This document shows positions 1 to 64,000 of a DNA stretch of 64,000 bases, in pieces. The notes beneath the pieces were generated by a model. It was not told the DNA's origin, did no database searches, and worked only from the letters and a program-made list of their open reading frames with translations. Position 1 is the first letter of the stretch. The number at the start of each line of letters is the position of its first letter. The position numbers and the translations under genes are program-made. Where the stretch lies: contig JAFSNK010000021.1 of assembly GCA_017447445.1 (NCBI GenBank), positions 103,390 through 167,389 on the forward strand. Direction: 5' to 3'. Origin of the DNA: Clostridia bacterium (GTDB lineage Bacteria > Bacillota > Clostridia > Oscillospirales > CAG-382).

Positions 1-855
1 AGCATGCTCTATCATCTTCAACTGTCCGCCGTTTGCTATTTTACCAGTGAATTCTTTATATTTCCTTAATATCACACGGTTTTTTATAGATTTCGGAAGA
101 TTTCTCAGATCGGACTCAAGATATTTCTCCGTCTCGGACTCAAAATATTCCCTGTCCTCGCGGTAGGCGGAAGCAAATCCGGCAAGCGTTCCGACAACGC
201 GGGGATTTATCCTGCTTAACTCCGGCATAACGGTTTTTCTTATATAATTGCGGGTGTATTCCTGCGAATCGTTCGTGCTGTCGTGAACGAAATCCTGCCG
301 AAGCATTGCAAGGAAGCTTTCTATGTCTTCTCTCCCCGCTTTAAGCAGCGGACGCAGGATATACCCGTTTTCTTCCGCTATCGACGCGCCGCCGTAGGAA
401 CCCGAACCGCGTATGAGGTTCATCAAAAGCGTCTCGGCGTCGTCATTCATATTATGCGCCGTTGCGCAGTAATCGAATCTGCCGGAATCGAGATTTCTTT
501 TGAAATACGCGTATCGGCATACGCGCGCGGCTTCCTCCAAAGAGGCCTTGTGCTTCGCCGCGTATGCCGGAACGTCGTCGCGCCCGCGCAAAAGCTCCAC
601 TCCGAGCTTTTCGCACAGTTCGATGCAGAACCTTTCGTCCCGGTCGGCTTCGGCGCCTCGGATCATATGATTGAAATGGCAGGCGACCACGGAAAACCCG
701 AATTCCGGCGCAAGCATAAGCGTTCCGCGAAGCAAAGCGGCGGAATCCGCGCCGCCGGAAAGACAAACGCAAAGCCGTTTTCCGGCAAGCGATCCGCGTC
801 TTTCGGAATAAAACGCGCGCAGTACGTTGAGGACCGCGGGATCATTCGGATTCAT
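1..855 (-). CDS. tilS: tRNA(Ile)-lysidine synthase TilS (partial, C-terminus off the edge)
   Basis: Ligates lysine to C34 of the CAU-anticodon tRNA-Ile so that it reads AUA, using ATP in the cytoplasm. The 285 visible residues hold the PP-loop signature SGGADS at residues 33-38 and the N-type ATP pyrophosphatase core (ACHFNHMIRG and CATAHNMNDDAETLL segments). The ATG at 855 lies inside the end of dnaB, so the two frames overlap by 14 bases and tilS is probably translationally coupled as the last visible gene of the gdpP-rplI-dnaB-tilS run. The C-terminal tRNA-binding domain lies beyond position 1. The PP-loop plus the following motifs make the family call secure. Confidence 0.9.
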   Translation of the reverse strand, partial: MNPNDPAVLNVLRAFYSERRGSLAGKRLCVCLSGGADSAALLRGTLMLAPEFGFSVVACHFNHMIRGAEADRDERFCIELCEKLGVELLRGRDDVPAYAAKHKASLEEAARVCRYAYFKRNLDSGRFDYCATAHNMNDDAETLLMNLIRGSGSYGGASIAEENGYILRPLLKAGREDIESFLAMLRQDFVHDSTNDSQEYTRNYIRKTVMPELSRINPRVVGTLAGFASAYREDREYFESETEKYLESDLRNLPKSIKNRVILRKYKEFTGKIANGGQLKMIEHA

Positions 856-2206
856 TGGTAACGTTATCCTCTATGCCCATAAACTTGAAATACTTACCGA
901 CCCACGCAAGTTTGGCTACCCCGGTACCGCCGTGCCTGTTCTTCGCGACGTTGCATTCGGCGATAACGTAATCGGAATTCTGCGAAACCGACTCGCCGTT
1001 TTCGTTTTCGTGTTCGTAATAATCGCTTCTGTAAAGGAAGAGAACGATGTCCGCGTCCTGCTCTATCGCGCCGGAATCGCGCAGGTCGGAAAGCATCGGC
1101 TGCTTTTCCTTGCGGCTTTCGGTTCCGCGGGCAAGCTGTGAGCAGAGTATGAGCGGCGCTTCGAAATCCTTTGCGATAAGCTTTAACGAACGCGTTATGT
1201 TCGCTATATCGTTAACGCGGTTGTCCGTGACCTTGTCGGGATACATAAGCTGCAGATAGTCGATGACCACGAGCCCGATATTGTCCAGTCGGCGCAGTTT
1301 TGCGCGAATGGTGGAAGGAGTGTTGTTGGAGCTCGGGTCGATATAAATATTCGTGCGAGAAAGCACGCTCGCCGCCTCTGCAAGGTGGCGCCAGTCGTCG
1401 TCCGAAAGCTTCCCGGTGCGCATCGTGCTGCTGTCGATCATCGCTTCGCTGCCGAGCATACGCGCGACAAGCTGTTCCGAAGTCATTTCCAGCGAGAAGA
1501 TCGCAATGTTCTTGTCGGTCGTCTTGGCGATATTGGCGGCAATGTTCATTGCAAAGCTGGTTTTGCCCATACCGGGACGGCCGCCGATTATCACAAGGTC
1601 GCCTTTTCCCATCCCGATAAGCAGTCTGTCTATCGAGGAATATCTTGTCTGTATGCCTGAAAGCGCGTTCGGGTCTTCTTTAAGCAGATTAAGAGTTCTG
1701 TAATGTTCCTTTATAACGTCCGATATCTTATCGAAGCCGTCCTTGTATTTGTCCTTTGATATGCTGTAAATGCGCTGTTCCGCGTAATTAACGGTTTCGT
1801 TCACGCCGCCCTTTTCGCTGTACGCGAGGTCGGATATATCGCGCGAGGCGTCGATAAGCGCGCGTAATACCGATTTATCCTTGATTATGGCGCAGTATTC
1901 GCCGATGTTCACCGCGTCAACGGAAAGGTCGACGAGCAGTTTTATATACTTCGCCGCGTCCCCTTCGGTATAAGTGCCGAGCTGTGTGAGCGCGTTAATA
2001 AGAGTTACCGGATCGATAACTCTGTTGGTATTGAACATTTCGCGCATGGCGGAAAAGATTTGCTTGTGCTGTTCGAGATAAAAATCTTCCTCGGTAAGAG
2101 TAGCGATCTCCGCAAACTTTCCGGAATCGACTATCACCGATCCGAGCACCGCCTGCTCCGCCTCGAGCGAAAAAGGCATTCTTTTTATACTTTCAAAATC
2201 TGCCAT
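842..2206 (-). CDS. dnaB: Replicative DNA helicase DnaB
   Basis: Hexameric 5'-3' helicase that unwinds the replication fork. At 454 residues it has the usual length: an N-terminal primase-interacting domain (residues 10-110), a linker, and a RecA-like ATPase core with Walker A GGRPGMGKT (about 208-216) and Walker B LVVIDYLQL (about 312-320), followed by an SQLARGTE segment. No intein or insertion is visible. It follows rplI by 19 bases and overlaps tilS, the standard Bacillota order gdpP-rplI-dnaB. Confidence 0.97.
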   Translation of the reverse strand: MADFESIKRMPFSLEAEQAVLGSVIVDSGKFAEIATLTEEDFYLEQHKQIFSAMREMFNTNRVIDPVTLINALTQLGTYTEGDAAKYIKLLVDLSVDAVNIGEYCAIIKDKSVLRALIDASRDISDLAYSEKGGVNETVNYAEQRIYSISKDKYKDGFDKISDVIKEHYRTLNLLKEDPNALSGIQTRYSSIDRLLIGMGKGDLVIIGGRPGMGKTSFAMNIAANIAKTTDKNIAIFSLEMTSEQLVARMLGSEAMIDSSTMRTGKLSDDDWRHLAEAASVLSRTNIYIDPSSNNTPSTIRAKLRRLDNIGLVVIDYLQLMYPDKVTDNRVNDIANITRSLKLIAKDFEAPLILCSQLARGTESRKEKQPMLSDLRDSGAIEQDADIVLFLYRSDYYEHENENGESVSQNSDYVIAECNVAKNRHGGTGVAKLAWVGKYFKFMGIEDNVTNESE

Positions 2207-2225
2207 ATAATCCTCCCGGACCGGT

Positions 2226-2669
2226 CTACTGTTCGACGCAAAGCTTCAAGACAGCGGAAACACCCTGAAACAGCTTTATTTTAACGTCGTATTCGCCGAC
2301 GGTCTTTATATTGCCGTCGATGGAAATATCGCGCTTGTCTATGTCGATGCCGAGATCGGACCTGATCTTGTCGCTGACGTCCTTGGAGGTAACGGCGCCG
2401 TAAAGTCTGCCGTCGGCGCCTCCGGTGGTCTTGAAAACGATTTTTTTATCGGCGAGGAACGCCTTTGTCTCCTCGGCTTTCTTTTTCTGTTCCGCAAGGT
2501 GGAACGCTTCGCTTTCCTTGCGTACCTCGATCTGTTTCAATACTCCGGCATCCGCGGGCTTCGCAAGCCCCCGCGGGAAAAGATAGTTGCGGGCGTATCC
2601 GTCCGAAGCGTTTATCAGATCGCCTTTTTTGCCCTGCCCTTTCACGTCCTGGAGAAGAATAACTTTCAT
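2226..2669 (-). CDS. rplI: 50S ribosomal protein L9
   Basis: L9 is an elongated two-domain protein of the large ribosomal subunit. The 147-residue product begins [17 protein letters not shown], the conserved rRNA-binding N-domain with its Gly/Lys-rich loop, followed by a long charged connecting helix (residues about 40-75) and the C-domain. A longer in-frame reading to 2840 exists, but the ATG at 2669 has a good ribosome-binding site (AAAGGAG) and matches the family start. It is 13 bases downstream of gdpP and 19 bases upstream of dnaB. Confidence 0.96.
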
Positions 2670-2682
2670 TGCAGTACTCCTT

Positions 2683-4704
2683 TCAGTCGCCGCTGCCCAC
2701 GTATTCGTCGATAGCGGATTTAAGAATAGCTTTTGCTTCGTCGGTATCGAATACGACGCTGCCCAGCCCGTCGCCGCTGCGCCGTCTGATAAGCGCCCCG
2801 GCGGACTGGAAATGCCCGCCGCCGCCCAGCATATGCGCAATGTTTATAACGTTCACGCTGCCGTCACTGCGCGCGGAAAGGTTAACGCCGTTGTCGAGCG
2901 AATAAAGCACGAACGACGCGGACACTCCGTCGATGTCGACAAGCCGGTCCGCGGCTTTGGAAGCTGTCACCTTGTTTTCCGGCGAATCGCTTCCGGTGAG
3001 CACCGAGATCGCGAAGCAATCGCGGTATATCTCCATATTCTGTTCTATTTTGTTCACACTTACGAACTGCGACATATCGGATTTGAAGAAGTTCTTCGCC
3101 TTGCCCGGATCGGCGCCCGCGTTTTTAAGGAAAATACACGCGGAATAGGTCCTTGTGCCGGTATCGTGAGAGAAGAACTGCGTGTCTAACAGTATTCCGG
3201 CAAGCAGCACTCTCGCCTCTTCGGGACGTATGTCGCCCGGGCGTATCGAAAGCTCTAGTATCTCGCATACGAGCTCGGAGGCGCTGGAAGCGGTAGGATC
3301 GATGTTAGAAGGTTCGAGCACCTGCGGACCGAGCGGGGTTTTTATAGCGTGGTGGTCGATAACGATAACTCTGCTTGCGTTCTCGTATACGCCGCGCGCA
3401 GCAAACAGCTCCGGATTGGAAACGTCGGTGATAATAACCAGAGTTTTCGGCGAAAGCAGTTCCTGGGCATATACCTCGTCGACGAACATTTTGGAGTATT
3501 CGGGAAATTCGTCGAGCGTTTCGGTGATGCGAGAAATATTCCTGTCGTTGCGGTCCGCTACGATGCAGCAGGGCTTTCCGTAAACCGCCACGAGCTTGGA
3601 AATGCCGATATTCGAAGCGATGGAGTCGAAGTCGGGATTGATATGCCCCATTATAATAACGTTGGAGCATTTTTCAAGCTCCTCGCAGAGCAGGTCGCGG
3701 CAAAGACGCGAACGTATCTTCGTCTGCCGCTGTACCGCTTTGGTCCTGCCGCCGTAGCTGTCCTCGCCGTCTTTGGTCTTTACAACGGCAAGCGCGCCGC
3801 CGCGCTGGAGCGCGGAACGAAGCGCCGCCTGTGCGCTTTCGCGTTTATCCTGCAAGGTACCGCTGCCCGATGAAACGCCTATCGAAATGGTCATCGGCAC
3901 CGGCGATTCACGCAGAGAAGCTTCCACGACTTTGTCGAGAATATCGAACTTGTCTGCTATCATGTCCTCGAGATGCCGGTTTTCAAACTGCATAACGTAT
4001 TTGTCGCGGTCGTATTCGGTAAGCACCGCGTCGTATCCCGCCGCCCATTCGGTAAGCAGCCCGTTTACCGTCGCGGAGCCGAACCTGCGGTTCTCCTGGA
4101 CCTCCTGGGTGACCTCGTTCGTGTTGTCGATAACTATATACGCGACGCGTATCGAACTGTCTTCCAGCTCCTTGCGGAGACTCGCCTCGGTATCGCGGCT
4201 GTACCATATCGCGCCGTAAAGCTTCTGCCTTCTGAATTCAAGCGGAAACGATTTAACTGAATAGTGCGCGTTCTCGGCGTCTATTATTATCGGCGCGCCG
4301 CTTTCGTTGAACGACGATTCGAGATTGAAATAAGAAACCATTCCGCCGAAAAGTTTGGCGGCTCCGGTACTGACGCGGTGCTTTTTGACTTCGCCTATCG
4401 AATCGAAGCGCGGGTTGCTCCAAACGACGCGGTTGGATTCGTTGACTACCATTATAGGCGCATCGATATCGTCGAGTATTTCGGAGAACATCTCCGAAAA
4501 TCCGCTCGATTCGAGGTCGGCGTAAGTATTCTTGCGTTTGATAAAATATACGGCCAGAATCACCGCGCCGTATATAAGCGCGCAGATCAGGACGGTATAT
4601 CCTGCGGCTGTGTTTATAATGAACGCTATAAGCGCCGCGACCGTGATTATGACAAGCCCGATAAGCTCGCCGATCACGCTGTGGAATCCTGAGTGCTTTT
4701 TCAC
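2683..4704 (-). CDS. gdpP: Cyclic-di-AMP phosphodiesterase GdpP (YybT family)
   Basis: Membrane-bound DHH-family phosphodiesterase that hydrolyses c-di-AMP and so affects osmolyte and cell-wall homeostasis. Layout over 673 residues: two membrane helices (about 10-53), a PAS-like domain (about 75-170), a degenerate GGDEF domain (about 180-310), then DHH/DHHA1. Motif GHINPDFDS lies at about 353-361, the DHH triad at about 450-452, and a [10 protein letters not shown] motif near the C-terminus. Translation starts at GTG, preceded by AAAGGAGG. Its own sigma-A promoter overlaps the end of parC. First gene of gdpP-rplI-dnaB-tilS. Confidence 0.95.
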
Positions 4705-4737
4705 GCGGGGAGTCGCCTCCTTTGTTTTAGAAGTTAT

Positions 4738-4766
4738 ATTTTACCACAAAACAACGCGCTTGTCAA
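4738..4766 (-). promoter_or_regulatory. Sigma-A promoter of gdpP-rplI-dnaB-tilS
   Basis: On the minus strand: -35 TTGACA (4761-4766), 17-base spacer, -10 TAAAAT (4738-4743). The -35 box overlaps the parC stop region, so the downstream operon can fire separately from the parE-parC transcript. Confidence 0.75.
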
Positions 4767-6994
4767 TCCAGCAATGTTTGCTGTGTTATTTCCGGGTCGC
4801 TGTCCTCGAATATCACTCCCGTCGCGGGGAGTTTGCTCTTTCTGTAGCGCGATTCTTTAATAAGCATCCGCACGGCGGGATCGTATTTCTCCGCGCTGAC
4901 GACGTGTCTGCCCTTCTTTAACGTGAACAGCGTGCTGCCGGAGGAAGTGCGCGTGCTCTTTTCGATGACCTGGCTCTCTTTTATAAGCAGCGCCCTGTCG
5001 TCGTCGGACATAACAAGGTATTCGCATTTTCCGGAGGCGCGGAAAACGCCGACGGCGGGACTGCCGCCGAAGAACGCGTTCGTAAGGCGCTTGCGGTTGG
5101 TCTTCGTTTCGTAGGAGTTCAGAGGTACCGAAACCGCCTTGCCGTTTTCGAAGAACATGATCACGTTGCCGGAATATTCTTTCAGGCAGATCGCGGAAAC
5201 GACCTTTTCGTCTTCGTCGAATTTAAGCTTCGCGGGGACGTAATCGCCGAGCGCGCTCGCCTTGCAGTCGTCGAAATCGTCGAGCTTGGCTTTATAAACC
5301 TGCGCGCGTGTGGTGAAGAACAGCACCTCGGCGGCGTTAGACGTATCGAACTTGATATTGAGCGAGTCGTTTTCCTTGTATTTCTGCACGTCGTTGCCTC
5401 GCAGCGAAGCGAGCGTGCATTTTTTGAAGTATCCCTCTTTGCTGAGTATCGCAACGCAGGGATAATCCTCCGTCGGCTCCGTTTCGTCCACGGAGGAGAC
5501 GTCTTCCCTGTTCATTATATAAGTCTTTCGCGGCATACCGTATTTATCCGCCACGCCTTCAAGCTGCTTTATTATGCGGTTCTTTATCTTTCTGTCGCTC
5601 GAAATAAGACTCTTCAGTTCCTCTATCTCTTTTTCAAGGTCTTTTATCTCGTCGATGCGCTTCAAAATATATTGCTTGTTGAGATTGCGCAACTTGATAT
5701 CCGCGACGAATTCCGCCTGCGTCTCGTCGATCTTGAACCCTTTCATAAGGTTCGGGACAACGTCTTTTTCGTTTTCGGTGTGCCTTATTATCGCGATCGC
5801 CTTGTCTATGTCGAGCAGTATCTCGCGCAGACCGTAAAGGAGATGCAGCTTATCGGATTTTTTGCCCAGATCGAATATATAAGTTCTGCGGAGACATTCC
5901 ACGCGGAATGCGCACCATTCCTCCAATATGGCTTTTATGCCCATCGTGCAGGGAACGCTGCCGACGAGCACGTTGAAATTGCATTTGAAAGTGTCTTCTA
6001 ATTTCGTAAGCTTGAAGAGCTTCTGCATCACTCTTTCGGGATCCGCGCCGCGTTTAAGGTCTATCGACATAACGCATCCGCCGGAGAACTCTATTTCGTC
6101 CCTAACAAAAGTAACGTCTTTAAGTTTTCCGTCCTTGACGAGCTGTATGATCGAATCGATTATGTTTTCGATCGTGGTCGTGTAAGGGATCTGCATCACG
6201 TCTATGCGGTTTTCTTTTTTATTGTAAGAATACTTCGCGCGGAGCTTAAAAGTCCCTCTGCCGGTCTCGTAGATCTCGCGCAGTTGCTCGCGGTCGTAAA
6301 GCAATATCCCGCCGGTGGAAAAGTCCGGCGCTTTAAGGATCTCCAGTATTTCGTCGGTGGTGATATCCTCGTTGCGCAGATAAGCGCTCGTGACCTCGCA
6401 CACCTCGCGAAGGTTGAACGAGCAGATGTCGCTCGCCATACCGACCGCGATGCCGGAGTTGTTGGAAACGAGAATATTCGGGAAGCTCGTGGGGAGAACT
6501 TCCGGTTCGGTGGTGGAATTATCGTAGTTGGGAACAAAATCCACGGCGTCTTTTTCTATGCCGCTGAAAATCTCCTCGCTTATTTTCGCAAGCTTGCATT
6601 CGGTGTAACGCGAAGCGGAGCAAGCCATATCGGAATACTGCTTGCCGAAGCTGCCCTTCGATTCGATGAACGGATGCAGCAGAGCTTCCTTCCCGGTCGT
6701 CAGACGGACGAGGGTATCGTAGATGGCGGCGTCACCGTGGGGGTTCAAAGTCATCGTCGCGCCGCAGACCTTCGCGCATTTCTGCGTAGGTCCGTTAAGC
6801 AGCCCCATATTATACATAGTGTAAAGCAGTTTTCGGTGAGCCGGCTTGAATCCGTCGATCTCGGGAATAGCGCGCGCGACTATAACGCTCATTGCGTAGG
6901 GCATATAGTTCGTTTCGAGCACGTTGGTTATGCCGATGTCTACGGGTTCGGCGATTGTTTCCGGCTCCTCGGGTTTCGTTCTGCGTTTAGCCAT
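4763..6994 (-). CDS. parC: Type IIA topoisomerase A subunit (ParC-like, possibly GyrA-like)
   Basis: DNA cleavage and religation subunit of a type IIA topoisomerase. The 743 residues contain the winged-helix/tower core with active-site Tyr at about 130 (SASRYTE), a coiled-coil region (about 420-480), and a C-terminal beta-pinwheel domain (about 490-740). No clear GyrA-box (QRRGGKG) is seen in the pinwheel, which favours topoisomerase IV (decatenation) over gyrase. It lies 11 bases after the B subunit gene. Several segments around the active site are divergent (for example PTQKCAKVCGATMTLNPHGDAA). ParC versus a divergent gyrase paralogue cannot be settled without the other pair in the genome. 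Confidence 0.85.
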   Translation of the reverse strand: MAKRRTKPEEPETIAEPVDIGITNVLETNYMPYAMSVIVARAIPEIDGFKPAHRKLLYTMYNMGLLNGPTQKCAKVCGATMTLNPHGDAAIYDTLVRLTTGKEALLHPFIESKGSFGKQYSDMACSASRYTECKLAKISEEIFSGIEKDAVDFVPNYDNSTTEPEVLPTSFPNILVSNNSGIAVGMASDICSFNLREVCEVTSAYLRNEDITTDEILEILKAPDFSTGGILLYDREQLREIYETGRGTFKLRAKYSYNKKENRIDVMQIPYTTTIENIIDSIIQLVKDGKLKDVTFVRDEIEFSGGCVMSIDLKRGADPERVMQKLFKLTKLEDTFKCNFNVLVGSVPCTMGIKAILEEWCAFRVECLRRTYIFDLGKKSDKLHLLYGLREILLDIDKAIAIIRHTENEKDVVPNLMKGFKIDETQAEFVADIKLRNLNKQYILKRIDEIKDLEKEIEELKSLISSDRKIKNRIIKQLEGVADKYGMPRKTYIMNREDVSSVDETEPTEDYPCVAILSKEGYFKKCTLASLRGNDVQKYKENDSLNIKFDTSNAAEVLFFTTRAQVYKAKLDDFDDCKASALGDYVPAKLKFDEDEKVVSAICLKEYSGNVIMFFENGKAVSVPLNSYETKTNRKRLTNAFFGGSPAVGVFRASGKCEYLVMSDDDRALLIKESQVIEKSTRTSSGSTLFTLKKGRHVVSAEKYDPAVRMLIKESRYRKSKLPATGVIFEDSDPEITQQTLLD

Positions 6995-7005
6995 TTTCTA
7001 CCTCA

Positions 7006-8988
7006 TCAATAATCCGCGAGATTAATATATTTCGCGCCGTGGTTTGCAATGAAATCTTTTCTTCCCGTGATGTTGTCGCCCAAAAGCACGTCGAACATCT
7101 CGTAAGTCTTCTGCTCATCCTCCGGCATGATGCGTATAAGCCGCCTCGTCGCCGGATGCATCGTTGTCAGACTCATCATATCGGCGTTGTTTTCGCCAAG
7201 ACCTTTTGAACGCTGCAGCGTGTATTTTTTATCGCCGATACCGCGAAGTATCTCTATCTTTTCCGCTTCGCTGTAAGCGAACCGCGTTTCCTGCCCGCAG
7301 GTTATCTCGTAAAGCGGAGTCTCGGCGATATATATCCTGCCTTCGGCTATAAGCGAAGGAAGCAGGCGGTAGAACATAGTTAAAATAAGCGTTCTTATTT
7401 GGTATCCGTCCTCGTCCGCGTCGGTGCAGATGATTATTTTATCCCAGCGCAGGGCGCCGAGGTCGAAAGCGGAAACGCCCTTTCCTTTTATACCCTTGAC
7501 TTCCATTCCGCAACCGATAACTTTAATCAGATCGATGATTATATCGCTTTTCATTATCTTATCGAAGCTGGCTTTAAGGCAGTTAAGCGTTTTCCCGCGC
7601 ACCGGCATTACCGCCTGGAATTCCGCGTTGCGCGCAAGCCGGCAGCTCGTCGCCGCGGAATCGCCTTCGACGATATACAGCTCGCACTTATCCGGGTCGC
7701 GCAGACGGCAGCCGACGAATTTTTCGACTGTGTTGTTGATATCCAGCGTGGTAGTTAGCTTTTTCTTCGCCGTAACTCGCATATGCTCCGCCGATTCGCG
7801 AGCGCGCTTGTTCACAAGTACCTGCGTAACGATCTTGTCCGCCGCCTGAGGGTTCTCGGCAAAGAACACCTCCAGCGAATGCTTGAAAAACTCCGTCATC
7901 GCGTCGGCGATAAACACGTTCGTAATGGCTTTTTTGGTCTGGTTCTCGTAGGAAGTAAGAGTCGAAAACGAATTAACGACGAGAACGAGCGAATCCTCTA
8001 TATCCGAAAACAGTATCTTGCTTTCGTTTTTATTGTATTTTCCGTTGTTCTTCGCGTACTGGTCCAGAGCCCAGACGAACGCGCTGCGCGTCGCTTTGTC
8101 GGGCGAACCGCCGTGCTCGAGGAACGAGGAGTTGTGGTAGTATTCGATAAGGTTCACGTCGTTGGAAAAGCAGAACGCGAACTGCATTTTAAGCTTGTAA
8201 TCGCTTTTATCCGCTCTGTCCCGCCCGACGCGCTCGGCGGAATAGTCCGCCACCGGGGAAATGCCCGTGTCGCCGACAATCTCTTTGATATAGTCGATGA
8301 TACCGTTTTCGTAAACGAATTCCTCGGTACTGAACGAGCCGTCCTGCTCCTGCCATTTCAGCACGAGCGTGAGCCCCGCGTTCACGACCGCCTGCTTTTT
8401 CATCACCGCGGTGAAGTAATCTTTCGGTATGTCAATATCGGTGAACACCTTGCGGTCGCTTCTCCAGCGGATAACGGTGCCGGTCCGGTTTTTGGGCGAT
8501 TCGGACCTTTGCAGTTCGCCTTCGGGCTCGCCGGACCTGAAGTTTATAAAATACTTGGTGCCCTTCTGGTAGGAAGTGACTTCCATAAACTCCGAAGCGT
8601 ACTGCGTGGCGCAGGCGCCGAGCCCGTTCAGCCCGAGCGAGTATTCATAAGCGCCGCCTTCGGCGTTGTTGTACTTGCCGCCGGCGTAAAGCTCGCAGAA
8701 AACGAGCTCCCAGTTATAGCGCTGTTCCTTTTCGTTCCAGTCCAAGGGCACGCCACGCCCGAAGTCCTCGACTTCCATAACGCGGTCCTTGTATACCGTA
8801 ACGTTTATCTTCGTTCCGTAGCCCTCGCGGTATTCGTCGATGGCGTTCGAAAGTATTTCGAAAAACGAATGCTCGCACCCCTCGATGCCGTCGGAACCGA
8901 ATATGACGGCGGGGCGCAAACGCACGCGGTCCGCGCCTTTTAACGAAGATATTGTCTGATCATTGTATTCCGCGGTCTTTTTTGCCAT
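7006..8988 (-). CDS. parE: Type IIA topoisomerase B subunit (ParE-like)
   Basis: ATPase subunit partner of the adjacent A subunit. GHKL motifs are visible: EILSNAIDE (about 44-52), EDFGRGVP (about 74-81) and GLNGLGA (about 119-125). A C-terminal TOPRIM domain carries EGDSAA and DADEDG, the Mg-binding residues of the strand-passage site. Length 660 fits ParE/GyrB without the large proteobacterial insertion. Some usually invariant positions differ (DADEDGYQIRTL rather than the common DADVDGAHIRTL), marking a divergent subfamily. The spacing of 10-11 bases to trpS and parC suggests one transcript. Confidence 0.88.
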   Translation of the reverse strand: MAKKTAEYNDQTISSLKGADRVRLRPAVIFGSDGIEGCEHSFFEILSNAIDEYREGYGTKINVTVYKDRVMEVEDFGRGVPLDWNEKEQRYNWELVFCELYAGGKYNNAEGGAYEYSLGLNGLGACATQYASEFMEVTSYQKGTKYFINFRSGEPEGELQRSESPKNRTGTVIRWRSDRKVFTDIDIPKDYFTAVMKKQAVVNAGLTLVLKWQEQDGSFSTEEFVYENGIIDYIKEIVGDTGISPVADYSAERVGRDRADKSDYKLKMQFAFCFSNDVNLIEYYHNSSFLEHGGSPDKATRSAFVWALDQYAKNNGKYNKNESKILFSDIEDSLVLVVNSFSTLTSYENQTKKAITNVFIADAMTEFFKHSLEVFFAENPQAADKIVTQVLVNKRARESAEHMRVTAKKKLTTTLDINNTVEKFVGCRLRDPDKCELYIVEGDSAATSCRLARNAEFQAVMPVRGKTLNCLKASFDKIMKSDIIIDLIKVIGCGMEVKGIKGKGVSAFDLGALRWDKIIICTDADEDGYQIRTLILTMFYRLLPSLIAEGRIYIAETPLYEITCGQETRFAYSEAEKIEILRGIGDKKYTLQRSKGLGENNADMMSLTTMHPATRRLIRIMPEDEQKTYEMFDVLLGDNITGRKDFIANHGAKYINLADY

Positions 8989-8998
8989 AACAACTTCC

Positions 8999-10009
8999 TT
9001 ATTTGTTAACAGAATAGAATCCTACCTTGCGATATACCTTGCGCAGCGTCTTGTTCGCCGTGTATGAGGCTCTCTCGGCGCCGTCTGTCAAAACAGCGTC
9101 AAGCTGCGCCTTGTCCGCAAGGAATACGTTATATTTGTCCTGGAGCGCCGACAGCGCGTCTGCGGCGACTTCGCCGACGGCAAGTTTGAAATCGCCGTAG
9201 CCCTTGCCTTCGAATTCGCGCTCTATCTCACCGTATGTCTTTCCGGTGAACGCGGCGTAAATATTCATAAGGTTGTTAATGCCGTCCTTGCCCTCGGCGA
9301 ATCTCACCTCGCTGCCGGAATCGGTCACCGCGCGTTTTATCTTGCGTATAACCGTATCGCGGCTGTCGAGCAGGAACACGCTGCCGTCGCCGGGATCGGA
9401 TTTGCTCATCTTCGAAAGCGGATCGGTAAGAGACATTATCTTCGTCCCGATCTTCGGCATATAAGGTTCGGGTATTTTGAACGTGTCGGAATAGGTATTA
9501 TTGAACCTGATTGCGATATCCCTTGCTATCTCGATATGCTGCTTCTGATCGGCGCCGACGGGAACGAGATCCGCCTGATAAAGCAGTATGTCCGCCGCCA
9601 TAAGCACCGGATAGGTAAAAAGCCCTGCGTTGATATTGTCGGCGTGCTTTGCGGATTTATCCTTGAACTGCGTCATACGCGAAAGCTCTCCGAACATCGT
9701 AAAACAATCCAGCACCCAGCCGAGCTGCGCGTGCGCGGGAACGTGGCTCTGCAGGAAAATCGCGTTCTCACGCGGGTCGATGCCGGCGGCAAGGTAAAGC
9801 GCCATCGTTTTCAAGCTGTTCTGCCTTAATTCGGCGGGCACCTGGCGAACCGTTATCGCGTGGAGGTCTACCACGCAGAAATAGCAGTTGTATTCATACT
9901 GTATCTTCGCCCAGTTGCGCAGCGCTCCTAAATAATTGCCTATAGTGAGAGTACCGGAGGGCTGTATGCCCGAAAGTATCGTCTTTTTTTCCGCATTCGT
10001 GTTTTCCAT
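8999..10009 (-). CDS. trpS: Tryptophan-tRNA ligase
   Basis: Class I aminoacyl-tRNA synthetase that charges tRNA-Trp. The 336-residue sequence opens with ILSGIQPSGTLTIGNYLGAL, the family's HIGH-region variant (TIGN), and carries the KMSKS loop (LSKMSKSDPG) near residue 200. Length is typical. The ATG at 10009 follows a GAAGAGG ribosome-binding site. No T-box leader is present: it sits 36 bases downstream of the aminotransferase gene and is likely cotranscribed with it and with parE-parC. Confidence 0.96.
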   Translation of the reverse strand: MENTNAEKKTILSGIQPSGTLTIGNYLGALRNWAKIQYEYNCYFCVVDLHAITVRQVPAELRQNSLKTMALYLAAGIDPRENAIFLQSHVPAHAQLGWVLDCFTMFGELSRMTQFKDKSAKHADNINAGLFTYPVLMAADILLYQADLVPVGADQKQHIEIARDIAIRFNNTYSDTFKIPEPYMPKIGTKIMSLTDPLSKMSKSDPGDGSVFLLDSRDTVIRKIKRAVTDSGSEVRFAEGKDGINNLMNIYAAFTGKTYGEIEREFEGKGYGDFKLAVGEVAADALSALQDKYNVFLADKAQLDAVLTDGAERASYTANKTLRKVYRKVGFYSVNK

Positions 10010-10045
10010 ATATAAAACCTCTTCAAAAATTATGGATTTTCGTGA

Positions 10046-11218
10046 TCAGATAACGGCGGCGAGCCGCTTCACGCCCTCGACGATCTCCTCGTCGCTCGGG
10101 GTGGAGTAATTCAGGCGCACAGAATCCGAAAAACCGCCCTGCACGGGGTTGAAGCTCGATCCCGTAACGACGGCGACCTTGTTCGCGATAGCTCTTTTGG
10201 CGATCTCGTCGCCGTTGCCGCCCTTTACGGTGAGCCATATGAACAGACCGCCCTCGGGGCGCGTGAATTCCGCTTTCCCGGCGATATGCCCGTCAAGCTC
10301 TGAAAGCATGAGCTCGCATTTGGCACGGTAAAGAGCGCGTATCGATCTTATATGGTCGTCCAGCCTGTATCTTTCTATGAACTCGGAAGCGAGTATCTGG
10401 AAGAACAGGTTGGTATGCACGTCGTTCACCTGTTTTACCACGACGACTTTTTGTATAAGTTCCTTCGGTCCGCAAAGGAAGCCGACTCGCATTCCGGCGG
10501 ACAGTATTTTGGAAAACGAGGAGCAGTATACGACACGCCCGTCCGTATCAAGCGACTTTATCGTCGGCACGTCAGTCCCGGCAAAGCGAAGCTCGCCGTA
10601 CGGGTTGTCCTCGAGTATCACCGCGCCGTATTTTTTCGCAAGCGCAAGTATCGCGCGGCGCTTTTCGAGCGAAGTGGTGATCCCGGCAGGGTTCTGGAAC
10701 GTGGGGATGACGTATATAAGCTTTGTGTTCGGATTTGCTTTTAAAGCCGATTCAAGCGCTTCGACGTTCATTCCGTCGCGGTCGAGATCCACGCCGACAA
10801 GATGTGCGTTATAAGAACGGAAAGCGTTCAGCGCGCCGATAAAGCTCGGGTTTTCGCAAATCACTGTGTCGCCCTCGTTCAGCAACACCTTCGCGGTGAG
10901 GTCTATCCCCTGCTGGCCGCCGGTCGTTATTATCGTTTCATCGTCCGCGGTGCCGGTGTTGAACTTTGCGCGCAGTCGCTCCGCCACCTGTTCGCGCAGA
11001 CGGGGATACCCTTCTGTAATGCCGTACTGCAAAGCGAACGCCGCATTATTTGCGAATATATCGTTTGCAATCGCGTGCATTTTCTCCACCGGGAAAGAAA
11101 GCGGCGAAGGGTTTCCCGCGGCGAAGGAGATAATGCTTTTATCCGTGAGCGACTTGAATATTTCGCGTATCGCGGAGGGTTTCATCCCGCTGACTTTATC
11201 CGAAAAAACGTATTCCAT
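10046..11218 (-). CDS. PLP-dependent aminotransferase, class I/II
   Basis: Fold-type I aminotransferase of the PLP-dependent 2-aminoadipate/valine aminotransferase-like group. The PLP-binding lysine is Lys237 in SSFSKILSAGMRVG, the cofactor-clamping NP is in TFQNPAG (about 173-179), and DNPY at about 204-207 provides the Asp and Tyr that contact PLP. The C-terminal substrate arginine lies in SVRLNYS. There is no MocR-type HTH domain. Start taken at ATG 11218 (390 residues, GGAG upstream); the longer reading to 11305 would place coding sequence over the promoter. The amino-acid substrate cannot be told from sequence. Confidence 0.88.
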   Translation of the reverse strand: MEYVFSDKVSGMKPSAIREIFKSLTDKSIISFAAGNPSPLSFPVEKMHAIANDIFANNAAFALQYGITEGYPRLREQVAERLRAKFNTGTADDETIITTGGQQGIDLTAKVLLNEGDTVICENPSFIGALNAFRSYNAHLVGVDLDRDGMNVEALESALKANPNTKLIYVIPTFQNPAGITTSLEKRRAILALAKKYGAVILEDNPYGELRFAGTDVPTIKSLDTDGRVVYCSSFSKILSAGMRVGFLCGPKELIQKVVVVKQVNDVHTNLFFQILASEFIERYRLDDHIRSIRALYRAKCELMLSELDGHIAGKAEFTRPEGGLFIWLTVKGGNGDEIAKRAIANKVAVVTGSSFNPVQGGFSDSVRLNYSTPSDEEIVEGVKRLAAVI

Positions 11219-11254
11219 AGTTATAGTACTCCAATCATACACACTATATTTTGT

Positions 11255-11283
11255 ATTATAACACATTATTTTCCGCATTTCAA
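11255..11283 (-). promoter_or_regulatory. Sigma-A promoter of the aminotransferase-trpS-parE-parC run
   Basis: Minus strand -35 TTGAAA (11278-11283), 17-base spacer, -10 TATAAT (11255-11260), about 37 bases before the ATG. It is divergent from the pduL promoter. Confidence 0.8.
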
Positions 11284-11304
11284 CACAAATTTTTGAAAAA
11301 AGCA

Positions 11305-11333
11305 TTTACAAACGCGATGTTTTGTTATATAAT
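11305..11333 (+). promoter_or_regulatory. Sigma-A promoter of pduL
   Basis: -35 TTTACA (11305-11310), 17-base spacer, -10 TATAAT (11328-11333), placing the start of transcription near 11340 and leaving a short leader before the AGG ribosome-binding site and the ATG at 11370. Confidence 0.8.
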
Positions 11334-11369
11334 CTTTTATGCAAATAAAATCACTTTACGAGGTAATAT

Positions 11370-11945
11370 ATGGAAAACAGGATTTTAGTCGAAACTTCCG
11401 CAAGACACGTGCACCTTACCGAAGAGGATATCGAACGCCTGCTCGGCAAAGGCAACAACATCACCGTTAAAAAAATGCTCTCACAGCCCGGCCAGTTCGC
11501 CAGCAACGAAAGGATATCCCTCGTCGGCCCGAAGAACACTATCAACAACGTTCTTATACTCGGCCCCGCGCGCAAAGCCACTCAGGTCGAGATCTCGCTT
11601 ACCGACGCACGCACGCTTGGCGTTACCGCGCTTGTGCGCGAATCGGGCGATATCGAAGGCACCTGTGGCATAAAGCTTGTAGGTCCCGCCGGTGAAATAG
11701 AGATCGACAAGGGCGTTATCGCCGCGAAACGTCACATCCATCTCGATCCGGAGTCCGCGCGTGAGCTCGGTGTCGAAGACAAACAGATCGTCTCCGCAAA
11801 AATAGATACCGAAGGCCGCTCGCTCATATTCGGCGACGTGGTGATTCGCGTCAGCAAGAAATTCCTGCCCGCTATGCATATCGATACGGACGAATCCAAC
11901 GCCGCCGGCTGCTCGGGCGAGGTCTGGTGCGAGATAATCAAATAA
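11370..11945 (+). CDS. pduL: PduL-type phosphate acyltransferase (phosphotransacylase)
   Basis: Interconverts acyl-CoA and acyl phosphate (acetyl or propanoyl), feeding an acyl kinase for ATP synthesis. The 191 residues contain both zinc-binding motifs of the family: ARHVHL (His13, His15) and KRHIHL (His122, His124), in two beta-barrel repeats. The N-terminus starts directly at the catalytic fold, with no microcompartment-targeting extension, and no shell-protein genes lie nearby, so a cytosolic role replacing classical Pta is likely. It is a single-gene transcript with its own promoter and terminator. Confidence 0.92.
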   Translation: MENRILVETSARHVHLTEEDIERLLGKGNNITVKKMLSQPGQFASNERISLVGPKNTINNVLILGPARKATQVEISLTDARTLGVTALVRESGDIEGTCGIKLVGPAGEIEIDKGVIAAKRHIHLDPESARELGVEDKQIVSAKIDTEGRSLIFGDVVIRVSKKFLPAMHIDTDESNAAGCSGEVWCEIIK

Positions 11946-11966
11946 AAAGCTTTACGGAATAACAAT

Positions 11967-12005
11967 ACCGGGATCGCTGTTTAAGCGGTCCCGGTGTTTT
12001 TGTTT
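11967..12005 (+). terminator. Rho-independent terminator after pduL
   Basis: Stem ACCGGGATCGC / GCGGTCCCGGT (one G-U pair, 7-base loop, 11967-11995) followed by a GTTTTTGTTTTT tract. It lies between convergent genes. Confidence 0.9.
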
Positions 12006-12013
12006 TTCTGTTT

Positions 12014-14134
12014 TCAGGCGTTTATATTCTTTTCGAAAGTAAGAATATTCTTATCGTCTTTACGTTCGTAACGAATCGAATCGGTATAGTTCTTCGCCAT
12101 AAATATCCCCAGCCCGCCGATAGGACGGTCATCCGCGGACAGCGTTATATCCGGGTCGGGCTTGGCAAGCGGATCGTAGGGCTTGCCGCCGTCGATGAAG
12201 GTGATAACGGCGCGGTCGGGATCGCTTTTATGCTCGAAGCGCAGCGTGACCTTTCCGGTATCCGGATTATACGCGTAATGCGCTATATTCACAAACAGCT
12301 CCTCCGCCGAAACGTCTATCTGCATCTTCGTCTTCGGTCCGCAGCCGAGCCGTTCAAGCCGTTCGTCGATAAAAGCAAGTGCTTCGGAGAGGGTTTCGTC
12401 CGTCGCGTCGAGCGTCAACTCGTCCGCGTCGCCCCCATTGCCGCCCTCGGGAGAGCCGAAATAACTGAAAGCCATCATTGTGATATCGTCGAACTGCGGT
12501 GCGTCGCCGACGAAATCGTCGATCCACTCGCGCACGTTGCGAAGAAGCGCTTTCGGCGTCGCAGTCACGTTGTGGTTGAGCGATGCCAACATCCGTTTTT
12601 CGCCGAACAGTTCGTTCGAAGCGTCCGTCGCCTCCGGGACGCCGTCCGTATAAACGAACAAACTGTCGCCCGGATGAAGCTCGAACTCGTGCTCCTTGAA
12701 CCTGACGCCCTCCATTGTCGCCACAGCGGGCGAATGGCGGTATTTCACAAGCTCGTATTCGCATCCCGCGCGGCGGATCGCGGGATGCTCATGACCTGCG
12801 TTTGCGGCGATACCCCGCCCGGTCGATATTTCGATGATCGCGAGCCAGACGGTGACGAAAAGCTCCGCTTCGTTGCCCTCGCAAAGCTGTTCGTTGACGT
12901 TTTTAAGGATCTCCGCGGGGCTCTCGCCGAGCTGGGCGCGGTTTTTGATAAGCGTCTTCGCGATGACCATAAAGAGCGCCGCCGGGACTCCCTTGCCGGA
13001 TACGTCAGCCATTACGAGTGCAATATGGTCGTCGTCCACGAGGAAGAAATCGTAGAAATCGCCGCCGACCTCTTTGGCGGGATCCATAGATGCGTAAAGA
13101 TCGAATTCTTTTCTGTCCGGGAAAGCCGGGAAGATCCGGGGCAGCATATCCGCCTGGATCTGAGTTGCGACGTTCAGCTCCGCGCCGATGCGTTCTTTTT
13201 CGGCGGTCACTGCGGTAAGGTTGGCGATATAGCTGTTGATATCGCGCTCCATCTGTTTGACGGAATCGCATAGCGTTTCCACTTCGTCGCCGGTCCTGAT
13301 ATTCAGCTTGGATATAGCGGAACCGGACTTCTGTTCGCCGTCGCGGTCCTGTATGAAGGAACGCGCCGCGTCCGAAAGCTGATTGATGGGCCTTATCAGC
13401 GCCTTGACGATGCCGAAAAGGATGAGCGCGATCAACGCAATGACGGCTATCCCCATAAATATGATAACGCTGCGCAGATAATCGGCTCGGTCCTGCATAA
13501 TGTCGTCCATTGAAATGTCGACCCCGACAAGCGCGACCGGGGTACCTTTACTGTCCCTCACCGGCTCCATCGAAGTACAGAGCCATCCGTAGGTGTCGTT
13601 CGTGATGAACGCCGGGATGCCTTCCTCGGGATGCTCCGTTTCCTTTGTCGGGCCCGAGACCCCGTGCGTGGTCCCCAGCTGGCATTGTTCGCTCGACGTG
13701 TCGGCGTCCATGATGTAAGTACATTCATCGCCGTCCAGCTTCTGCACGTAAAGATAGGTGATGCCGTTGCTGTCCTTTATATCGAACAGGATATTGAGCA
13801 TACGGAGGTAATCGTCGTCCTTCAGGGCGTTTGCTTTCGCATCGTATTCAGCGCGGTAGTTTTCGTCGTTCTGATACTTCTCTTCGTCGTATTCCCCGAT
13901 CTGCTTGACTTCGTTATAATAGCGGACGAGCGCCTCTGGATCGAGCTGGGACGCCGCTGTCTTTGCGAGATTGGACGTCAGAGTTTTATAGTGATCGTCC
14001 ATCGTATCGCTGTATACGTTGTAGCTTATCGTCACCGCGATCGCGGACAGGATCAGGGCTGCAATGATGATCACCGCGACGGTTTTGAAGCGGAGTGAGA
14101 CCACGCGATTTTTTCTTTTTTTACTTTGATTCAT
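12014..14134 (-). CDS. Membrane PP2C/SpoIIE-type phosphatase with HAMP and C-terminal RsbW-like ATPase domain
   Basis: Predicted sensor phosphatase of a partner-switching type. Order over 706 residues: an N-terminal membrane helix (about 20-42), an extracytoplasmic sensor region (about 45-220), a second helix (about 222-245), HAMP (about 245-300), a PP2C core with EVGGDFYDFF, DVSGKGVPAAL and YTDGVPEA metal-site motifs, then a HATPase_c_2 domain (about 575-706) with SAEELFVNIAHYA and GGLGIFMAK boxes. Phosphatase and anti-sigma-like kinase domains thus share one chain. Start is set at ATG 14134, because the upstream in-frame ATG at 14146 sits inside the AAAGGATG ribosome-binding site. Last gene of a four-gene operon, 16 bases after the GNAT gene. 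Confidence 0.88.
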   Translation of the reverse strand: MNQSKKRKNRVVSLRFKTVAVIIIAALILSAIAVTISYNVYSDTMDDHYKTLTSNLAKTAASQLDPEALVRYYNEVKQIGEYDEEKYQNDENYRAEYDAKANALKDDDYLRMLNILFDIKDSNGITYLYVQKLDGDECTYIMDADTSSEQCQLGTTHGVSGPTKETEHPEEGIPAFITNDTYGWLCTSMEPVRDSKGTPVALVGVDISMDDIMQDRADYLRSVIIFMGIAVIALIALILFGIVKALIRPINQLSDAARSFIQDRDGEQKSGSAISKLNIRTGDEVETLCDSVKQMERDINSYIANLTAVTAEKERIGAELNVATQIQADMLPRIFPAFPDRKEFDLYASMDPAKEVGGDFYDFFLVDDDHIALVMADVSGKGVPAALFMVIAKTLIKNRAQLGESPAEILKNVNEQLCEGNEAELFVTVWLAIIEISTGRGIAANAGHEHPAIRRAGCEYELVKYRHSPAVATMEGVRFKEHEFELHPGDSLFVYTDGVPEATDASNELFGEKRMLASLNHNVTATPKALLRNVREWIDDFVGDAPQFDDITMMAFSYFGSPEGGNGGDADELTLDATDETLSEALAFIDERLERLGCGPKTKMQIDVSAEELFVNIAHYAYNPDTGKVTLRFEHKSDPDRAVITFIDGGKPYDPLAKPDPDITLSADDRPIGGLGIFMAKNYTDSIRYERKDDKNILTFEKNINA

Positions 14135-14150
14135 TTTGATCGTCATCCTT

Positions 14151-14990
14151 TCAGAAAAGAAGTAGGTTGGCGTAAGTATGCTTCAGAGGAGCGTTGAATA
14201 CAAAAGAGGATATGACTGTCGGATCCTCGCCGACCGCGTCTTCGGGCAGGTAAACCTCGAGACGTGCTACGCCGAACGTTTTGCACAGAGCAAAAGAAAC
14301 CGACCGCAGCTCTTCGGGACCGAGATCAGTCTCGGTGATACGCAGAACGTTTCCCGAGGGGCAAGCCATCAAAAAATGCACGTTTTCGTCAAATTTGAGC
14401 GCCAGCGTCCGACCACCGCAGAAAGCGTTTTCATCTACGCACCAGCGGACGTGGGCGTCAGGCCATTTCACAAAAGGACGTCCGGAAAAGGCGCGGTCGC
14501 GCAGACGGTTGTATTCTTCCGGGGCAAGCGAAGAAAAGGCGATATCCTTACGCCCGTCTTCTCCCGGTCCCGCCGTGAAAATACTGAAGCGGCTGTCCTC
14601 GGCAAAGCCAAGCGCGGAATAATAGCCGGTCAGCGCGGGAGAGGGCTTCAAAAACAGACCGTACCCGTTTTCTTTCGCCGAACCGGCGGCAAGATCGATC
14701 AGCGAGCGCAGATAGCCCTTGCAGCGGCAGTCGGAACGGGTCCCTGCCGCGTATATAAAACGAACGGGATACTCGTCAGCGCCGTCAGCAAACGAAGCGT
14801 CCATCAGATGGATCATGCTGACGGGTCTTTGGTTCAGGGTATAGACCGGAACGCTTATACGGTTGAAATTCTCGCGGTAAAAAAAGCGGATATATTCTTC
14901 TGAATCGTCAAAACAGGATCGCCAAAGCTTTATCAGCTCCGGAAGATCCTCTTCGGTCGCGAGGCGAATATCGGATGGCAAAGCAGTCAC
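14151..14990 (-). CDS. GNAT-family acetyltransferase
   Basis: Predicted acyl-CoA-dependent N-acetyltransferase, 279 residues. The N-terminal half has the GNAT fold, beginning IRLATEEDLPELIKLW, with the CoA-loop region RSDCRCKGYLRSLIDLA (about 85-102) resembling the R/Q-x-x-G-x-G/A pattern, then the GLFLKPSPALTGYYSALGF strand-helix. The C-terminal half (about 150-279) looks like a second, degenerate GNAT or sterol-carrier-like domain as in Eis-type proteins. Translation starts at GTG 14990, overlapping the TGA of the MATE gene by four bases (GTGA), so it is coupled. The acceptor is unknown. Confidence 0.75.
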   Translation of the reverse strand: MTALPSDIRLATEEDLPELIKLWRSCFDDSEEYIRFFYRENFNRISVPVYTLNQRPVSMIHLMDASFADGADEYPVRFIYAAGTRSDCRCKGYLRSLIDLAAGSAKENGYGLFLKPSPALTGYYSALGFAEDSRFSIFTAGPGEDGRKDIAFSSLAPEEYNRLRDRAFSGRPFVKWPDAHVRWCVDENAFCGGRTLALKFDENVHFLMACPSGNVLRITETDLGPEELRSVSFALCKTFGVARLEVYLPEDAVGEDPTVISSFVFNAPLKHTYANLLLF

Positions 14991-16726
14991 ACCTCCACCG
15001 TGAGCGTATTGAAACCGGCGTACCGGCGGTAAAAGAACCGCTTGGATTTCGCTTTTACCATCTGGATACCGAGCGACGCCAGATTTTCGTCATTTTCATA
15101 ATCCTGTCCCGTTTTCATTGCGAAGGGATTGAAGTTGACGGCGTTGTCGCGCATATGAAGCACCGTCGTTCCGTCTTTTTCAAGAGAAAGAGTCAGCTGT
15201 ATATATTCGTCTCCTTCTTTGCGAAAAGCGTTTTCTATGATCGCCTGACAAACCTCTTCCACGCACATTGTAATGCAGTAGATCTGTTTCGGCGAAGCGC
15301 CGTTTTCCTCGCAGAACGCTTCCGCCTTCTCTATCAATTTTGAAACGTCGGTTGTGTTTGTATCGAGAAGATAGGAAAAAACTACGTGGGAAACAGGCTG
15401 CTTCTTTTTACGGCAAACCGGGACCCAGATGGCGATCGACGCAAGCTCCGTTGCGAGAAAAACGAACCAAAACCACTTGAGGTCGAACAAAGAGAGGATC
15501 AAAGCAAATACGGTGAAGCATACAAAGGTGCGCAGCTGGTTGATCAGGAAAACGGCCTTTTCCCGCTCGATAGACTGGAAGCAGGCGCTCCACACTATGC
15601 TCATTCCGGCGGGTATCACCGAAAGGCAGAACAACCTCACGGCAAACGCGCCGTCCGACACAGCGCCGCCCGTAAGCCCGAATATGGCGCATACCGACGG
15701 AGCAAAAACAGCAAACAGCGCCGAAATCACAGCGCCCGCTATAGCGCCCGTGCAGACCGCGAGCCGCATCACGCGCCTGACGGCGTCTTTATTGCGCTCC
15801 GCGGAAAAGGTGCCGCACAGGGGTTGAACGGTATCCCCGAGGGCGAAATAGATCGCAAGCGCCAGATAGGACACGTTCTGTACGACGTTGAACTGCGCGA
15901 GCGAAGTCTCCCCGCCGATACGCAGCAGTATGTTGTTCACGATAAGCAGCGCGGCGAACTGTCCGATATACCCGAACGAGGATGCGGTCCCCGTTTTAAG
16001 GACAGAAAATATCAACTTGAAGTCGGGTTTTACAAAGCGGAAACGAAGTATCGCCCATTTCCGGGTGAAGTGGAGCATAAAAATGCATATCCCCACCGCT
16101 TTGCCCAGTACCGTGGCGATGATGGCACCCCGAACGTCCATTTTGAAGCCGAGGATAAACAACGCGCTTGCGGCGACGTCGGTCAGATAACCGATGACGT
16201 AGCCCGCGCTCGCGAGCTTTTCGTTATCGTCGCATCGCACGCAATAATAAAGCAGAAAGTACAGGAACGTAAGCGGCGCGCCGATAAACATTATCTGCAG
16301 ATATTCTTTCGCGTAATTCCACAGCTCTCCGTCCGGCTCTCCGGCGCCGAGCATACGCAGGACGTACGGCATAAGTATAATGCCGAGCGCGCCGATCAAC
16401 ACGCTTACAAACAGGGCAAAAACGAGCATCTGGGAGAATATTTCCACTCCCTGCTTTGCCTTTCCCCTGCCCAAAGCCCTTGTGTAATGCACCGAGGTGC
16501 CTACGGCTATGCCTATATCGAGCACGTTATAGATCATATAGACCGGGGCGACCAGCGACATAGTCGCTAGTCCGATCTTACCGATCCGTATTCCGACGAA
16601 CAACGCGTCCGCGATATCGCCGAGTGCCAGCCCGAGCGCGGAAAAAAGAGTCGGCCAGAAAAGCCGCCGGAACATACGGTCGGTAAACGATTTGGTTTTT
16701 ATCGCAGTCGATGCGTTGCCGTTCAT
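14987..16726 (-). CDS. MATE-family transporter fused to an RsbW-like HATPase domain
   Basis: Residues about 15-435 form a multidrug and toxin extrusion (MATE) transporter with roughly twelve membrane helices. Residues about 445-579 are a soluble HATPase_c_2 domain of the anti-sigma-kinase type, with an N-box-like VEEVCQAIIENAF, a DNAVNFNPF segment and a GIQMVKA G2-like box. The same layout is seen at the end of the phosphatase two genes downstream. Start at ATG 16726, overlapping the upstream TGA by four bases (ATGA) after AAAGGAAG; the longer reading from 16744 is less likely. A transporter joined to a protein-kinase-like domain is unusual and suggests that transport or signalling is tied to partner switching. 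Confidence 0.88.
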   Translation of the reverse strand: MNGNASTAIKTKSFTDRMFRRLFWPTLFSALGLALGDIADALFVGIRIGKIGLATMSLVAPVYMIYNVLDIGIAVGTSVHYTRALGRGKAKQGVEIFSQMLVFALFVSVLIGALGIILMPYVLRMLGAGEPDGELWNYAKEYLQIMFIGAPLTFLYFLLYYCVRCDDNEKLASAGYVIGYLTDVAASALFILGFKMDVRGAIIATVLGKAVGICIFMLHFTRKWAILRFRFVKPDFKLIFSVLKTGTASSFGYIGQFAALLIVNNILLRIGGETSLAQFNVVQNVSYLALAIYFALGDTVQPLCGTFSAERNKDAVRRVMRLAVCTGAIAGAVISALFAVFAPSVCAIFGLTGGAVSDGAFAVRLFCLSVIPAGMSIVWSACFQSIEREKAVFLINQLRTFVCFTVFALILSLFDLKWFWFVFLATELASIAIWVPVCRKKKQPVSHVVFSYLLDTNTTDVSKLIEKAEAFCEENGASPKQIYCITMCVEEVCQAIIENAFRKEGDEYIQLTLSLEKDGTTVLHMRDNAVNFNPFAMKTGQDYENDENLASLGIQMVKAKSKRFFYRRYAGFNTLTVEV

Positions 16727-17613
16727 CGCGCGCTTCCTTTCCATACGCGGACAAGTTCTTTCGGTCTGCGAAGCAGCTTATGCGTCCGAAGACCGGCAAG
16801 TCCCATATCTTCCTCTGAATCAACTGTTTTCACTTCCGCAGGCAGGGCGCGGTAGAGCATCCATTTGATAAAGCAGTCGCACTGTTTATATAGCACCTTG
16901 CAAAAGCAGATGTCGAATATTTCCGGCGTTATGAAGCAGCCCGCAGCGTACGCGATATCCTCGCCGTCCGCCTTAAAAAGCATTCCCCACATATCCAACG
17001 CGGAAAAATTATTCAGCGCGGTCTCGGCGGCGGCGATATCCGCGGGTCCTCCGCCTGATAACACTTCCGCCCACTTGCGGTTTATCAAAAGAGCCTGTCC
17101 GACGTTTTCTTCGGTCATAAGCTCATACGACCATTCATTCGCTATCGACCTGCCGAGGTTGACTTTATGCCGCAAGCCCTTGTTTTCCTTCCCGGCAAGC
17201 GCGATCTGCGAGTCCTTGTCGTATAGATAAGGAAAATCGTCGCGGCACTCCTCAAAGCAAAATCTGCCGGGATAAGCGTTTTCCAAAAACTCCTTGTCGC
17301 CGTCGCCTATATAATAAAAAGTCGGTGTTTCGCGCTTCAGCAGCGCGTCGATAAGCCGTTTTTTACCGTCTTCCGCACCGCAGGGGAACAAATAAGCGTT
17401 TTCTCCGCGCGCGCCGTATTTTATAAGAAACGCATCGCCGGAAAAACAAATACCGTACCCCTCGCTCTCTTGCCACGAAAACAAAGAAGCAAACGTGTAA
17501 ACGTACAGCGTACTGCCAGAGGCGGCGCGTACCGTCTCTATATCGTCCTTATGCGAAAATGAAATGGGCGAAAACGACAACGTATCCGGGGCTTTCGATG
17601 CGTCAAAGGTCAA
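16723..17613 (-). CDS. DUF2156 (phosphatidylglycerol lysyltransferase-like) protein
   Basis: GNAT-like fold protein of the DUF2156 family, 296 residues, cytoplasmic with no membrane helices. Visible family features are TLYVYTFASLFSWQ near residue 40, the AGKENKGLRHKVN basic segment (about 140-152) and DIAYAAGCF. Soluble members include putative aminoacyl-tRNA-dependent transferases and proteins of unknown role. The start is TTG 17613 behind a strong GGAGG eight bases away. First gene of the four-gene operon that continues into the MATE fusion by a 4-base overlap. Substrate unknown. Confidence 0.78.
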   Translation of the reverse strand: MTFDASKAPDTLSFSPISFSHKDDIETVRAASGSTLYVYTFASLFSWQESEGYGICFSGDAFLIKYGARGENAYLFPCGAEDGKKRLIDALLKRETPTFYYIGDGDKEFLENAYPGRFCFEECRDDFPYLYDKDSQIALAGKENKGLRHKVNLGRSIANEWSYELMTEENVGQALLINRKWAEVLSGGGPADIAAAETALNNFSALDMWGMLFKADGEDIAYAAGCFITPEIFDICFCKVLYKQCDCFIKWMLYRALPAEVKTVDSEEDMGLAGLRTHKLLRRPKELVRVWKGSAR

Positions 17614-17643
17614 ATCAGTATCCTCCGAGTGATTAACTAATTA

Positions 17644-17672
17644 ATTATACCACGGGAATAAGCGAATTTCAA
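17644..17672 (-). promoter_or_regulatory. Sigma-A promoter of the DUF2156-MATE-GNAT-PP2C operon
   Basis: Minus strand -35 TTGAAA (17667-17672), 17-base spacer, -10 TATAAT (17644-17649), about 30 bases upstream of the TTG start. Confidence 0.8.
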
Positions 17673-17712
17673 GTTTTTTTTGTCGTTTTTAAGGCGTCCG
17701 TCGCGAGAATCG

Positions 17713-17760
17713 CAAAATAAAATAACGGCGCGGCGCGTATAAACGCGTTCAGCGCCGTTA
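17713..17760 (-). terminator. Terminator after the Nudix gene
   Basis: On the minus strand TAACGGCGC (17752-17760) pairs with GCGCCGTTA (17723-17731), followed by ATTTTATTTT. Confidence 0.8.
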
Positions 17761-17771
17761 CGGTATGTTAT

Positions 17772-18221
17772 TTACAGCGTTTCACCCGCGTGAAGGCGGC
17801 AATTCAGCTCGAACAGCGCGGTTTTGTTTGAATCCCAGGTAAGCGTTCCAAGCGCTTTTTCATAATCGAGCCAGAAGCATTCGGTATGTTCTTCCGAAAG
17901 GACGATTTCCATGTCGCATCCGTACGCGAAAGCGTATTCGGGAATGACGTAAGTGTGCTTCGGCCAGAATTCAAGATATTTCGGCGAAAAAATACATACC
18001 GGGATATACGCCGTGGAGGTAAGCCGCGTAACTTTCGCGTTTTTCAGCCCGGTCTCCTCGAAGATCTCGCGTACCACCGTTTCACGCGGCGTTTCGCCGT
18101 CTTCCCCGCCGCCGGAAACGAACTGATACTGTCCGTTGTCCGCGCGGTGGAACACGCAGAATTCGTATTTGCCGTTTCTGAACCGGTACGGCAGCGCAAG
18201 CACCTGATAAGGCAGCCGCAT
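17772..18221 (-). CDS. Nudix hydrolase
   Basis: Nudix-family pyrophosphohydrolase, 149 residues. The complete Nudix box runs from Gly-rich residue 37 to about 59 (GGGEDGETPRETVVREIFEE then TGL), giving the REUxEExGU metal-binding helix. The overall look (short, YRFRNGKYEFCVFHR at the start) resembles NudB-type dihydroneopterin-triphosphate or general housecleaning enzymes, but the substrate cannot be assigned. ATG 18221 has a GGAGGTG ribosome-binding site; an upstream in-frame extension to 18260 runs into the enolase terminator and is rejected. Monocistronic, bounded by terminators on both sides. Confidence 0.88.
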   Translation of the reverse strand: MRLPYQVLALPYRFRNGKYEFCVFHRADNGQYQFVSGGGEDGETPRETVVREIFEETGLKNAKVTRLTSTAYIPVCIFSPKYLEFWPKHTYVIPEYAFAYGCDMEIVLSEEHTECFWLDYEKALGTLTWDSNKTALFELNCRLHAGETL

Positions 18222-18240
18222 AATAACACCTCCGTGTAAG

Positions 18241-18268
18241 AAATACCCGCCGGGGCGCACCCGGCGGG
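18241..18268 (-). terminator. Terminator after enolase
   Basis: Minus strand CCCGCCGGG (18260-18268) pairs with CCCGGCGGG (18246-18254) over a 5-base loop, followed by a modest TATTT tract. Confidence 0.8.
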
Positions 18269-18285
18269 CGATAGATCGTTTCTTT

Positions 18286-19593
<1,308 letters not shown>

Positions 19594-19614
19594 TTATTTT
19601 TTTATTACGTTGTA

Positions 19615-19643
19615 ATTATAACATAAGCGTTTTGGGTTTTCAA
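19615..19643 (-). promoter_or_regulatory. Sigma-A promoter of eno
   Basis: Minus strand -35 TTGAAA (19638-19643), 17-base spacer, -10 TATAAT (19615-19620). Confidence 0.8.
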
Positions 19644-19681
19644 CAATCAAAATGAATATATTTCTTTGCTTTTTACGCGTT

Positions 19682-22600
19682 TCAGTTGACCGATATAACC
19701 ACTTCCATCGGTTCGGACCAGTCAAGGTATTCGCTGTACGAGAAAGTGAATCTTACTTCGCCGGTATAATCCTTTTCGGGATAGTAATCGAACGAGCCGT
19801 CGTCGTTCACGCTCACGCTACCGTGATCCGCGGCGATCTCCACGCGCATCTTGCGCATCACGCCGTCATCCGTAAAATTGAATTCGCCGTGGAACGGAAC
19901 GTTCTTTTCGGATTTGTATTTTTCCAGTTTGATCTTATCGGGGACCGTCTTAAGTTCCTGCTTTATGAAATGATACGTGCTGTCGTAAACGGTACGTCCC
20001 ATATAGGTGTCGGAATTCGCCGCATCGTAATAGATCATACCGCCCTGATAGTACATATGTACGGCGTCCTTCATATACCCGTATTCTGTGCCGTAGCTTA
20101 GATACGCCATATATTTATCGAAGAACAGCTCGTTGAACAGAGCTTCGTCGCAGATCTCGATCTCGATGCCCATATTGTAAAGCGCGGTAAGCTTTGCGCA
20201 GCTTATGAGGTTGGTTATCGGGGTGTGCGCTTTGAACACGTAGTTCGGCTGCATGCAGGCGATATCGAACCCGTACTGATCCCACGCGTCGTACCCCGGC
20301 GCGGTGAAATACGGGATCCAGTAGAAGGACTTCCCTACGCTGTGCGCCTTGTCGGCTACGGCGTTCATCAACTCTTTCGCGTTGGGATCTTTAAAGGTTA
20401 TGTCCTCGTTCATCCAGTAATAGCCGACAAGCTTAAGGTTTTTGTAATTCGCTTCGGCAAACCGCTTTTCGCATTCATCTATGAACCAGTCGATGACCTT
20501 AACGCGGTTTTCGTAGACCGTAAGGTCTTCCGAAACTCCGTCGCCGTCTATATCGCCGAAGTTCGTGCGCTCCCAGCTCGGATACATAACGGTAAGCGTT
20601 ACCTTATATTGGAAATCCTCGGGCAGCTTAAGCGCTTCTTTCACTTTTCCCGCGGCGGTCTCGAGAGCGTTCATATTGGATTTCTGGTCGTCAAACACGT
20701 CGACCATATACCAGTTCATATCGCCCTTTGTAACGTCCGCATAGGTCTTGTTTCCGGTGGGAAGCGAACCGGGCAGGAAGAGGAAGCTGTCGAACATAAC
20801 GTCCTTAATATTCCCGTCTTTGTCGACATACGCGAGGTACGGGATAAGATGCTCTTCTTTATATTTTCTTTCCGGGGTGTTGTAAAGCAATACAAGATCG
20901 GTCAGACCGTCGAGAATATCCGCGGAAGGCGCCATACGCTCGCCCGAATAAACGTTGTAGGGCTCGAATCCCGCGCTTGCGAGCGCGGCGGCGCCGCCGA
21001 GCGATTTTGTGCCGTATACCTCGAATTCATCTGCGCCCGCCCAGCCGTTAACGCCGAATTCGAACGCAACGTACCTCGCGCAGACGCTTCTGCCGAGATC
21101 GAGCTCGCGCTTGATCACCTGGCTGCCGGCGCCGGAAAGGTCTATCGTTCCGCAGTTATACCAGTTCTTCGCGTCTTCGGACAGCAACACGTTTACAGTC
21201 CCCGGTGCGTGGACAGCCCAATCCGGGAAATCCACGAAGCTCACGGTAAAGCTACGCACCGCGCTTACGTGTCCGAGGTCGAAATAGATCTTTCTGCCGG
21301 TGCCGCTCCAGAATTTAAAGAACCTGCCGTTGTGGATATCCGTATTCGGCGAATACTCGCCGTCGGTAAGCACCGGGCTGGTGATCGGGGTGTTGTTGTG
21401 GTCGCTGTATACTCCGGGATCGGAAAGCGCGCTTATCTGCGGATAAATACCTTTAATAAGGTTTTCCGTGTTTCCGGAAGCGTCCGGCCACGCGCCGGTA
21501 TCGGTCTCGTCAAGCTTCACGTCGGGATAAAGCAGCGAGTCCTGATATTCGCGGTAGGCGTAGACCGCGCATTCTTCAATAAGCGCCGTCTTCGTATCGC
21601 GGGCGTAAACCGTCAACTCTATATATCTCGCGCTCACCGCGCCGTTCAGCGGAAGCACAAACGAATACGCGCCAATACTTTTAGTCGCCGACGGGAAGAT
21701 ATTGCCGAGCACGGTCGCGTTTTTATCCTTGTCGAGCGCTACGACGCCGACAGCGGCGGGAAGGAAAGTACCCACGGCTGCGTTTGTGTAGCATTTTACT
21801 TCGACGGTCGCCACGTCGTTTACGGTCTCGCCCAGATCTATCGTTATCTTAACGTTCTGATTGCCTTCGAATCCTACCCAGGTGCCGCCTTCGTACACGC
21901 CGGAATAACGTCCGTCCGTAAGCATCTCGTTTTTCTCGTCCGGGAAGTTCTTGTCCAGCTTGCCGTCTATTTTATAACTCTTGTTGCGTGAAACGAGCAC
22001 TGGGAAAAGAGTGCGGTCGATAGCGGTCGTGCTGACCGGCGATCTCGGCGCGCCTATTTCGGAGTATACCTCCATTATCTGTTCGGCGAACGCGCTGTTG
22101 ATATCGCTGCCCTCCACGTCGGCGATGACCATCGCTTCGTCGAGGAACAGCCAGTAGCTCGAACCGCGAACGGAAAACCTTACGTATCTCGCGGCGACGT
22201 AGCTTTTAAGAGCGACGCTCGCTTCCTGGCGCTTGCCTTCCTCGAACTTGGCTCTCTTAAGCGTAACGGCTTTGCTCCAGTTCTCTCCGTCTTCGGAATA
22301 CTGCGCCTTTACGTAGGAGGGAATGTTTATCCCCGCCTTTGTGGTTGCGAGATACCCGAGCTTGAACATATAGATCTTATCGCAGACGCTGCCGAGGTCG
22401 ATCTCTATCGTGAGCTCCTGGGCGCTCACCGCGTAGCCGCTCAACGATTCGTCGAAGTAGTTGTCGCTTTCCCCGTCAAGAAGTATTCCGTCGGTAAGCT
22501 CCGTACCGTAGGTATCGGGATAGGTGCCCTCATGCGGTTCCACGGATTTTTTATATGCGCATCCGGCCGAAATGACCGTCTGATACGCGCCTTCTCTTAC

Positions 22601-22774
22601 AGACGTCGGCGAAGGCCCGTCGGGATCAGAAGTTTCTCCTCCGGAAACGTTCCCTCCGGATTCCGCTGCTGATTGTTCGCCGGATTCGCCGCCGTCTGCG
22701 GGGCCGTTTTTGCAGGAGATCAAAAACGCCGGAAGCAGCAAGAGAACGGCGAGTAATAAAGCGATCTTTTTCAT
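19682..22774 (-). CDS. Large lipoprotein with discoidin-like domains and a DUF4855 domain
   Basis: A 1030-residue exported protein. The lipobox LISC places the lipidated cysteine at residue 21, followed by a Gly/Ser/Glu-rich linker to about 60. Three F5/8 type C (discoidin-like, carbohydrate-binding) modules follow (roughly 62-225, 250-410, 440-600), each with the SEDGENW or ARYVRF / ARYVAFEF style strands. A DUF4855 region (about 625-930) resembles a TIM-barrel glycosidase, with WMNEDITF and YWIPYFTAPGYDAW segments. An Ig-like C-terminal domain ends the protein. It probably binds and perhaps cleaves a surface or dietary glycan; no catalytic assignment is established for DUF4855. Single-gene unit downstream of a two-component system. 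Confidence 0.8.
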   Translation of the reverse strand: MKKIALLLAVLLLLPAFLISCKNGPADGGESGEQSAAESGGNVSGGETSDPDGPSPTSVREGAYQTVISAGCAYKKSVEPHEGTYPDTYGTELTDGILLDGESDNYFDESLSGYAVSAQELTIEIDLGSVCDKIYMFKLGYLATTKAGINIPSYVKAQYSEDGENWSKAVTLKRAKFEEGKRQEASVALKSYVAARYVRFSVRGSSYWLFLDEAMVIADVEGSDINSAFAEQIMEVYSEIGAPRSPVSTTAIDRTLFPVLVSRNKSYKIDGKLDKNFPDEKNEMLTDGRYSGVYEGGTWVGFEGNQNVKITIDLGETVNDVATVEVKCYTNAAVGTFLPAAVGVVALDKDKNATVLGNIFPSATKSIGAYSFVLPLNGAVSARYIELTVYARDTKTALIEECAVYAYREYQDSLLYPDVKLDETDTGAWPDASGNTENLIKGIYPQISALSDPGVYSDHNNTPITSPVLTDGEYSPNTDIHNGRFFKFWSGTGRKIYFDLGHVSAVRSFTVSFVDFPDWAVHAPGTVNVLLSEDAKNWYNCGTIDLSGAGSQVIKRELDLGRSVCARYVAFEFGVNGWAGADEFEVYGTKSLGGAAALASAGFEPYNVYSGERMAPSADILDGLTDLVLLYNTPERKYKEEHLIPYLAYVDKDGNIKDVMFDSFLFLPGSLPTGNKTYADVTKGDMNWYMVDVFDDQKSNMNALETAAGKVKEALKLPEDFQYKVTLTVMYPSWERTNFGDIDGDGVSEDLTVYENRVKVIDWFIDECEKRFAEANYKNLKLVGYYWMNEDITFKDPNAKELMNAVADKAHSVGKSFYWIPYFTAPGYDAWDQYGFDIACMQPNYVFKAHTPITNLISCAKLTALYNMGIEIEICDEALFNELFFDKYMAYLSYGTEYGYMKDAVHMYYQGGMIYYDAANSDTYMGRTVYDSTYHFIKQELKTVPDKIKLEKYKSEKNVPFHGEFNFTDDGVMRKMRVEIAADHGSVSVNDDGSFDYYPEKDYTGEVRFTFSYSEYLDWSEPMEVVISVN

Positions 22775-22806
22775 TGAATGTCGCTCCTTTTGAAATTTGT
22801 ACTTAC

Positions 22807-22835
22807 ATTATAACACATTATTTTGCGTTTGTCAC
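22807..22835 (-). promoter_or_regulatory. Probable promoter of the DUF4855 lipoprotein
   Basis: Minus strand -35 GTGACA (22830-22835), 17-base spacer, -10 TATAAT (22807-22812). The -35 box overlaps the end region of the upstream histidine kinase gene. Confidence 0.65.
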
Positions 22836-22837
22836 TA

Positions 22838-23938
22838 TTAATTTGCGCTTATTTCTTCATCGGAAGGGGGTATCACTACGGTGAATCGGCTTCCCCACCC
22901 CTTCTTGCTCTCGACGGAAATACTGCCGCGATGAAGGTCCGCGATGCTTTTTACTATCGCCATCCCCAATCCGCTGCCGTCGGAAGACGAGCTGTTCTTT
23001 CCGCGGTAAAACCTGTCGAACACGTGCTCGCGCGTTTCATCGTCCATTCCGGCGCCGTTGTCGCTGATAATAAACACCGTGCCCTTTTCATTGTTGAAAA
23101 GCCGTATGGAGATCGTCCCGCCGGTCTCGCTGTACTTAACCGCGTTGTCGATGAGATTGCTCCACGCCTCCGCTATAAGGTCGGGATTGCCGTAGCAGGT
23201 CGTATTTCGTATATTAAGGTCCAGATTAAGGTCCTTTTCTTTCAGCTTTTCGTCAAAGGTGATAAGCGCTTTATACAGCCGTTCGTCGGCGGCGAATTCG
23301 GACATCGCGCAATCCTCGCTGCCGCGCTCGATTTTTGAGATTTCAAGTATGTTGTTTACAAGACGCGAAAGCGCAAGCGATTTTTCGCGAATGATCGCGA
23401 CGTATTCCCTGCGCTGTTCTTCGCCGAGATCCGGATCCTCCAGAAGCTGCGAATAGCCGACTATCGAGGAAAGCGGGTTGCGGAACTGGTGAGAAACGTT
23501 CGAAATAAAATTGCGCGAGATCATTTCGTTCCTGCCTAGTCTGTCGACCATTTCGTTGAACGATTCGCATATCTCGGCGGTCTCTTTTTCTTTCGCCGGC
23601 TTCAGTCTTTGGGTAAAATCGCCGGCGGCGACCGCTTTGGAAGCGTCTTTTATCTGCCTTAAACTGCCGAACAGTATCCGGTTGCCCAGGCCGCCGACAA
23701 GACTTGTAGAAATAACGACGCAGAACAGCAGCATAAGCACCGCCGCCCACATAAAGTTCAGTTCGAAAATTATCCCGAACCTGAAAAGGATGTAATAAAC
23801 GAGCAGCAGTATCCCGGAGGTGCCGCCGACGACGGCGAGAATGAACAGCGTGAGATAAACGACCATCGGCGTTTTATTCTTCACGTTGCCGAACTGCTTT
23901 GCGATCGCTTCTTTTCTGGAGGTATGATTCTCTTTCAT
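22838..23938 (-). CDS. Sensor histidine kinase (HAMP, HisKA, HATPase)
   Basis: A 366-residue kinase with two membrane helices close together (about 24-52 and 60-82), leaving almost no extracytoplasmic loop, which suggests intramembrane sensing or a partner protein. HAMP follows (about 83-135), then the phosphoacceptor His150 in SNVSHQFRNPLSS, an N-box LIDNAVKYS, DNGAGM G1 and GSGLGMAIVK G2 boxes. The ATG overlaps the TGA of the response regulator gene by four bases, so the pair is coupled. The signal is unknown. Confidence 0.92.
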   Translation of the reverse strand: MKENHTSRKEAIAKQFGNVKNKTPMVVYLTLFILAVVGGTSGILLLVYYILFRFGIIFELNFMWAAVLMLLFCVVISTSLVGGLGNRILFGSLRQIKDASKAVAAGDFTQRLKPAKEKETAEICESFNEMVDRLGRNEMISRNFISNVSHQFRNPLSSIVGYSQLLEDPDLGEEQRREYVAIIREKSLALSRLVNNILEISKIERGSEDCAMSEFAADERLYKALITFDEKLKEKDLNLDLNIRNTTCYGNPDLIAEAWSNLIDNAVKYSETGGTISIRLFNNEKGTVFIISDNGAGMDDETREHVFDRFYRGKNSSSSDGSGLGMAIVKSIADLHRGSISVESKKGWGSRFTVVIPPSDEEISAN

Positions 23939-24609
23939 TTTATCACTGCCTTGTAACCGATGCCGCGCACCGTCTCTATCGAAAAATCGGGATTGTTCTC
24001 ATAACGCGATCTAAGCTTGCTTATATGGACGTTGATCGTTTTCTCGTCGCTTTCCGATTCATAACCCCATATCTCGTCCATTATCTCGAATCTCGTAAAC
24101 ACCCTGTCCGGATAGGAAAGCAGTTTGAACAGCAGCAAAAATTCTTTCTGCGGCAGAGTCACGCTCGCGCCGTCCGCCTCGGTAACGGTGTACGCGTCGG
24201 AATCAAGCACGGTAGAACCGATAACTATCCTGCGTTCGTTGGATATTTTGCTTCGGCGCAGGAGCGCGTTCACGCGAAGCACGAGCTCCTTTATGTCGAT
24301 CGGCTTTACCATATAATCGTCCGCGCCGAGATTGAACCCTTTGCTTTTATCGCTGAACGTCCCTTTCGCCGTGATGAAAAGCACAGGCAGGTTGTTGTTC
24401 ACCGAGCGCAGGGATTCCAGAAGCTCGTATCCGTCTATTTCCGGCATCATTATATCGCTCACGAGCATATCTATATGCGCGCAGTCGAACTGCATAAGCG
24501 CTTCCCTGCCGTCGAACGCGGCGATAACGTTGTGCCCGTCGTTCCTCAGTACGGTGGAAATAAGGTTGTTAAGCGATTTGTCGTCCTCGCACACGAGAAT
24601 ATTCGGCAT
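23935..24609 (-). CDS. OmpR/PhoB-family response regulator
   Basis: 224 residues: a receiver domain with phospho-Asp52 (LVSDIMMPEIDG), Thr in ITAKG and Lys in MVKPID, and a winged-helix DNA-binding domain with RVFTRFEIMDEIWGY and the KTINVHISKLRSR recognition helix. It is cotranscribed with the kinase that follows by a 4-base overlap, and is isolated from the upstream acyl-carrier gene by a terminator. Target genes cannot be read from the sequence; the DUF4855 lipoprotein is the nearest candidate. Confidence 0.94.
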   Translation of the reverse strand: MPNILVCEDDKSLNNLISTVLRNDGHNVIAAFDGREALMQFDCAHIDMLVSDIMMPEIDGYELLESLRSVNNNLPVLFITAKGTFSDKSKGFNLGADDYMVKPIDIKELVLRVNALLRRSKISNERRIVIGSTVLDSDAYTVTEADGASVTLPQKEFLLLFKLLSYPDRVFTRFEIMDEIWGYESESDEKTINVHISKLRSRYENNPDFSIETVRGIGYKAVIK

Positions 24610-24632
24610 TCCGGACCTCCTTCGTCAATTTC

Positions 24633-24670
24633 AAAACGAACGGGTGCTTTGCCGATAACAAAGCACCCGT
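24633..24670 (-). terminator. Terminator after the acyl carrier protein gene
   Basis: Minus strand ACGGGTGCTTTG (24659-24670) pairs perfectly with CAAAGCACCCGT (24640-24651), followed by TCGTTTTGA. Confidence 0.85.
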
Positions 24671-24677
24671 ACCGTTG

Positions 24678-24902
24678 TCATACGTTTTCTTCGAGATAAG
24701 CGGCGACGTCGCCCACGGTAAGAAGACCGGGAAGCGCCGTTTCGTCGAACACGACGTTGAATCTTTCTTCGCAGAGGACCACGAGATCCGCGAGTTCAAG
24801 CGAGTTGAATCCAAGGTCGTTCATCAATTCCGCGTCAGGGTTGATCAGATCGGCATTGATATCCATTTCTTCAACGAGCAGCTCTTTAAGTTTTGAATAC
24901 AT
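24678..24902 (-). CDS. Acyl carrier protein
   Basis: A 74-residue four-helix carrier protein, acidic throughout. The phosphopantetheine-attachment serine sits in LGFNSLELADL (about residue 36-37), where the usual DSL motif is NSL. Start at ATG 24902; the GTG at 24917 lies inside the AAGGAG ribosome-binding site and is less likely. It is the second gene of a two-gene operon, 18 bases after an acyl-adenylating ligase and followed by a strong terminator, so it is a probable dedicated carrier for that ligase rather than the main fatty-acid ACP. Confidence 0.88.
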   Translation of the reverse strand: MYSKLKELLVEEMDINADLINPDAELMNDLGFNSLELADLVVLCEERFNVVFDETALPGLLTVGDVAAYLEENV

Positions 24903-24920
24903 ATGTAGTTTCCCCACTCC

Positions 24921-26633
24921 TTAAGATAACTTATATCGTATTATTTTTTGCGTAGTTGTTTTTTCGAACTCGCTCTTTTTGAGCTCGATATTGCGCACCT
25001 GCTTGAATATCGGGAGCTTTTTGTTTATCCCCGCGACGCGTGCGCGTATGCAGTCGACTATCTCATCCTCGGACTTGCCCTTGAATTTATCGAAATCGGG
25101 GTAAATAAGCGCGGTAAGCACGACTTCGCCGCCCTCTTTCGTCCTTCCGACGACGACGCACTCTTTGATTTCCTCGATCTTTTCGAGATATTCCTCTATC
25201 TCCTCCGGGTAAACGTTCTTGCCGTTCTGCAGAACGATAATGTTCTTTTTGCGCCCGGTGATGAAGATATATCCCTTTTCGTTAACGTAGCCGAAATCGC
25301 CGGTCTTGAAATAGCCCTCTTCGGTGAAAGAAGCGACAGTCGCTTCCTCGCTGTTATAATAGCCGATCATAACGTTGCGGCCTTTAACGCAAATCTCGCC
25401 GATCTCGCCGCATGAAAGCTCGTATTCGTTGCCGCTTTCGTCGGTATCTATTATTTTTACCTTGCTGCCGGGTATCGGCATTCCGACGCAGGCGGGATCG
25501 AGCGTTACAAGCGGATTTACCGCGACAAGCGGGGCGCATTCGGTAATACCGTACCCCTGCGAGACCTGGATGCCTATATCCGCGAACCAGTTGATCGTAT
25601 CGGCGTCTATCGCGGCGCCGCCGACGATTATATCCTTTAATCTGCCGCCGAGCGGAGCCCTTATCTTGGAAAACAGGAGCTTGCGGGTATCCAGCCCGAT
25701 CTTTCCTATCAGGCGCGAAGTTTTGACACCGGCGTTCACGAGCTTTTCGAGTTTGCGCTTTTTGATCTCTTCCTGTATCTTCTTGCGTATCGTCACGACG
25801 AACAGCGGGACCAGCACCATGGCGGTCGGCTGGAACAAAGCGACGTTCTTCATGAAATACTTCAAGCTGTTGTTGATGCAAATGGTGAGCCCCAGACGAA
25901 GCGCAGTTAACTGCCCGCAGGACGTCTCGTAAGTATGGTGCATGGGAAGCACGCTCAACAGCACCGTATCCGGCGAAAAGCAGATCATATTAGAAGCGGC
26001 GTAGATGTTTTCGAGCAGGTTGTCTTCCGAAAGCATAACTCCCTTGCTCGTTCCGGTGGTACCGGAAGTGAATATAAGCGCCGACATTTTGTTTTTGTCG
26101 AACCGTATCGTCCTGAAATGATTGTCGTCTGTATCGGCGCGCGCGGTGAGCTCGGAGAAATAACGTATGCGTTTATCGGACCCGCCTTCTTCGGGGCTGC
26201 CGTCGAACGAAATGATGTATTTCAATCCGGGCAGATCCATCGACATTACGGCCGAAATATATTTATCCGAGCAGATAACGGCTTCCGCGCCGGAATAATT
26301 TATAAAGTTTTCGACCTGCGCGGGCATAAGCTCTTTATCGAGAGGAACGATAACGTTGCCGCTGCTGATGCAGGAGCAATACGCGATTATCCATTCGGGG
26401 CGGTTTTCCGCAAGCAGCGCTATCTTTGTTTTGGAAAGCCCCAGGTTAAGAATACTTTCGCCGAACGCTTTGAAAAGCGCGTATACGCGCTTGTACGACA
26501 TTTCGAGTATATTGTTGTTCTTGTCGAAATATTTATAGGCGATCTTGTCGCCGTTGTTTATCGAAGCGTCGCGCAGGACGGCGCGTATGCTTTCCGGTCT
26601 TTCCAGTTTTTCTTCTATAACGACGTTTTTCAT
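24921..26633 (-). CDS. AMP-forming acyl ligase (long-chain acyl-CoA synthetase-like)
   Basis: ANL-superfamily adenylating enzyme, 570 residues. It activates a carboxylic acid as acyl-AMP for transfer to CoA or to a carrier protein. Motifs: P-loop LIFTSGTTGTSKG, the substrate segment VSQGYGITECAP, FKTGDFGYVNEKGYIFITGR hinge and the catalytic C-terminal lysine in KTTTQKIIRYKL. The insertion rich in basic residues (KKIQEEIKKRKLEKL) is typical of long-chain synthetases. The ATG at 26633 is preferred over 26648. The ACP gene 18 bases downstream suggests an acyl-ACP synthetase role, but this is inference. Confidence 0.88.
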   Translation of the reverse strand: MKNVVIEEKLERPESIRAVLRDASINNGDKIAYKYFDKNNNILEMSYKRVYALFKAFGESILNLGLSKTKIALLAENRPEWIIAYCSCISSGNVIVPLDKELMPAQVENFINYSGAEAVICSDKYISAVMSMDLPGLKYIISFDGSPEEGGSDKRIRYFSELTARADTDDNHFRTIRFDKNKMSALIFTSGTTGTSKGVMLSEDNLLENIYAASNMICFSPDTVLLSVLPMHHTYETSCGQLTALRLGLTICINNSLKYFMKNVALFQPTAMVLVPLFVVTIRKKIQEEIKKRKLEKLVNAGVKTSRLIGKIGLDTRKLLFSKIRAPLGGRLKDIIVGGAAIDADTINWFADIGIQVSQGYGITECAPLVAVNPLVTLDPACVGMPIPGSKVKIIDTDESGNEYELSCGEIGEICVKGRNVMIGYYNSEEATVASFTEEGYFKTGDFGYVNEKGYIFITGRKKNIIVLQNGKNVYPEEIEEYLEKIEEIKECVVVGRTKEGGEVVLTALIYPDFDKFKGKSEDEIVDCIRARVAGINKKLPIFKQVRNIELKKSEFEKTTTQKIIRYKLS

Positions 26634-26658
26634 TAATTCACATCCCATTCCTTATAGA

Positions 26659-26686
26659 ATTATACTTATTCTCGCCCCGTTGTCAA
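26659..26686 (-). promoter_or_regulatory. Sigma-A promoter of the acyl ligase-ACP operon
   Basis: Minus strand -35 TTGACA (26681-26686), 16-base spacer, -10 TATAAT (26659-26664). Confidence 0.8.
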
Positions 26687-26786
26687 GTATGAATCGCAAA
26701 AAAACGAAATACGGCGAAAAATACAAAACAAAATTCAACGGATACCATTGTAGTTTCGTATTGTTAACTCTTGATTAACTATCCGC

Positions 26787-26818
26787 GAATAAAAAAACTT
26801 TCGCGTGAAAGAATACTA
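26787..26818 (+). promoter_or_regulatory. Candidate forespore (sigma-G-like) promoter of the spoVA operon
   Basis: GAATA (26787-26791) and AATACTA (26812-26818) resemble sigma-G -35 (GHATR) and -10 (CATNHTA) elements, 24 bases before the spoVAC ATG. The 20-base spacer is about two longer than the usual 18 and the first -10 base is not C, so the assignment is tentative. No sigma-A promoter is seen in front of this operon. Confidence 0.4.
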
Positions 26819-26842
26819 ACGAGAAAACGCAAAGAGGTAGAA

Positions 26843-27277
26843 ATGGACAACAAACAGTACGGCGAATACGTAAAATCGCGCGAGAAGCGTTCCCCGATCG
26901 TGAAAAACTGTTTCAACGCGTTTATAACCGGAGGAACGATATGCCTTGCGGGCGAGCTTCTGGCGTTCGGCTACGAAAGCGCGGGCGCTTCAGCGGAAGA
27001 CGCGCCGCTTTACGTGCTTTTAACGCTTATTCTCTTATCGGGCGTGTTCACGGGGATCGGTTTTTACGATAAGATCGCGAAGTTCGGCGGCGGAGGGGCG
27101 CTTGTGCCGATAACGGGGTTTGCCAACGCGATGGCGGCTTCGGCGACCGAAAGCCGCACGGAGGGGCTGGTCAACGGGACGGCGGTAAATCTTTACAGAA
27201 TAGCCGGCCCCGTGATAGTGTTCGGCACCTCGGCGTCGGTGATATACGGCGTGATATATTATTTTTTCGGAGGTTGA
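26843..27277 (+). CDS. spoVAC: Stage V sporulation protein AC
   Basis: Inner-membrane component of the SpoVA channel that moves dipicolinic acid into the forespore and out at germination. 144 residues from ATG 26843 (AGAGGTAGAA upstream), with YVKSREKRSPIVKNCFNAF near the N-terminus, then several membrane helices and the GGGGALVPITGFANAM motif of SpoVAC/AE proteins. A longer reading from 26771 overlaps the candidate promoter. First gene of spoVAC-AD-AE, 9 bases before spoVAD. Confidence 0.95.
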   Translation: MDNKQYGEYVKSREKRSPIVKNCFNAFITGGTICLAGELLAFGYESAGASAEDAPLYVLLTLILLSGVFTGIGFYDKIAKFGGGGALVPITGFANAMAASATESRTEGLVNGTAVNLYRIAGPVIVFGTSASVIYGVIYYFFGG

Positions 27278-27286
27278 AAACCGTTT

Positions 27287-28285
27287 ATGCGCGACGCTCT
27301 TCTGGAATTCAGCAAGACCTTTCTGAAAGCTGAATGCTCCACCGTAGGCAAAAAGGAATACGAAGGACCGCTTTCGGATTATTTCGACTCCTGGGAAAAG
27401 GATGAATATTTCGGCTGCAGGAGCTTCGACGAGGCGGAAAGCGAAATGTCGCGCAGGAATATAAACTTCCTGCTTTCCAAGGCGCGGTATTCATACGGTG
27501 ATATCGACGTTATCTGCGGCGGCGACCTGCTGAACCAGTGCGTCGCGACAAGCTTTGCCGCTTCCGGCACGGGGATACCGTATTTCGGTCTTTACGGCGC
27601 GTGCAGTACGATAGCGGAAGCTTTTATATGCTCGGCGCTGTTTATCGAAACCGGAGGCGCGCACAACGCGGTGGGCTTCGCTTCATCGCATTTTTGCTCC
27701 GCCGAACGGCAGTACCGCTTCCCTCTTGAATACGGCAGTACGCGCACTCCCACGGCGCAGAACACGGTTACGGGGTCGGGGGCGTATCTGTTCACTTCGG
27801 ACAGATGCGGCGTTCGCGTTAAAAACGCGCTGATAGGCAGGATAATCGACAAAGAGATAACCGACGCCAACAATATGGGCGCGGCAATGGCGGGCGCGGC
27901 GGCGGACACCGTTTTGCGTTACCGCGCCGCCTCGAAAGACGAAATGGATTCGTTCGACTATATAATAACGGGAGATCTCGGACGGGAAGGACACGAAATA
28001 GCCGCGGAGCTGCTGCGCAGGCAGGGATTCACCGCGGGGAGCAGATTCGTGGACTGCGGTATGCTCATATACGACGCCGAAAAGCAGGACGTGCATTCGG
28101 GAGGTTCCGGAGCGGGATGTATGTCTTCGGTGCTCGGTGCGTATTTTATAAGCAGGATGCGGCGTGGCGAGATAAAAAGGATACTCGCGGTAGGTACCGG
28201 AGCGCTGCTCAACCCGAACAGCGTCCTGCAGAAAAAGACCATACCCGCCGTCGCACACGCGGTATGCTTTGAGAGGGAGGATTGA
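27287..28285 (+). CDS. spoVAD: Stage V sporulation protein AD
   Basis: Dipicolinic-acid-binding component of the SpoVA system with a thiolase-like fold. 332 residues, a usual length. Recognisable segments are GDLLNQCVATSFAA, PYFGLYGACSTIAEA (the thiolase-like nucleophile position), SSHFCSAERQYRFPLEYG and DVHSGGSGAGCMSS near the C-terminus. It is peripheral on the inner membrane and partners with SpoVAC and SpoVAE encoded either side. The AGGTTG ribosome-binding site is inside the end of spoVAC. Confidence 0.96.
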   Translation: MRDALLEFSKTFLKAECSTVGKKEYEGPLSDYFDSWEKDEYFGCRSFDEAESEMSRRNINFLLSKARYSYGDIDVICGGDLLNQCVATSFAASGTGIPYFGLYGACSTIAEAFICSALFIETGGAHNAVGFASSHFCSAERQYRFPLEYGSTRTPTAQNTVTGSGAYLFTSDRCGVRVKNALIGRIIDKEITDANNMGAAMAGAAADTVLRYRAASKDEMDSFDYIITGDLGREGHEIAAELLRRQGFTAGSRFVDCGMLIYDAEKQDVHSGGSGAGCMSSVLGAYFISRMRRGEIKRILAVGTGALLNPNSVLQKKTIPAVAHAVCFERED

Positions 28286-28287
28286 AT

Positions 28288-28641
28288 ATGCGTTTTCTGC
28301 GGGCGTTTTTGATCGGCGGAGCGCTTTGCGTTCCCGCGCAGATACTCATAGATAAAACAAAGCTTATGAATTCGCGCATACTCACCGGGTACGTCGTTTT
28401 GGGAGTAATACTCGGCGGCGCGGGTATTTACGGAGCTTTTGCCGATTTCGCGGGCAGCGGCGCTTACGTACCGCTTTTCGGATTCGGGAACACGCTGGCG
28501 AAAGGCGTTAAGGAAGCGATAGACAGCGACGGCGCCATCGGGATCCTCACGGGAGGTCTTACGGGAGCCGCCGCGGGGATAACCGCCGCGACTTTTTTAA
28601 GCGTTTTGTGGTCGCTTATCTTCAAAAGTCGACAAAAATAA
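28288..28641 (+). CDS. spoVAE: Stage V sporulation protein AE (SpoVAEb type)
   Basis: Small integral membrane protein of the SpoVA channel, 117 residues with three or four membrane helices and GSGAYVPLFGFGNTLAKGV, the motif shared with SpoVAC. The ATG at 28288 follows GGGAGG by seven bases; the TTG at 28282 is less likely. It sits 2 bases after spoVAD. No spoVAA, AB or AF gene is adjacent, so this is the reduced three-gene arrangement common in clostridia. Confidence 0.93.
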   Translation: MRFLRAFLIGGALCVPAQILIDKTKLMNSRILTGYVVLGVILGGAGIYGAFADFAGSGAYVPLFGFGNTLAKGVKEAIDSDGAIGILTGGLTGAAAGITAATFLSVLWSLIFKSRQK

Positions 28642-28662
28642 TACAAAAACGCGCATTTTCTA

Positions 28663-28691
28663 TTGACCAAATCCCTACGATGTTTTATAAT
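28663..28691 (+). promoter_or_regulatory. Sigma-A promoter of the MMPL exporter
   Basis: -35 TTGACC (28663-28668), 17-base spacer, -10 TATAAT (28686-28691), about 30 bases before the ATG. It separates vegetative expression of the exporter from the spoVA operon upstream. Confidence 0.8.
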
Positions 28692-28722
28692 CTTTTCATC
28701 AGCAGCATATCAGAGGAAAGTT

Positions 28723-31020
28723 ATGAACGCAAAAAATAAAAACGGCGGCGCCCTCGAACGGTTTACGACGGCTCTCGCTTCCTACATAATAAAATACAGA
28801 TTTATCATTTTTGCGCTGTTCGCCGCGGCGGCGGTATACTGCGCGCTTTCGGCGGGCAAAGTCCGCGTCAACAACGAGCTCACCGCCTTCCTCCCGCCCG
28901 AATCGGAAACGCGGCGCGGGATATCCGTTATGAGCGACGAATTCATAACGTACGCCTCCGCAAGCGTGATGCTCGAAGACGTCACCGCGGATGAGGCAAA
29001 AAGCGCGGCGGACGGCATCGCCTCGCTTGCACACGTGGCGGAAGCGGATTTCGACGAAACTCCGGCGCATTACCGCGGCGGTTCCGCGCTTATAAACGTA
29101 TCGTTCGACTGCGCTGAAACGAACGCCGCCGTTTCCGAAACGATGGACGAGATCAAACAGATCGTCGGAAAATACAAGTATTACACTTCTTCTTCGTTTC
29201 TGCATAACTACGGAAAACAGCTTGCCGACGAAATGATAGTCGTAATGCTCATCGCCGTGATCGTTATCCTGGCAGTACTGCTGTTCACTTCCAGAAGCTA
29301 TTTCGAAGTTATCATTTTCGGGATAGCGTTCGTATTCGCCGCGTTGCTCAACCTCGGGACGAATTACTGGCTGGGCGAGATCTCGACGATAACGAATACC
29401 GTTGCGGTCATACTCCAGCTTGCGCTTGCGATAGATTACGCTATAATATTCGCGCACAGATATCAGGACGAGCTGCTTAAAGGCGGCGGCGAACGCGAAG
29501 CGCTCACAAGTTCCCTTGCAAAATCGATGGTCGAAATTTCTTCCTCGTCTCTTACCACGATATCCGGTCTCGCCGCGCTCACGCTTATGCAGTTCCGGCT
29601 AGGATACGACCTCGGCACCGTGCTTGCGAAAGGCATAGTTTGCAGTATGCTCACGGTGTTCCTTCTTATGCCCGGACTTATATCGCTGTTCCCGCGGATA
29701 CTCAAAAAGACCGCGCACCGCAAGCTATTGCCGAATATCGAAAAATGGGGCGGGATCTTAATGAACTCAAAATACGCGTTCGTTATTCTCTTCGCGCTGC
29801 TGCTCCCGTTCGCGGTTTATTTCTCTCAGAACGCGGTATACGCGTTTTCCGACCAGTCCGTAAGCGAGATAGTCACATCCGAGCGCCGCACCGCTTTACA
29901 TAAGATAAACGATACTTTCTCGCCAAACACCTCGATAGCCGTTATAGTGCCGAAGGGCGATTATAAAAAAGAAAAAAACGTGCTCGATTCGGTCTCGTCG
30001 CTTGAAGGCGTAAAAAGCGCGCTCGGCATAGCAAGCATAGAATACGCTCCCGGAAAACCGATAACGGAAGAATACGGCAGCGCCGAGTTCGGCGGAATGC
30101 TCGGAATATCCGAGGAATACTCTTCCCTGCTTTTCGCCTCGTATGCGACGAGCAAGGGCGACTATTCGTCCTTCGCTTCACCGGACTACAAAGTGCCGCT
30201 TGTCGATATGGCTTCTTATCTTTTCGGAATAATCGACGAAGGGCTTGTGAATCTTACGCCCGAGCAGCGCGCGGTCCTTGCGGAAGTCCGCCCGCAGCTT
30301 CAGCGCGCGACCGACCAGCTTTGCGGTACCGCCCACGACAGACTGATAGTGTCCTCTTCCTACGCGGTGGAAAGCGCAGAAGCGTCCGCGCTGGTGGAAA
30401 GCATACGCGCCGCCGCGGCAAAAGAGTATCCCGCCGAGGAGATAATAATTGCCGGCGACGTTACGAGCGCCCGCGACCTGCGCAATTCCTATAAGAGCGA
30501 TTCGGTGCTGATACGCATACTCACTATCGCTTTCGTGTTTATAATACTGATGTTCACGTTCCGCAGCTTTGCCGGAGCGGCGATACTTGTATTCGTGATT
30601 CAAGGCAGTATCTGGATAAACTTTTCATTTACTTACCTGTTCGGTTCGCGTCCCTCGTTCGTTACCGATATGATAGTCTCCGCCATACAGATGGGCGCGA
30701 CCATAGACTACGCGATAGTGCTTTTCAGCCGCTACAAGGCGCTTCGCGAAAAATACGAAAAGAAGCGTGCAATGTCGCTTGCCGTGAACGAAAGTTTCCC
30801 CACGGTCATCACGTCCGGCGCTATAATGGCCGCCGCGGGACTGCTTATAGCGTTCCGTATAAGCGACGTATACGTCGGTCATATAGGGCTCGCCGTCGGG
30901 CGCGGCGCGATAATTTCCGTTATACTTGTGCTGACCGTTCTTCCTCAATTGCTCGTACTGCTGGATAAAGCGATAGAAAAAACCACTATCCGGTTCAAAC
31001 GCCGCGAAAAAACAGAATAG
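28723..31020 (+). CDS. MMPL/RND-family exporter
   Basis: RND-superfamily membrane transporter, 765 residues, with the duplicated architecture of MMPL proteins. There is one helix near residue 25-45 and an extracytoplasmic domain (about 50-165), a five-helix bundle with ALAIDYAIIFAHRYQDE, a central cytoplasmic loop, a second extracytoplasmic domain (about 375-590), and a second bundle with GATIDYAIVLFSRYK. The paired D-Y motifs are the proton-relay positions. Substrates of this family are lipids or hydrophobic compounds; none can be named here. Start at ATG 28723 behind GAGGAAAG; the earlier in-frame start overlaps the promoter. Confidence 0.92.
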   Translation: MNAKNKNGGALERFTTALASYIIKYRFIIFALFAAAAVYCALSAGKVRVNNELTAFLPPESETRRGISVMSDEFITYASASVMLEDVTADEAKSAADGIASLAHVAEADFDETPAHYRGGSALINVSFDCAETNAAVSETMDEIKQIVGKYKYYTSSSFLHNYGKQLADEMIVVMLIAVIVILAVLLFTSRSYFEVIIFGIAFVFAALLNLGTNYWLGEISTITNTVAVILQLALAIDYAIIFAHRYQDELLKGGGEREALTSSLAKSMVEISSSSLTTISGLAALTLMQFRLGYDLGTVLAKGIVCSMLTVFLLMPGLISLFPRILKKTAHRKLLPNIEKWGGILMNSKYAFVILFALLLPFAVYFSQNAVYAFSDQSVSEIVTSERRTALHKINDTFSPNTSIAVIVPKGDYKKEKNVLDSVSSLEGVKSALGIASIEYAPGKPITEEYGSAEFGGMLGISEEYSSLLFASYATSKGDYSSFASPDYKVPLVDMASYLFGIIDEGLVNLTPEQRAVLAEVRPQLQRATDQLCGTAHDRLIVSSSYAVESAEASALVESIRAAAAKEYPAEEIIIAGDVTSARDLRNSYKSDSVLIRILTIAFVFIILMFTFRSFAGAAILVFVIQGSIWINFSFTYLFGSRPSFVTDMIVSAIQMGATIDYAIVLFSRYKALREKYEKKRAMSLAVNESFPTVITSGAIMAAAGLLIAFRISDVYVGHIGLAVGRGAIISVILVLTVLPQLLVLLDKAIEKTTIRFKRREKTE

Positions 31021-31040
31021 CCGGAAACCGGCCGCATATC

Positions 31041-31070
31041 AAAAACCCTCGACTTCGGTCGAGGGTTTTT
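31041..31070. terminator. Bidirectional terminator between MMPL and ZIP genes
   Basis: Perfect 13-base stem AAAAACCCTCGAC / GTCGAGGGTTTTT with a TTCG loop (31054-31057), followed by a T-tract in either direction. The remaining 96 bases to the ZIP stop show no gene. Confidence 0.92.
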
Positions 31071-31166
31071 CTGTTTGACAGCATGTAAAACGATACGTCA
31101 TTATTCCGATAGCTCATATTGCCAACATCATAAAAAGAGCTTTACGCCACGAATCTGTTTACGTAT

Positions 31167-31949
31167 TTATCCGAGCGCCACGTCGAGCGCCATCATAACC
31201 GTGAATCCGAGCGCGAACATAACGACTCCGGTATTTGAATGCTCGCCCGCCGACATTTCGGGGATCAGTTCCTCCACGACGACGTAGATCATCGCGCCCG
31301 CAGCGAACGAGAGCAGATAAGGCATCGCGGGAACGAACAGCCCGGCGAACAATACCGTTAAAAGCGCGCCTATCGGCTCGACGGCGCCGGACAGCGCTCC
31401 GCCGAGGAACGCCTTGCCTTTCGTCTTTCCCTCCGCGTGAAGCGGCATGGAAATGATCGCGCCCTCCGGGAAGTTCTGTATCGCGATACCGATGGAAAGC
31501 GCCAGCGCGCCGCCCGCCGTGATCTCGGCGGAGCCGGAGAGGAGCCCTGCGAATACGACGCCGACCGCCATCCCCTCGGGAACGTTGTGCAGCGTGACCG
31601 CGAGCACCATCATAGTGGTCTTCTTCGCTTTGCTTTTTAATCCCTCCGCCTGTTCTGCGTTAATATGCAAATGCGGGATGATCTTATCGAGCAGGAGCAA
31701 AAACAGAATTCCGAGCCAGAAGCCGATGAAAGCGGGCAGAAACGCCCATCTGCCTTTGTCGGCGCACTGATTCATAGCCGGGATAAGAAGACTCCAGATC
31801 GACGCCGCGACCATCACCCCGCCCGCGAAACCGGTCAGCGCGCGCTGTACCGTGCGGCTCAATTGTTTTTTCATAAAGAACACGCACGCCGAGCCGAGCG
31901 CCGTTCCTATAAACGGGATCGCTATCCCTTCAGCAACTTTCAGCCACAT
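31167..31949 (-). CDS. ZIP-family divalent metal transporter
   Basis: Imports Zn, Mn or Fe into the cytoplasm. 260 residues, eight predicted helices, with the signature metal-site helices HNVPEGMAVG (TM4) and IQNFPEGAIIS (TM5), plus a histidine-containing loop (IIPHLHINAEQ). It resembles the ZupT/GufA branch. The ATG at 31949 follows AGGAG; an upstream reading from 31988 would cross a palindrome and has no ribosome-binding site. Own promoter at 32055-32083 with two matching inverted repeats in the 5' region, suggesting metalloregulation. Confidence 0.92.
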   Translation of the reverse strand: MWLKVAEGIAIPFIGTALGSACVFFMKKQLSRTVQRALTGFAGGVMVAASIWSLLIPAMNQCADKGRWAFLPAFIGFWLGILFLLLLDKIIPHLHINAEQAEGLKSKAKKTTMMVLAVTLHNVPEGMAVGVVFAGLLSGSAEITAGGALALSIGIAIQNFPEGAIISMPLHAEGKTKGKAFLGGALSGAVEPIGALLTVLFAGLFVPAMPYLLSFAAGAMIYVVVEELIPEMSAGEHSNTGVVMFALGFTVMMALDVALG

Positions 31950-31961
31950 TGATGATCTCCT

Positions 31962-31977
31962 GTCAGCCGGCGCTGAC
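31962..31977. promoter_or_regulatory. Inverted repeat upstream of the ZIP ribosome-binding site
   Basis: GTCAGC-CGGC-GCTGAC, a perfect 6-4-6 palindrome immediately upstream of the ribosome-binding site. It has the same pattern (GTYAGC-N4-GCTRAC) as the palindrome at 32038-32053. Confidence 0.5.
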
Positions 31978-32037
31978 TTGTGACGCAAATAATAAAGAGC
32001 AAAACTCTTGAATTCCGTCGTACGGTGAATAATTTCG

Positions 32038-32053
32038 GTTAGCCACCGCTAAC
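32038..32053. promoter_or_regulatory. Candidate operator just downstream of the ZIP -10 box
   Basis: GTTAGC-CACC-GCTAAC, a perfect 6-4-6 palindrome one base from the -10 element and covering the expected transcription start. It is a candidate binding site for a DtxR/MntR-type metal repressor; the regulator is not in this window. Confidence 0.55.
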
Positions 32054-32054
32054 A

Positions 32055-32083
32055 ATTATATTGAAAAGTCCTTTGTTTGTCAA
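32055..32083 (-). promoter_or_regulatory. Sigma-A promoter of the ZIP transporter
   Basis: Minus strand -35 TTGACA (32078-32083), 17-base spacer, -10 TATAAT (32055-32060), leaving a leader of about 100 bases. Confidence 0.8.
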
Positions 32084-32152
32084 TGGGTTTTGACTAAAAA
32101 GTCAATGATCCGTATTTTATACTGTTCAAATCCCGTATTTTGCCCCAAATGC

Positions 32153-32194
32153 GAAAAGAAACGCCTTTTATCGTGGTAGACAAAAGACGTTTCT
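32153..32194 (-). terminator. Terminator after tRNA-Arg
   Basis: Minus strand AGAAACGTCTTTT (32182-32194) pairs with AAAAGGCGTTTCT (32157-32169), with one G-U pair, then a TTTT tract. Confidence 0.8.
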
Positions 32195-32198
32195 ATTA

Positions 32199-32274
32199 TG
32201 GCCCGCCCTAAGGGACTTGAACCCCCGACACCCGGAATCGGAATCCGGTGCTCTATCCGCTGAGCTAAGGGCGG
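32199..32274 (-). tRNA. tRNA-Arg (CCG anticodon)
   Basis: A 76-base cloverleaf with a 7-bp acceptor stem (CCGCCCT/AGGGCGG), D-arm GCTC...GAGC, anticodon stem CCGGA/TCCGG around loop TTCCGAT (anticodon CCG, reads CGG), T-loop TTCAAGT, discriminator G and an encoded CCA. The T-stem contains two G-U pairs. It has its own promoter and terminator. Confidence 0.95.
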
Positions 32275-32287
32275 ATGTGCAAGGATT

Positions 32288-32316
32288 AATATATCACCAA
32301 ATGATTAAAGTGTCAA
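32288..32316 (-). promoter_or_regulatory. Promoter of tRNA-Arg
   Basis: Minus strand -35 TTGACA (32311-32316), 17-base spacer, -10 TATATT (32288-32293), ending 14 bases before the mature tRNA. Confidence 0.75.
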
Positions 32317-32382
32317 GACATAAATCAAATATTCGTAAACGGTTTTTGAAAATTTACTGATAACTGAATGAACCGAACGGTA

Positions 32383-32418
32383 CGGAATAAAACGGCGGAG
32401 CACGAAAGCCCCGCCGTT
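32383..32418 (-). terminator. Terminator after the DUF4956 gene
   Basis: Minus strand AACGGCGG (32411-32418) pairs with CCGCCGTT (32391-32398), followed by TTATTCC. Confidence 0.75.
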
Positions 32419-32436
32419 CGGCGTTTATGTTGCAGG

Positions 32437-33108
32437 TCACAACTGATTCTGCGTTTCGGTATACGGCAGAAGCGCGACTTCAAGGTTTCCGTTTTTAGTC
32501 CGGAGCTCGTCGATAAACGCCTTTTCCTCCGCCGGATTCTTTAACTGCACTTTATAAGAAAGCCGGAACATACTGCCCATACCGGTCGTTTTAACGCCAG
32601 CGTTCTCGAACTTTTTAAGATAGTGGGCGAAGACGTCTTCGAAAGTGCCGTTGTATTCGAGCGATTCGGGTATCGTGATGCGCAGAAGCTGATCCGCCGC
32701 CATATTTTTATGCTCGAACAGAGGCACAAGACCGAGGACCGCGAAAAGCGCCGCGAGCGCGAGCAGGATCACTACGCCGTAGCCGATATATCCCATTCCG
32801 AACGCTATGCCGGAGCCCATCGCAATGAGTATCGCGGCGATCTCTTCCGCGCTGCCCTGAGCCGAGCGGAAGCGTATGAGACTGAACGCGCCGCCGATAG
32901 CCACGCCGGCGCCGATATTGCCGTTGACGAACGTGATGACCGCCGCTACTACGAACGGGATCATTGCCGTTACGATGAAGAACCGTTTGGTCGAACGGAT
33001 ACGGAAACTCATTATCCAGGAATACAGAAAACCTACCGCGAGCGCGACGCCCGCCATAATGAAGAACTGCGACGGCGTCACGGTGGAAGAATAAATGGAA
33101 TCAAACAT
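32437..33108 (-). CDS. DUF4956 membrane protein
   Basis: 223 residues with about four membrane helices in the first 130 residues, including the family's conserved segment GGAFSLIRFRSAQGSAEEIAA between helices, and a soluble C-terminal domain (about 140-223). Function unknown. DUF4956 genes are commonly found beside VTC-domain (polyphosphate polymerase-like) and CotH genes. Here it is 15 bases after a VTC gene and ends the operon. Start at ATG 33108 behind AAGGAG; a TTG two codons earlier is possible. Confidence 0.88.
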   Translation of the reverse strand: MFDSIYSSTVTPSQFFIMAGVALAVGFLYSWIMSFRIRSTKRFFIVTAMIPFVVAAVITFVNGNIGAGVAIGGAFSLIRFRSAQGSAEEIAAILIAMGSGIAFGMGYIGYGVVILLALAALFAVLGLVPLFEHKNMAADQLLRITIPESLEYNGTFEDVFAHYLKKFENAGVKTTGMGSMFRLSYKVQLKNPAEEKAFIDELRTKNGNLEVALLPYTETQNQL

Positions 33109-33123
33109 AATCAATTCTCCTTC

Positions 33124-33822
33124 TTAAAAGTTTTGTGCCTTGAGAAGCTGTTTGCGGTACGCTTCTCCGTATTTTGAAAAACTGCCTTTGCGGATCCCGC
33201 CTTCGGAAAGGATGCCGCACAGCCACAGCGGCATAGCGTCCTGGACCTTTATTTCAAGAACCGTCCATCCCTCGTCAAGGAGCGAAATGCCGTCCATCGA
33301 TTTCGTAAGAGTAAGATCGTCGAGGCGGTAACGGGGATTTTCGTCTATGGTCAGGCGAAGGTCTCCGCACGGCTCGAAATACGCCGTCCGGTCGTAGATT
33401 ATCATACAGGACGGAACCAGAGTTTTATAGTGATCGCGGAATACCGTTATCTCTTTGTTTATCTGTCCGGGAGCGCAGATATCGCCCTCCCCCGAAAAGA
33501 ATTTGCCTACAAGCGGTATCGTCGTCTGCACGCGTCGCTTATATACGATACCGTACGCTTTGCGTTTCAGTTCGAGGAACACGGGGGATTCGTCCGTCGC
33601 GAGACCGTAGGAGCGCAGGCGTATTTTCTCTTTGAACTCCGGTTTTTCCACGCTCGTGCGGATAAGCTGATAGGTCGGCGTATCGTAGTAAAGCGACGCG
33701 ATCGAGGTCTTTCCGTACTGATCGACCTCCATATGACCTTTCAGACGTTCGCGAAGGAAATCCGTTTGTTCGGCGGTGAGCAGGTACTTCAGCTCATACC
33801 GCTTCATTACCGTGATCGCCAT
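33124..33822 (-). CDS. VTC-domain protein (polyphosphate polymerase-like)
   Basis: A 232-residue protein of the CYTH-like tunnel fold related to yeast Vtc4, which makes polyphosphate from ATP. The alternating charged strands lining the tunnel are visible: MKRYELKYLL, SLYYDT, KEKIRLRSYG, VFLELKRK, KRRVQT, IIYDRTAYF, LRLTIDEN and TVLEIKV, so the basic and acidic catalytic positions appear retained. Located between a degenerate histidine kinase and DUF4956. Whether bacterial members make polyphosphate or another polymer is not established here. Confidence 0.88.
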   Translation of the reverse strand: MAITVMKRYELKYLLTAEQTDFLRERLKGHMEVDQYGKTSIASLYYDTPTYQLIRTSVEKPEFKEKIRLRSYGLATDESPVFLELKRKAYGIVYKRRVQTTIPLVGKFFSGEGDICAPGQINKEITVFRDHYKTLVPSCMIIYDRTAYFEPCGDLRLTIDENPRYRLDDLTLTKSMDGISLLDEGWTVLEIKVQDAMPLWLCGILSEGGIRKGSFSKYGEAYRKQLLKAQNF

Positions 33823-33838
33823 ATTATCACCTCCGCCG

Positions 33839-35068
33839 TCATAAAGCTATGCGGATCGTGAATACCCCGCCGGAGACCGACGCGGACGCGCGTCCGTTGT
33901 GCGCTTTTACGGTCTGTTTTACGAATGAGAGCCCGAGTCCCGCGCCGCCTTCCTTCGCGTTCTGCAGCGTCGTGAACCTGTCGAACGCCTGGTCCGCGGG
34001 GCCGTCCGGAAGGTCGGTATCGTTGCTTGCTTCGATTATGACAGATCCGTTTTCCCGGTTCAGCTTGAAGCACGCTTTCGTTAATGCGAATTTAAGCGCG
34101 TTTTCTATAAGCTCGTCCGTGAGTTTGCTCATCCCTTCCGGATCGGCAATGACCGTAACTTCCGGCGCTATTTCCGACGTCAGTTCGATGCCGCGGGATG
34201 AGAAGCTTATCGCCGCGCGGTCAAGAGCTTCGGCAAGCTGATCCGAAAGAGAGATTTCGGCGGCGCTCATCTTTTCTTTGTCGAATATCCCGACGGAACC
34301 GAGCTTATCGACAAGCTCGTTCATTTTTGCGACCTGGCGATGCGTCGAGCGCGTCTGGTCGTCCGGTCCGTATCTGCGTTCCGTAAGTTCGGTGTTTCCG
34401 TCTATGATCGTAAGCGGGACACGGAATTCCTTGTTTGCGTTGGCGATAAAGTTCTTCTGTTTTCTGTCCGCTTCCTCAAGAGGCGCGTATATCTTTCTGC
34501 CGATGGCGAGAAGCACGAACCAGCCGATAACAAGCACCAGGACCTCGCCTATCGCGGATATTATCAGTATGCGGAAGGACGGAAGCAGCTCGCGCCCCTG
34601 GTCGATGACCGTTACGTAGGTCGTCCCGTGCTCCTTATAAACCCGATAGCGGTAGGTTCCCCTCGTCCATCCGGTCTTCTGCTTCATAAGCCCGTAAGCC
34701 CATTCTTTGGCTTCTTCCTCGGTTACTGCGGAGATATGGAAAGCGACCGTTTCGGCTTTCTCGCCGTTTTCGGAGAAGGCGACGGTGAAATACCGCAGGG
34801 ATTCGTTCATCTCGGGCGAGTCGGGTCCCATCGGTCCCATTCCGAAATCCTTGTTCCGCGGCTGATCCGGCTGGAACTGTATCCCGTCGGGCAGATTCTC
34901 CCTGTGCTCGAAAGAGCCCTGCTTATCGGCGAGCTTCTGCGTCAAAACGTCCGCGTCGCTCGCCGCCATCGTGAAGTTCACTCCGTTAATGACCGCGAGG
35001 AGCAGCGTAAGCAGAACGAATATCACGAGTATAGCGTACAGTCTGAATTTCTTTTCCGCTTTATTCAT
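33839..35068 (-). CDS. Degenerate sensor histidine kinase lacking the phosphoacceptor histidine
   Basis: 409 residues arranged like a kinase: membrane helix (about 10-34), extracytoplasmic domain (about 35-165), second helix (about 166-190), dimerisation helices and HATPase. Aligned with the neighbouring intact kinase (GHELKTP), the phosphoacceptor histidine is replaced by Lys213 in NKEFRVP. The N-box asparagine (LIENALKFA) and a GAGLGLSFVK G2 box remain, but the G1 region is weak. Probably a pseudokinase or sensor scaffold. Its ATG overlaps the receiver gene stop by 8 bases. Extracytoplasmic part rich in Met/Asp/Pro (GMGPMGPDSPEM). Confidence 0.88.
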   Translation of the reverse strand: MNKAEKKFRLYAILVIFVLLTLLLAVINGVNFTMAASDADVLTQKLADKQGSFEHRENLPDGIQFQPDQPRNKDFGMGPMGPDSPEMNESLRYFTVAFSENGEKAETVAFHISAVTEEEAKEWAYGLMKQKTGWTRGTYRYRVYKEHGTTYVTVIDQGRELLPSFRILIISAIGEVLVLVIGWFVLLAIGRKIYAPLEEADRKQKNFIANANKEFRVPLTIIDGNTELTERRYGPDDQTRSTHRQVAKMNELVDKLGSVGIFDKEKMSAAEISLSDQLAEALDRAAISFSSRGIELTSEIAPEVTVIADPEGMSKLTDELIENALKFALTKACFKLNRENGSVIIEASNDTDLPDGPADQAFDRFTTLQNAKEGGAGLGLSFVKQTVKAHNGRASASVSGGVFTIRIAL

Positions 35069-35450
35069 CTTTTTTCACCGCTTCTTTCCTTTCTTTACCG
35101 ATATTGCTTTCAAGCGTATGGCGCACGGCGTCTTTTACGCTGTCAAACGTGAACGGATATGAGAGCATACCGTCCGGAACGGGCTCGTCCGCTTTGTTCC
35201 GCAAACCGGCGGGACCGTCGGTCAGTACGACTACCGGGACGTTTTTCGCGTTCGCGCGTTCGATTATCGTTTTATGGTCGACGCGCGGTAGATTCCGGTC
35301 GAGCAGCGCGATATCGAAGCTTTCTGTCGAAAGCAGCGTTATGACCTGCGTTCCGTCGAACGCGGTGACCGTTTCTCCGAGATCGGTCTCAAGCAGTTTT
35401 TTGTAGCACTCGAGCAGGTCTCTGTCCGGTGCGGCAAAAAGTATTTTCAT
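35061..35450 (-). CDS. Stand-alone receiver-domain protein, atypical
   Basis: A 129-residue receiver with no DNA-binding output domain. Asp51 (ALLDRNLP) and the Thr of VVLTDG are kept, but the conserved lysine of the KP-F motif is Tyr (LSYPF), and the N-terminal acidic pair is altered (APDRD). Such changes usually weaken phosphorylation-driven switching. It is 19 bases downstream of the Cthe_2159-like lipoprotein and overlaps the degenerate kinase by 8 bases, so the two are expected to act together. Confidence 0.85.
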   Translation of the reverse strand: MKILFAAPDRDLLECYKKLLETDLGETVTAFDGTQVITLLSTESFDIALLDRNLPRVDHKTIIERANAKNVPVVVLTDGPAGLRNKADEPVPDGMLSYPFTFDSVKDAVRHTLESNIGKERKEAVKKDE

Positions 35451-35469
35451 GGTTCGTTCCTCGTTTCTT

Positions 35470-37125
35470 TCAAGCCGAAACGGTCACGTCGCTGTAGCAG
35501 GCGGTGCTTCCGTATGCGTTCGCGTTCGTGAAAGTGTAGGCGACGCCGTCGATATTGACGGTGTGGCTTCCTGCCGAATGCAGCGAGAGCGAATAGTTCT
35601 TTACGCCGCCGCTTGCGCTTATTCTGCCGTAGCCGAGCACTATCAGCGTACCGCCCGAGATGCTTATGGAGCCGTCCGCGTCTATCGCCGCCATATTCTG
35701 ATTATTCGGGCCTCTGGTGATAACCACGCCGCCGGTCTGATTGTAAGTGCCGTTACTGTCTATGCCGTCGGTGTCGCCGTTCGGAGATACCGTCACGTCG
35801 AGATATCCGCCCGTCACGTTGACCGAGGGAGTCGATACGCCTTTGCAGGCGTTCACTCCGTCGTCGTTCGCGGCTACAACGGTTTTGCCGCCGGAAACGT
35901 TTATCACGTTTGCTTCAAGCCCTTCGTACGCGCTGTCGACGGTTATGGTACCGCCGGAGATATTCAGGATGTTGTCCGCGTGGATCGCGTCCGCTCCGGA
36001 GACTGTCTGCTGTCCGCCCCATCCGCCGCGTCCGTCGGGGCCCTGCCTTCCGCCCGCGGTCTTGTTTTCGGGCGCGTAGACGCTCATATTGACGGTGCCG
36101 CCGGAAACGTTTATCGTGCCCTTCCCTTTCGTTCCGTCTTCGAACGACGCGCCGTAATCTGCGTGAAGTCCGTCATCGTAGGTGTGAAGCGTTATTGCGC
36201 CGTCTTTAATATTCAGCTCGTTCTGTACCTTAACGCCCTTATATGAGGTCGTCGATGCGTTTGAAGCGGTGTATCCGCTGTAAGATCCGGTATATACCGT
36301 AACTGTCGGAGCCGCGCCTTCTTCGCCCGCTGACAGCTCAAAGTTACGCGCCGCCTGGAAGCCGTCGCCCGCCGCGTAGACGGTTACCGTGCCTCCGGTA
36401 ATAACGATATCGCCTCTTGTAACGCCGTTTTTGCTGACGTCGGTGTTTTCGGTCTTAACGCCGTCGCCGTTGGTCGAGATCGCAACGACCGTTCCGCTTG
36501 TGATCTTTACGGAATCGTTGCCTTTAAGCGCGTTGTTGTACGCGGTGACCTTCAAAGCGAGATTCTGTATCTTCAGATCGTCGGTCGTGTGGATACCGTT
36601 GTTGTACCCGGCGTTTACCACCAAAGTGCCGTTTCCTTTTATCTTAAGATCGCACTTCGCGCAGATCGCGCCCTCGCCCTGATCCGCGTCGTCCGTGGTC
36701 TTTGCGGAGCGAGTGTCGTTTATCACGTTTTCCGTGCCTTTCTTTGCGGATATATCGACGCTGCCTGCGGAAACGATTTTTATCGGCGAATCGGCGCCGT
36801 AACTTACCGTCGCGCCGGATAACTCGATGACTACTTCGTCGTCCTCTCCCGCGTCGACCAGGATCTGTCCTTCAAGAAGCCCGGTCGCGGTGTAGGTTCC
36901 CGCCGAGGTGATCGTGTATACGTTTCCGGAATTCGAAAACGTTCCGTCCGCGGAAGTCATTTCAAAAGTTCCCGTCGCTTCCTGCGCAGAAATATCACTG
37001 TCCACCGCCGGCTCCGCAATTTCGTTTGCCGAGCTTGCCGTGCCGTCCGTAACGGCGCCGTTCCCGCACGCCGCAAGCCCCAGCGCAAAGATCATCGCAA
37101 TGATCATGGCAAGTATCTTTTTCAT
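35470..37125 (-). CDS. Cthe_2159-like beta-helix lipoprotein (carbohydrate-binding)
   Basis: A 551-residue exported lipoprotein: lipobox GLAAC with the lipidated cysteine at residue 20, a short acidic linker, then a long repetitive right-handed beta-helix. Repeating units of the type ISGGTITV, VNVSGGTVN and AAGDGFQA, with DDGLHAD, GDGVKT and NDDGVNA turns, mark the Cthe_2159 family, whose founding member binds acidic pectin-like polysaccharide and calcium. A Gly/Gln-rich loop occurs near residue 355-370. First gene of the operon that continues with the degenerate receiver, degenerate kinase, VTC and DUF4956. Surface location is supported by the signal sequence. Confidence 0.85.
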   Translation of the reverse strand: MKKILAMIIAMIFALGLAACGNGAVTDGTASSANEIAEPAVDSDISAQEATGTFEMTSADGTFSNSGNVYTITSAGTYTATGLLEGQILVDAGEDDEVVIELSGATVSYGADSPIKIVSAGSVDISAKKGTENVINDTRSAKTTDDADQGEGAICAKCDLKIKGNGTLVVNAGYNNGIHTTDDLKIQNLALKVTAYNNALKGNDSVKITSGTVVAISTNGDGVKTENTDVSKNGVTRGDIVITGGTVTVYAAGDGFQAARNFELSAGEEGAAPTVTVYTGSYSGYTASNASTTSYKGVKVQNELNIKDGAITLHTYDDGLHADYGASFEDGTKGKGTINVSGGTVNMSVYAPENKTAGGRQGPDGRGGWGGQQTVSGADAIHADNILNISGGTITVDSAYEGLEANVINVSGGKTVVAANDDGVNACKGVSTPSVNVTGGYLDVTVSPNGDTDGIDSNGTYNQTGGVVITRGPNNQNMAAIDADGSISISGGTLIVLGYGRISASGGVKNYSLSLHSAGSHTVNIDGVAYTFTNANAYGSTACYSDVTVSA

Positions 37126-37154
37126 CTTTCCTTATCCCCTTTTCTTAGTTTTCA

Positions 37155-37208
37155 GTATAAAACAACAACCCTCATCCGTTTGCTGTGGCCTTATCATAAC
37201 GGATGAGG
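37155..37208 (-). terminator. Terminator after the intact histidine kinase
   Basis: Minus strand CCTCATCCGTT (37198-37208) pairs perfectly with AACGGATGAGG (37170-37180), followed by GTTGTTGTTTT. It separates the two-component operon from the lipoprotein operon. Confidence 0.8.
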
Positions 37209-37245
37209 ATTGAAGAAAGATTGAAAGATTTTCAGTTTTTGAAAT

Positions 37246-38517
37246 TTATTTTTTGACCGGGAGCGATACCGTAAATATCGCCTTTCCGTCCCTGTATTCC
37301 GCGTTTATCCGCCCGCCGTGCGCTTCCGTCACGGCTTTGGCGATGGAAAGCCCGAGCCCGTAGTGCGCGTCCGCATCGTTACGCGCCTCGTCCGCGCGGT
37401 AGAAGCGTTCAAACAGATGCGGCATCTGCTCCGCGCTCATCTCCGGCGCTCCGTTCGAAACGGCAAGCACCGCGTGATGCTTTTCTTTATGAAGCGAAAG
37501 CCCTATAACTTCGGTCGTTCCGTGTGACAAAGCGTTGTCGAGCAATATCGAAACAAGCTGGCGTAACTGATTCGGGTTCCCTTCGATCAACAGCCCGGGT
37601 TCGATATCCGTTTCGATGCTTTTTCCTTTTTCGTAAGCCAGCGTTTCAAACGGGAGCGCCTCGCCGTCCGCAAGCTTCGAAAAATCGACCGTTTCCTTGG
37701 GCATTTCGCCGTTTTCCGCTTTGGAAAGCGCCAAAAGCTGTTTTACCAGGTCGGACATACGCTCGTTTTCGTAGTCGATATTATCTAGCCATTCGCTTTG
37801 TCCGATCTCCCGTTTCAACAGTTCGCTGTTTGCGGAAATAACGGCTATCGGCGTTTTCAGTTCGTGCCCGGCGTCGGATACGAACCTTTTCTGCCGTTTG
37901 TCGTTCTCTTCGAGCGGACGGACTATGCGGCGGGCTATGAAGATCGAAATGATCAATATCACGACCGTCGCGGCAGAACCGATGATAAGCATCTGGCGGA
38001 AAAGCAGCGATTGATTGTTATCGTTTATCGTTCCGTCTATCATCGCGACTAGCGTATAATCGCCGCGCTCCTCCACAAGATAAGTCATATTCCCGGATTT
38101 GCCGCTTTTCTTACCGTTTTTAAGTATTGCCGACGCTGTCTCCAGCAGAGCTTCCTCGCTTTGCAGACCGTTGCTGCCGTTGTTTACCGCAAGCACCTCG
38201 CCTTCGCTTGAATAAGCGACGGAATAAAAGGTGGAAAGACGGAATTCGCGCTCGTCTTTTACGGGCCTGTCGCCGCGCGGTTCGTTTATTTCGCCCGGGC
38301 GGAATTCCGGCGCGTCGTCCGGGCGCTTTTCCCCGTCCGGAGGCGGCGTTTGTTCGTCAAGCGCGTACCTTTCGGCAAAGGTCCTTAGCATTTCCCTGCT
38401 GTCGCGGTCGAGCGCGGCGCGGTTGGAAATATAGATCGTCGTCAGCGTGACGACCATAAGCGCAAGCAGCGAAAACACTACCGTAAAAACAATATTTCTT
38501 CGTGTTTTATTGAACAT
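37246..38517 (-). CDS. Sensor histidine kinase
   Basis: 423 residues with a first helix (about 8-30), an extracytoplasmic domain (about 31-172) containing an acidic, proline-rich stretch (DGEKRPDDAPEFRPGE), a second helix (about 175-196), phosphoacceptor His218 in SDAGHELKTP, an N-box LLDNALSHG and the YGLGLSIAK G2 box. It overlaps the response-regulator stop by 11 bases. It is clearly paralogous to the degenerate kinase at 33.8-35.1 kb (shared RPLEENDKRQKRF / APLEEADRKQKNF juxtamembrane segment). Confidence 0.92.
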   Translation of the reverse strand: MFNKTRRNIVFTVVFSLLALMVVTLTTIYISNRAALDRDSREMLRTFAERYALDEQTPPPDGEKRPDDAPEFRPGEINEPRGDRPVKDEREFRLSTFYSVAYSSEGEVLAVNNGSNGLQSEEALLETASAILKNGKKSGKSGNMTYLVEERGDYTLVAMIDGTINDNNQSLLFRQMLIIGSAATVVILIISIFIARRIVRPLEENDKRQKRFVSDAGHELKTPIAVISANSELLKREIGQSEWLDNIDYENERMSDLVKQLLALSKAENGEMPKETVDFSKLADGEALPFETLAYEKGKSIETDIEPGLLIEGNPNQLRQLVSILLDNALSHGTTEVIGLSLHKEKHHAVLAVSNGAPEMSAEQMPHLFERFYRADEARNDADAHYGLGLSIAKAVTEAHGGRINAEYRDGKAIFTVSLPVKK

Positions 38518-39190
38518 CGCGGCACCTCAGTTCGTACCCTATCCCGCGCAGCGCCTTTATCTCGCATCTTGATTCTACGAACGCGAGTTTCTTGCGCGCA
38601 AAGGACATATATACTTCAACGTTGTTATACTCCGAATCGCTCTCATAGCCCCATATTTTCAACGCTATCTGCTCGCGCGTAAGCACCCGCCCCTGATTGG
38701 CGATAAGGTATTCGAGTATGCGAAGCTCCTTTTCGCCGAGCCGCACGCTCTGGCCGTTATCGCATTTCAGCACCGCGTTCTTCACGTCGAGAGTAAGGTC
38801 TTCGTATTTCAGACTTCCGTCGTTCGTCGGGAGATTCCGGCGCCCGAGCGCGCGCAGCCGGGCAAGCAGCTCTTTGGTCATAAACGGCTTTGTCAAATAA
38901 TCGTCCGCGCCGCTGTCGAGCCCTTCGACCTTGTCGTCAAGCTCGCTTTTCGCGGTGAGCATTAGGATCGGCGTGCGTATGCCCGCCTCTCTCGCCTTTT
39001 TTGCCACGGCGAATCCGTTCATCCCGGGCATCATCACGTCGAGCACGCAGATATCGTATATATCGCTCTCTATCTCGTAAAGCGCGTCCTCCCCGTTGTC
39101 GACGGCGGTCACCTCGTATCCCTCCTGGCGCATTATCTCGCATAACGCGCGGTTCATTCTTTTTTCGTCTTCCGCAAGCAATACTTTCAT
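38507..39190 (-). CDS. OmpR/PhoB-family response regulator
   Basis: 227 residues from ATG 39190, which has a GGAGG upstream; a longer reading to 39307 lacks support. Receiver with Asp51 (VLDVMMPGMNG), Thr of LTAKS and Lys of LTKPF, then a winged-helix domain with REQIALKIWGYESDSEYNNV and the VEVYMSFARKKL recognition helix. Coupled to the downstream kinase. A likely target is the adjacent lipoprotein-VTC-DUF4956 operon, but no operator was identified. Confidence 0.93.
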   Translation of the reverse strand: MKVLLAEDEKRMNRALCEIMRQEGYEVTAVDNGEDALYEIESDIYDICVLDVMMPGMNGFAVAKKAREAGIRTPILMLTAKSELDDKVEGLDSGADDYLTKPFMTKELLARLRALGRRNLPTNDGSLKYEDLTLDVKNAVLKCDNGQSVRLGEKELRILEYLIANQGRVLTREQIALKIWGYESDSEYNNVEVYMSFARKKLAFVESRCEIKALRGIGYELRCRDVQ

Positions 39191-39301
39191 ATTTTCGTCC
39201 TCCGTTACAACGCAATTATACGGACAAATCTTGAAACAAGATTGAAAAACGGGCTTTTTTCCGCGAATGCGGCACTGGGTTCCGCCGCGCGGCTCCGTTA
39301 A

Positions 39302-39331
39302 GATCAAAAGCCACGTTGTACCGTGGCTTTT
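39302..39331 (-). terminator. Terminator after the small membrane-protein gene
   Basis: Minus strand AAAAGCCACG (39322-39331 as read) pairs with CGTGGCTTTT (39306-39315 as read), then GATC; the T-run is inside the stem. Confidence 0.65.
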
Positions 39332-39339
39332 GCAATATC

Positions 39340-39744
39340 TTATTTCCCGTCGGCGGCTTTATAAAGCAGCCAGAACACCGCGGATATTATCACAAACACA
39401 GCGGCGAACACCAAAGTGATAAAACCGTCCGCCGCGCCTCTTCCCGCGGAAAGCACAATTACCGTCTCGGTGATTATCATTCCGGCGCAAGCGGGCAAAA
39501 GGCAGCACAGCGCGTCGAGCTTTATCGCCTTTTTAATGCCGGATACGCGGTATTTTTTAATATACGACAGCGTTACCCAAAACGGGATAGTATAAAGGCA
39601 GGCGACGATAAGCACGGGGACCGTAAGGTTGAAATACATATGTTCTATTTCGATCAGCGCGTTGAGCGCCGCGTAAAAAGGCCCTAGCAGCGCACAGCAC
39701 GAAGCTTTTATCGCAAGCGCTTTTTTCGAATACAGTTTATCCAT
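39340..39744 (-). CDS. Small integral membrane protein, unknown function
   Basis: 134 residues with four predicted membrane helices (about 10-30, 40-60, 78-98, 106-128) and short basic loops (KKYRVSGIKKAIK). I do not recognise the family. The ATG overlaps the end of the acyl-CoA synthetase gene by 8 bases, so it is translationally coupled as the last gene of a cyclophilin-synthetase-membrane protein run. Confidence 0.7.
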   Translation of the reverse strand: MDKLYSKKALAIKASCCALLGPFYAALNALIEIEHMYFNLTVPVLIVACLYTIPFWVTLSYIKKYRVSGIKKAIKLDALCCLLPACAGMIITETVIVLSAGRGAADGFITLVFAAVFVIISAVFWLLYKAADGK

Positions 39745-41392
39745 TTTTGTGATCGTTCGCGCGGATCTCGGCGCGCTTTATTTTTCCGCTGGTGGTTTTC
39801 GGCAGTTCCGAAACAAATTCGACGATTCGAGGATATTTATACGGCGCGGTAACGTGCTTCACGTGGTTCTGGAGCTCTTTTTTGAGCTCGTCGGAAGCCG
39901 TATAACCTTTCGCAAGGACAACGGTAGCTTTAACGACCTGCCCGCGCACGGGATCCGGCGCCGCGGTAACGGCGCATTCGAGCACGGAGGGATGCGTCAT
40001 AAGCGCGCTTTCCACCTCGAAAGGACCTATCCGGTAGCCGGAGCATTTAATAACGTCGTCGTTCCTGCCGACGAACCAGTAATATCCGTCCGCGTCGCGC
40101 CAGGCGGTGTCTCCGGTGTTATAGCTGTCGTTCACAAAAGCGCGCGCGTTGGCGGCGTCGTCCTCGCGGTAGCCCAAAAACAGTCCGGCGGGATAGTGTT
40201 TCGAAAGATTCTTTATTACAATGGAACCGACTATACCGTCTTCACAACTGTTGCCTTCGGCATCGACTATATCGACGTCGAAATCCGGCGACGGCTTTCC
40301 GGTGGAGCCGGGCTTTATGGGTATTCCGTCGAAATTCGCGATAATAACGGGCGTTTCCGACTGGCCGAACCCCTCGGTAAGCGTGAGCCCGGTCAGCTCG
40401 CGGAACTTGTAAAACACCTCCGGGTTAAGCGGTTCTCCGGCGATACAGCAGTGTTTTATAGTCGAAAAGTCGTATTTCGCGATATCTTCTTTTATAAGGA
40501 ACCTGAAGATCGTAGGAGGAGCGCAGAAGGTTGTAAGCTTTATCTCTTGAATAAGCTCCAGCGTGTTTTTCGCGTTGAATTTCTCGTTATCGTAGGCGAC
40601 CACTACGGCTCCGCATATCCACTGGCCGAATATTTTGCCCCATCCGAACTTCGCCCATCCGGAATCGCTCATCGTAAGATGCAGTTTCCCGTCCTCGACG
40701 TGCTGCCAGTATTTCGCGGTGATGATATGCCCCAAAGGATAGTTGAAGTTATGCATTATCATTTTGGGCATACCGGTGGTGCCGGAGGAAAAATACATAA
40801 GCATTACATCGCCGTTCTTATTCGGAACGCGTTTGAATTCTCCGGGGAACGCTTCGCACTCCCTGCGGAAATCGCGCCAGCCGTCCGGAATATTCTCGCC
40901 CACCATAAGGACCTGCTCCAGCGAACGGCATTCGGGAACGGATTCGTTCACCGCTTCGATAACGTGCGCGTCCTCCGCGGCGATTATCATCTTCACCCCG
41001 GCGGCGTTGCAGCGGTATACGATATCTTTTTTTGTAAGCTGATAGGTTGCGGGGATGCATATTGCGCCGATACGGAAAAGCGCGAGCATTACCACCCACA
41101 CCTCCGCGCGCTGTTTCAACATCAGCAGCACCGAATCGCCTTTATTTATCCCGAGCGACACGAAATAGTTCGCCGCCATGCACGACATGCGGCGCATATC
41201 CCCGAACGTATACATACGGCGCACGCCGAAATCGTTGCAGTAAAACAAGGCGGGCTTGTTTACGTCCTGCCTTGCCCACTCGTCTACGACGTCGTAAGCG
41301 AAATTGAACCCTTCGGGTATATTGAGTTTGTAATTTTTCTTCAGGTCCTCGTAGGAATCGAATTCCGTACGCGGGAGAAATCTTTCGATCAT
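39737..41392 (-). CDS. AMP-forming acyl-CoA synthetase (acetyl/medium-chain type)
   Basis: ANL-superfamily ligase, 551 residues, making an acyl-CoA from a carboxylate, ATP and CoA. Motifs: P-loop MYFSSGTTGMPK, LTEGFGQSETP, the YNTGDTAWRDADGYYWFVGR hinge and the C-terminal catalytic lysine in TTSGKIKR. The length and the WAKFGWGKIFGQWICGA segment resemble the medium-chain acyl-CoA synthetase (MACS) group, which takes short- to medium-chain or aromatic acids. Preceded 16 bases away by the cyclophilin gene. Confidence 0.9.
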   Translation of the reverse strand: MIERFLPRTEFDSYEDLKKNYKLNIPEGFNFAYDVVDEWARQDVNKPALFYCNDFGVRRMYTFGDMRRMSCMAANYFVSLGINKGDSVLLMLKQRAEVWVVMLALFRIGAICIPATYQLTKKDIVYRCNAAGVKMIIAAEDAHVIEAVNESVPECRSLEQVLMVGENIPDGWRDFRRECEAFPGEFKRVPNKNGDVMLMYFSSGTTGMPKMIMHNFNYPLGHIITAKYWQHVEDGKLHLTMSDSGWAKFGWGKIFGQWICGAVVVAYDNEKFNAKNTLELIQEIKLTTFCAPPTIFRFLIKEDIAKYDFSTIKHCCIAGEPLNPEVFYKFRELTGLTLTEGFGQSETPVIIANFDGIPIKPGSTGKPSPDFDVDIVDAEGNSCEDGIVGSIVIKNLSKHYPAGLFLGYREDDAANARAFVNDSYNTGDTAWRDADGYYWFVGRNDDVIKCSGYRIGPFEVESALMTHPSVLECAVTAAPDPVRGQVVKATVVLAKGYTASDELKKELQNHVKHVTAPYKYPRIVEFVSELPKTTSGKIKRAEIRANDHKNG

Positions 41393-41408
41393 CTTGTTAT
41401 ACCGTGAA

Positions 41409-42056
41409 TCAATAGGTTATTGTTATCTTCTTTATCTTTTGTTCCTTTAACGGTTTGTCGTTCGCGTCGGTCTGCACCGCGGCTATCGCGTCCACAACTT
41501 CCATACCTTCGGTGACCTTGCCGAAAGCCGCGTATTTTCCGTTCAGACTCGGATAATCCTTGTGCATTATAAAGAACTGGCTTCCCGCAGTGTCGTAATA
41601 CTGATCGTCGTAATAAGGATGCCCCTGACGCGCCATGGAAATGACTCCGCGTTCGTGCTTTATGGTGTTGTTAACGCCGTTGGCGGTGAATTCACCCTTT
41701 ATCGTGTACCCCGGTCCGCCGGTCCCGTCGCCTTTAGGGTCGCCGCCCTGGATCATAAACCCGGAAATGACGCGGTGGAATATAAGCCCGTCGTAGAACC
41801 CGGACTCCGCAAGGTTAACGAAATTTTCGACGGTTATCGGAGCGACGTTATGATAAAGCTCCAGTTTTATAATCCCGCCGTTTTCCATTTCTATCTCGGC
41901 GTGAACGATATCGCCCAAAACCTTTTCTTCGTTTGACATAGTGCTTACCTCGTTACTTTTTGAATTCGTTTTGTCCTTTTCGCCGGAGCACGCCGCGAAA
42001 GAAACCGCGGTAACGCATACCAGCAATGAAAGTATTGCAAAAAACGCTTTTCGCAT
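41409..42056 (-). CDS. Cyclophilin-type peptidyl-prolyl isomerase lipoprotein
   Basis: Extracytoplasmic prolyl isomerase, 215 residues. Signal peptide with a lipobox ending SFAAC (Cys about 23), a Lys/Asn/Ser linker, then a complete cyclophilin domain with [19 protein letters not shown] (catalytic Arg and Gln), ISMARQG and [21 protein letters not shown]. It helps fold exported proteins outside the membrane. It has its own promoter and heads a three-gene run with the acyl-CoA synthetase. Confidence 0.94.
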
Positions 42057-42122
42057 ATTTACCTCCGTAATGTTATTAAACGCCGCGCAGCGCGCCTGCG
42101 CTTAATATTTATACAAAATAGT

Positions 42123-42151
42123 TTTATATCACAATTCATTTGATTTGTCAA
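42123..42151 (-). promoter_or_regulatory. Sigma-A promoter of the cyclophilin gene
   Basis: Minus strand -35 TTGACA (42146-42151), 17-base spacer, -10 TATAAA (42123-42128). Confidence 0.75.
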
Positions 42152-42187
42152 GACGCACGGGTGCATAGCGTTGAAAAAGCATGGCGG

Positions 42188-42230
42188 TAAATCAAAAGAC
42201 CGCGCCACCGTTTCCGAAAGCGCGGTCTTT
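42188..42230 (-). terminator. Terminator after the DUF3021 gene
   Basis: Minus strand AAAGACCGCG (42221-42230) pairs with CGCGGTCTTT (42195-42204), then TGATTTACC. A second partial copy of GACCGCGC lies at about 42253-42262, giving an alternative pairing. Confidence 0.75.
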
Positions 42231-42266
42231 GGTTATTTACGTTTTGGATTATCGGCGCGGTCTTTT

Positions 42267-42731
42267 TTATTTATCATCTTTATCCGGGTCCGTTTTTCGG
42301 AGTATTTCTTTCTGGATCCGGTTCAGCTCCGCCGTTTCCTTTCTGTATTTCAGGTACATTATAAGCCAGATCAGGAAAAACGCCGCGATCTGGCAGGACG
42401 TCATAATAAGCACTTCGCCGGCACTTGTATACCAGCCGAGGAAAAGCGAAAGCGGAATAAACGGCACGATGCATATGACGCAGTGCAGAAACGTCGCCGC
42501 GGTAACCGGCAGACGGTCCAGATCGTACAGTATCGTAAATCCCATACAGCAGGCGCCGTAGATCCCCGACAAAAGCAACTGCAGGATAAGAGCCGTTCTC
42601 ATACTCTCCGTTTTTGTTACAAGGTGCTCCGATACACCCGCGGGATCGCCTGAAACAGCAGTTATGAAAGCACATATCGTAACGCCGAGCAAGAACCCTA
42701 TGCCGGCGAGTTTCAAAAACTTTTTCAGCAT
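42267..42731 (-). CDS. DUF3021 membrane protein
   Basis: 154 residues, four membrane helices (about 8-28, 48-70, 82-102, 112-132) and a charged C-terminal tail (about 133-154). Matches the DUF3021 family, which is almost always encoded directly after a LytTR-type regulator and is thought to act as its membrane partner or inhibitor. Here it follows the LytTR gene by 6 bases. Confidence 0.85.
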   Translation of the reverse strand: MLKKFLKLAGIGFLLGVTICAFITAVSGDPAGVSEHLVTKTESMRTALILQLLLSGIYGACCMGFTILYDLDRLPVTAATFLHCVICIVPFIPLSLFLGWYTSAGEVLIMTSCQIAAFFLIWLIMYLKYRKETAELNRIQKEILRKTDPDKDDK

Positions 42732-42737
42732 TACACG

Positions 42738-43199
42738 TCACTCCTTTTCTGTAAGTTTTTTACGGATCAGCGGAATGCTCCGCCGGGACGCCCACGTCTC
42801 CATTCCGCCCGCCAGCTCGAGCCGCAGCGTGCCGCCGAGCGTGAAATCGTATTTTTTGATTTTTCCGATATTTACTATTTCGTAACGCGATATCCGCACG
42901 AAGTTTTTTGCGTCCAGCTTTTCTTCAAAATCGTGAAGCGACTGCCGCACTATATATCGGTCTTTTTCGGTAACTATCTGCAGATACTTTCCGTTCACCG
43001 AGACCGAAACGATATCCGCGGTAGAGATCTTTATAAAAGCGCCGTCCGCACCGGTCGCCGTTATCATTTCCGGCAAAGCCGCGGAAATGCTCGCTATCAG
43101 TTCGTCGATCCCCTGGTCGCGCTTCAAAGCGCGTATGCATATTTCAATGCAGTTCGCTTCCGGATCCTCTTCAAACCGTATTTTTACTTCGCGGTTCAT
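42738..43199 (-). CDS. LytTR-domain DNA-binding regulator
   Basis: 153 residues from ATG 43199. The N-terminal part (about 1-55) is a small alpha-beta segment with no receiver phosphorylation site. The C-terminal half is a LytTR domain with ISTADIVSVSVNGKYLQIV, VRQSLHDFEEKL and the typical NFVRISRYEIVNIGKIKKY. This layout is the LytTR/DUF3021 regulator type. The ATG overlaps the TGA of the upstream Cys-rich ORF by four bases, and the DUF3021 gene follows at 6 bases, so a three-gene unit is likely. Confidence 0.92.
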   Translation of the reverse strand: MNREVKIRFEEDPEANCIEICIRALKRDQGIDELIASISAALPEMITATGADGAFIKISTADIVSVSVNGKYLQIVTEKDRYIVRQSLHDFEEKLDAKNFVRISRYEIVNIGKIKKYDFTLGGTLRLELAGGMETWASRRSIPLIRKKLTEKE

Positions 43200-43399
43200 C
43201 TTTCGGCATGCTCCTTTCGTCTCATTATCGGGTGCGCGCATTCGCTTTTGCTTTCGTCATAATAATGGCAATCCATACAGCCCGGCGCGGTTTTTTCCGC
43301 GTTCGCGCACCAGTGCTGATGCGGCCATCCGGTCTTCGTCCTGCATAAACGGCAGGCGAACAGCCGGCATTCGGATTTAATGTTCTTTATTATATTCAA
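43196..43399 (-). CDS. Small cysteine-rich protein coupled to the LytTR gene
   Basis: 67 residues, strongly basic at the start, with seven cysteines (CRLFACRLC, WCANAEK, GCMDCHYY, ECAHPI) plus several His, spaced like a zinc-ribbon or iron-binding domain. Start taken at TTG 43399 with GGAGG about 13 bases upstream, rather far. The 4-base overlap (ATGA) with the LytTR start and its ribosome-binding site inside this frame support reality. I do not recognise a named family. It could be a metal- or redox-sensing partner, which is inference only. Confidence 0.6.
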   Translation of the reverse strand: MNIIKNIKSECRLFACRLCRTKTGWPHQHWCANAEKTAPGCMDCHYYDESKSECAHPIMRRKEHAER

Positions 43400-43528
43400 A
43401 GCTTGGTCTTCGCCTCCGCGTTTTTAATTTATAAATATCAAATAATAGTATATTTATTTCCCGTCAAAACACAAGACCGGCGGCACAAACGGTATAAATA
43501 ACGGCGCAAACGGCGTTTCGGCAATAAC

Positions 43529-43556
43529 AAAAAGTCCCTCAAACATAAGGGATTTT
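43529..43556 (-). terminator. Second hairpin downstream of tRNA-Lys
   Basis: Minus strand AAATCCCT / AGGGACTTT stem with a TATGTTTG loop and T-rich end, 22 bases beyond the first terminator. The rest of 43400-43616 shows no gene. Confidence 0.6.
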
Positions 43557-43578
43557 CGTATAGTGCTATGAAAACCGA

Positions 43579-43613
43579 AAGAGACCTGATCCGGCGAACG
43601 GATCGGGTCTCTT
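43579..43613 (-). terminator. Terminator after tRNA-Lys
   Basis: Minus strand AAGAGACCCGATCCG (43599-43613) pairs with CGGATCAGGTCTCTT (43579-43593), nearly perfect, with a short TTCGC-type loop, then TCGGTTTTC. Confidence 0.85.
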
Positions 43614-43616
43614 CAG

Positions 43617-43692
43617 TGGTGATCCATCGGAGAATCGAACTCCGGACACCATGATTAAAAGTCATGTGCTCTACCGGCTGAGCTAATGGATC
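43617..43692 (-). tRNA. tRNA-Lys (UUU anticodon)
   Basis: A 76-base cloverleaf: acceptor GATCCAT/ATGGATC, D-arm GCTC...GAGC, anticodon stem CATGA/TCATG around CTTTTAA (anticodon TTT), T-arm CGGAG-TTCGATT-CTCCG, discriminator A and an encoded CCA. Confidence 0.96.
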
Positions 43693-43720
43693 GTACGGCG
43701 CGTTTTCAAACCGCCCCGAT

Positions 43721-43750
43721 AGAATATCACAAAACGATTGCAAAAGTCAA
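43721..43750 (-). promoter_or_regulatory. Promoter of tRNA-Lys
   Basis: Minus strand -35 TTGACT (43745-43750), 18-base spacer, -10 TATTCT (43721-43726). Confidence 0.65.
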
Positions 43751-43795
43751 TAGTTTTTTCAAAAAAACTTAAAAAATACAATAATCCTTATTTGC

Positions 43796-44404
43796 TCAAT
43801 AAAAACGGAAATTCGCTATCACCTTACCGAGTACGGTAACGTCGCGGCTGTAGATCGGCTTCATGGTATGGTTCGCGGGCTGAAGGCGTATGCGGTTTTC
43901 CTCGCGGAAATAGCGCTTCACCGTCGCCTCGTCGTCGATCATCGCGACGACTATCTCGCCGTCGTCTGCATATCTGCGGCTTTCGACCACAACTATGTCG
44001 CCGTCTAATATTCCGGCTTCTATCATACTTTCGCCCATGACTCTCAGCGCGAAAAGGTTCGCCTTATCGCGCGCCATCGTAGCGGGAAAATCAACGTAGC
44101 CGTCGTAATTCTCCACGGCGAGTACCGGCATTCCGGCGGTCACTCTGCCGAGTATCGGGACCTTCTTCATACGTCTTGTATCGACGGCGCCGTTGTTTTC
44201 GATTATCAGCGCGCGGCTTTTGCCGGAAGATTTCTTTATATATCCCTTCGCATCCAGCTTACGCAGATATTCATGCACCGAAGAAGTGGATTTTATACCC
44301 AGCGCTTCGCAAATATCGCGCACAGAGGGCGCGTATCCGTCTTTTTCAAGGCAGTCGTTTATATATTCATAAACCGCCTTTTCTTTTTTCGTAAGTTCAA
44401 TCAT
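43796..44404 (-). CDS. lexA: LexA repressor
   Basis: SOS repressor that self-cleaves when RecA-ssDNA filaments form. 202 residues: N-terminal winged helix (about 1-65) beginning MIELTKKEKAVYEYI with recognition region SVRDICEALGIKSTSSVHEYL, then the S24 protease domain with Ala-Gly cleavage site in VTAGMP, catalytic Ser in MGESMIEAG and Lys in EATVKRYF. ATG 44404 has AGGAGG upstream; it overlaps mrnC by 8 bases. No LexA box was found directly upstream, so it probably depends on the operon promoter at recA, which has one. Confidence 0.97.
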   Translation of the reverse strand: MIELTKKEKAVYEYINDCLEKDGYAPSVRDICEALGIKSTSSVHEYLRKLDAKGYIKKSSGKSRALIIENNGAVDTRRMKKVPILGRVTAGMPVLAVENYDGYVDFPATMARDKANLFALRVMGESMIEAGILDGDIVVVESRRYADDGEIVVAMIDDEATVKRYFREENRIRLQPANHTMKPIYSRDVTVLGKVIANFRFY

Positions 44405-44810
44405 CGATTTCCTCCTGCTTGTGTTCCCCGGCTGCGGCAACGGAAAACAGCTCCCTCGCCCGGTCAAGCATCCCCGAAAGATACAGATATCCGAAAAGGC
44501 ATTCCAGCCCAGTCGCCCTTCTGTATTCAAGCGCCTGCGCGCTTTTCGAGCGGTGACTGTTGTGCGCGTTGCGCCCGTATCTGAAAAACTCCGCTTCCGT
44601 TTCGTTAAGATAAGGAAGCATCAGCGCGGCGATCCGGCTTTGCGACACCGCGGTGACGTAATCCATTATGCGCCTGTTTATTTCGGATATGCTGCAGTTT
44701 CCGTCGCCGATAACGTGTTCGCGCGCAAGCGTTTCATAGAAAGAATCGCCCAGATAAGCGAGCGCGAGCGCGCTGTAGCCGCGCTTTATCAGCTCTGTGC
44801 TTTTTTCCAT
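44397..44810 (-). CDS. mrnC: Mini-ribonuclease 3 (MrnC)
   Basis: RNase III-like endonuclease lacking the dsRNA-binding domain; in Bacillus it trims the 3' and 5' ends of 23S precursor rRNA. 137 residues with ALAYLGDSFYETLAREHV (acidic catalytic Asp), RGRNA-like YGRNAHNSHRSKSAQALEYRRAT and ECLFGYLYLSGM carrying the second acidic site. Overlaps cysS by 22 bases and lexA by 8. The cysS-mrnC order is standard in Bacillota. Confidence 0.94.
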   Translation of the reverse strand: MEKSTELIKRGYSALALAYLGDSFYETLAREHVIGDGNCSISEINRRIMDYVTAVSQSRIAALMLPYLNETEAEFFRYGRNAHNSHRSKSAQALEYRRATGLECLFGYLYLSGMLDRARELFSVAAAGEHKQEEIDD

Positions 44811-46186
44811 TTTACACCCTGGGGAGTGTCCTCAAGTATGATCCCCTTTTCTTTAAGCTCGTTCCTTATGGCGTCCGCCTTCGCGTAATCCTTCGCCTTC
44901 TTTGCCTCGGCGCGCAGCGCGATCATTTCTTCGATATACGCCGTGTCCTCGGTTCCTTCTTCCCTGCCGAACCCGAGCAAATCGCACAGCGGAATGTATA
45001 TTTCTTCGACCTTATCAAGGAATTCACGCGAGCAGTTATGCGCGACCGCCGTGTTTATCGCGCGGGTCATTTCGAAAAGGAACCCGATCGCGTCGGCGGT
45101 GTTCAGATCGTCCTCCATCGCGTCGATGAAAGCCGCCTTCTTTTCCTCCATGAACGCGACGCATTCTTTTTCTTCGGCAGAATACTCGCCGGCGGCGTTC
45201 TTTTCCGCAAATTCAACGTTGGAAAGGCAGTTCTGAAGCCGTTCTACCGCCGCTTTTGATTGAAGCAGCGTATCTTCCGTGTAGTTTATCGGGCTGCGGT
45301 ACTGCGACGAGAGCAGGAAGAACCTCACTGCCTTATAGCCGTATTTCGCCGCCGCGTCCCGCACGAGGAAGAAGTTTCCGGCGGATTTGCTCATTTTCTT
45401 GTTGTCGACGTTAATATGGCCGTTGTGCAGCCAGAAGCGCGCAAGCGGCTTGCCCGTGGCGCATTCGCTCTGCGCTATCTCGTTTTCGTGATGCGGGAAA
45501 ATAAGGTCCACTCCGCCGCCGTGGATATCTATTTCCGTACCGAGAAAGCGGTTTACCATAGCGGAGCATTCGATATGCCAGCCCGGGCGTCCCTCTCCCC
45601 ACGGCGAAGGCCAGGATATCTCGCCTTCCTCTTTTTTGCCCTTCCAGAGCGCAAAATCATAGGGGTGCTTCTTTATTTCGCTGACGTCGATGCGGGCGCC
45701 CGCTTCGAGCTCGTCCATATTGTGATGCGAAAGCTTGCCGTATTCATTGTCGCTCTGCGAATCAAAATACACGTCGCTGCCGGAAACGTAGGCGTGTCCG
45801 GTCGCGATAAGCTTTTCGACGATCTCGATTATCTTATCGATGTTTTCGGTAGCGCGCGGATGCACCGTAGCGTCCCGGACGCCGAGACCGTGCGCGTCTT
45901 TGTAGTATTCTTTGATATATTTTTCCGCGATAGCCGGGACGGTGGTCCCTTCTTCCTTCGCCGCGCGTATCAGTTTATCGTCGACGTCGGTAAAGTTCTG
46001 AACGAACGTTACCTCGTTTCCCTTATATTCGAGATAGCGGCGCAGCATATCAAAAACGACGAAGCAGCGCGCGTTTCCTATATGAAAATAGTTATATACG
46101 GTAGGCCCGCAGACGTACATACGCACCTTGCCGTCTTTAACCGTAAATTCTTCTTTTTTCCGTGTGAGGGTGTTGAAAAGCTTCAT
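44789..46186 (-). CDS. cysS: Cysteine-tRNA ligase
   Basis: Class I synthetase charging tRNA-Cys; zinc-dependent. 465 residues with the HIGH region YNYFHIGNAR, zinc-site CGPTVYN and WHIECSAM, the HHENE segment and the KMSKS loop (KKMSKSAGNF). The C-terminal helical DALR-like domain is complete. Lies 11 bases downstream of pgsA and overlaps mrnC. Confidence 0.97.
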   Translation of the reverse strand: MKLFNTLTRKKEEFTVKDGKVRMYVCGPTVYNYFHIGNARCFVVFDMLRRYLEYKGNEVTFVQNFTDVDDKLIRAAKEEGTTVPAIAEKYIKEYYKDAHGLGVRDATVHPRATENIDKIIEIVEKLIATGHAYVSGSDVYFDSQSDNEYGKLSHHNMDELEAGARIDVSEIKKHPYDFALWKGKKEEGEISWPSPWGEGRPGWHIECSAMVNRFLGTEIDIHGGGVDLIFPHHENEIAQSECATGKPLARFWLHNGHINVDNKKMSKSAGNFFLVRDAAAKYGYKAVRFFLLSSQYRSPINYTEDTLLQSKAAVERLQNCLSNVEFAEKNAAGEYSAEEKECVAFMEEKKAAFIDAMEDDLNTADAIGFLFEMTRAINTAVAHNCSREFLDKVEEIYIPLCDLLGFGREEGTEDTAYIEEMIALRAEAKKAKDYAKADAIRNELKEKGIILEDTPQGVKWKKAQS

Positions 46187-46197
46187 ATGATACCTTC

Positions 46198-46815
46198 TTA
46201 TTTATTCGTGTTTATGAATTTCCAATAGGTCTTTAAGTAATCTATGCCGGAAAGCATGGTGAAGAACAGCATTGCTACCGTCGTAACGGCGGAAAGCACG
46301 CCGTAGGTGAAAGGCATAACGACCGGTTCGAGTATCACCGCGGAAACGGCTATTATCTGAGTGGTGGTCTTTATCTTTCCGAGCTTGCTGGCGGCTATCA
46401 CGGCTCCGTTGGAGGAAACGACCACAAGCCGCATCGAAGTGACCGCGAGCTCGCGGAAGACAACTATAATGGCGGTCCAGAAGAACAGGTGCCTTATTAC
46501 TGCCGCGGGGATTACCGTTTCGAACGAAACCGCTTCGTAATCGAAAATATAACCGGAAAAGCAGATCGCGAACATGGCTCCGAGGATAAGGAATTTATCC
46601 GCAAGCGGGTCCATGAATTTGCCGAAATCGGTTATCATATTCTTTGCCCGCGCGATCCTGCCGTCTAAAAAATCGGTGATCGCGGCAATTATGAAAAGCG
46701 ACGCGGCTATTATTCTGCTTATATTCGGGTTTTCGAAAAAGTTATACGCCAGAAAAACCACGAATACCGGGATGATGAATATTCGCCCTAACGTTAGTTT
46801 GTTCGGAAGATTCAA
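46198..46815 (-). CDS. pgsA: CDP-diacylglycerol-glycerol-3-phosphate phosphatidyltransferase
   Basis: Inner-membrane enzyme making phosphatidylglycerol-phosphate. The CDP-alcohol phosphotransferase motif DG-x2-AR-x8-G-x3-D-x3-D is intact (DGRIARAK, then GKFMDPLAD). 205 residues with about five membrane helices. The start is TTG 46815 behind CGGAGG at eight bases (reads MNLPNKLTLGRI); the longer reading to 46986 overlaps rimO and is rejected. Sits 23 bases after rimO and 11 before cysS. Confidence 0.93.
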   Translation of the reverse strand: MNLPNKLTLGRIFIIPVFVVFLAYNFFENPNISRIIAASLFIIAAITDFLDGRIARAKNMITDFGKFMDPLADKFLILGAMFAICFSGYIFDYEAVSFETVIPAAVIRHLFFWTAIIVVFRELAVTSMRLVVVSSNGAVIAASKLGKIKTTTQIIAVSAVILEPVVMPFTYGVLSAVTTVAMLFFTMLSGIDYLKTYWKFINTNK

Positions 46816-46838
46816 ACAGATCGCCTCCGTTTTAAGAA

Positions 46839-48164
46839 TTATACGAGCTTGCCCAGAAGGTCGTAATCGAGCACCTCGTCTATGCGTACCGTTACGAATT
46901 CGCCGGGACGCACCCTGCGCGACGCGGAAAAGTAAACTTTGCCGTCGATATCGGGCGCGTCGGCGTAGCTTCTGCCGTAGAAGCATTCGGATACTTCGTC
47001 GTAGCCTTCGCAGATCACTTTAAGTTCTTTGCCGACGAAACCGGCGTTGTACTCGTTGTGTATGCGGTTCTGTATCGACATAAGCTCGTCGCAGCGCTTC
47101 TTTTTGGTGTTTTCGGACACCTGCCCCGGGAAATCAAACGCCGGAGTGCCCTCCTCGCGAGAGTATTCGAAAACGCCGAGCCGTTCGAACCGCGTCTCTT
47201 TTATAAAATCGCGCAGCTCGTTGTATTCCGCCGCCTTTTCTCCCGGGAACCCGACTATCACGGTGGTCCTGAGCACTATTCCCGGAACGTTATCGCGCAG
47301 CTTTTTGATTATCGCTTTTATCCCCGCCGAAGTATCGCGGCGGTTCATACGTTTCAATATCCCGTCGTTGATGTGCTGGATCGGCATATCTATGTATTTA
47401 ACGAGCTTTTTATTGTTTTTGAATTCCTCGATGAGCCCGTCTGTGATCCTGTCGGGATAGCAGTAAAGCACGCGTATCCATTCTATGCCGTCGATCTCCG
47501 AAAGTTCGGAAATAAGAGAATCGAGAGCATAGGTGCCGTAGAGATCCTCGCCGTAACGGGTGGTATCCTGCGCGACGAGGCAGATCTCTTTTATGCCTAT
47601 CGAAGCGAGATTCCTTACTTCTTCCGTAATATCGGACATCTGCCTGCTGCGGAACCTGCCGCGGATAGAAGGTATTACGCAGTAGGTGCAGCAGTTGTCG
47701 CATCCTTCGGCGATCTGAACATACGCGAAATGATCCGGCGTGGTGATTATCCTTTCGCCGCCGAGCGGCTGTTTGTCGATATCCCCGAAACTTGAATAGC
47801 TTTCGCCTTCATACGCGACTTCCACCGCATGGCAGATATCGTCCAACGAGCCGGTGCCGAGTATGCAGTTGACTTCGGGAAGCTCTTTAAGCACTTCATC
47901 CTTATATCTTTGCGGAAGGCATCCGGTAACGACAATACCTTTTAACGAGCGGTTCTTTTTGAGCCACGCGATATCAAGTATATTCTCTATCGCTTCGTTT
48001 TTTGCGCTTTCGATGAACGCACAGGTGCTGATGACGATAACGTCCGCGTCGATCTCCTCGGCGACTATCTCCATACCGTGATCGACGAGTTTTGCTATCA
48101 TGACCTCGGTGTTCAGAAGATTCTTCGGACAGCCGAGAGAAACGAAACCGACTTTTATGCTCAT
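46839..48164 (-). CDS. rimO: Ribosomal protein S12 methylthiotransferase RimO
   Basis: Radical-SAM methylthiotransferase that modifies an Asp of ribosomal protein S12. Order over about 441 residues: the N-terminal MTTase domain with cysteines in SLGCPKN, ISTCAFI and VTGCLPQR, radical-SAM motif CDNCCTYC (CxxxCxxC, about 148-155) and a C-terminal TRAM domain. ATG 48164 is chosen; a GTG at 48176 overlapping recX is possible. The gene order recX-rimO-pgsA is common in Bacillota. Confidence 0.94.
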   Translation of the reverse strand: MSIKVGFVSLGCPKNLLNTEVMIAKLVDHGMEIVAEEIDADVIVISTCAFIESAKNEAIENILDIAWLKKNRSLKGIVVTGCLPQRYKDEVLKELPEVNCILGTGSLDDICHAVEVAYEGESYSSFGDIDKQPLGGERIITTPDHFAYVQIAEGCDNCCTYCVIPSIRGRFRSRQMSDITEEVRNLASIGIKEICLVAQDTTRYGEDLYGTYALDSLISELSEIDGIEWIRVLYCYPDRITDGLIEEFKNNKKLVKYIDMPIQHINDGILKRMNRRDTSAGIKAIIKKLRDNVPGIVLRTTVIVGFPGEKAAEYNELRDFIKETRFERLGVFEYSREEGTPAFDFPGQVSENTKKKRCDELMSIQNRIHNEYNAGFVGKELKVICEGYDEVSECFYGRSYADAPDIDGKVYFSASRRVRPGEFVTVRIDEVLDYDLLGKLV

Positions 48165-48168
48165 AGAC

Positions 48169-48786
48169 TTACTCACTTTCGATATTTCTTAAAACGTCGG
48201 ATACGTCGGATGACGAAAACCCGGCGCGCAGCAGACCGGAATAAACCTTCCGGCGGTATTTTTCGTCGGAAGCGATGCGTTCCCCGTCGTACTTTTTCGC
48301 GATATATTCCCTTATGCGTTCGTACTGATCCTCTTCGGCGTATTTAGCCAAAGCGTTTTCGATATTCTCGCGGGAGATGCCGCGGCGGTACAGTTGTTCG
48401 CGTATCCTTCCGAGCCCCATGTTTTTATACTCGTAAAACGTTTCGGCGTACCGTTCGGCAAGGCGAGCGTCGTCTACGTAGCCGCGTTCGGCAAAAAGCG
48501 AAGCGACTTCCGCGCTGAGCTCCGCGGGGAACTTTTTTCTTAACTTATCGCGCAGTTGGCGTTCGGACAGATCGCCGTATTCAAGGTGCGTGAACGCTTT
48601 TTGGATGCAGGCGAGCCGTTCACGCGATTCGCACAGCGAGGCGTATTCGCTTTCGTCAATAACGCCGTCCTCTTCCAAACCGAGCGTGTCGACGTCGTGC
48701 GCGGTTATGCGGAAGCTTTCGCCTTCGCAGATAACTGTCACCTCGTTGCTGCCCTCGGCGCGTCTGATCGCGTTTATCCGGTACAT
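48169..48786 (-). CDS. recX: RecX regulatory protein
   Basis: Modulator of RecA filament activity. 205 residues built of three-helix RecX repeats, with LSERQLRDKLRKKFP, VDDARLAERYAETF and LGRIREQLYRRGI segments typical of the family. It follows recA by 12 bases in the same SOS-controlled transcript, the usual RecX location. Confidence 0.92.
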   Translation of the reverse strand: MYRINAIRRAEGSNEVTVICEGESFRITAHDVDTLGLEEDGVIDESEYASLCESRERLACIQKAFTHLEYGDLSERQLRDKLRKKFPAELSAEVASLFAERGYVDDARLAERYAETFYEYKNMGLGRIREQLYRRGISRENIENALAKYAEEDQYERIREYIAKKYDGERIASDEKYRRKVYSGLLRAGFSSSDVSDVLRNIESE

Positions 48787-48798
48787 ACTGAAAGCGGC

Positions 48799-49851
48799 TT
48801 ACTGCTCTTCGTCGAAGTATTCGTCGGCGCTGACGGTTTCGGGACGGTGCCCGCCTTTGGCTCCGGTGCAGACCGCGAGTATCTTGGAAGCGAGCTCGTC
48901 CGCAAGCTCTTTGTTCTCCTCCAGCAGAGCGCGCACTTTATCCTTGCCCTGACCGAGCTTTTCGCCGTCGTAGGAAAGCCAAGAGCCGCTCTTTTCGATA
49001 AGGCCGTTGGCGATGCCGAGTTCTATTATCTCGCTCTCGCGGGAAATGCCTTTGCCGTAAATGATATCGAACTCCGCGGTGCGGAAGGGCGGAGCGACTT
49101 TGTTTTTGACGACTTTGCATTTGACGTGGTTGCCGATTATCTCGCTGCCGTTCTTAAGCTGTTCCGATTTGCGGACGTCGAGCCGCACGGACGCGTAGAA
49201 TTTGAGCGCTCTGCCGCCGGTTGTGGTCTCGGGGTTGCCGTACACTATGCCCACCTTTTCGCGAAGCTGGTTTATGAATATGACGATGCAGCTCGATTTG
49301 GCGATGGCGCCGGAAAGCTTGCGCAGCGCCTGGGACATAAGTCTTGCGTGAAGACCGACGTGCGAATCGCCCATATCGCCGTCGATCTCGTTCTTCGGCA
49401 CGAGCGCCGCGACCGAGTCTACGACCACGACTTCGACAGCGCCGGAACGGACGAGCGCTTCGGTTATCTCGAGCGCCTGTTCGCCGTAATCGGGCTGGGA
49501 CACGAGCAGAGCGTCGGTATCTACGCCGAGCGCGTGCGCGTAGATCGGATCGAGCGCGTGCTCCGCGTCGATGAACGCGGCTTCTCCGCCCGCTTTCTGC
49601 ACCTCCGCGATTATATGGAGCGCAAGAGTCGTTTTACCGGAAGATTCCGGGCCGAAGATCTCTATTATCCTGCCCTTGGGAACGCCGCCGATACCCAAAG
49701 CGATATCGAGAGAGAGCGAACCGGTGGGAACGCTTTTGACTTCCATACCCGCGTTTTCGCCCAAGCGCATAATGGCGCCTTTGCCGCACTGCTTTTCTAT
49801 TTGTGCAAGAGCCGTTTCAAGCGCCTGTCTTTTACTGTCCTTTGTAGCCAT
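48799..49851 (-). CDS. recA: Recombinase RecA
   Basis: ATP-dependent strand-exchange protein and SOS coprotease. 350 residues with the N-terminal helix, Walker [10 protein letters not shown] (about 67-75), Walker [11 protein letters not shown]1/L2 loops ([40 protein letters not shown]) and an acidic C-terminal tail. No intein. The promoter carries a LexA box overlapping the start of transcription. Confidence 0.98.
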
Positions 49852-49864
49852 ATTTTACCTCCGT

Positions 49865-49878
49865 CGAACTTTTGTTCT
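49865..49878 (-). promoter_or_regulatory. LexA (SOS) box upstream of recA
   Basis: On the minus strand AGAACAAAAGTTCG, matching the Gram-positive consensus CGAAC-N4-GTTCG at both GAAC and GTTC half-sites. It lies just downstream of the -10 box, where LexA would block initiation. Confidence 0.88.
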
Positions 49879-49883
49879 TTTTT

Positions 49884-49912
49884 ATTATAACACGCCGCGT
49901 ACGGTTTGTCAA
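49884..49912 (-). promoter_or_regulatory. Sigma-A promoter of the recA-lexA operon
   Basis: Minus strand consensus -35 TTGACA (49907-49912), 17-base spacer, consensus -10 TATAAT (49884-49889). The rest of the 218-base gap before prs is AT-rich with no ORF seen. Confidence 0.88.
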
Positions 49913-50069
49913 TCGCTTTTTCTTCATTTTCACGTCTTTTGTCGGTTTATACATTTTTCGTCAAAAGAACATAAAAAAAACTTTTGTTTTGTTGAAAAGA
50001 CATATATACAAAACCGCGATTTTGAGATAAAATATTATCACAATGAAATAAACGGCAAGGAGAAACAAC

Positions 50070-51191
50070 ATGGCGGCTAATTCTCATCACGGCAAAATGG
50101 GTCTTATCGTAATGCAGAGCTGCACGCAGCTCGGCACAGAGGTGGACCAGTTCATCAAGCAGTTGAGAAACGAGGATGAAAGCGAGGAAAGCTATATCAT
50201 CCCCATTCAGGAGATCCGTTTCAGCAACGGCGAAGGCAAAGTAAAGATCAACGATTCGGTCCGCGGCAGAGATATCTATATTCTTTGCGACATAGGCAAC
50301 TACAGTTGTACCTATAATCTTTACGGACACGAAAACTTTATGAGTCCGGACGAACACTTCCGCGACATCAAACGCGTGCTTTCCGCCATAAACGGCAAAG
50401 CCGACAGGATAACCGTGCTTATGCCGCTCCTTTATTCCTCGCGCCAGCACAAGCGCAAAGGCAGAGAATCGCTCGACTGCGCGATGGCTCTTGAAGAACT
50501 GCAGGCGCTCGGAGTCGACTGCATACTCACCTTCGACGCGCACGACCCGACTATCTGCAACGCCATACCCAGCACTTCTTTCGAAAACATATATCCCACC
50601 TATTCAATGCTGAAGCGCTTTATTCAGAACGAGGGCGACGATATATTCAAGGATAATATGACGGTCATCAGCCCGGATACCGGCGCGATGGACCGCGCGG
50701 TGTATTACGCGAACGTGCTTGGGCTCGACGTAGGTATGTTCTACAAGAGGCGCGACCACACGCGAATAGTAAACGGCAAGAACCCGATAGTCCAGCATGA
50801 ATACATAGGCGGTCCGCTTGAAAACAAGCGCGTGCTTATAATCGACGATATGATCGCCTCCGGCGAATCGGTTATCGACGTTATCAACGAGATCCAGAAG
50901 CAGAACGTTTCCGACGTATACGCCGCGGTGACCTTCGCGTTTTTCACCAACGGGCTTGAAAAGTTCGACAAGCTTTACGAGGAAGGCAAGCTCAAAAAGA
51001 TCTATTCCACCAACCTTACCTACGTTTCGCCCGAGCTTATGAGCCGCCCGTGGTTCGTTCCCGTCGATATGTCCAAGTTCATAGCGAAGATACTCAACAC
51101 GCTGAACAACGACGAATCGATCTCCCCGCTGCTCGACAGCGCAGCGCGTATCCGCCGCCTGCTCAAACGCTATAATCAGCTCCCGGAATAA
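50070..51191 (+). CDS. prs: Ribose-phosphate pyrophosphokinase, divergent long form
   Basis: Makes PRPP from ribose-5-phosphate and ATP for nucleotide, His and Trp synthesis. 373 residues, longer than the usual ~315, with two type I phosphoribosyltransferase folds. The ATP/metal region is ILTFDAHDP (canonical VDLHA-like), the flexible loop has FYKRRDHTR, and the PRPP-binding loop reads LIIDDMIASGESV in place of the common DDIIDTGGT. Insertions occur near residues 35-75 and before the C-terminus. It belongs to a variant group seen in clostridia; catalytic activity seems likely but the loop changes deserve note. Monocistronic, with a terminator. Confidence 0.85.
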   Translation: MAANSHHGKMGLIVMQSCTQLGTEVDQFIKQLRNEDESEESYIIPIQEIRFSNGEGKVKINDSVRGRDIYILCDIGNYSCTYNLYGHENFMSPDEHFRDIKRVLSAINGKADRITVLMPLLYSSRQHKRKGRESLDCAMALEELQALGVDCILTFDAHDPTICNAIPSTSFENIYPTYSMLKRFIQNEGDDIFKDNMTVISPDTGAMDRAVYYANVLGLDVGMFYKRRDHTRIVNGKNPIVQHEYIGGPLENKRVLIIDDMIASGESVIDVINEIQKQNVSDVYAAVTFAFFTNGLEKFDKLYEEGKLKKIYSTNLTYVSPELMSRPWFVPVDMSKFIAKILNTLNNDESISPLLDSAARIRRLLKRYNQLPE

Positions 51192-51214
51192 TAAAACGGC
51201 AAACCGAAAAACAG

Positions 51215-51247
51215 ATGCGCTTCGCCCGAGGCGCATTTTGTTCTGTT
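51215..51247 (+). terminator. Terminator after prs
   Basis: Stem ATGCGCTT (51215-51222) / AGGCGCAT (51229-51236), followed by TTTGTTCTGTTT. Confidence 0.75.
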
Positions 51248-51300
51248 TGATTTTGATAATATAAAATGTAAAAACATATGAAAAAATGCGAAATTTGTTG

Positions 51301-51329
51301 TTGACAAAGCAAAATAATTATGTTATTAT
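51301..51329 (+). promoter_or_regulatory. Sigma-A promoter of rpsF-ssb-rpsR
   Basis: -35 TTGACA (51301-51306), 17-base spacer, -10 TATTAT (51324-51329). Confidence 0.75.
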
Positions 51330-51354
51330 AACTGTGTATGAAAACTTATGTTTT

Positions 51355-51397
51355 CTCCTTACTCCGCACCTGTTGCGGGGTCAAAGTCCAAAAGGAG
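51355..51397 (+). promoter_or_regulatory. rpsF leader with sequestered ribosome-binding site
   Basis: CTCCTT (51355-51360) can pair with AAGGAG of the ribosome-binding site (51392-51397). Enclosed is an 8-bp hairpin ACTCCGCA/TGCGGGGT (51361-51381, one G-U pair) with a CCTGT loop. Many bacteria autoregulate this operon by S6:S18 binding to the rpsF leader; this could be that element, but I could not align it to a known motif. Confidence 0.45.
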
Positions 51398-51404
51398 GTG
51401 TTAA

Positions 51405-51701
51405 ATGATGGAGCAGAAATCTTTGTACGAAACCGTGTTTGTCGTAAACAGCGCGCTTGGCGAAGAAGCAGTCCAGGCGATCTGCGACAAGTTTACCTCT
51501 CTCATTGAAGCGAACGCAGAAGTCGATTCGGTCAATGTTTGGGGCAACCGGAAATTTGCGTACCCCATCGAGGATCTTACCGAAGGTTACTACGTTCTCG
51601 TCAAATTCAAATCGGCGCACGACTTCCCGACCGAGCTTGACAGAATTTATAACATAACCGACGGCATTCTTCGTTCGCTCATCGTTAAGTGCGAACAGTA
51701 A
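51405..51701 (+). CDS. rpsF: 30S ribosomal protein S6
   Basis: Small-subunit protein that binds 16S rRNA as a dimer with S18. 98 residues starting with YETVFVVNSALGEEAVQAI (after MMEQKSL), with the central VNVWGNRKFAYPIEDLTEGYYVLVKF motif. AAGGAGG lies seven bases before the first of two adjacent ATG codons. First gene of rpsF-ssb-rpsR. Confidence 0.96.
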   Translation: MMEQKSLYETVFVVNSALGEEAVQAICDKFTSLIEANAEVDSVNVWGNRKFAYPIEDLTEGYYVLVKFKSAHDFPTELDRIYNITDGILRSLIVKCEQ

Positions 51702-51732
51702 AACAGCTTCATTTCGAAAGGTGAGGTAAAAA

Positions 51733-52179
51733 ATGGCATTCAACAAAGTTATATTAGTAGGTAATCTTACCGCCGATCCGGAACTCAAAACCACTCCGAG
51801 CGGCGTCTCGCTTACAACGTTTTCCATTGCCGTTAACCGCCGTTTTGCAAAATCCGGCGAACAGGCGCAGACCGATTTCTTCAACATCACGGCCTGGCGC
51901 CAGACGGCTGAATTCGTCACGCGGTTCTTCACCAAGGGTCGTCCCATACTTGTTTGCGGCAGTCTGCAGACACGCACCTGGACAGACAACAACGGAACCA
52001 AGCATTACGCTACGGACATTATAGCCGACGAGGTTTCTTTTGTCGACAGGAAATCCGATAACCCCAACGCGGGCGGATACAACGCACCCGCGCAGAATGC
52101 CCAGCAGCCCACCTACAGCACCCCTACGGCGGATTCGGGATTCGAGGATCTTTCCGCGGATGACGAACTGCCCTTCTAA
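51733..52179 (+). CDS. ssb: Single-stranded DNA-binding protein
   Basis: 148 residues: an OB-fold domain (about 1-105) beginning [19 protein letters not shown] and containing [19 protein letters not shown], a Gly/Asn/Gln/Pro-rich linker, and the acidic C-terminal tip DDELPF that recruits partner proteins. Between rpsF and rpsR, the conserved order. Confidence 0.97.
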
Positions 52180-52202
52180 ACAATCTGACAAGGAGGAACA
52201 CC

Positions 52203-52565
52203 ATGGATAACGAACAGGTCGTTGTAAACGAAGAAGAAGAGATTATCGAAGAAGCTCCCGTTTCGGAAGAGACCGAAGCCAAAGAGCCGAAAGAAAATAG
52301 AGAACCCAGAGAAGCGCGCGAACAGCACGACCCGGCAAAAGCCGCTTTCCGCAACAAAAGAAGGAAAAAGGTCTGCGCTTTCTGCGCCGATAAGATCGAC
52401 TACATCGATTACAAGGATATCAACCGTATAAGGAAGAACCTTTCCGAGCGCGCGAAGATACTTCCGCGCAGAGTTACCGGTACCTGTGCCCGCCACCAGA
52501 GGCAGCTCACCATCGCTGTCAAGCGCGCAAGGCATCTTGCTCTTATTCCTTATATCACCGACTGA
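52203..52565 (+). CDS. rpsR: 30S ribosomal protein S18 with long acidic N-terminal extension
   Basis: The S18 core occupies residues about 50-120: [26 protein letters not shown]-like [28 protein letters not shown] and [10 protein letters not shown]. Cysteines in CAFC and CARH suggest a zinc-binding (C+) S18. The first ~50 residues are an unusual Glu-rich tail ([19 protein letters not shown]) ending in Arg/Glu repeats, making 120 residues against the usual 70-90. The GGAGG before ATG 52203 supports the start. Last gene of the operon. Confidence 0.95.
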
Positions 52566-52575
52566 TCTACGTCGC

Positions 52576-52608
52576 AAACGGGCAGGCATTATTGTCTGTC
52601 CGTTTTTT
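52576..52608 (+). terminator. Terminator after rpsR
   Basis: Stem ACGGGCAG (52578-52585) / CTGTCCGT (52596-52603), followed by six T. Confidence 0.85.
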
Positions 52609-52623
52609 CGTTGAGGGAACGCC

Positions 52624-53433
52624 ATGCTTGAAAAGATAAAAGAAATACTTAAAGCCGAGGGGCTGGAAAGCGCGGGTATGCTTCCGATAAGCGAATGCGA
52701 GATAATAAACCCGCGTCTGCTGCCGGATTTCGCAAAAAGCGCCGTGATGTTCACGATCCCATACCGCACTTTCGATACCCCGGCTTCGGACGGGTTTTCG
52801 GAATACGCCCGGATGTACGATTACCACAAATTCGCGCGCGGGCTTTACGAAAGGATAGTCCCCGCCGTCGAAAGCGCAACGGTCGCAAAAGTCCGCGGCT
52901 TCTGCGACCATTCGCCTATTAACGAAAAGCTCGCCGCCGCGAAATGCGGTTTGGGCGTTATAGGGCGCAATTCGCTGTTTATCGACAAACGCTACGGCAG
53001 CTTCGTTTTCCTCGGTTCGATGATTACCGACGCGGAATGCGAAGAGCGCGCGAAGCCGGTGGAATACTGCGTAAACTGCGGCAGATGCGCCGAAAAATGC
53101 CCCGGCAAAGCGATAGGCGAAAACGGGATAGCCCCCGCGAAATGCCTTTCGTCTATTTCGCAGAGCAAGCACCGGACCGAAGAGGAGCGCCTGTTGCTGC
53201 GCGAAAACGGCGTTATTTGGGGGTGCGATATCTGCCAGCTCGTCTGCCCTTACAACGATACCGCCGAAAGATCGAAGATAGCTTATTTCAAAGAGACGCG
53301 CAGAGAAAGAATAGACAAAGAATTCATCGAATCGCTTTCCAAGGAAGAATTCGAAAAATACGCGTTTTCTTACAGGGGCAGAAAGCTCGTGCTTGAAAAT
53401 ATCGAAAACGCAAGCGGCAAAACACTTGACTAA
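52624..53433 (+). CDS. queG: Epoxyqueuosine reductase QueG, short form
   Basis: Cobalamin- and Fe-S-dependent enzyme for the last step of tRNA queuosine synthesis. 269 residues, shorter than the ~380 of Escherichia coli because the C-terminal HEAT-like domain is missing. Visible: KCGLGVIGRNSLFI, ferredoxin cluster motif CVNCGRCAEKCPGKAI and the second half CDICQLVCPYN, giving two 4Fe-4S sites. Short QueG-like proteins are common in clostridia. Coupled to nothing downstream; the next gene has its own promoter. Confidence 0.88.
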   Translation: MLEKIKEILKAEGLESAGMLPISECEIINPRLLPDFAKSAVMFTIPYRTFDTPASDGFSEYARMYDYHKFARGLYERIVPAVESATVAKVRGFCDHSPINEKLAAAKCGLGVIGRNSLFIDKRYGSFVFLGSMITDAECEERAKPVEYCVNCGRCAEKCPGKAIGENGIAPAKCLSSISQSKHRTEEERLLLRENGVIWGCDICQLVCPYNDTAERSKIAYFKETRRERIDKEFIESLSKEEFEKYAFSYRGRKLVLENIENASGKTLD

Positions 53434-53454
53434 ACGCCGCCGGGATGATAGAAT
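53426..53454 (+). promoter_or_regulatory. Promoter of the XRE-cupin-rsmA pair
   Basis: -35 TTGACT (53426-53431), 17-base spacer, -10 TAGAAT (53449-53454). The -35 box overlaps the queG stop codon. Confidence 0.65.
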
Positions 53455-53487
53455 ACATATTGTTATAAGGTTTTAACGGAGGACGCC

Positions 53488-54045
53488 ATGAGCGCAAACG
53501 AACAAATAAAGCAAATATCCCAGCGCATTTTTTACCTGCGCGACGCTTTGGATATTTCCGCCGAGGAAGTCGCGGAGCGGCTGAGCATTCCTTTGGAGGA
53601 ATATCTTTCCTACGAGCGCGGCGAACGCGATATACCCATAAGCATTATTTACGAAACGGCGGCGATACTCGGAGTCGATCCCACGGAAATACTTATCGGC
53701 GAAGCGCCGCGTATGTCCGAATACTGCGTCACGCGAAAGGGCCACGGCGTTAAAGTGGAACGCTTCGCCGGGTATTCCTTCGAGGCGCTCGCGCACAACT
53801 TCATCGGGCGCGACAAGGAACCGATGATAGTAACGATTAACGCTTCGGACAAGCACGCCGACCTAGTTTCGCATTCCGGGCAGGAGTTCAACTATGTGCT
53901 TTCGGGAAAGATCGGCGTTACCGTCGGCTCCCGCACCTTCGAGCTTTCGGAGGGCGATTCGATCTACTTCAAGCCGTCGATCCCGCACGGGCAGTACGCC
54001 ATAAGCGAAACGGCGAAGTTCCTTACGATAATAGATAAAGAATGA
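53488..54045 (+). CDS. XRE-family regulator with C-terminal cupin domain
   Basis: 185 residues: an N-terminal helix-turn-helix (about 5-65; LDISAEEVAERLSIPLEEYLSYERG) and a C-terminal cupin barrel (about 105-185) with HSGQEFNYVLSGKIGV and GDSIYFKPSIPHGQYA motifs, which bind a small-molecule or metal ligand. Typical of XRE-cupin regulators of amine, amino-acid or sugar genes. Overlaps rsmA by four bases (ATGA). Ligand and targets are unknown. Confidence 0.88.
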   Translation: MSANEQIKQISQRIFYLRDALDISAEEVAERLSIPLEEYLSYERGERDIPISIIYETAAILGVDPTEILIGEAPRMSEYCVTRKGHGVKVERFAGYSFEALAHNFIGRDKEPMIVTINASDKHADLVSHSGQEFNYVLSGKIGVTVGSRTFELSEGDSIYFKPSIPHGQYAISETAKFLTIIDKE

Positions 54046-54854
54046 ACACGGGATTCCGCAAGAAAAAGCAATACGGGCAGAATTTTTTAACCAATTCCGC
54101 CATTCCGCGCCGCATCGCGCAGGAAAGCGGGATAACAAAAGAAGACGGCGTTATCGAGATCGGTCCCGGGTTCGGGATCTTAACGCGCGAGCTTTGCGCC
54201 GCCGCGAAAAAAGTGGTTTCGGTGGAGATCGACGGCGAGCTTACCGGAATACTTAACGAAAAGCTCGCGGACGCCGGCAATTTCAAGCTTATAAACGCCG
54301 ACATACTCGAACTCGATATAAAAAAACTGATCTCGGAAGAGTTTGACGGCATGGAAGTCTGCGTCTGCGCCAATCTGCCGTATTATATTACTTCCGAAAT
54401 AGTTATGAAGCTGCTGGAGGGCGGATACGGCTTCCGCAGCATTACCGTTATGGTGCAGAAGGAGGTCGCGGAAAGGTTCACTTCCCTTCCGGGATCGAAG
54501 AACTTCGGCGCAGTTACGGCGGCTATCAGCTACTACGCCAAAGTAAAAAAGCTTTTCACCGTAAAAGCCGGTTCGTTCGATCCGAAGCCGAAGGTCGACA
54601 GCGCGGTGATACGTTTTGACGTTTACAAAAAGCCCCCGGTCGAAGTCAACGACGAAAAAACGCTTTTCGCGGTGATACGCGCCGCTTTCTCGCAGCGGCG
54701 CAAAACGCTTGCGAATTCGCTGTATTCCGGCTTTGCGGAAAAATATTCGAAAGAAGAGATCGCGGGAATACTGCTCGCTTGCGGCGTTGATCCGAACGCC
54801 CGCCCGGAGGTTCTGGGTATAGAACAGTTTGCGGGAATAGCGAACAGTTTTTAA
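54042..54854 (+). CDS. rsmA: 16S rRNA A1518/A1519 dimethyltransferase RsmA (KsgA)
   Basis: Methylates two adjacent adenines near the 3' end of 16S rRNA during 30S maturation. 270 residues, with YGQNFLTN at the start, SAM-binding motif VIEIGPGFGILT, catalytic NLPYYITSEIV and the C-terminal helical domain with FSQRRKTLANSL. Coupled to the upstream regulator. Confidence 0.96.
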   Translation: MNTGFRKKKQYGQNFLTNSAIPRRIAQESGITKEDGVIEIGPGFGILTRELCAAAKKVVSVEIDGELTGILNEKLADAGNFKLINADILELDIKKLISEEFDGMEVCVCANLPYYITSEIVMKLLEGGYGFRSITVMVQKEVAERFTSLPGSKNFGAVTAAISYYAKVKKLFTVKAGSFDPKPKVDSAVIRFDVYKKPPVEVNDEKTLFAVIRAAFSQRRKTLANSLYSGFAEKYSKEEIAGILLACGVDPNARPEVLGIEQFAGIANSF

Positions 54855-54917
54855 TATAAGCGATGCAAAGTGTTTTCTGCAAGCCAACCGTAAGCGCCGT
54901 AAGATGCTTTTCTTACA

Positions 54918-54962
54918 AACAAAAGGAGTCGATCCGTAACGGACCGGCTCCTTATATTATTT
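54918..54962. terminator. Bidirectional terminator between rsmA and a decayed gene
   Basis: Imperfect stem AAGGAGTCGATCCG-TAA-CGGACCGGCTCCTT (54923-54953) with an AAAA run before and an AT-rich tract after, so it can serve both strands. Confidence 0.7.
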
Positions 54963-54973
54963 TCAATATGTGA

Positions 54974-55307
54974 TTAAACTCTCTTTTTGTTCCTGTCTTC
55001 AAGTATTTCGGCTTTTGTAAGCCTGTACTTTGCCGCTATATCGTCCGCGTAGCTTGCGGAAGAATCGCCTGGCAGTATCTTAAAGAACCTTTCGTGCGTG
55101 GCTTCATCCAGATGTAAAGTAGAACGCGAACAAAAGCAGCGGTATGGTAATAATACTCAACATACCGAATGAACCCGTAAGCAGCGCGGTGAAAACGGTA
55201 AAGAACAGGATCAACCTGAACAGAAAACTCTTTGCCGGAGATAATATTAAACGTTTTTCATCGGCGGCGCCTATGATGATTTCGGTAATCGAAGCAAATT
55301 TATGCAT
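54974..55307 (-). pseudogene. Probable frameshifted small membrane-protein gene
   Basis: The first frame (55307 to 55104) gives 67 residues with two membrane helices (about 29-47 and 49-64; LILFFTVFTALLTGSFG) ending in FTSG-stop. The next frame continues without a stop through a hydrophilic, helix-like segment (LDEATHERFF...YRLTKAEILEDRNKKRV) to a TAA at 54974. A single lost or gained base near 55116-55130 would join them into about 110 residues. No clear ribosome-binding site precedes the ATG, which lies 6 bases after the kinase-like gene. The family is not recognised. Confidence 0.45.
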
Positions 55308-55313
55308 GATTCG

Positions 55314-55943
55314 TTAAAACGTATTGTACCTTATGATCTCCAGCGAGGACGCGATAAGGCGCGCGGAACCCTCGACGCCGAAACGCCCGCTGTCGACCAT
55401 AAGATCGAAGTTGTGCGGATCGCCCCAGTTTTTGCCGGTATAGAAGTTATAGTAAGAGGCGCGCTTTTTGTCCGCCTTCTGTATCGCTTTGCGGGCGGAG
55501 TTATCGTCCGAGCCCGGGAACCGGTTTTTATAATTCTCGACGCGTTTTTCAATGGAAGCGTATATGTAGACCCGCAGAAGTCCTTCGACTCCGGCAAGCA
55601 CGTCGTCCGCGCAGCGGCCGATTATTAAGCAGTCGCCCGCTTCGGCGATCTTTTTTATTTCCGCGGACTGTATGTTGAACACCCGGTCGGTAAGAATATC
55701 GTCGTGCGTGCCGAAATGGATAACGCTGCCGCTGTAGTTGGACATCGCGAGCGAATAAAGGAAGCTTGAAGTCGCCTGCTCGTCCGCTTTTTCAAACGTT
55801 TCCCGCGGGATGCCGTGCTCCTGCGCGATACTTACGAGCGCTTCTCTGTCGTAAACCGGGATACCGGTTAGCTCGGATAGTTTTTGCCCTATCTCGGAGC
55901 CCATGGATCCGTACTGCCTTGCGATCGTGATTATCCTTTTCAT
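55314..55943 (-). CDS. Cytidylate kinase-like protein
   Basis: 209 residues from ATG 55943 (GGAG upstream) of the cytidylate-kinase-like family. It starts MKRIITIARQYGSMGSEIG, where a standard P-loop GxxGxGK would sit; the terminal lysine is missing (GSMGSE). Further segments: PVYDREAL, CLIIGRCADDVLAG, RVYIYASIEKRV and DKKRASYYNFYTGKNWGD, which match the LID and C-terminal parts of the family. These proteins are widespread in Firmicutes and their substrate is unknown. Transcribed divergently from the HAD phosphatase gene. Confidence 0.85.
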   Translation of the reverse strand: MKRIITIARQYGSMGSEIGQKLSELTGIPVYDREALVSIAQEHGIPRETFEKADEQATSSFLYSLAMSNYSGSVIHFGTHDDILTDRVFNIQSAEIKKIAEAGDCLIIGRCADDVLAGVEGLLRVYIYASIEKRVENYKNRFPGSDDNSARKAIQKADKKRASYYNFYTGKNWGDPHNFDLMVDSGRFGVEGSARLIASSLEIIRYNTF

Positions 55944-55963
55944 TTTACGTTCTCCTTTCGGTA

Positions 55964-55992
55964 TTGCAAAATCATAAAGATTATGATATAAT
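55964..55992 (+). promoter_or_regulatory. Sigma-A promoter of the HAD hydrolase gene
   Basis: -35 TTGCAA (55964-55969), 17-base spacer, -10 TATAAT (55987-55992). A palindrome fills the spacer. Confidence 0.75.
55971..55987. promoter_or_regulatory. Palindrome in the divergent kinase-like/HAD promoter region
   Basis: ATCATAA-AGA-TTATGAT, a perfect 7-3-7 inverted repeat occupying the spacer between -35 and -10. It is a good candidate operator for a dimeric repressor affecting one or both genes. Confidence 0.45.
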
Positions 55993-56024
55993 AAATCAGT
56001 TATAATAACTATTATGAGGTAATG

Positions 56025-56681
56025 ATGAAATACGAAATACTGCTGTTCGACCTTGACGGGACTCTTGTCGACACGCTTGAAGGCGTTGTAAAGTCCGCAC
56101 AGTACGCGTTGAAGCACTTCGGCATCGACGAAAAGATCGAAGATATGGACTTTTTCCTCGGCCCGCCGCTGCGCTATACGTTCACGACGCATTACGGTTT
56201 TTCCGACGAACAGGCGGCCCAAGCCATTGAAAAATACCGCGAGCGCTACCGCGTTTACGGCAAGCTCGAATCGCGGCTATTCCCCTGCTTCCCCGCGATG
56301 CTGGACGAACTGACCGCCGCCGGATACCGGCTCGGAGTGGCTACTTCGAAATACGAAAACAGCGCGGTGGATATTCTTTCCTACCTCGGCGTTGCCGACA
56401 GATTCGAATATATCACCGGTTCGAACGCGGACGAGACCATAAGCGAAAAGCACGAGGTGATTCTTGAGGCGTTAAGGCGGTTCGGCATTCCCGACGAAAA
56501 GAACAAAGCGCTTATGATAGGAGATATGAAATACGACGATATCGGAGCGCGTAAGGCAGGGATCGATTGCTGCGGGGTTTACACCGGCACCGCTTTTCCG
56601 CCGGAGCACGAGCTTGCCGGCGCGACATATATTATGAGCTCATTCGACGCGCTGCGCGAATTCCTGCTTTCCGCGGATTAA
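56025..56681 (+). CDS. HAD-family phosphatase (phosphoglycolate phosphatase-like)
   Basis: 218 residues, HAD subfamily IA with an alpha-helical cap. Motif I DLDGTLVDT (catalytic Asp pair), motif II ATSKYE, motif III Lys in SEKHEV and motif IV GDMKYDDIGA. Resembles Gph/PpaX enzymes, but substrate is open. ATG 56025 is five bases after GAGG; an ATG one codon earlier is possible. Its stop overlaps the stop of the decayed gene on the other strand. Confidence 0.9.
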   Translation: MKYEILLFDLDGTLVDTLEGVVKSAQYALKHFGIDEKIEDMDFFLGPPLRYTFTTHYGFSDEQAAQAIEKYRERYRVYGKLESRLFPCFPAMLDELTAAGYRLGVATSKYENSAVDILSYLGVADRFEYITGSNADETISEKHEVILEALRRFGIPDEKNKALMIGDMKYDDIGARKAGIDCCGVYTGTAFPPEHELAGATYIMSSFDALREFLLSAD

Positions 56682-57207
56682 CGTTTTGCGGTATTGTTTT
56701 CCTCTTTTTCTTTTCTTTCCGCTTCCTTTGTTTCTCCGCGCGTGCGGAACAGCTCGTTTTCCCTGCCGGTTATGCGGCACATAAAGTCCGTATAACGGCG
56801 TTTTGTCCCGCGGTAGTTAAACAGAAGTAATATCCCTATGATTATTGCGGCGGCAAGTATAACGTTGGCAGTATACAGCGAGGCGCCGCGCGACTCGGCA
56901 TAGAAGCGGACGATAAAAGCCAAAGCGTTATCAAAGCGGTGAAAATATAATCAAGTACGCTTTTGGTGAATATACCTTTTATACAGCTGCGCCCGCCTTC
57001 GCCGCTTATTTTTCCGCGAAAGACCGCGGCATACGGTTCATGCACCTAATTGGATTTGCGGATAAGCTTTATCCTGTCGCCGTTTCGCTTTGATACAAAA
57101 ATCAGATCCAGCGTTTCGTCGCTTCCGGCAAACCGTGCGGAGGAGGTATATTCATCCCGGCGGGATATAAGTTCTTCTTTTGAATAATCGCTTTCGAGCT
57201 CTACCAT
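56678..57207 (-). pseudogene. Decayed small membrane-protein gene (in-frame TAG plus frameshift)
   Basis: Starting at ATG 57207 behind a strong GGAGGAAACCGG, a 53-residue hydrophilic N-terminus (MVELESDYSKEEL..., ending RIKLIRKSN) stops at TAG 57046-57048. The same frame reopens at once (GTG CAT GAA...) through FTKSVLDYIFTALITL. A frame change near 56915-56925 then leads into LAFIVRFYAESRG..., a second membrane helix (NVILAAAIIIGILLLF) and a charged tail to 56678. Restoring both gives about 176 residues: a cytoplasmic domain, two helices and a tail. Its promoter and ribosome-binding site look intact. The family is not recognised. Confidence 0.7.
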
Positions 57208-57243
57208 CCGGTTTCCTCCGTTCGCAAATCTTATTCATAACTT

Positions 57244-57272
57244 ATTTTATCACATTTTTTCCCGCAAGTCAA
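57244..57272 (-). promoter_or_regulatory. Promoter of the decayed membrane-protein gene
   Basis: Minus strand -35 TTGACT (57267-57272), 17-base spacer, -10 TAAAAT (57244-57249). Confidence 0.7.
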
Positions 57273-57295
57273 TCACAAAGAAAGGAGAATAACGT

Positions 57296-58123
57296 TTGAA
57301 ACGCCTGTGGAAAGCAATCAAGTATTTCGGCAGAAAGGTATCCGCGAACCGCATGGGCGCCTATTCGGCGCAGACGGCTTTCTTTATGTTTCTTTCGCTT
57401 ATCCCGCTTGTGATGCTTTTGCTTACCATGCTTTCCAAATTCGGGACCACCTCCGAAGAGATAATAAGCAACGTCCAGAACGTCGCGCCGAGCTTCCTGC
57501 TGCGCTTTTTGAACATTTATCTTGACGAAATAATCGACGTCGGGAGCATTTCGGTAACGATAGTTTCCGCCGTCGTGCTGCTCTGGTCCGCCTCACGCGG
57601 GGTGTTCGCCATAATCGGCGGGCTCAACTCGGTTTACGAGGTAAAAGAAAAACGCAATTTCTTTGTGCTTCGGCTGCTTGCGATACTTTACACCGTCGCG
57701 TTCATTGCGATGATGCTTATCGCACTGCTGCTTATGGTGTTCGGCAACGCTATCGGCGAATACGTTTATTCGGTGATGACCGACCTAAAGGGACTGGTGT
57801 ATATCATTTCCTCGCTGCGTTTCATAATCGGCTTCGTTATGCTGGTGCTGTTCTTTATGCTCGTCTACAAAACGCTGCCCGGCGCGAAGGTGCGCTTTGC
57901 GGAGCAGATACCCGGCGCCGTTATAAGCAGCGCGGGCTGGGTCGCGTTTTCGATACTCTTCTCCTTCTATATCGATAATTTCAGCAACTATTCGAACATC
58001 TACGGCTCACTAACGATAATAATCGTGCTGCTGCTGTGGCTTTACGGCTGTATGTATATTATGTTCATCGGCGCCGAGGTGAACTTTATACTTTCTTCCA
58101 AGCTGCGCGAAATAAAGCAGTGA
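57296..58123 (+). CDS. YihY/BrkB-family inner membrane protein
   Basis: 275 residues with six membrane helices. It opens KAIKYFGRKVSANRMGAYSAQTAFFMFLSLIPLVMLL, as in the family, with LWSASRGVFAIIGGLNSVYEV and LLWLYGCMYIMFIGAEVNF near the C-terminus. These proteins were once called RNase BN in error; their function is not established. The start is TTG 57296 after AAAGGAG. A 101-base gap with a promoter separates it from the MBOAT gene. Confidence 0.92.
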   Translation: MKRLWKAIKYFGRKVSANRMGAYSAQTAFFMFLSLIPLVMLLLTMLSKFGTTSEEIISNVQNVAPSFLLRFLNIYLDEIIDVGSISVTIVSAVVLLWSASRGVFAIIGGLNSVYEVKEKRNFFVLRLLAILYTVAFIAMMLIALLLMVFGNAIGEYVYSVMTDLKGLVYIISSLRFIIGFVMLVLFFMLVYKTLPGAKVRFAEQIPGAVISSAGWVAFSILFSFYIDNFSNYSNIYGSLTIIIVLLLWLYGCMYIMFIGAEVNFILSSKLREIKQ

Positions 58124-58166
58124 TTTACAATATATGGATTTCGCGCAAGAATTTTTATAATATCTA

Positions 58167-58195
58167 TTGCAACGTCTGATATTTAATGTTATAAT
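58167..58195 (+). promoter_or_regulatory. Sigma-A promoter of the MBOAT-DHHW-FkbH operon
   Basis: -35 TTGCAA (58167-58172), 17-base spacer, -10 TATAAT (58190-58195), 30 bases before the ATG. Confidence 0.75.
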
Positions 58196-58224
58196 ATAAT
58201 AACATATACTGTATGGAGTGAAAA

Positions 58225-59637
58225 ATGCTTTTTGCCGATCTTTTATTCGTTTTCGTTTTCTTTACTCTGTGTATCGCGTGCTACTTCATAGCGCCGAACA
58301 TAAAGATAAAGAACATAGTGCTGGTGGTGTTTTCCCTGCTGTTCTATGCGTGGGGGGAACCGAAGCTCGTGTTCCTGTTCGTGTTCAGCGCGCTTGTGAA
58401 CTATCTGCTTGCGCTGCAGATAGATAAGCGGCGCGGCACAAAATGGAGCAAGGGTTTTCTGGCGATCGCGCTCGTATACGACATAGGGATGCTGTTCGTG
58501 TTCAAATACACCGATTTTATGATAAACAACATAAACGGCATATTCGGCACTTCCATCCCGCTTTCCAAAATAGCGCTTCCGCTCGGCATCAGTTTTTATA
58601 CCTTCCAGATAATCTCCTATATGATCGACGTTTACTGGGAAAAGGTGGCTGTGCAGCGCAACTTCGGCAAGCTTCTTATGTATATCTCGCTGTTCCCTCA
58701 GCTTGTCGCCGGTCCCATAGTTCGCTATGCGACCATCGCCGAGGAGATAGATGACCGGCGCACCACCGTCCAGGACGCGTACGACGGGTTCAAGCGGCTG
58801 ATCATCGGTCTTACGAAAAAGGTTTTGCTTGCAAACAACCTCAACCTGATAGTCGAAGCGTGCTTCGGAAAGGATATCGCGCAGGCGACGGTGCTGGGCA
58901 CCTGGATAGGCGTTATCGCCTATTCTATGCAGGTGTATTTCGACTTTTCGGGTTATTCGGATATGGCGATAGGTATGGGCAGGATATTCGGCTTCCATTT
59001 CGACGAAAACTTCAAGTATCCGTTCATATGCCGTTCAATAACCGAATTCTGGCAAAGGTGGCATATCTCGCTGGGCAGCTTCTTCCGCGATTACCTGCTT
59101 CCGGTGCCGATATTCGGCAAACGCCGCCAGACGCTTTCGCTGTTTTTGGTGTGGTTCACCACCGGTCTGTGGCACGGCGCGAGTTGGAACTACGTTATCT
59201 GGGGCTTGTATTTCGGGCTGTTCCTTTATATCGAAACGAAGATCGGCAAAAAACGGCTTAAAAAGGTGCCCGACGTACTGATGCATATTTACAACAAGAT
59301 AGTTATCATAGTCGGGTTCGGAATATTCTATTTCACCGATTTCGGTATGCTCGGCAACTTTTTCAAAAACCTTGTCGGCGCGAACGGGAACGCTTTCGTC
59401 GACGGAAAGACGGTGCAGGCGCTTCAGGATCATCTGTTCATAATAATCATCGCGGTGATCGCCTGCTTCCCCGTCGCGAAGCTTCTGAAAAAGCTGTTCG
59501 ACAAGACGAACCCGGCGGTGCAGTCCGCGGCGTATATATGCCTTACCCTCTTCCTTGTCGCGGCGCTGTTCACCGACACGGTGATACTCGTAAGAACGTT
59601 CAGTTCCAACAACCCGTTCCTTTACTGGAAGTTTTAG
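58225..59637 (+). CDS. MBOAT-family O-acyltransferase (AlgI/DltB-like)
   Basis: Membrane-bound O-acyltransferase, 470 residues with about eleven helices. The family's key histidines are His317 in TTGLWHGASWNYVIWG and the upstream His280 in WQRWHISL, and the YFDFSGYSDMAIGMGRI segment is typical of the AlgI group. AlgI-like proteins pass acyl (usually acetyl) groups across the membrane to partner SGNH/DHHW proteins, which acylate an exported polysaccharide. First gene of a four-gene run; the next starts 9 bases on with AGGAGG. Confidence 0.94.
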   Translation: MLFADLLFVFVFFTLCIACYFIAPNIKIKNIVLVVFSLLFYAWGEPKLVFLFVFSALVNYLLALQIDKRRGTKWSKGFLAIALVYDIGMLFVFKYTDFMINNINGIFGTSIPLSKIALPLGISFYTFQIISYMIDVYWEKVAVQRNFGKLLMYISLFPQLVAGPIVRYATIAEEIDDRRTTVQDAYDGFKRLIIGLTKKVLLANNLNLIVEACFGKDIAQATVLGTWIGVIAYSMQVYFDFSGYSDMAIGMGRIFGFHFDENFKYPFICRSITEFWQRWHISLGSFFRDYLLPVPIFGKRRQTLSLFLVWFTTGLWHGASWNYVIWGLYFGLFLYIETKIGKKRLKKVPDVLMHIYNKIVIIVGFGIFYFTDFGMLGNFFKNLVGANGNAFVDGKTVQALQDHLFIIIIAVIACFPVAKLLKKLFDKTNPAVQSAAYICLTLFLVAALFTDTVILVRTFSSNNPFLYWKF

Positions 59638-59646
59638 GAGGCGGAC

Positions 59647-61014
59647 ATGAAAGAAAAAGTTCTTAAGATTTGCCTTATCCTCCTCGTGCTCGTGTTTGCT
59701 TTTATGTTCGTGTTCACGGTGTTCTTCAAGCATACGGAGGAATCGAATTACGACAAACTTTCCGAATGGCCGGAATTGAACGCGGACAGCTATTTCTCCA
59801 GCGAATATTTCAAAGGCGTTATGCACTGGTTTACCGACCACATCCCCGGGCGCGATACGTTTATCGATTACGAAGCGCACGTCCGCGCGCTGTACGGGCT
59901 CCCGCGGGACGAGGAAGTGATCAACCGCGGTGGCAACGACGTCACGGACGAATCGTCCGCGGCGGAATCCTCGGAAGCGGTCTCCGATCCCGTCGAATCG
60001 TCGGAAGCGCCCTCCAAGGACCCGGTGGAATTCAGCGAGGTCTCGTTTGAAGACACCTCCGGCGAGGTGAGCGAATTCTCGCAGCCGGACAGCGATCCGG
60101 AAGGCGACGTCGAGCTTTGCAACACCGTGCTCGTTATCGGCCACCGCGGTCTGGAAGTGTTCTACGGCAACCTGCCCGGCGCCGAACGTTACGCCGGGAT
60201 ACTCAACTCGCTTGCCGAAAAGCTGCCCGAAAACGTTACGCTTTATTCGATGGTCATACCCAAGGCGGGCGCTTACTATATCTGGCAGTCGAAGCAGTTC
60301 GGTTATACCGCCAACGCGAATAAAGAGAATATCGACAGGATATCGGAACTGCTTTCCGACAAGGTGGTGGACGTGAACGTTTACAATACGCTGGGCGTTC
60401 ACTCGGACGAACCGATCTATTACCGCACCGACCACCACTGGACGGCGCTCGGCTGCTATTACGGCACGCAGGTGTTCGCGCAGAAAGCCGGAGTTACCTG
60501 GCACGACCTTTCGGATTACGAAAAGCACACCCGCGAAGGATACGTGGGCACGCTTTACACGTTTTCGAACAACAGTCCGAAGCTGGGCGATTACCCGGAG
60601 GATTTCGATTATTACGTTCCAAAGACCTCCTATACCGCCGAATACGGCAACAAAGAAGACCTTTCCGGCTTGTTCCCGCACGAGCAGGGGCTTTATTGGG
60701 ACATTGCCGACAGCCAGAGAAGCGGCTGGTACTTCATGTTCATGTACGGCGATATCTTTTCGGCAAGGATAAGATCCGATACCTGCAAAAACGGACGCAA
60801 GCTGCTGGTTGTTAAAGACAGCTACGGCAACCCGGTGCCGCAGTATCTGGTGGACAGCTTTGAAGAAATATACGTTGTGGATATGCGCGAATACAAACGC
60901 ACCATAACCGAAACTGTTGAAACATACGGAATTACCGACGTACTTGTCGCAGAATGTTCATTCTCGGCGGTCGGAGGAATAATACTTGATAAATTAGAAG
61001 GAATCTGCAAATGA
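59647..61014 (+). CDS. DHHW (AlgX/AlgJ-like) membrane-anchored acyltransferase
   Basis: 455 residues with an N-terminal signal anchor (about 6-27), an extracytoplasmic SGNH-like domain and the DHHW family motif RTDHHWTALG (about 265-270). Ser in VKDSYGNPVP near residue 385 fits the SGNH nucleophile block. A low-complexity Ser/Glu/Asp/Pro stretch (about 100-155) interrupts the fold on the outside. The expected role is final O-acyl transfer to a polymer, supplied by the MBOAT partner upstream. It overlaps the next gene by four bases (ATGA). Confidence 0.86.
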   Translation: MKEKVLKICLILLVLVFAFMFVFTVFFKHTEESNYDKLSEWPELNADSYFSSEYFKGVMHWFTDHIPGRDTFIDYEAHVRALYGLPRDEEVINRGGNDVTDESSAAESSEAVSDPVESSEAPSKDPVEFSEVSFEDTSGEVSEFSQPDSDPEGDVELCNTVLVIGHRGLEVFYGNLPGAERYAGILNSLAEKLPENVTLYSMVIPKAGAYYIWQSKQFGYTANANKENIDRISELLSDKVVDVNVYNTLGVHSDEPIYYRTDHHWTALGCYYGTQVFAQKAGVTWHDLSDYEKHTREGYVGTLYTFSNNSPKLGDYPEDFDYYVPKTSYTAEYGNKEDLSGLFPHEQGLYWDIADSQRSGWYFMFMYGDIFSARIRSDTCKNGRKLLVVKDSYGNPVPQYLVDSFEEIYVVDMREYKRTITETVETYGITDVLVAECSFSAVGGIILDKLEGICK

Positions 61015-62384
61015 ACGTTAAAAAAGCATTATCACTGATTATCGCGCTGTTTACCCTGCTTTCTTTCGCCGCCTGCGATTTTTCGGGCGAGAAGAACAAT
61101 TCAGTCCCCGAATCGGGGATCAGCACTCCCGCTTCTTCAAAAGCGGAAAGCACGGTTTCGCAAGACGAAAGCACCGGCCCGAACGTTATCGAAAAAACGT
61201 TTACCGGAGTAAACGTGCTTCTTGACGGCACCGACGCGCTCGAGGATTCGGGCTACACGCTCGACAGCGTGTTCGACCGGCAGATAGACGTTACCGTCAG
61301 AGGCGCGGAAGAAGACGTCAACTCGCTTATGCTTGCCGATATTTCCGCGTATATAGACGTTGCTTCCGTCGCGGACGAAGGCGAAGCGGACTTTCTTATC
61401 TACGTAAACGTGCCGGATAAAGTCGATTTCGTTTCCGCTTCCGAAAGCACCGTTACCGTAAAGATAGTAAAACGCGAAGTCGAGATCGTTCCGGTCCAGG
61501 ACGGCGACGCTTATATGCAGGGCGGCATAATCATTACCGGAAAACGCGGGATGGAACCGTTCGGAGGCACCGCGGCTTACGGCGCTGCCACCGCGAAAAC
61601 GATAAACAACTTTAAGAAGGCGATAGGCGACGGCGTTAACGTTTACGTGCTTGCCGAACCGCTTGCTTCCGCGTTCTACGCGCCGGAAAAATACGCGTAC
61701 GCGATCAAGAACCACAAGGATTGCTTCGAAGGTCTGCGCGACGCGCTGGAAGACGTTAAATACGTCGACGCGCTCGGCGCTTTAAGTCTTCACATCGACG
61801 AAGATATTTATTCCCGCACCGACCACCACTGGAACGCGCTGGGCGCCTATTACGCCTGCAAAGAGTTTGCAAAAACGGCGGGCACTCCGTTCGACGATCT
61901 TTCCACCTTCACGGTGCAGAGCGAAAGCGGTATCGTCGGATCGCTTTACGCGTTCTCCAAAGCTCAGGTGCTTAAAGACAACCCAGATACCTTCGTTTGG
62001 TACATACCCACGCGCAACCACAGCGTCAGCTATTACAACGTAAACAACTTTTCCGGCCCGATAATGTCCGATAAAACGCTGTTCTCCAACGCAAGCGGGT
62101 ATATCAAATTCATCTACGGAGATTCCTACACCACCGATATAATCACCGACGTAGGCAACGGCAGAAGACTTCTCGTTTTCAAGGACAGCTACGGCAACGC
62201 GCTGGCTCCCTTCCTCGTTTCGATGTTCGACGAAATAATCATCGCCGACTTCCGCGAGTTCCAGGTGGATACACGCGCGTTCATAAAAGAGCACGGCATA
62301 ACCGACGTGTGCTTTGCGCTGTGCGCGTTCGCGACCGTCAACGCGGGCAGCTACGTCAACAAACTCGTTGCAAACATGAAATAA
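61011..62384 (+). CDS. DHHW-family lipoprotein, paralogue of the preceding protein
   Basis: 457 residues. The lipobox SFAAC gives a lipidated Cys at about 22, followed by a Ser/Thr linker. An added domain of about 120 residues (about 60-175) with repeats of VNVLLDGTDAL and VTVRGAEEDV looks like a YbbR-type or Ig-like fold. Then comes the SGNH/DHHW domain with RTDHHWNALG and FKDSYGNALAPFL, the same two motifs as the neighbour. Same predicted role but a different membrane attachment, so the two may act on different polymers or in sequence. Confidence 0.86.
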   Translation: MNVKKALSLIIALFTLLSFAACDFSGEKNNSVPESGISTPASSKAESTVSQDESTGPNVIEKTFTGVNVLLDGTDALEDSGYTLDSVFDRQIDVTVRGAEEDVNSLMLADISAYIDVASVADEGEADFLIYVNVPDKVDFVSASESTVTVKIVKREVEIVPVQDGDAYMQGGIIITGKRGMEPFGGTAAYGAATAKTINNFKKAIGDGVNVYVLAEPLASAFYAPEKYAYAIKNHKDCFEGLRDALEDVKYVDALGALSLHIDEDIYSRTDHHWNALGAYYACKEFAKTAGTPFDDLSTFTVQSESGIVGSLYAFSKAQVLKDNPDTFVWYIPTRNHSVSYYNVNNFSGPIMSDKTLFSNASGYIKFIYGDSYTTDIITDVGNGRRLLVFKDSYGNALAPFLVSMFDEIIIADFREFQVDTRAFIKEHGITDVCFALCAFATVNAGSYVNKLVANMK

Positions 62385-62396
62385 GGAGTTGATTCT

Positions 62397-64000
62397 ATGG
62401 CCTCGGCAGGATATCCTTTCGATCCCGCGGAAATAACCGAAAAGCGCAAACGCATCAAGCGCGAGCTTCTTGCCGACGGCACGAAGCGGATAAAAAAGAA
62501 TATCGCGGTGCTCGGCGGATCCACGACAAACGATATCGTTTCCGCGTTGGAGGTATTCCTTCTGCGCGAAGGTATAGAGCCCGCGTTTTACCAGTCGGAA
62601 TACAACCGCTTCTGGCAGGACGCGATGTTCGAAAACGCCGAACTGCGCGAATTCAAGCCAGACGTGATATTTATACACACGTCCTACCGTAATATCGCCG
62701 CGTTCCTTCCCGCGGCTTCGGCTTCCAAAGAGGATTGCGAAAGCGCGCTTAACGAACGGTTCGATTACTACCGCAGGATGTGGGACCGCCTGCTTTCGGA
62801 ATACGCCTGCCCTGTCGTTCAGAACAACTTCGAACTGCCGCCCTACCGCATAATGGGCAACCGCGATTGCTTCGATAACGCCGGGAGCGTGCGCTTTATA
62901 AATACGCTAAACGGTATGTTCGCCGACTACGCGCGCGAGCATCAGGGGTTCTATATAAACGATATAAACTACGTTTCCTCCTGCGTGGGGCTCGACAGAT
63001 GGCACGACGAAAAGGCGTGGTGTATGTATAAATACTGCTGCGCGGTGGACGTTATACCCTATCTTTCTTTCAACGTTTCGCGCATAATAAAATCGCTGTT
63101 CGGCAGGAACAAAAAGGTGCTTGCGCTCGACCTGGACAACACGCTTTGGGGCGGCGTTGTCGGCGACGACGGCGTGGAGGGGATCGAAATAGGCGAAGAG
63201 ACCGGGACCGCCGAATGCTTCAAGGGTTTTCAGACTTACCTGAAGAAGCAAAAAGACATCGGCATAATGCTTACTGTCGCTTCCAAGAACGACCACGAAA
63301 ACGCCGTTGCGGGGCTGAACCACCCGGAAGGCGTACTGCGTCCGGACGATTTTATAGTGATAAAAGCCAACTGGGAGACAAAGGACCGCAACCTTGCCGC
63401 CACGGCGAAGGAGATGGATCTCGGTATAGATTCCTTTGTATTCCTGGACGACAACCCCACCGAGCGCGCGCTCGTTTCGCGCAGTCTGCCCGCGGTTTCC
63501 GTCCCGCCGATGGATTCTCCGGACGAATATATACGCACCGTTGATAAAAACGGGTATTTCGAAGTAACGAATTTTTCCGCGGACGACCTTAAACGAAACG
63601 ATATGTATAAGGCGAACGTAAAACGCGCGGAACAGATGACGGAGTTCACCGATTATCACGAATACCTGTTAAGTCTGGATATGCGCGCGGAGATACTTCC
63701 CTTCTCGCCCGTGTATATGCAGCGCATATCGCAGTTGACGAACAAATCCAACCAGTTCAACCTTACGACGCGGCGCTATACCCAGCCGGAGATCGAATCA
63801 GTCGCCGCGGACGGAAATCATATTACGCTTTACGGCAAGCTGGAGGATACCTTCGGCGACAACGGAGTGGTCTCCGTCGTGATAGGCGCCGTCGACGGCG
63901 CGGTCTGCGATATCGAGCTGTGGCTTATGAGCTGCCGCGTGCTTAAAAAGAACATGGAGTACGCTATGCTCGATACCCTTGCCGGCGAATGCGCAAAGCG
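62397..64000 (+). CDS. FkbH-like HAD-IIIC family protein (partial, runs off the right edge)
   Basis: 534 codons visible from ATG 62397 (AAGGAG upstream). The N-terminal SGNH-like part starts IAVLGGSTTNDIV. The HAD-IIIC core has LALDLDNTLWGGVVGDDG (catalytic Asp pair), TVASKND and FVFLDDNP. The C-terminal GNAT-like part follows (NLTTRRY, EDTFGDNGVVSVV). FkbH enzymes dephosphorylate and load a glyceryl group onto a carrier protein in polyketide pathways; related proteins occur in glycan-acylation clusters. Here it is 12 bases after the DHHW lipoprotein. The remaining C-terminus and any carrier-protein gene lie beyond 64000. Confidence 0.88.
   Translation, partial: MASAGYPFDPAEITEKRKRIKRELLADGTKRIKKNIAVLGGSTTNDIVSALEVFLLREGIEPAFYQSEYNRFWQDAMFENAELREFKPDVIFIHTSYRNIAAFLPAASASKEDCESALNERFDYYRRMWDRLLSEYACPVVQNNFELPPYRIMGNRDCFDNAGSVRFINTLNGMFADYAREHQGFYINDINYVSSCVGLDRWHDEKAWCMYKYCCAVDVIPYLSFNVSRIIKSLFGRNKKVLALDLDNTLWGGVVGDDGVEGIEIGEETGTAECFKGFQTYLKKQKDIGIMLTVASKNDHENAVAGLNHPEGVLRPDDFIVIKANWETKDRNLAATAKEMDLGIDSFVFLDDNPTERALVSRSLPAVSVPPMDSPDEYIRTVDKNGYFEVTNFSADDLKRNDMYKANVKRAEQMTEFTDYHEYLLSLDMRAEILPFSPVYMQRISQLTNKSNQFNLTTRRYTQPEIESVAADGNHITLYGKLEDTFGDNGVVSVVIGAVDGAVCDIELWLMSCRVLKKNMEYAMLDTLAGECAK

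Follow-up and report, generated by a model that had tools for sequence, protein, structure and literature searches.

The window, a 64,000-nucleotide stretch of Clostridia DNA, carries on its reverse strand a histidine kinase-like gene (psHK) and a receiver-like gene (psRR), located between a VTC-DUF4956 gene pair and an intact two-component pair. The features are as follows:

32437..33114 (-), DUF4956 membrane protein (PF16316), which adjoins VTC in every such locus
33124..33822 (-), VTC-domain protein (PF09359), predicted to be a polyphosphate polymerase; a 16-base gap separates it from psHK, which lies upstream
33839..35068 (-), psHK, pseudo-histidine kinase of 409 aa with a HisKA-type DHp domain lacking the phospho-His and a HATPase-like CA domain
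34418..34420 (-), psHK codon 217 (Val), position of the HExxT phosphatase Thr; V, I or L in 31/31 orthologues
34430..34432 (-), psHK codon 213 (Lys), phospho-His position; K in 20, R in 6, S in 3, M in 1 and Q in 1, His in 0/31
35061..35450 (-), psRR, pseudo-receiver of 129 aa, without an output domain in the clade of the window member
35157..35159 (-), psRR codon 98 (Tyr), switch-Lys position; Y in 26, F in 4, L in 2, Lys in 0/32
35298..35300 (-), psRR codon 51 (Asp), phospho-acceptor position; Asp in 29/32, otherwise Q, S or E
35427..35432 (-), psRR codons 7-8 (Ala-Pro), acidic Mg-binding pair; acidic in 0/32
35470..37125 (-), Cthe_2159-type secreted carbohydrate-binding protein (PF14262), with solved relatives 4peu/4phb
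37246..38517 (-), intact HisKA histidine kinase (GHELKTP, His218), an optional neighbour
38507..39190 (-), intact OmpR/PhoB-type response regulator (E7, D8, D51, K101), an optional neighbour

Two membrane segments and an extracytoplasmic sensor are predicted for psHK, which shares 26% identity with the intact neighbour kinase across its full length including the sensor. The HisKA/HATPase architecture was recognisable in profile alignments to HK853 (3dge/2c2a), CpxA and DivL. The NKEFRVP motif starts at residue 212, hence Lys213 is the His position, and the alignment to HK853 placed K213 on the His and V217 on the Thr of HELRTP. This bears out the preliminary description, which had reported, with correct ORF coordinates, a kinase without its phospho-His. 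Its account of a receiver that keeps Asp51 and has Tyr98 instead of the switch Lys was confirmed as well. Beyond that account, the Mg-binding acids are gone (E7-D8 in the intact regulator versus A7-P8 in psRR) and the phosphatase Thr is absent from psHK (Val217). The Pfam HATPase_c score of psHK was over the cut-off (41.8 bits, cut-off 26.4), and HisKA in psHK (21.9 bits, E 1.8e-4, cut-off 26.9) and Response_reg in psRR (28.9 bits, cut-off 30.2) were under theirs; the intact pair scored far over the cut-offs. The single-chain model of psHK (pLDDT 67), mostly confident in the CA domain but not in the DHp turn and lid, served for the general fold only.

The comparison sets comprised 31 psHK orthologues and 32 partner receivers. 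The peptide patterns for finding close psHK orthologues exclude the H box, and in the genomes of the family the psHK profile left a clear gap between the His-less members (E ≤ 1e-191) and the next kinases (1e-58). No relative with a normal His was found among the 31 orthologues, which rules out a one-off mutation or an assembly error. Of the proposed His-to-Lys change, the loss of His was universal in this set, but Lys itself is not conserved. On the tree the site swaps among K, R, M, Q and S at least 10 times, which rules out that a conserved Lys has taken over a catalytic role. A substitute phospho-His elsewhere in psHK was likewise rejected, as no His occupies an invariant or nearly invariant column. 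In all 32 receivers DD1, DD2 and K are absent, and the Thr is variable. As judged from the alignments, no member examined has a phospho-His, phosphatase Thr, Mg-binding acidic pair or switch Lys, and the absence of His and Thr suggests that psHK would have neither autokinase nor phosphatase activity. In the tree, a long stem leads to a single clade that unites the pseudo-kinases. The pair, on this phylogeny, has a single origin and is therefore not a one-off mutation.

Selection on both genes was estimated from pairwise comparisons. Eight of the nine psHK comparisons gave an omega of 0.07-0.09 and the ninth, L053/L067, gave 0.21; neutrality was rejected in all nine pairs (2dlnL ≥ 37), and the DHp region of the eight low-omega comparisons gave 0.02-0.08. 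For psRR, omega was 0.17-0.27 in eight comparisons and neutrality was rejected; one very close pair, which has little power, gave 0.8. These values indicate that the dead pair is kept by purifying selection, and relaxed selection was not observed for psHK. The earlier proposal that catalysis was lost while the genes were kept thus held, with His absent from 31/31 orthologues of several families and omega mostly about 0.07-0.09. Over 18 loci, the mean identity of psHK was 0.692 versus 0.668 for the intact kinase, and that of the sensor 0.679 versus 0.535. The receiver changes roughly threefold faster than psHK and also faster than its intact counterpart (identity 0.512 versus 0.861); its conservation covers alpha1 and the loops near the old active site but not alpha4 and alpha5. 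Carriers of the dead pair are described as rumen bacteria, and a search of plasmid records found only distant kinases.

In the window and in 30/30 loci whose sequence extends downstream, psHK is followed by VTC and DUF4956. Locus L032 stops 35 bases past psHK, and its assembly has no VTC of the psHK-linked subclade. All psHK-linked VTCs belong to this one subclade, and its sister is L040, the sole non-linked VTC. In the sample of the order, in which VTC occurs in 264/388 genomes, each VTC with at least 72% identity has an adjoining psHK. The VTC neighbour scored 135 bits with PF09359 (cut-off 23), and the predicted protein matched yeast Vtc4 structures weakly (E = 0.27); on the Pfam domain and this match, a polyphosphate function is predicted. 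Literature searches on VTC/DUF4956 found no description, and such systems are little described there. The Cthe_2159-type gene lies upstream in most, not all, loci.

The preliminary description also stated that the receiver has no output domain. This is correct for the window member, which is a receiver without the C-terminal winged helix of OmpR/PhoB regulators, but not as a general trait, since most relatives keep a degenerate domain: an OmpR-type tail without one DNA-binding helix. The long form has a predicted fold (pLDDT 93.9) that matches OmpR/PhoB regulators, and in hhalign the deletion falls on the segment containing REQIALKIWG. On the tree the tail was dropped about five times, the window lineage included, and the missing output domain of the window psRR is a late loss.

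The dead pair had further been interpreted as a duplicate of the intact pair next door. Loss with retention agrees with our data, but a recent tandem duplication from the neighbour pair is not supported. The trees recovered neither such a duplication nor a grouping of psHK with the operon kinases, and the AU test did not reject this grouping (p = 0.458). In the four divergent members whose flanks are complete, the dead pair adjoins VTC-DUF4956 and no intact pair lies alongside; therefore VTC-DUF4956 appears to be the neighbour that matters.

Since the dead pair is under selection and has a constant VTC neighbour, it probably signals by shape or binding rather than by phosphate. What the comparisons demonstrate is the conservation alone, whereas its target and mechanism we infer. 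Our best explanation, at somewhat less than even confidence, is that psHK and psRR are a catalytically dead pair kept as a phosphorylation-free membrane signalling or scaffolding module for VTC-DUF4956. A more specific version, in which the dead kinase acts on the dead receiver by conformation and the complex directly gates the VTC-DUF4956 polyphosphate machine, we propose only tentatively. The conserved extracytoplasmic sensor would still alter the packing of the transmembrane and DHp helices, and the conserved alpha1/active-site face of psRR would dock onto this helix bundle. The complex would bind VTC, the predicted cytosolic polyphosphate polymerase, and DUF4956, the products of the next two genes, and their activity or assembly would be switched by conformation rather than phosphotransfer. 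The CA domain, with its N-box Asn and GLGL, may bind nucleotide, making the ATP level a possible second input. DNA binding would have been abandoned, the ancestral OmpR-type output having lost one HTH helix and later, several times, the whole tail. Against this module, co-expression alone can account for the operon linkage, and an action on the intact pair is equally possible in loci that have one.

Such an action would resemble that of RocA of Streptococcus, a membrane-bound HK-like pseudokinase that regulates CovS by protein contact and does not need the phospho-His to do so (PMC7028121). Here psHK would heterodimerise with or tune an active kinase, either the intact neighbour or a different one of the cell, and psRR would compete with the intact regulator, which we consider unlikely but worth weighing. 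The resemblance of psHK to the intact kinase over its full length, including sensor and membrane segments, fits this idea, as does the intact pair sharing the operon in 18 loci, and besides RocA/CovS there are precedents in ChrS, which works with HrrS (PMC9491836), and in DivL with CckA, which modulates an active kinase (PMC4211667, PMC9430884). However, the intact pair lies upstream in only 18/25 loci, whereas VTC-DUF4956 is never missing. The dead pair persists without an adjoining intact pair in L092-L095, L062 and L049, and an intact regulator orthologue is absent from assemblies G290 (99% complete), G538 (96%) and G015 (91%) and was not found in the genomes of L044 and L062. The H-box faces are also unlike (NKEFRVP versus GHELKTP). 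It is less probable still that operon transcription is controlled by the intact pair, with psRR/psHK acting constitutively on their target according to how much of them is made, a model class set out for CmrRST (PMC12632262). The single operon with short gaps, and with the 8-base psRR-psHK overlap kept across relatives, would suit it, but it would leave unexplained the loci without an intact pair and the psHK sensor, which is better conserved than its counterpart in the intact kinase.

Asp51, present in 29/32 receivers, might still become phosphorylated somehow, with a small molecule or a different kinase as the phosphate donor, or the CA domain of psHK, whose N-box Asn and GLGL are present in 31/31, might phosphorylate a partner His in trans. 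With both Mg-binding acids and the Lys absent from 32/32 receivers, Asp51 replaced by Q, S or E in three of them, no conserved His in psHK, a shortened lid and mostly Thr at the Arg of the FYR motif, we regard phosphate signalling by another route as very improbable. Hardly any credence is left for a functionless duplicate of the neighbour pair decaying into a pseudogene. The repeated loss of the psRR output domain and the faster evolution of psRR point that way, but about 32 genomes, drawn from several families and a second order, carry intact frames, and for psHK the omega values and the rejection of neutrality in every pair refute it.

Pseudo-kinases and pseudo-receivers are already known, but singly, and no account of a two-component pair dead in both members turned up in the literature searches. 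RocA retains a dispensable His (H246) and targets an active kinase; psHK has lost the His, its partner receiver is dead too and its constant neighbour is VTC-DUF4956. DivL of Caulobacter has Tyr at the phospho-His site. It resembles psHK in its HK fold with a replaced phospho-His, and 4q20 is a structural neighbour of psHK, but DivL works with active kinases (CckA) and a phosphorylatable DivK, whereas psHK has K, R, M, Q or S at the site and a dead receiver. An additional precedent comes from Myxococcus, with EpsW as the regulator and EpsZ as the activated transferase. There, a membrane enzyme of polymer synthesis is the direct target of a single-domain response regulator (PMC12802240), but with neither a dead kinase nor a VTC enzyme. 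CmrT of Clostridioides difficile is, like psRR, a pseudo-receiver whose clostridial operon also encodes a kinase and a regulator nearby (PMC12632262). It accompanies an intact HK-RR pair, whereas psRR is paired with a dead kinase of its own, encoded by an overlapping gene. Among 20 cases in a 2025 review of pseudo-receivers, only CmrT and FrzS are non-orphans, and activation mechanisms are called a mystery (PMC12632262). An excerpt on Gram-positive Pel clusters lists CotH, poly-phosphate polymerase and DUF4956 accessory genes, the same polymerase-DUF4956 neighbourhood as here, but this excerpt describes no pseudo-two-component pair (PMC7112168).

A conserved doubly dead pair with overlapping genes would be a natural separation of conformational from phosphoryl signalling. 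If the phosphate-free module is real, this signalling route keeps the two-component fold and drops phosphate chemistry at both ends. The constant VTC-DUF4956 neighbours offer a concrete candidate output and an entry point to the control of bacterial VTC-DUF4956 systems, and in genomes without the intact pair this candidate can be tested free of interference.

The psHK gene, encoding a pseudo-histidine kinase that lacks the phospho-histidine, and the gene of its partner pseudo-receiver, psRR, overlap by 8 bases in the window, as they do in nearly all relatives. Because of this overlap and the short intergenic gaps, the following seven genes are likely to form a single operon, listed in transcription order:

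39190-38507, minus strand: RR, intact OmpR-type regulator
38517-37246, minus strand: HK, intact HisKA kinase
37125-35470, minus strand: secreted Cthe_2159-type carbohydrate-binding protein
35450-35061, minus strand: psRR, receiver
35068-33839, minus strand: psHK, kinase
33822-33124, minus strand: VTC protein (PF09359)
33114-32437, minus strand: DUF4956 membrane protein

Downstream of the operon lie genes for an MMPL-family transporter (28663-31020, plus strand) and a ZIP-type metal transporter (31167-31988, minus strand).

Genome contigs were scanned with six psHK peptides, all from outside the H box. Of the 26 loci that this yielded, 25 are orthologous; most come from MAGs of rumen and omasum Clostridia (63-87% identity). 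Profile searches of related genomes added G015, G169, G316, G399, G333, G290 and G538, of which G538 belongs to a different order of the class. At the family level the gap between psHK members and ordinary kinases was empty, while in the order and class searches inspection was limited to matches below 1e-80, and intermediates above this value could exist there. Profile alignment to the structural reference kinase HK853 (3dge/2c2a) placed Lys213 of psHK on the phospho-His, as stated in the preliminary description, and Val217 on the Thr of HExxT. Among 31 sequences the His site is occupied by Lys (20), Arg (6), Ser (3), Met (1) or Gln (1) and the Thr site by Val (13), Leu (11) or Ile (7); Glu214 is retained in 30 and Pro218 in all 31. 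No conserved His was found at any psHK position in the orthologue alignment, and the psHK tree requires at least 10 changes of letter at the His site. The conserved trait is the lack of His, which held across genomes, rather than any one substitute; conservation of Lys itself did not hold.

The window psRR keeps Asp51 and has Tyr98 at the switch-Lys position, in agreement with the preliminary description, and its acidic pair is replaced as well (Ala7-Pro8). Among 32 members the acidic-pair positions are always non-acidic, the switch-Lys position holds Tyr (26), Phe (4) or Leu (2), and Asp51 is present in 29. The absence of an output domain applies to the window member but is not a general trait: psRR is about 198 aa long in most relatives, with an OmpR/PhoB-like tail. 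For the L061 member (AlphaFold2 mean pLDDT 93.9), the Foldseek matches were full-length OmpR/PhoB regulators. Compared with RR by profile, psRR has a gap across the segment containing REQIALKIWG, one helix of the helix-turn-helix of RR. The ten members without a tail are scattered on the tree, requiring about five changes. Conservation in psRR is 0.73-0.93 in alpha1 and the loops beside the old active site and 0.46-0.47 in alpha4/alpha5, a pattern that would match dimerisation of the OmpR type less well than docking onto the helix bundle of a kinase.

In psHK the N-box Asn323, Glu319, Asn349, Phe362, Asp363, Phe365 and GLGL never vary. psHK lacks the G1 Asp of HK853, but so does the neighbouring HK, which has Ser there; the psHK lid is shorter, and most members have Thr in place of the FYR Arg. 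Judged from these residues, psHK could possibly bind nucleotide, and catalysis on its own DHp would not be expected. In HK, Ser-Asn-Gly stands where the usual Asp of the G1 motif (DxGxG) would be, seemingly a general feature of its kinase subgroup. The extracytoplasmic sensors of psHK (about 34574-34969) and HK (about 38004-38418) are alignable, neither has a Pfam domain, and they look like one sensor family common to kinases beside VTC/Cthe_2159 genes.

Selection was measured with pairwise codon models in nine comparisons; several dS values exceed 1 and are therefore rough. For psHK, omega (dN/dS) was 0.07-0.09 in eight comparisons and 0.21 in L053/L067, and neutrality was rejected in all nine, confirming purifying selection. 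In the eight comparisons other than L053/L067, omega of the DHp region was 0.02-0.08. For psRR, omega was 0.17-0.27 in eight comparisons and 0.8 in L053/L067, a very close pair with almost no power. Across the 18 loci with all seven genes, mean identity was similar for psHK and HK (0.692 versus 0.668), higher for the psHK sensor than for that of HK (0.679 versus 0.535) and much lower for psRR than for RR (0.512 versus 0.861).

The trees gave no support to the suggested duplication of the neighbouring intact pair. All psHK sequences fall into a single, long-stemmed clade (support 100), and a sister grouping with the operon's intact kinase was neither recovered nor rejected (AU p = 0.458). The VTCs adjoining psHK form one subclade, whose sole further member, from L040, is sister to all linked VTCs and thus bears on gain versus loss of the dead pair. 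This locus (L040:10635-15870, genome G051) reads RR-HK-Cthe_2159-VTC-DUF4956 without a dead pair.

Wherever the sequence extends far enough, in the window and in 30 of 30 other loci, VTC and DUF4956 come after psHK. The L032 sequence, which stops 35 bases past psHK and whose assembly (G015) has no VTC of the linked subclade, says nothing on this linkage. In the order sample of 388 genomes, all VTCs at least 72% identical to that of the window adjoin psHK, a set that includes G165, whose contig carries only the psHK end. VTC is far commoner (264/388 genomes) than psHK (14/394). The data favour a module in which the dead pair has VTC-DUF4956 as its constant partner. This VTC presumably makes polyphosphate, judging by its Pfam domain and a weak similarity to Vtc4.

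In the mechanism we propose, psHK would sense conditions outside the membrane, psRR would dock onto its helix bundle, and the complex would gate or assemble the VTC-DUF4956 machine through conformation. In Myxococcus exopolysaccharide synthesis, a receiver acts directly on a membrane polymer-synthesis enzyme (PMC12802240), and RocA (PMC7028121), ChrS (PMC9491836) and DivL (PMC4211667, PMC9430884) are pseudokinases acting by contact. At loci with an intact pair, psHK and psRR may instead tune an active kinase in the manner of RocA, a reading that we consider less likely overall. The intact pair lies upstream of the dead pair in 18 of 25 loci and is not alongside it in the divergent loci L092-L095. 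In two of these divergent members of family f23, an alpha-amylase-type gene (L092:3735-5309, L094:3924-5498) replaces the Cthe_2159 gene directly 5′ of the dead pair. Searches of G290 (completeness 99%), G538 (96%), G015 and the L044 and L062 genomes found no orthologue of the intact regulator; its absence from these genomes is tentative because the assemblies are MAG-type.

His is missing from about 0.9% of HisKA domains and Asp from 2% of receivers (PMC12632262), and singly psHK and psRR are of known kinds. Apart from CmrT and FrzS, the 20 characterised pseudo-receivers are orphans (PMC12632262), whereas psRR has its own linked dead kinase. We found no description of a linked kinase-receiver pair with both partners dead in the open-licence papers searched; what is new is the conserved dead pair and its VTC-DUF4956 linkage. 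An extra intact regulator-kinase pair of a different kinase subgroup occurs within or near the operon in L053:3671-5618, L056:3496-5488, L067:2177-4124 and L051:11277-13225, and in some loci up to three two-component pairs are grouped around VTC/Cthe_2159 genes.
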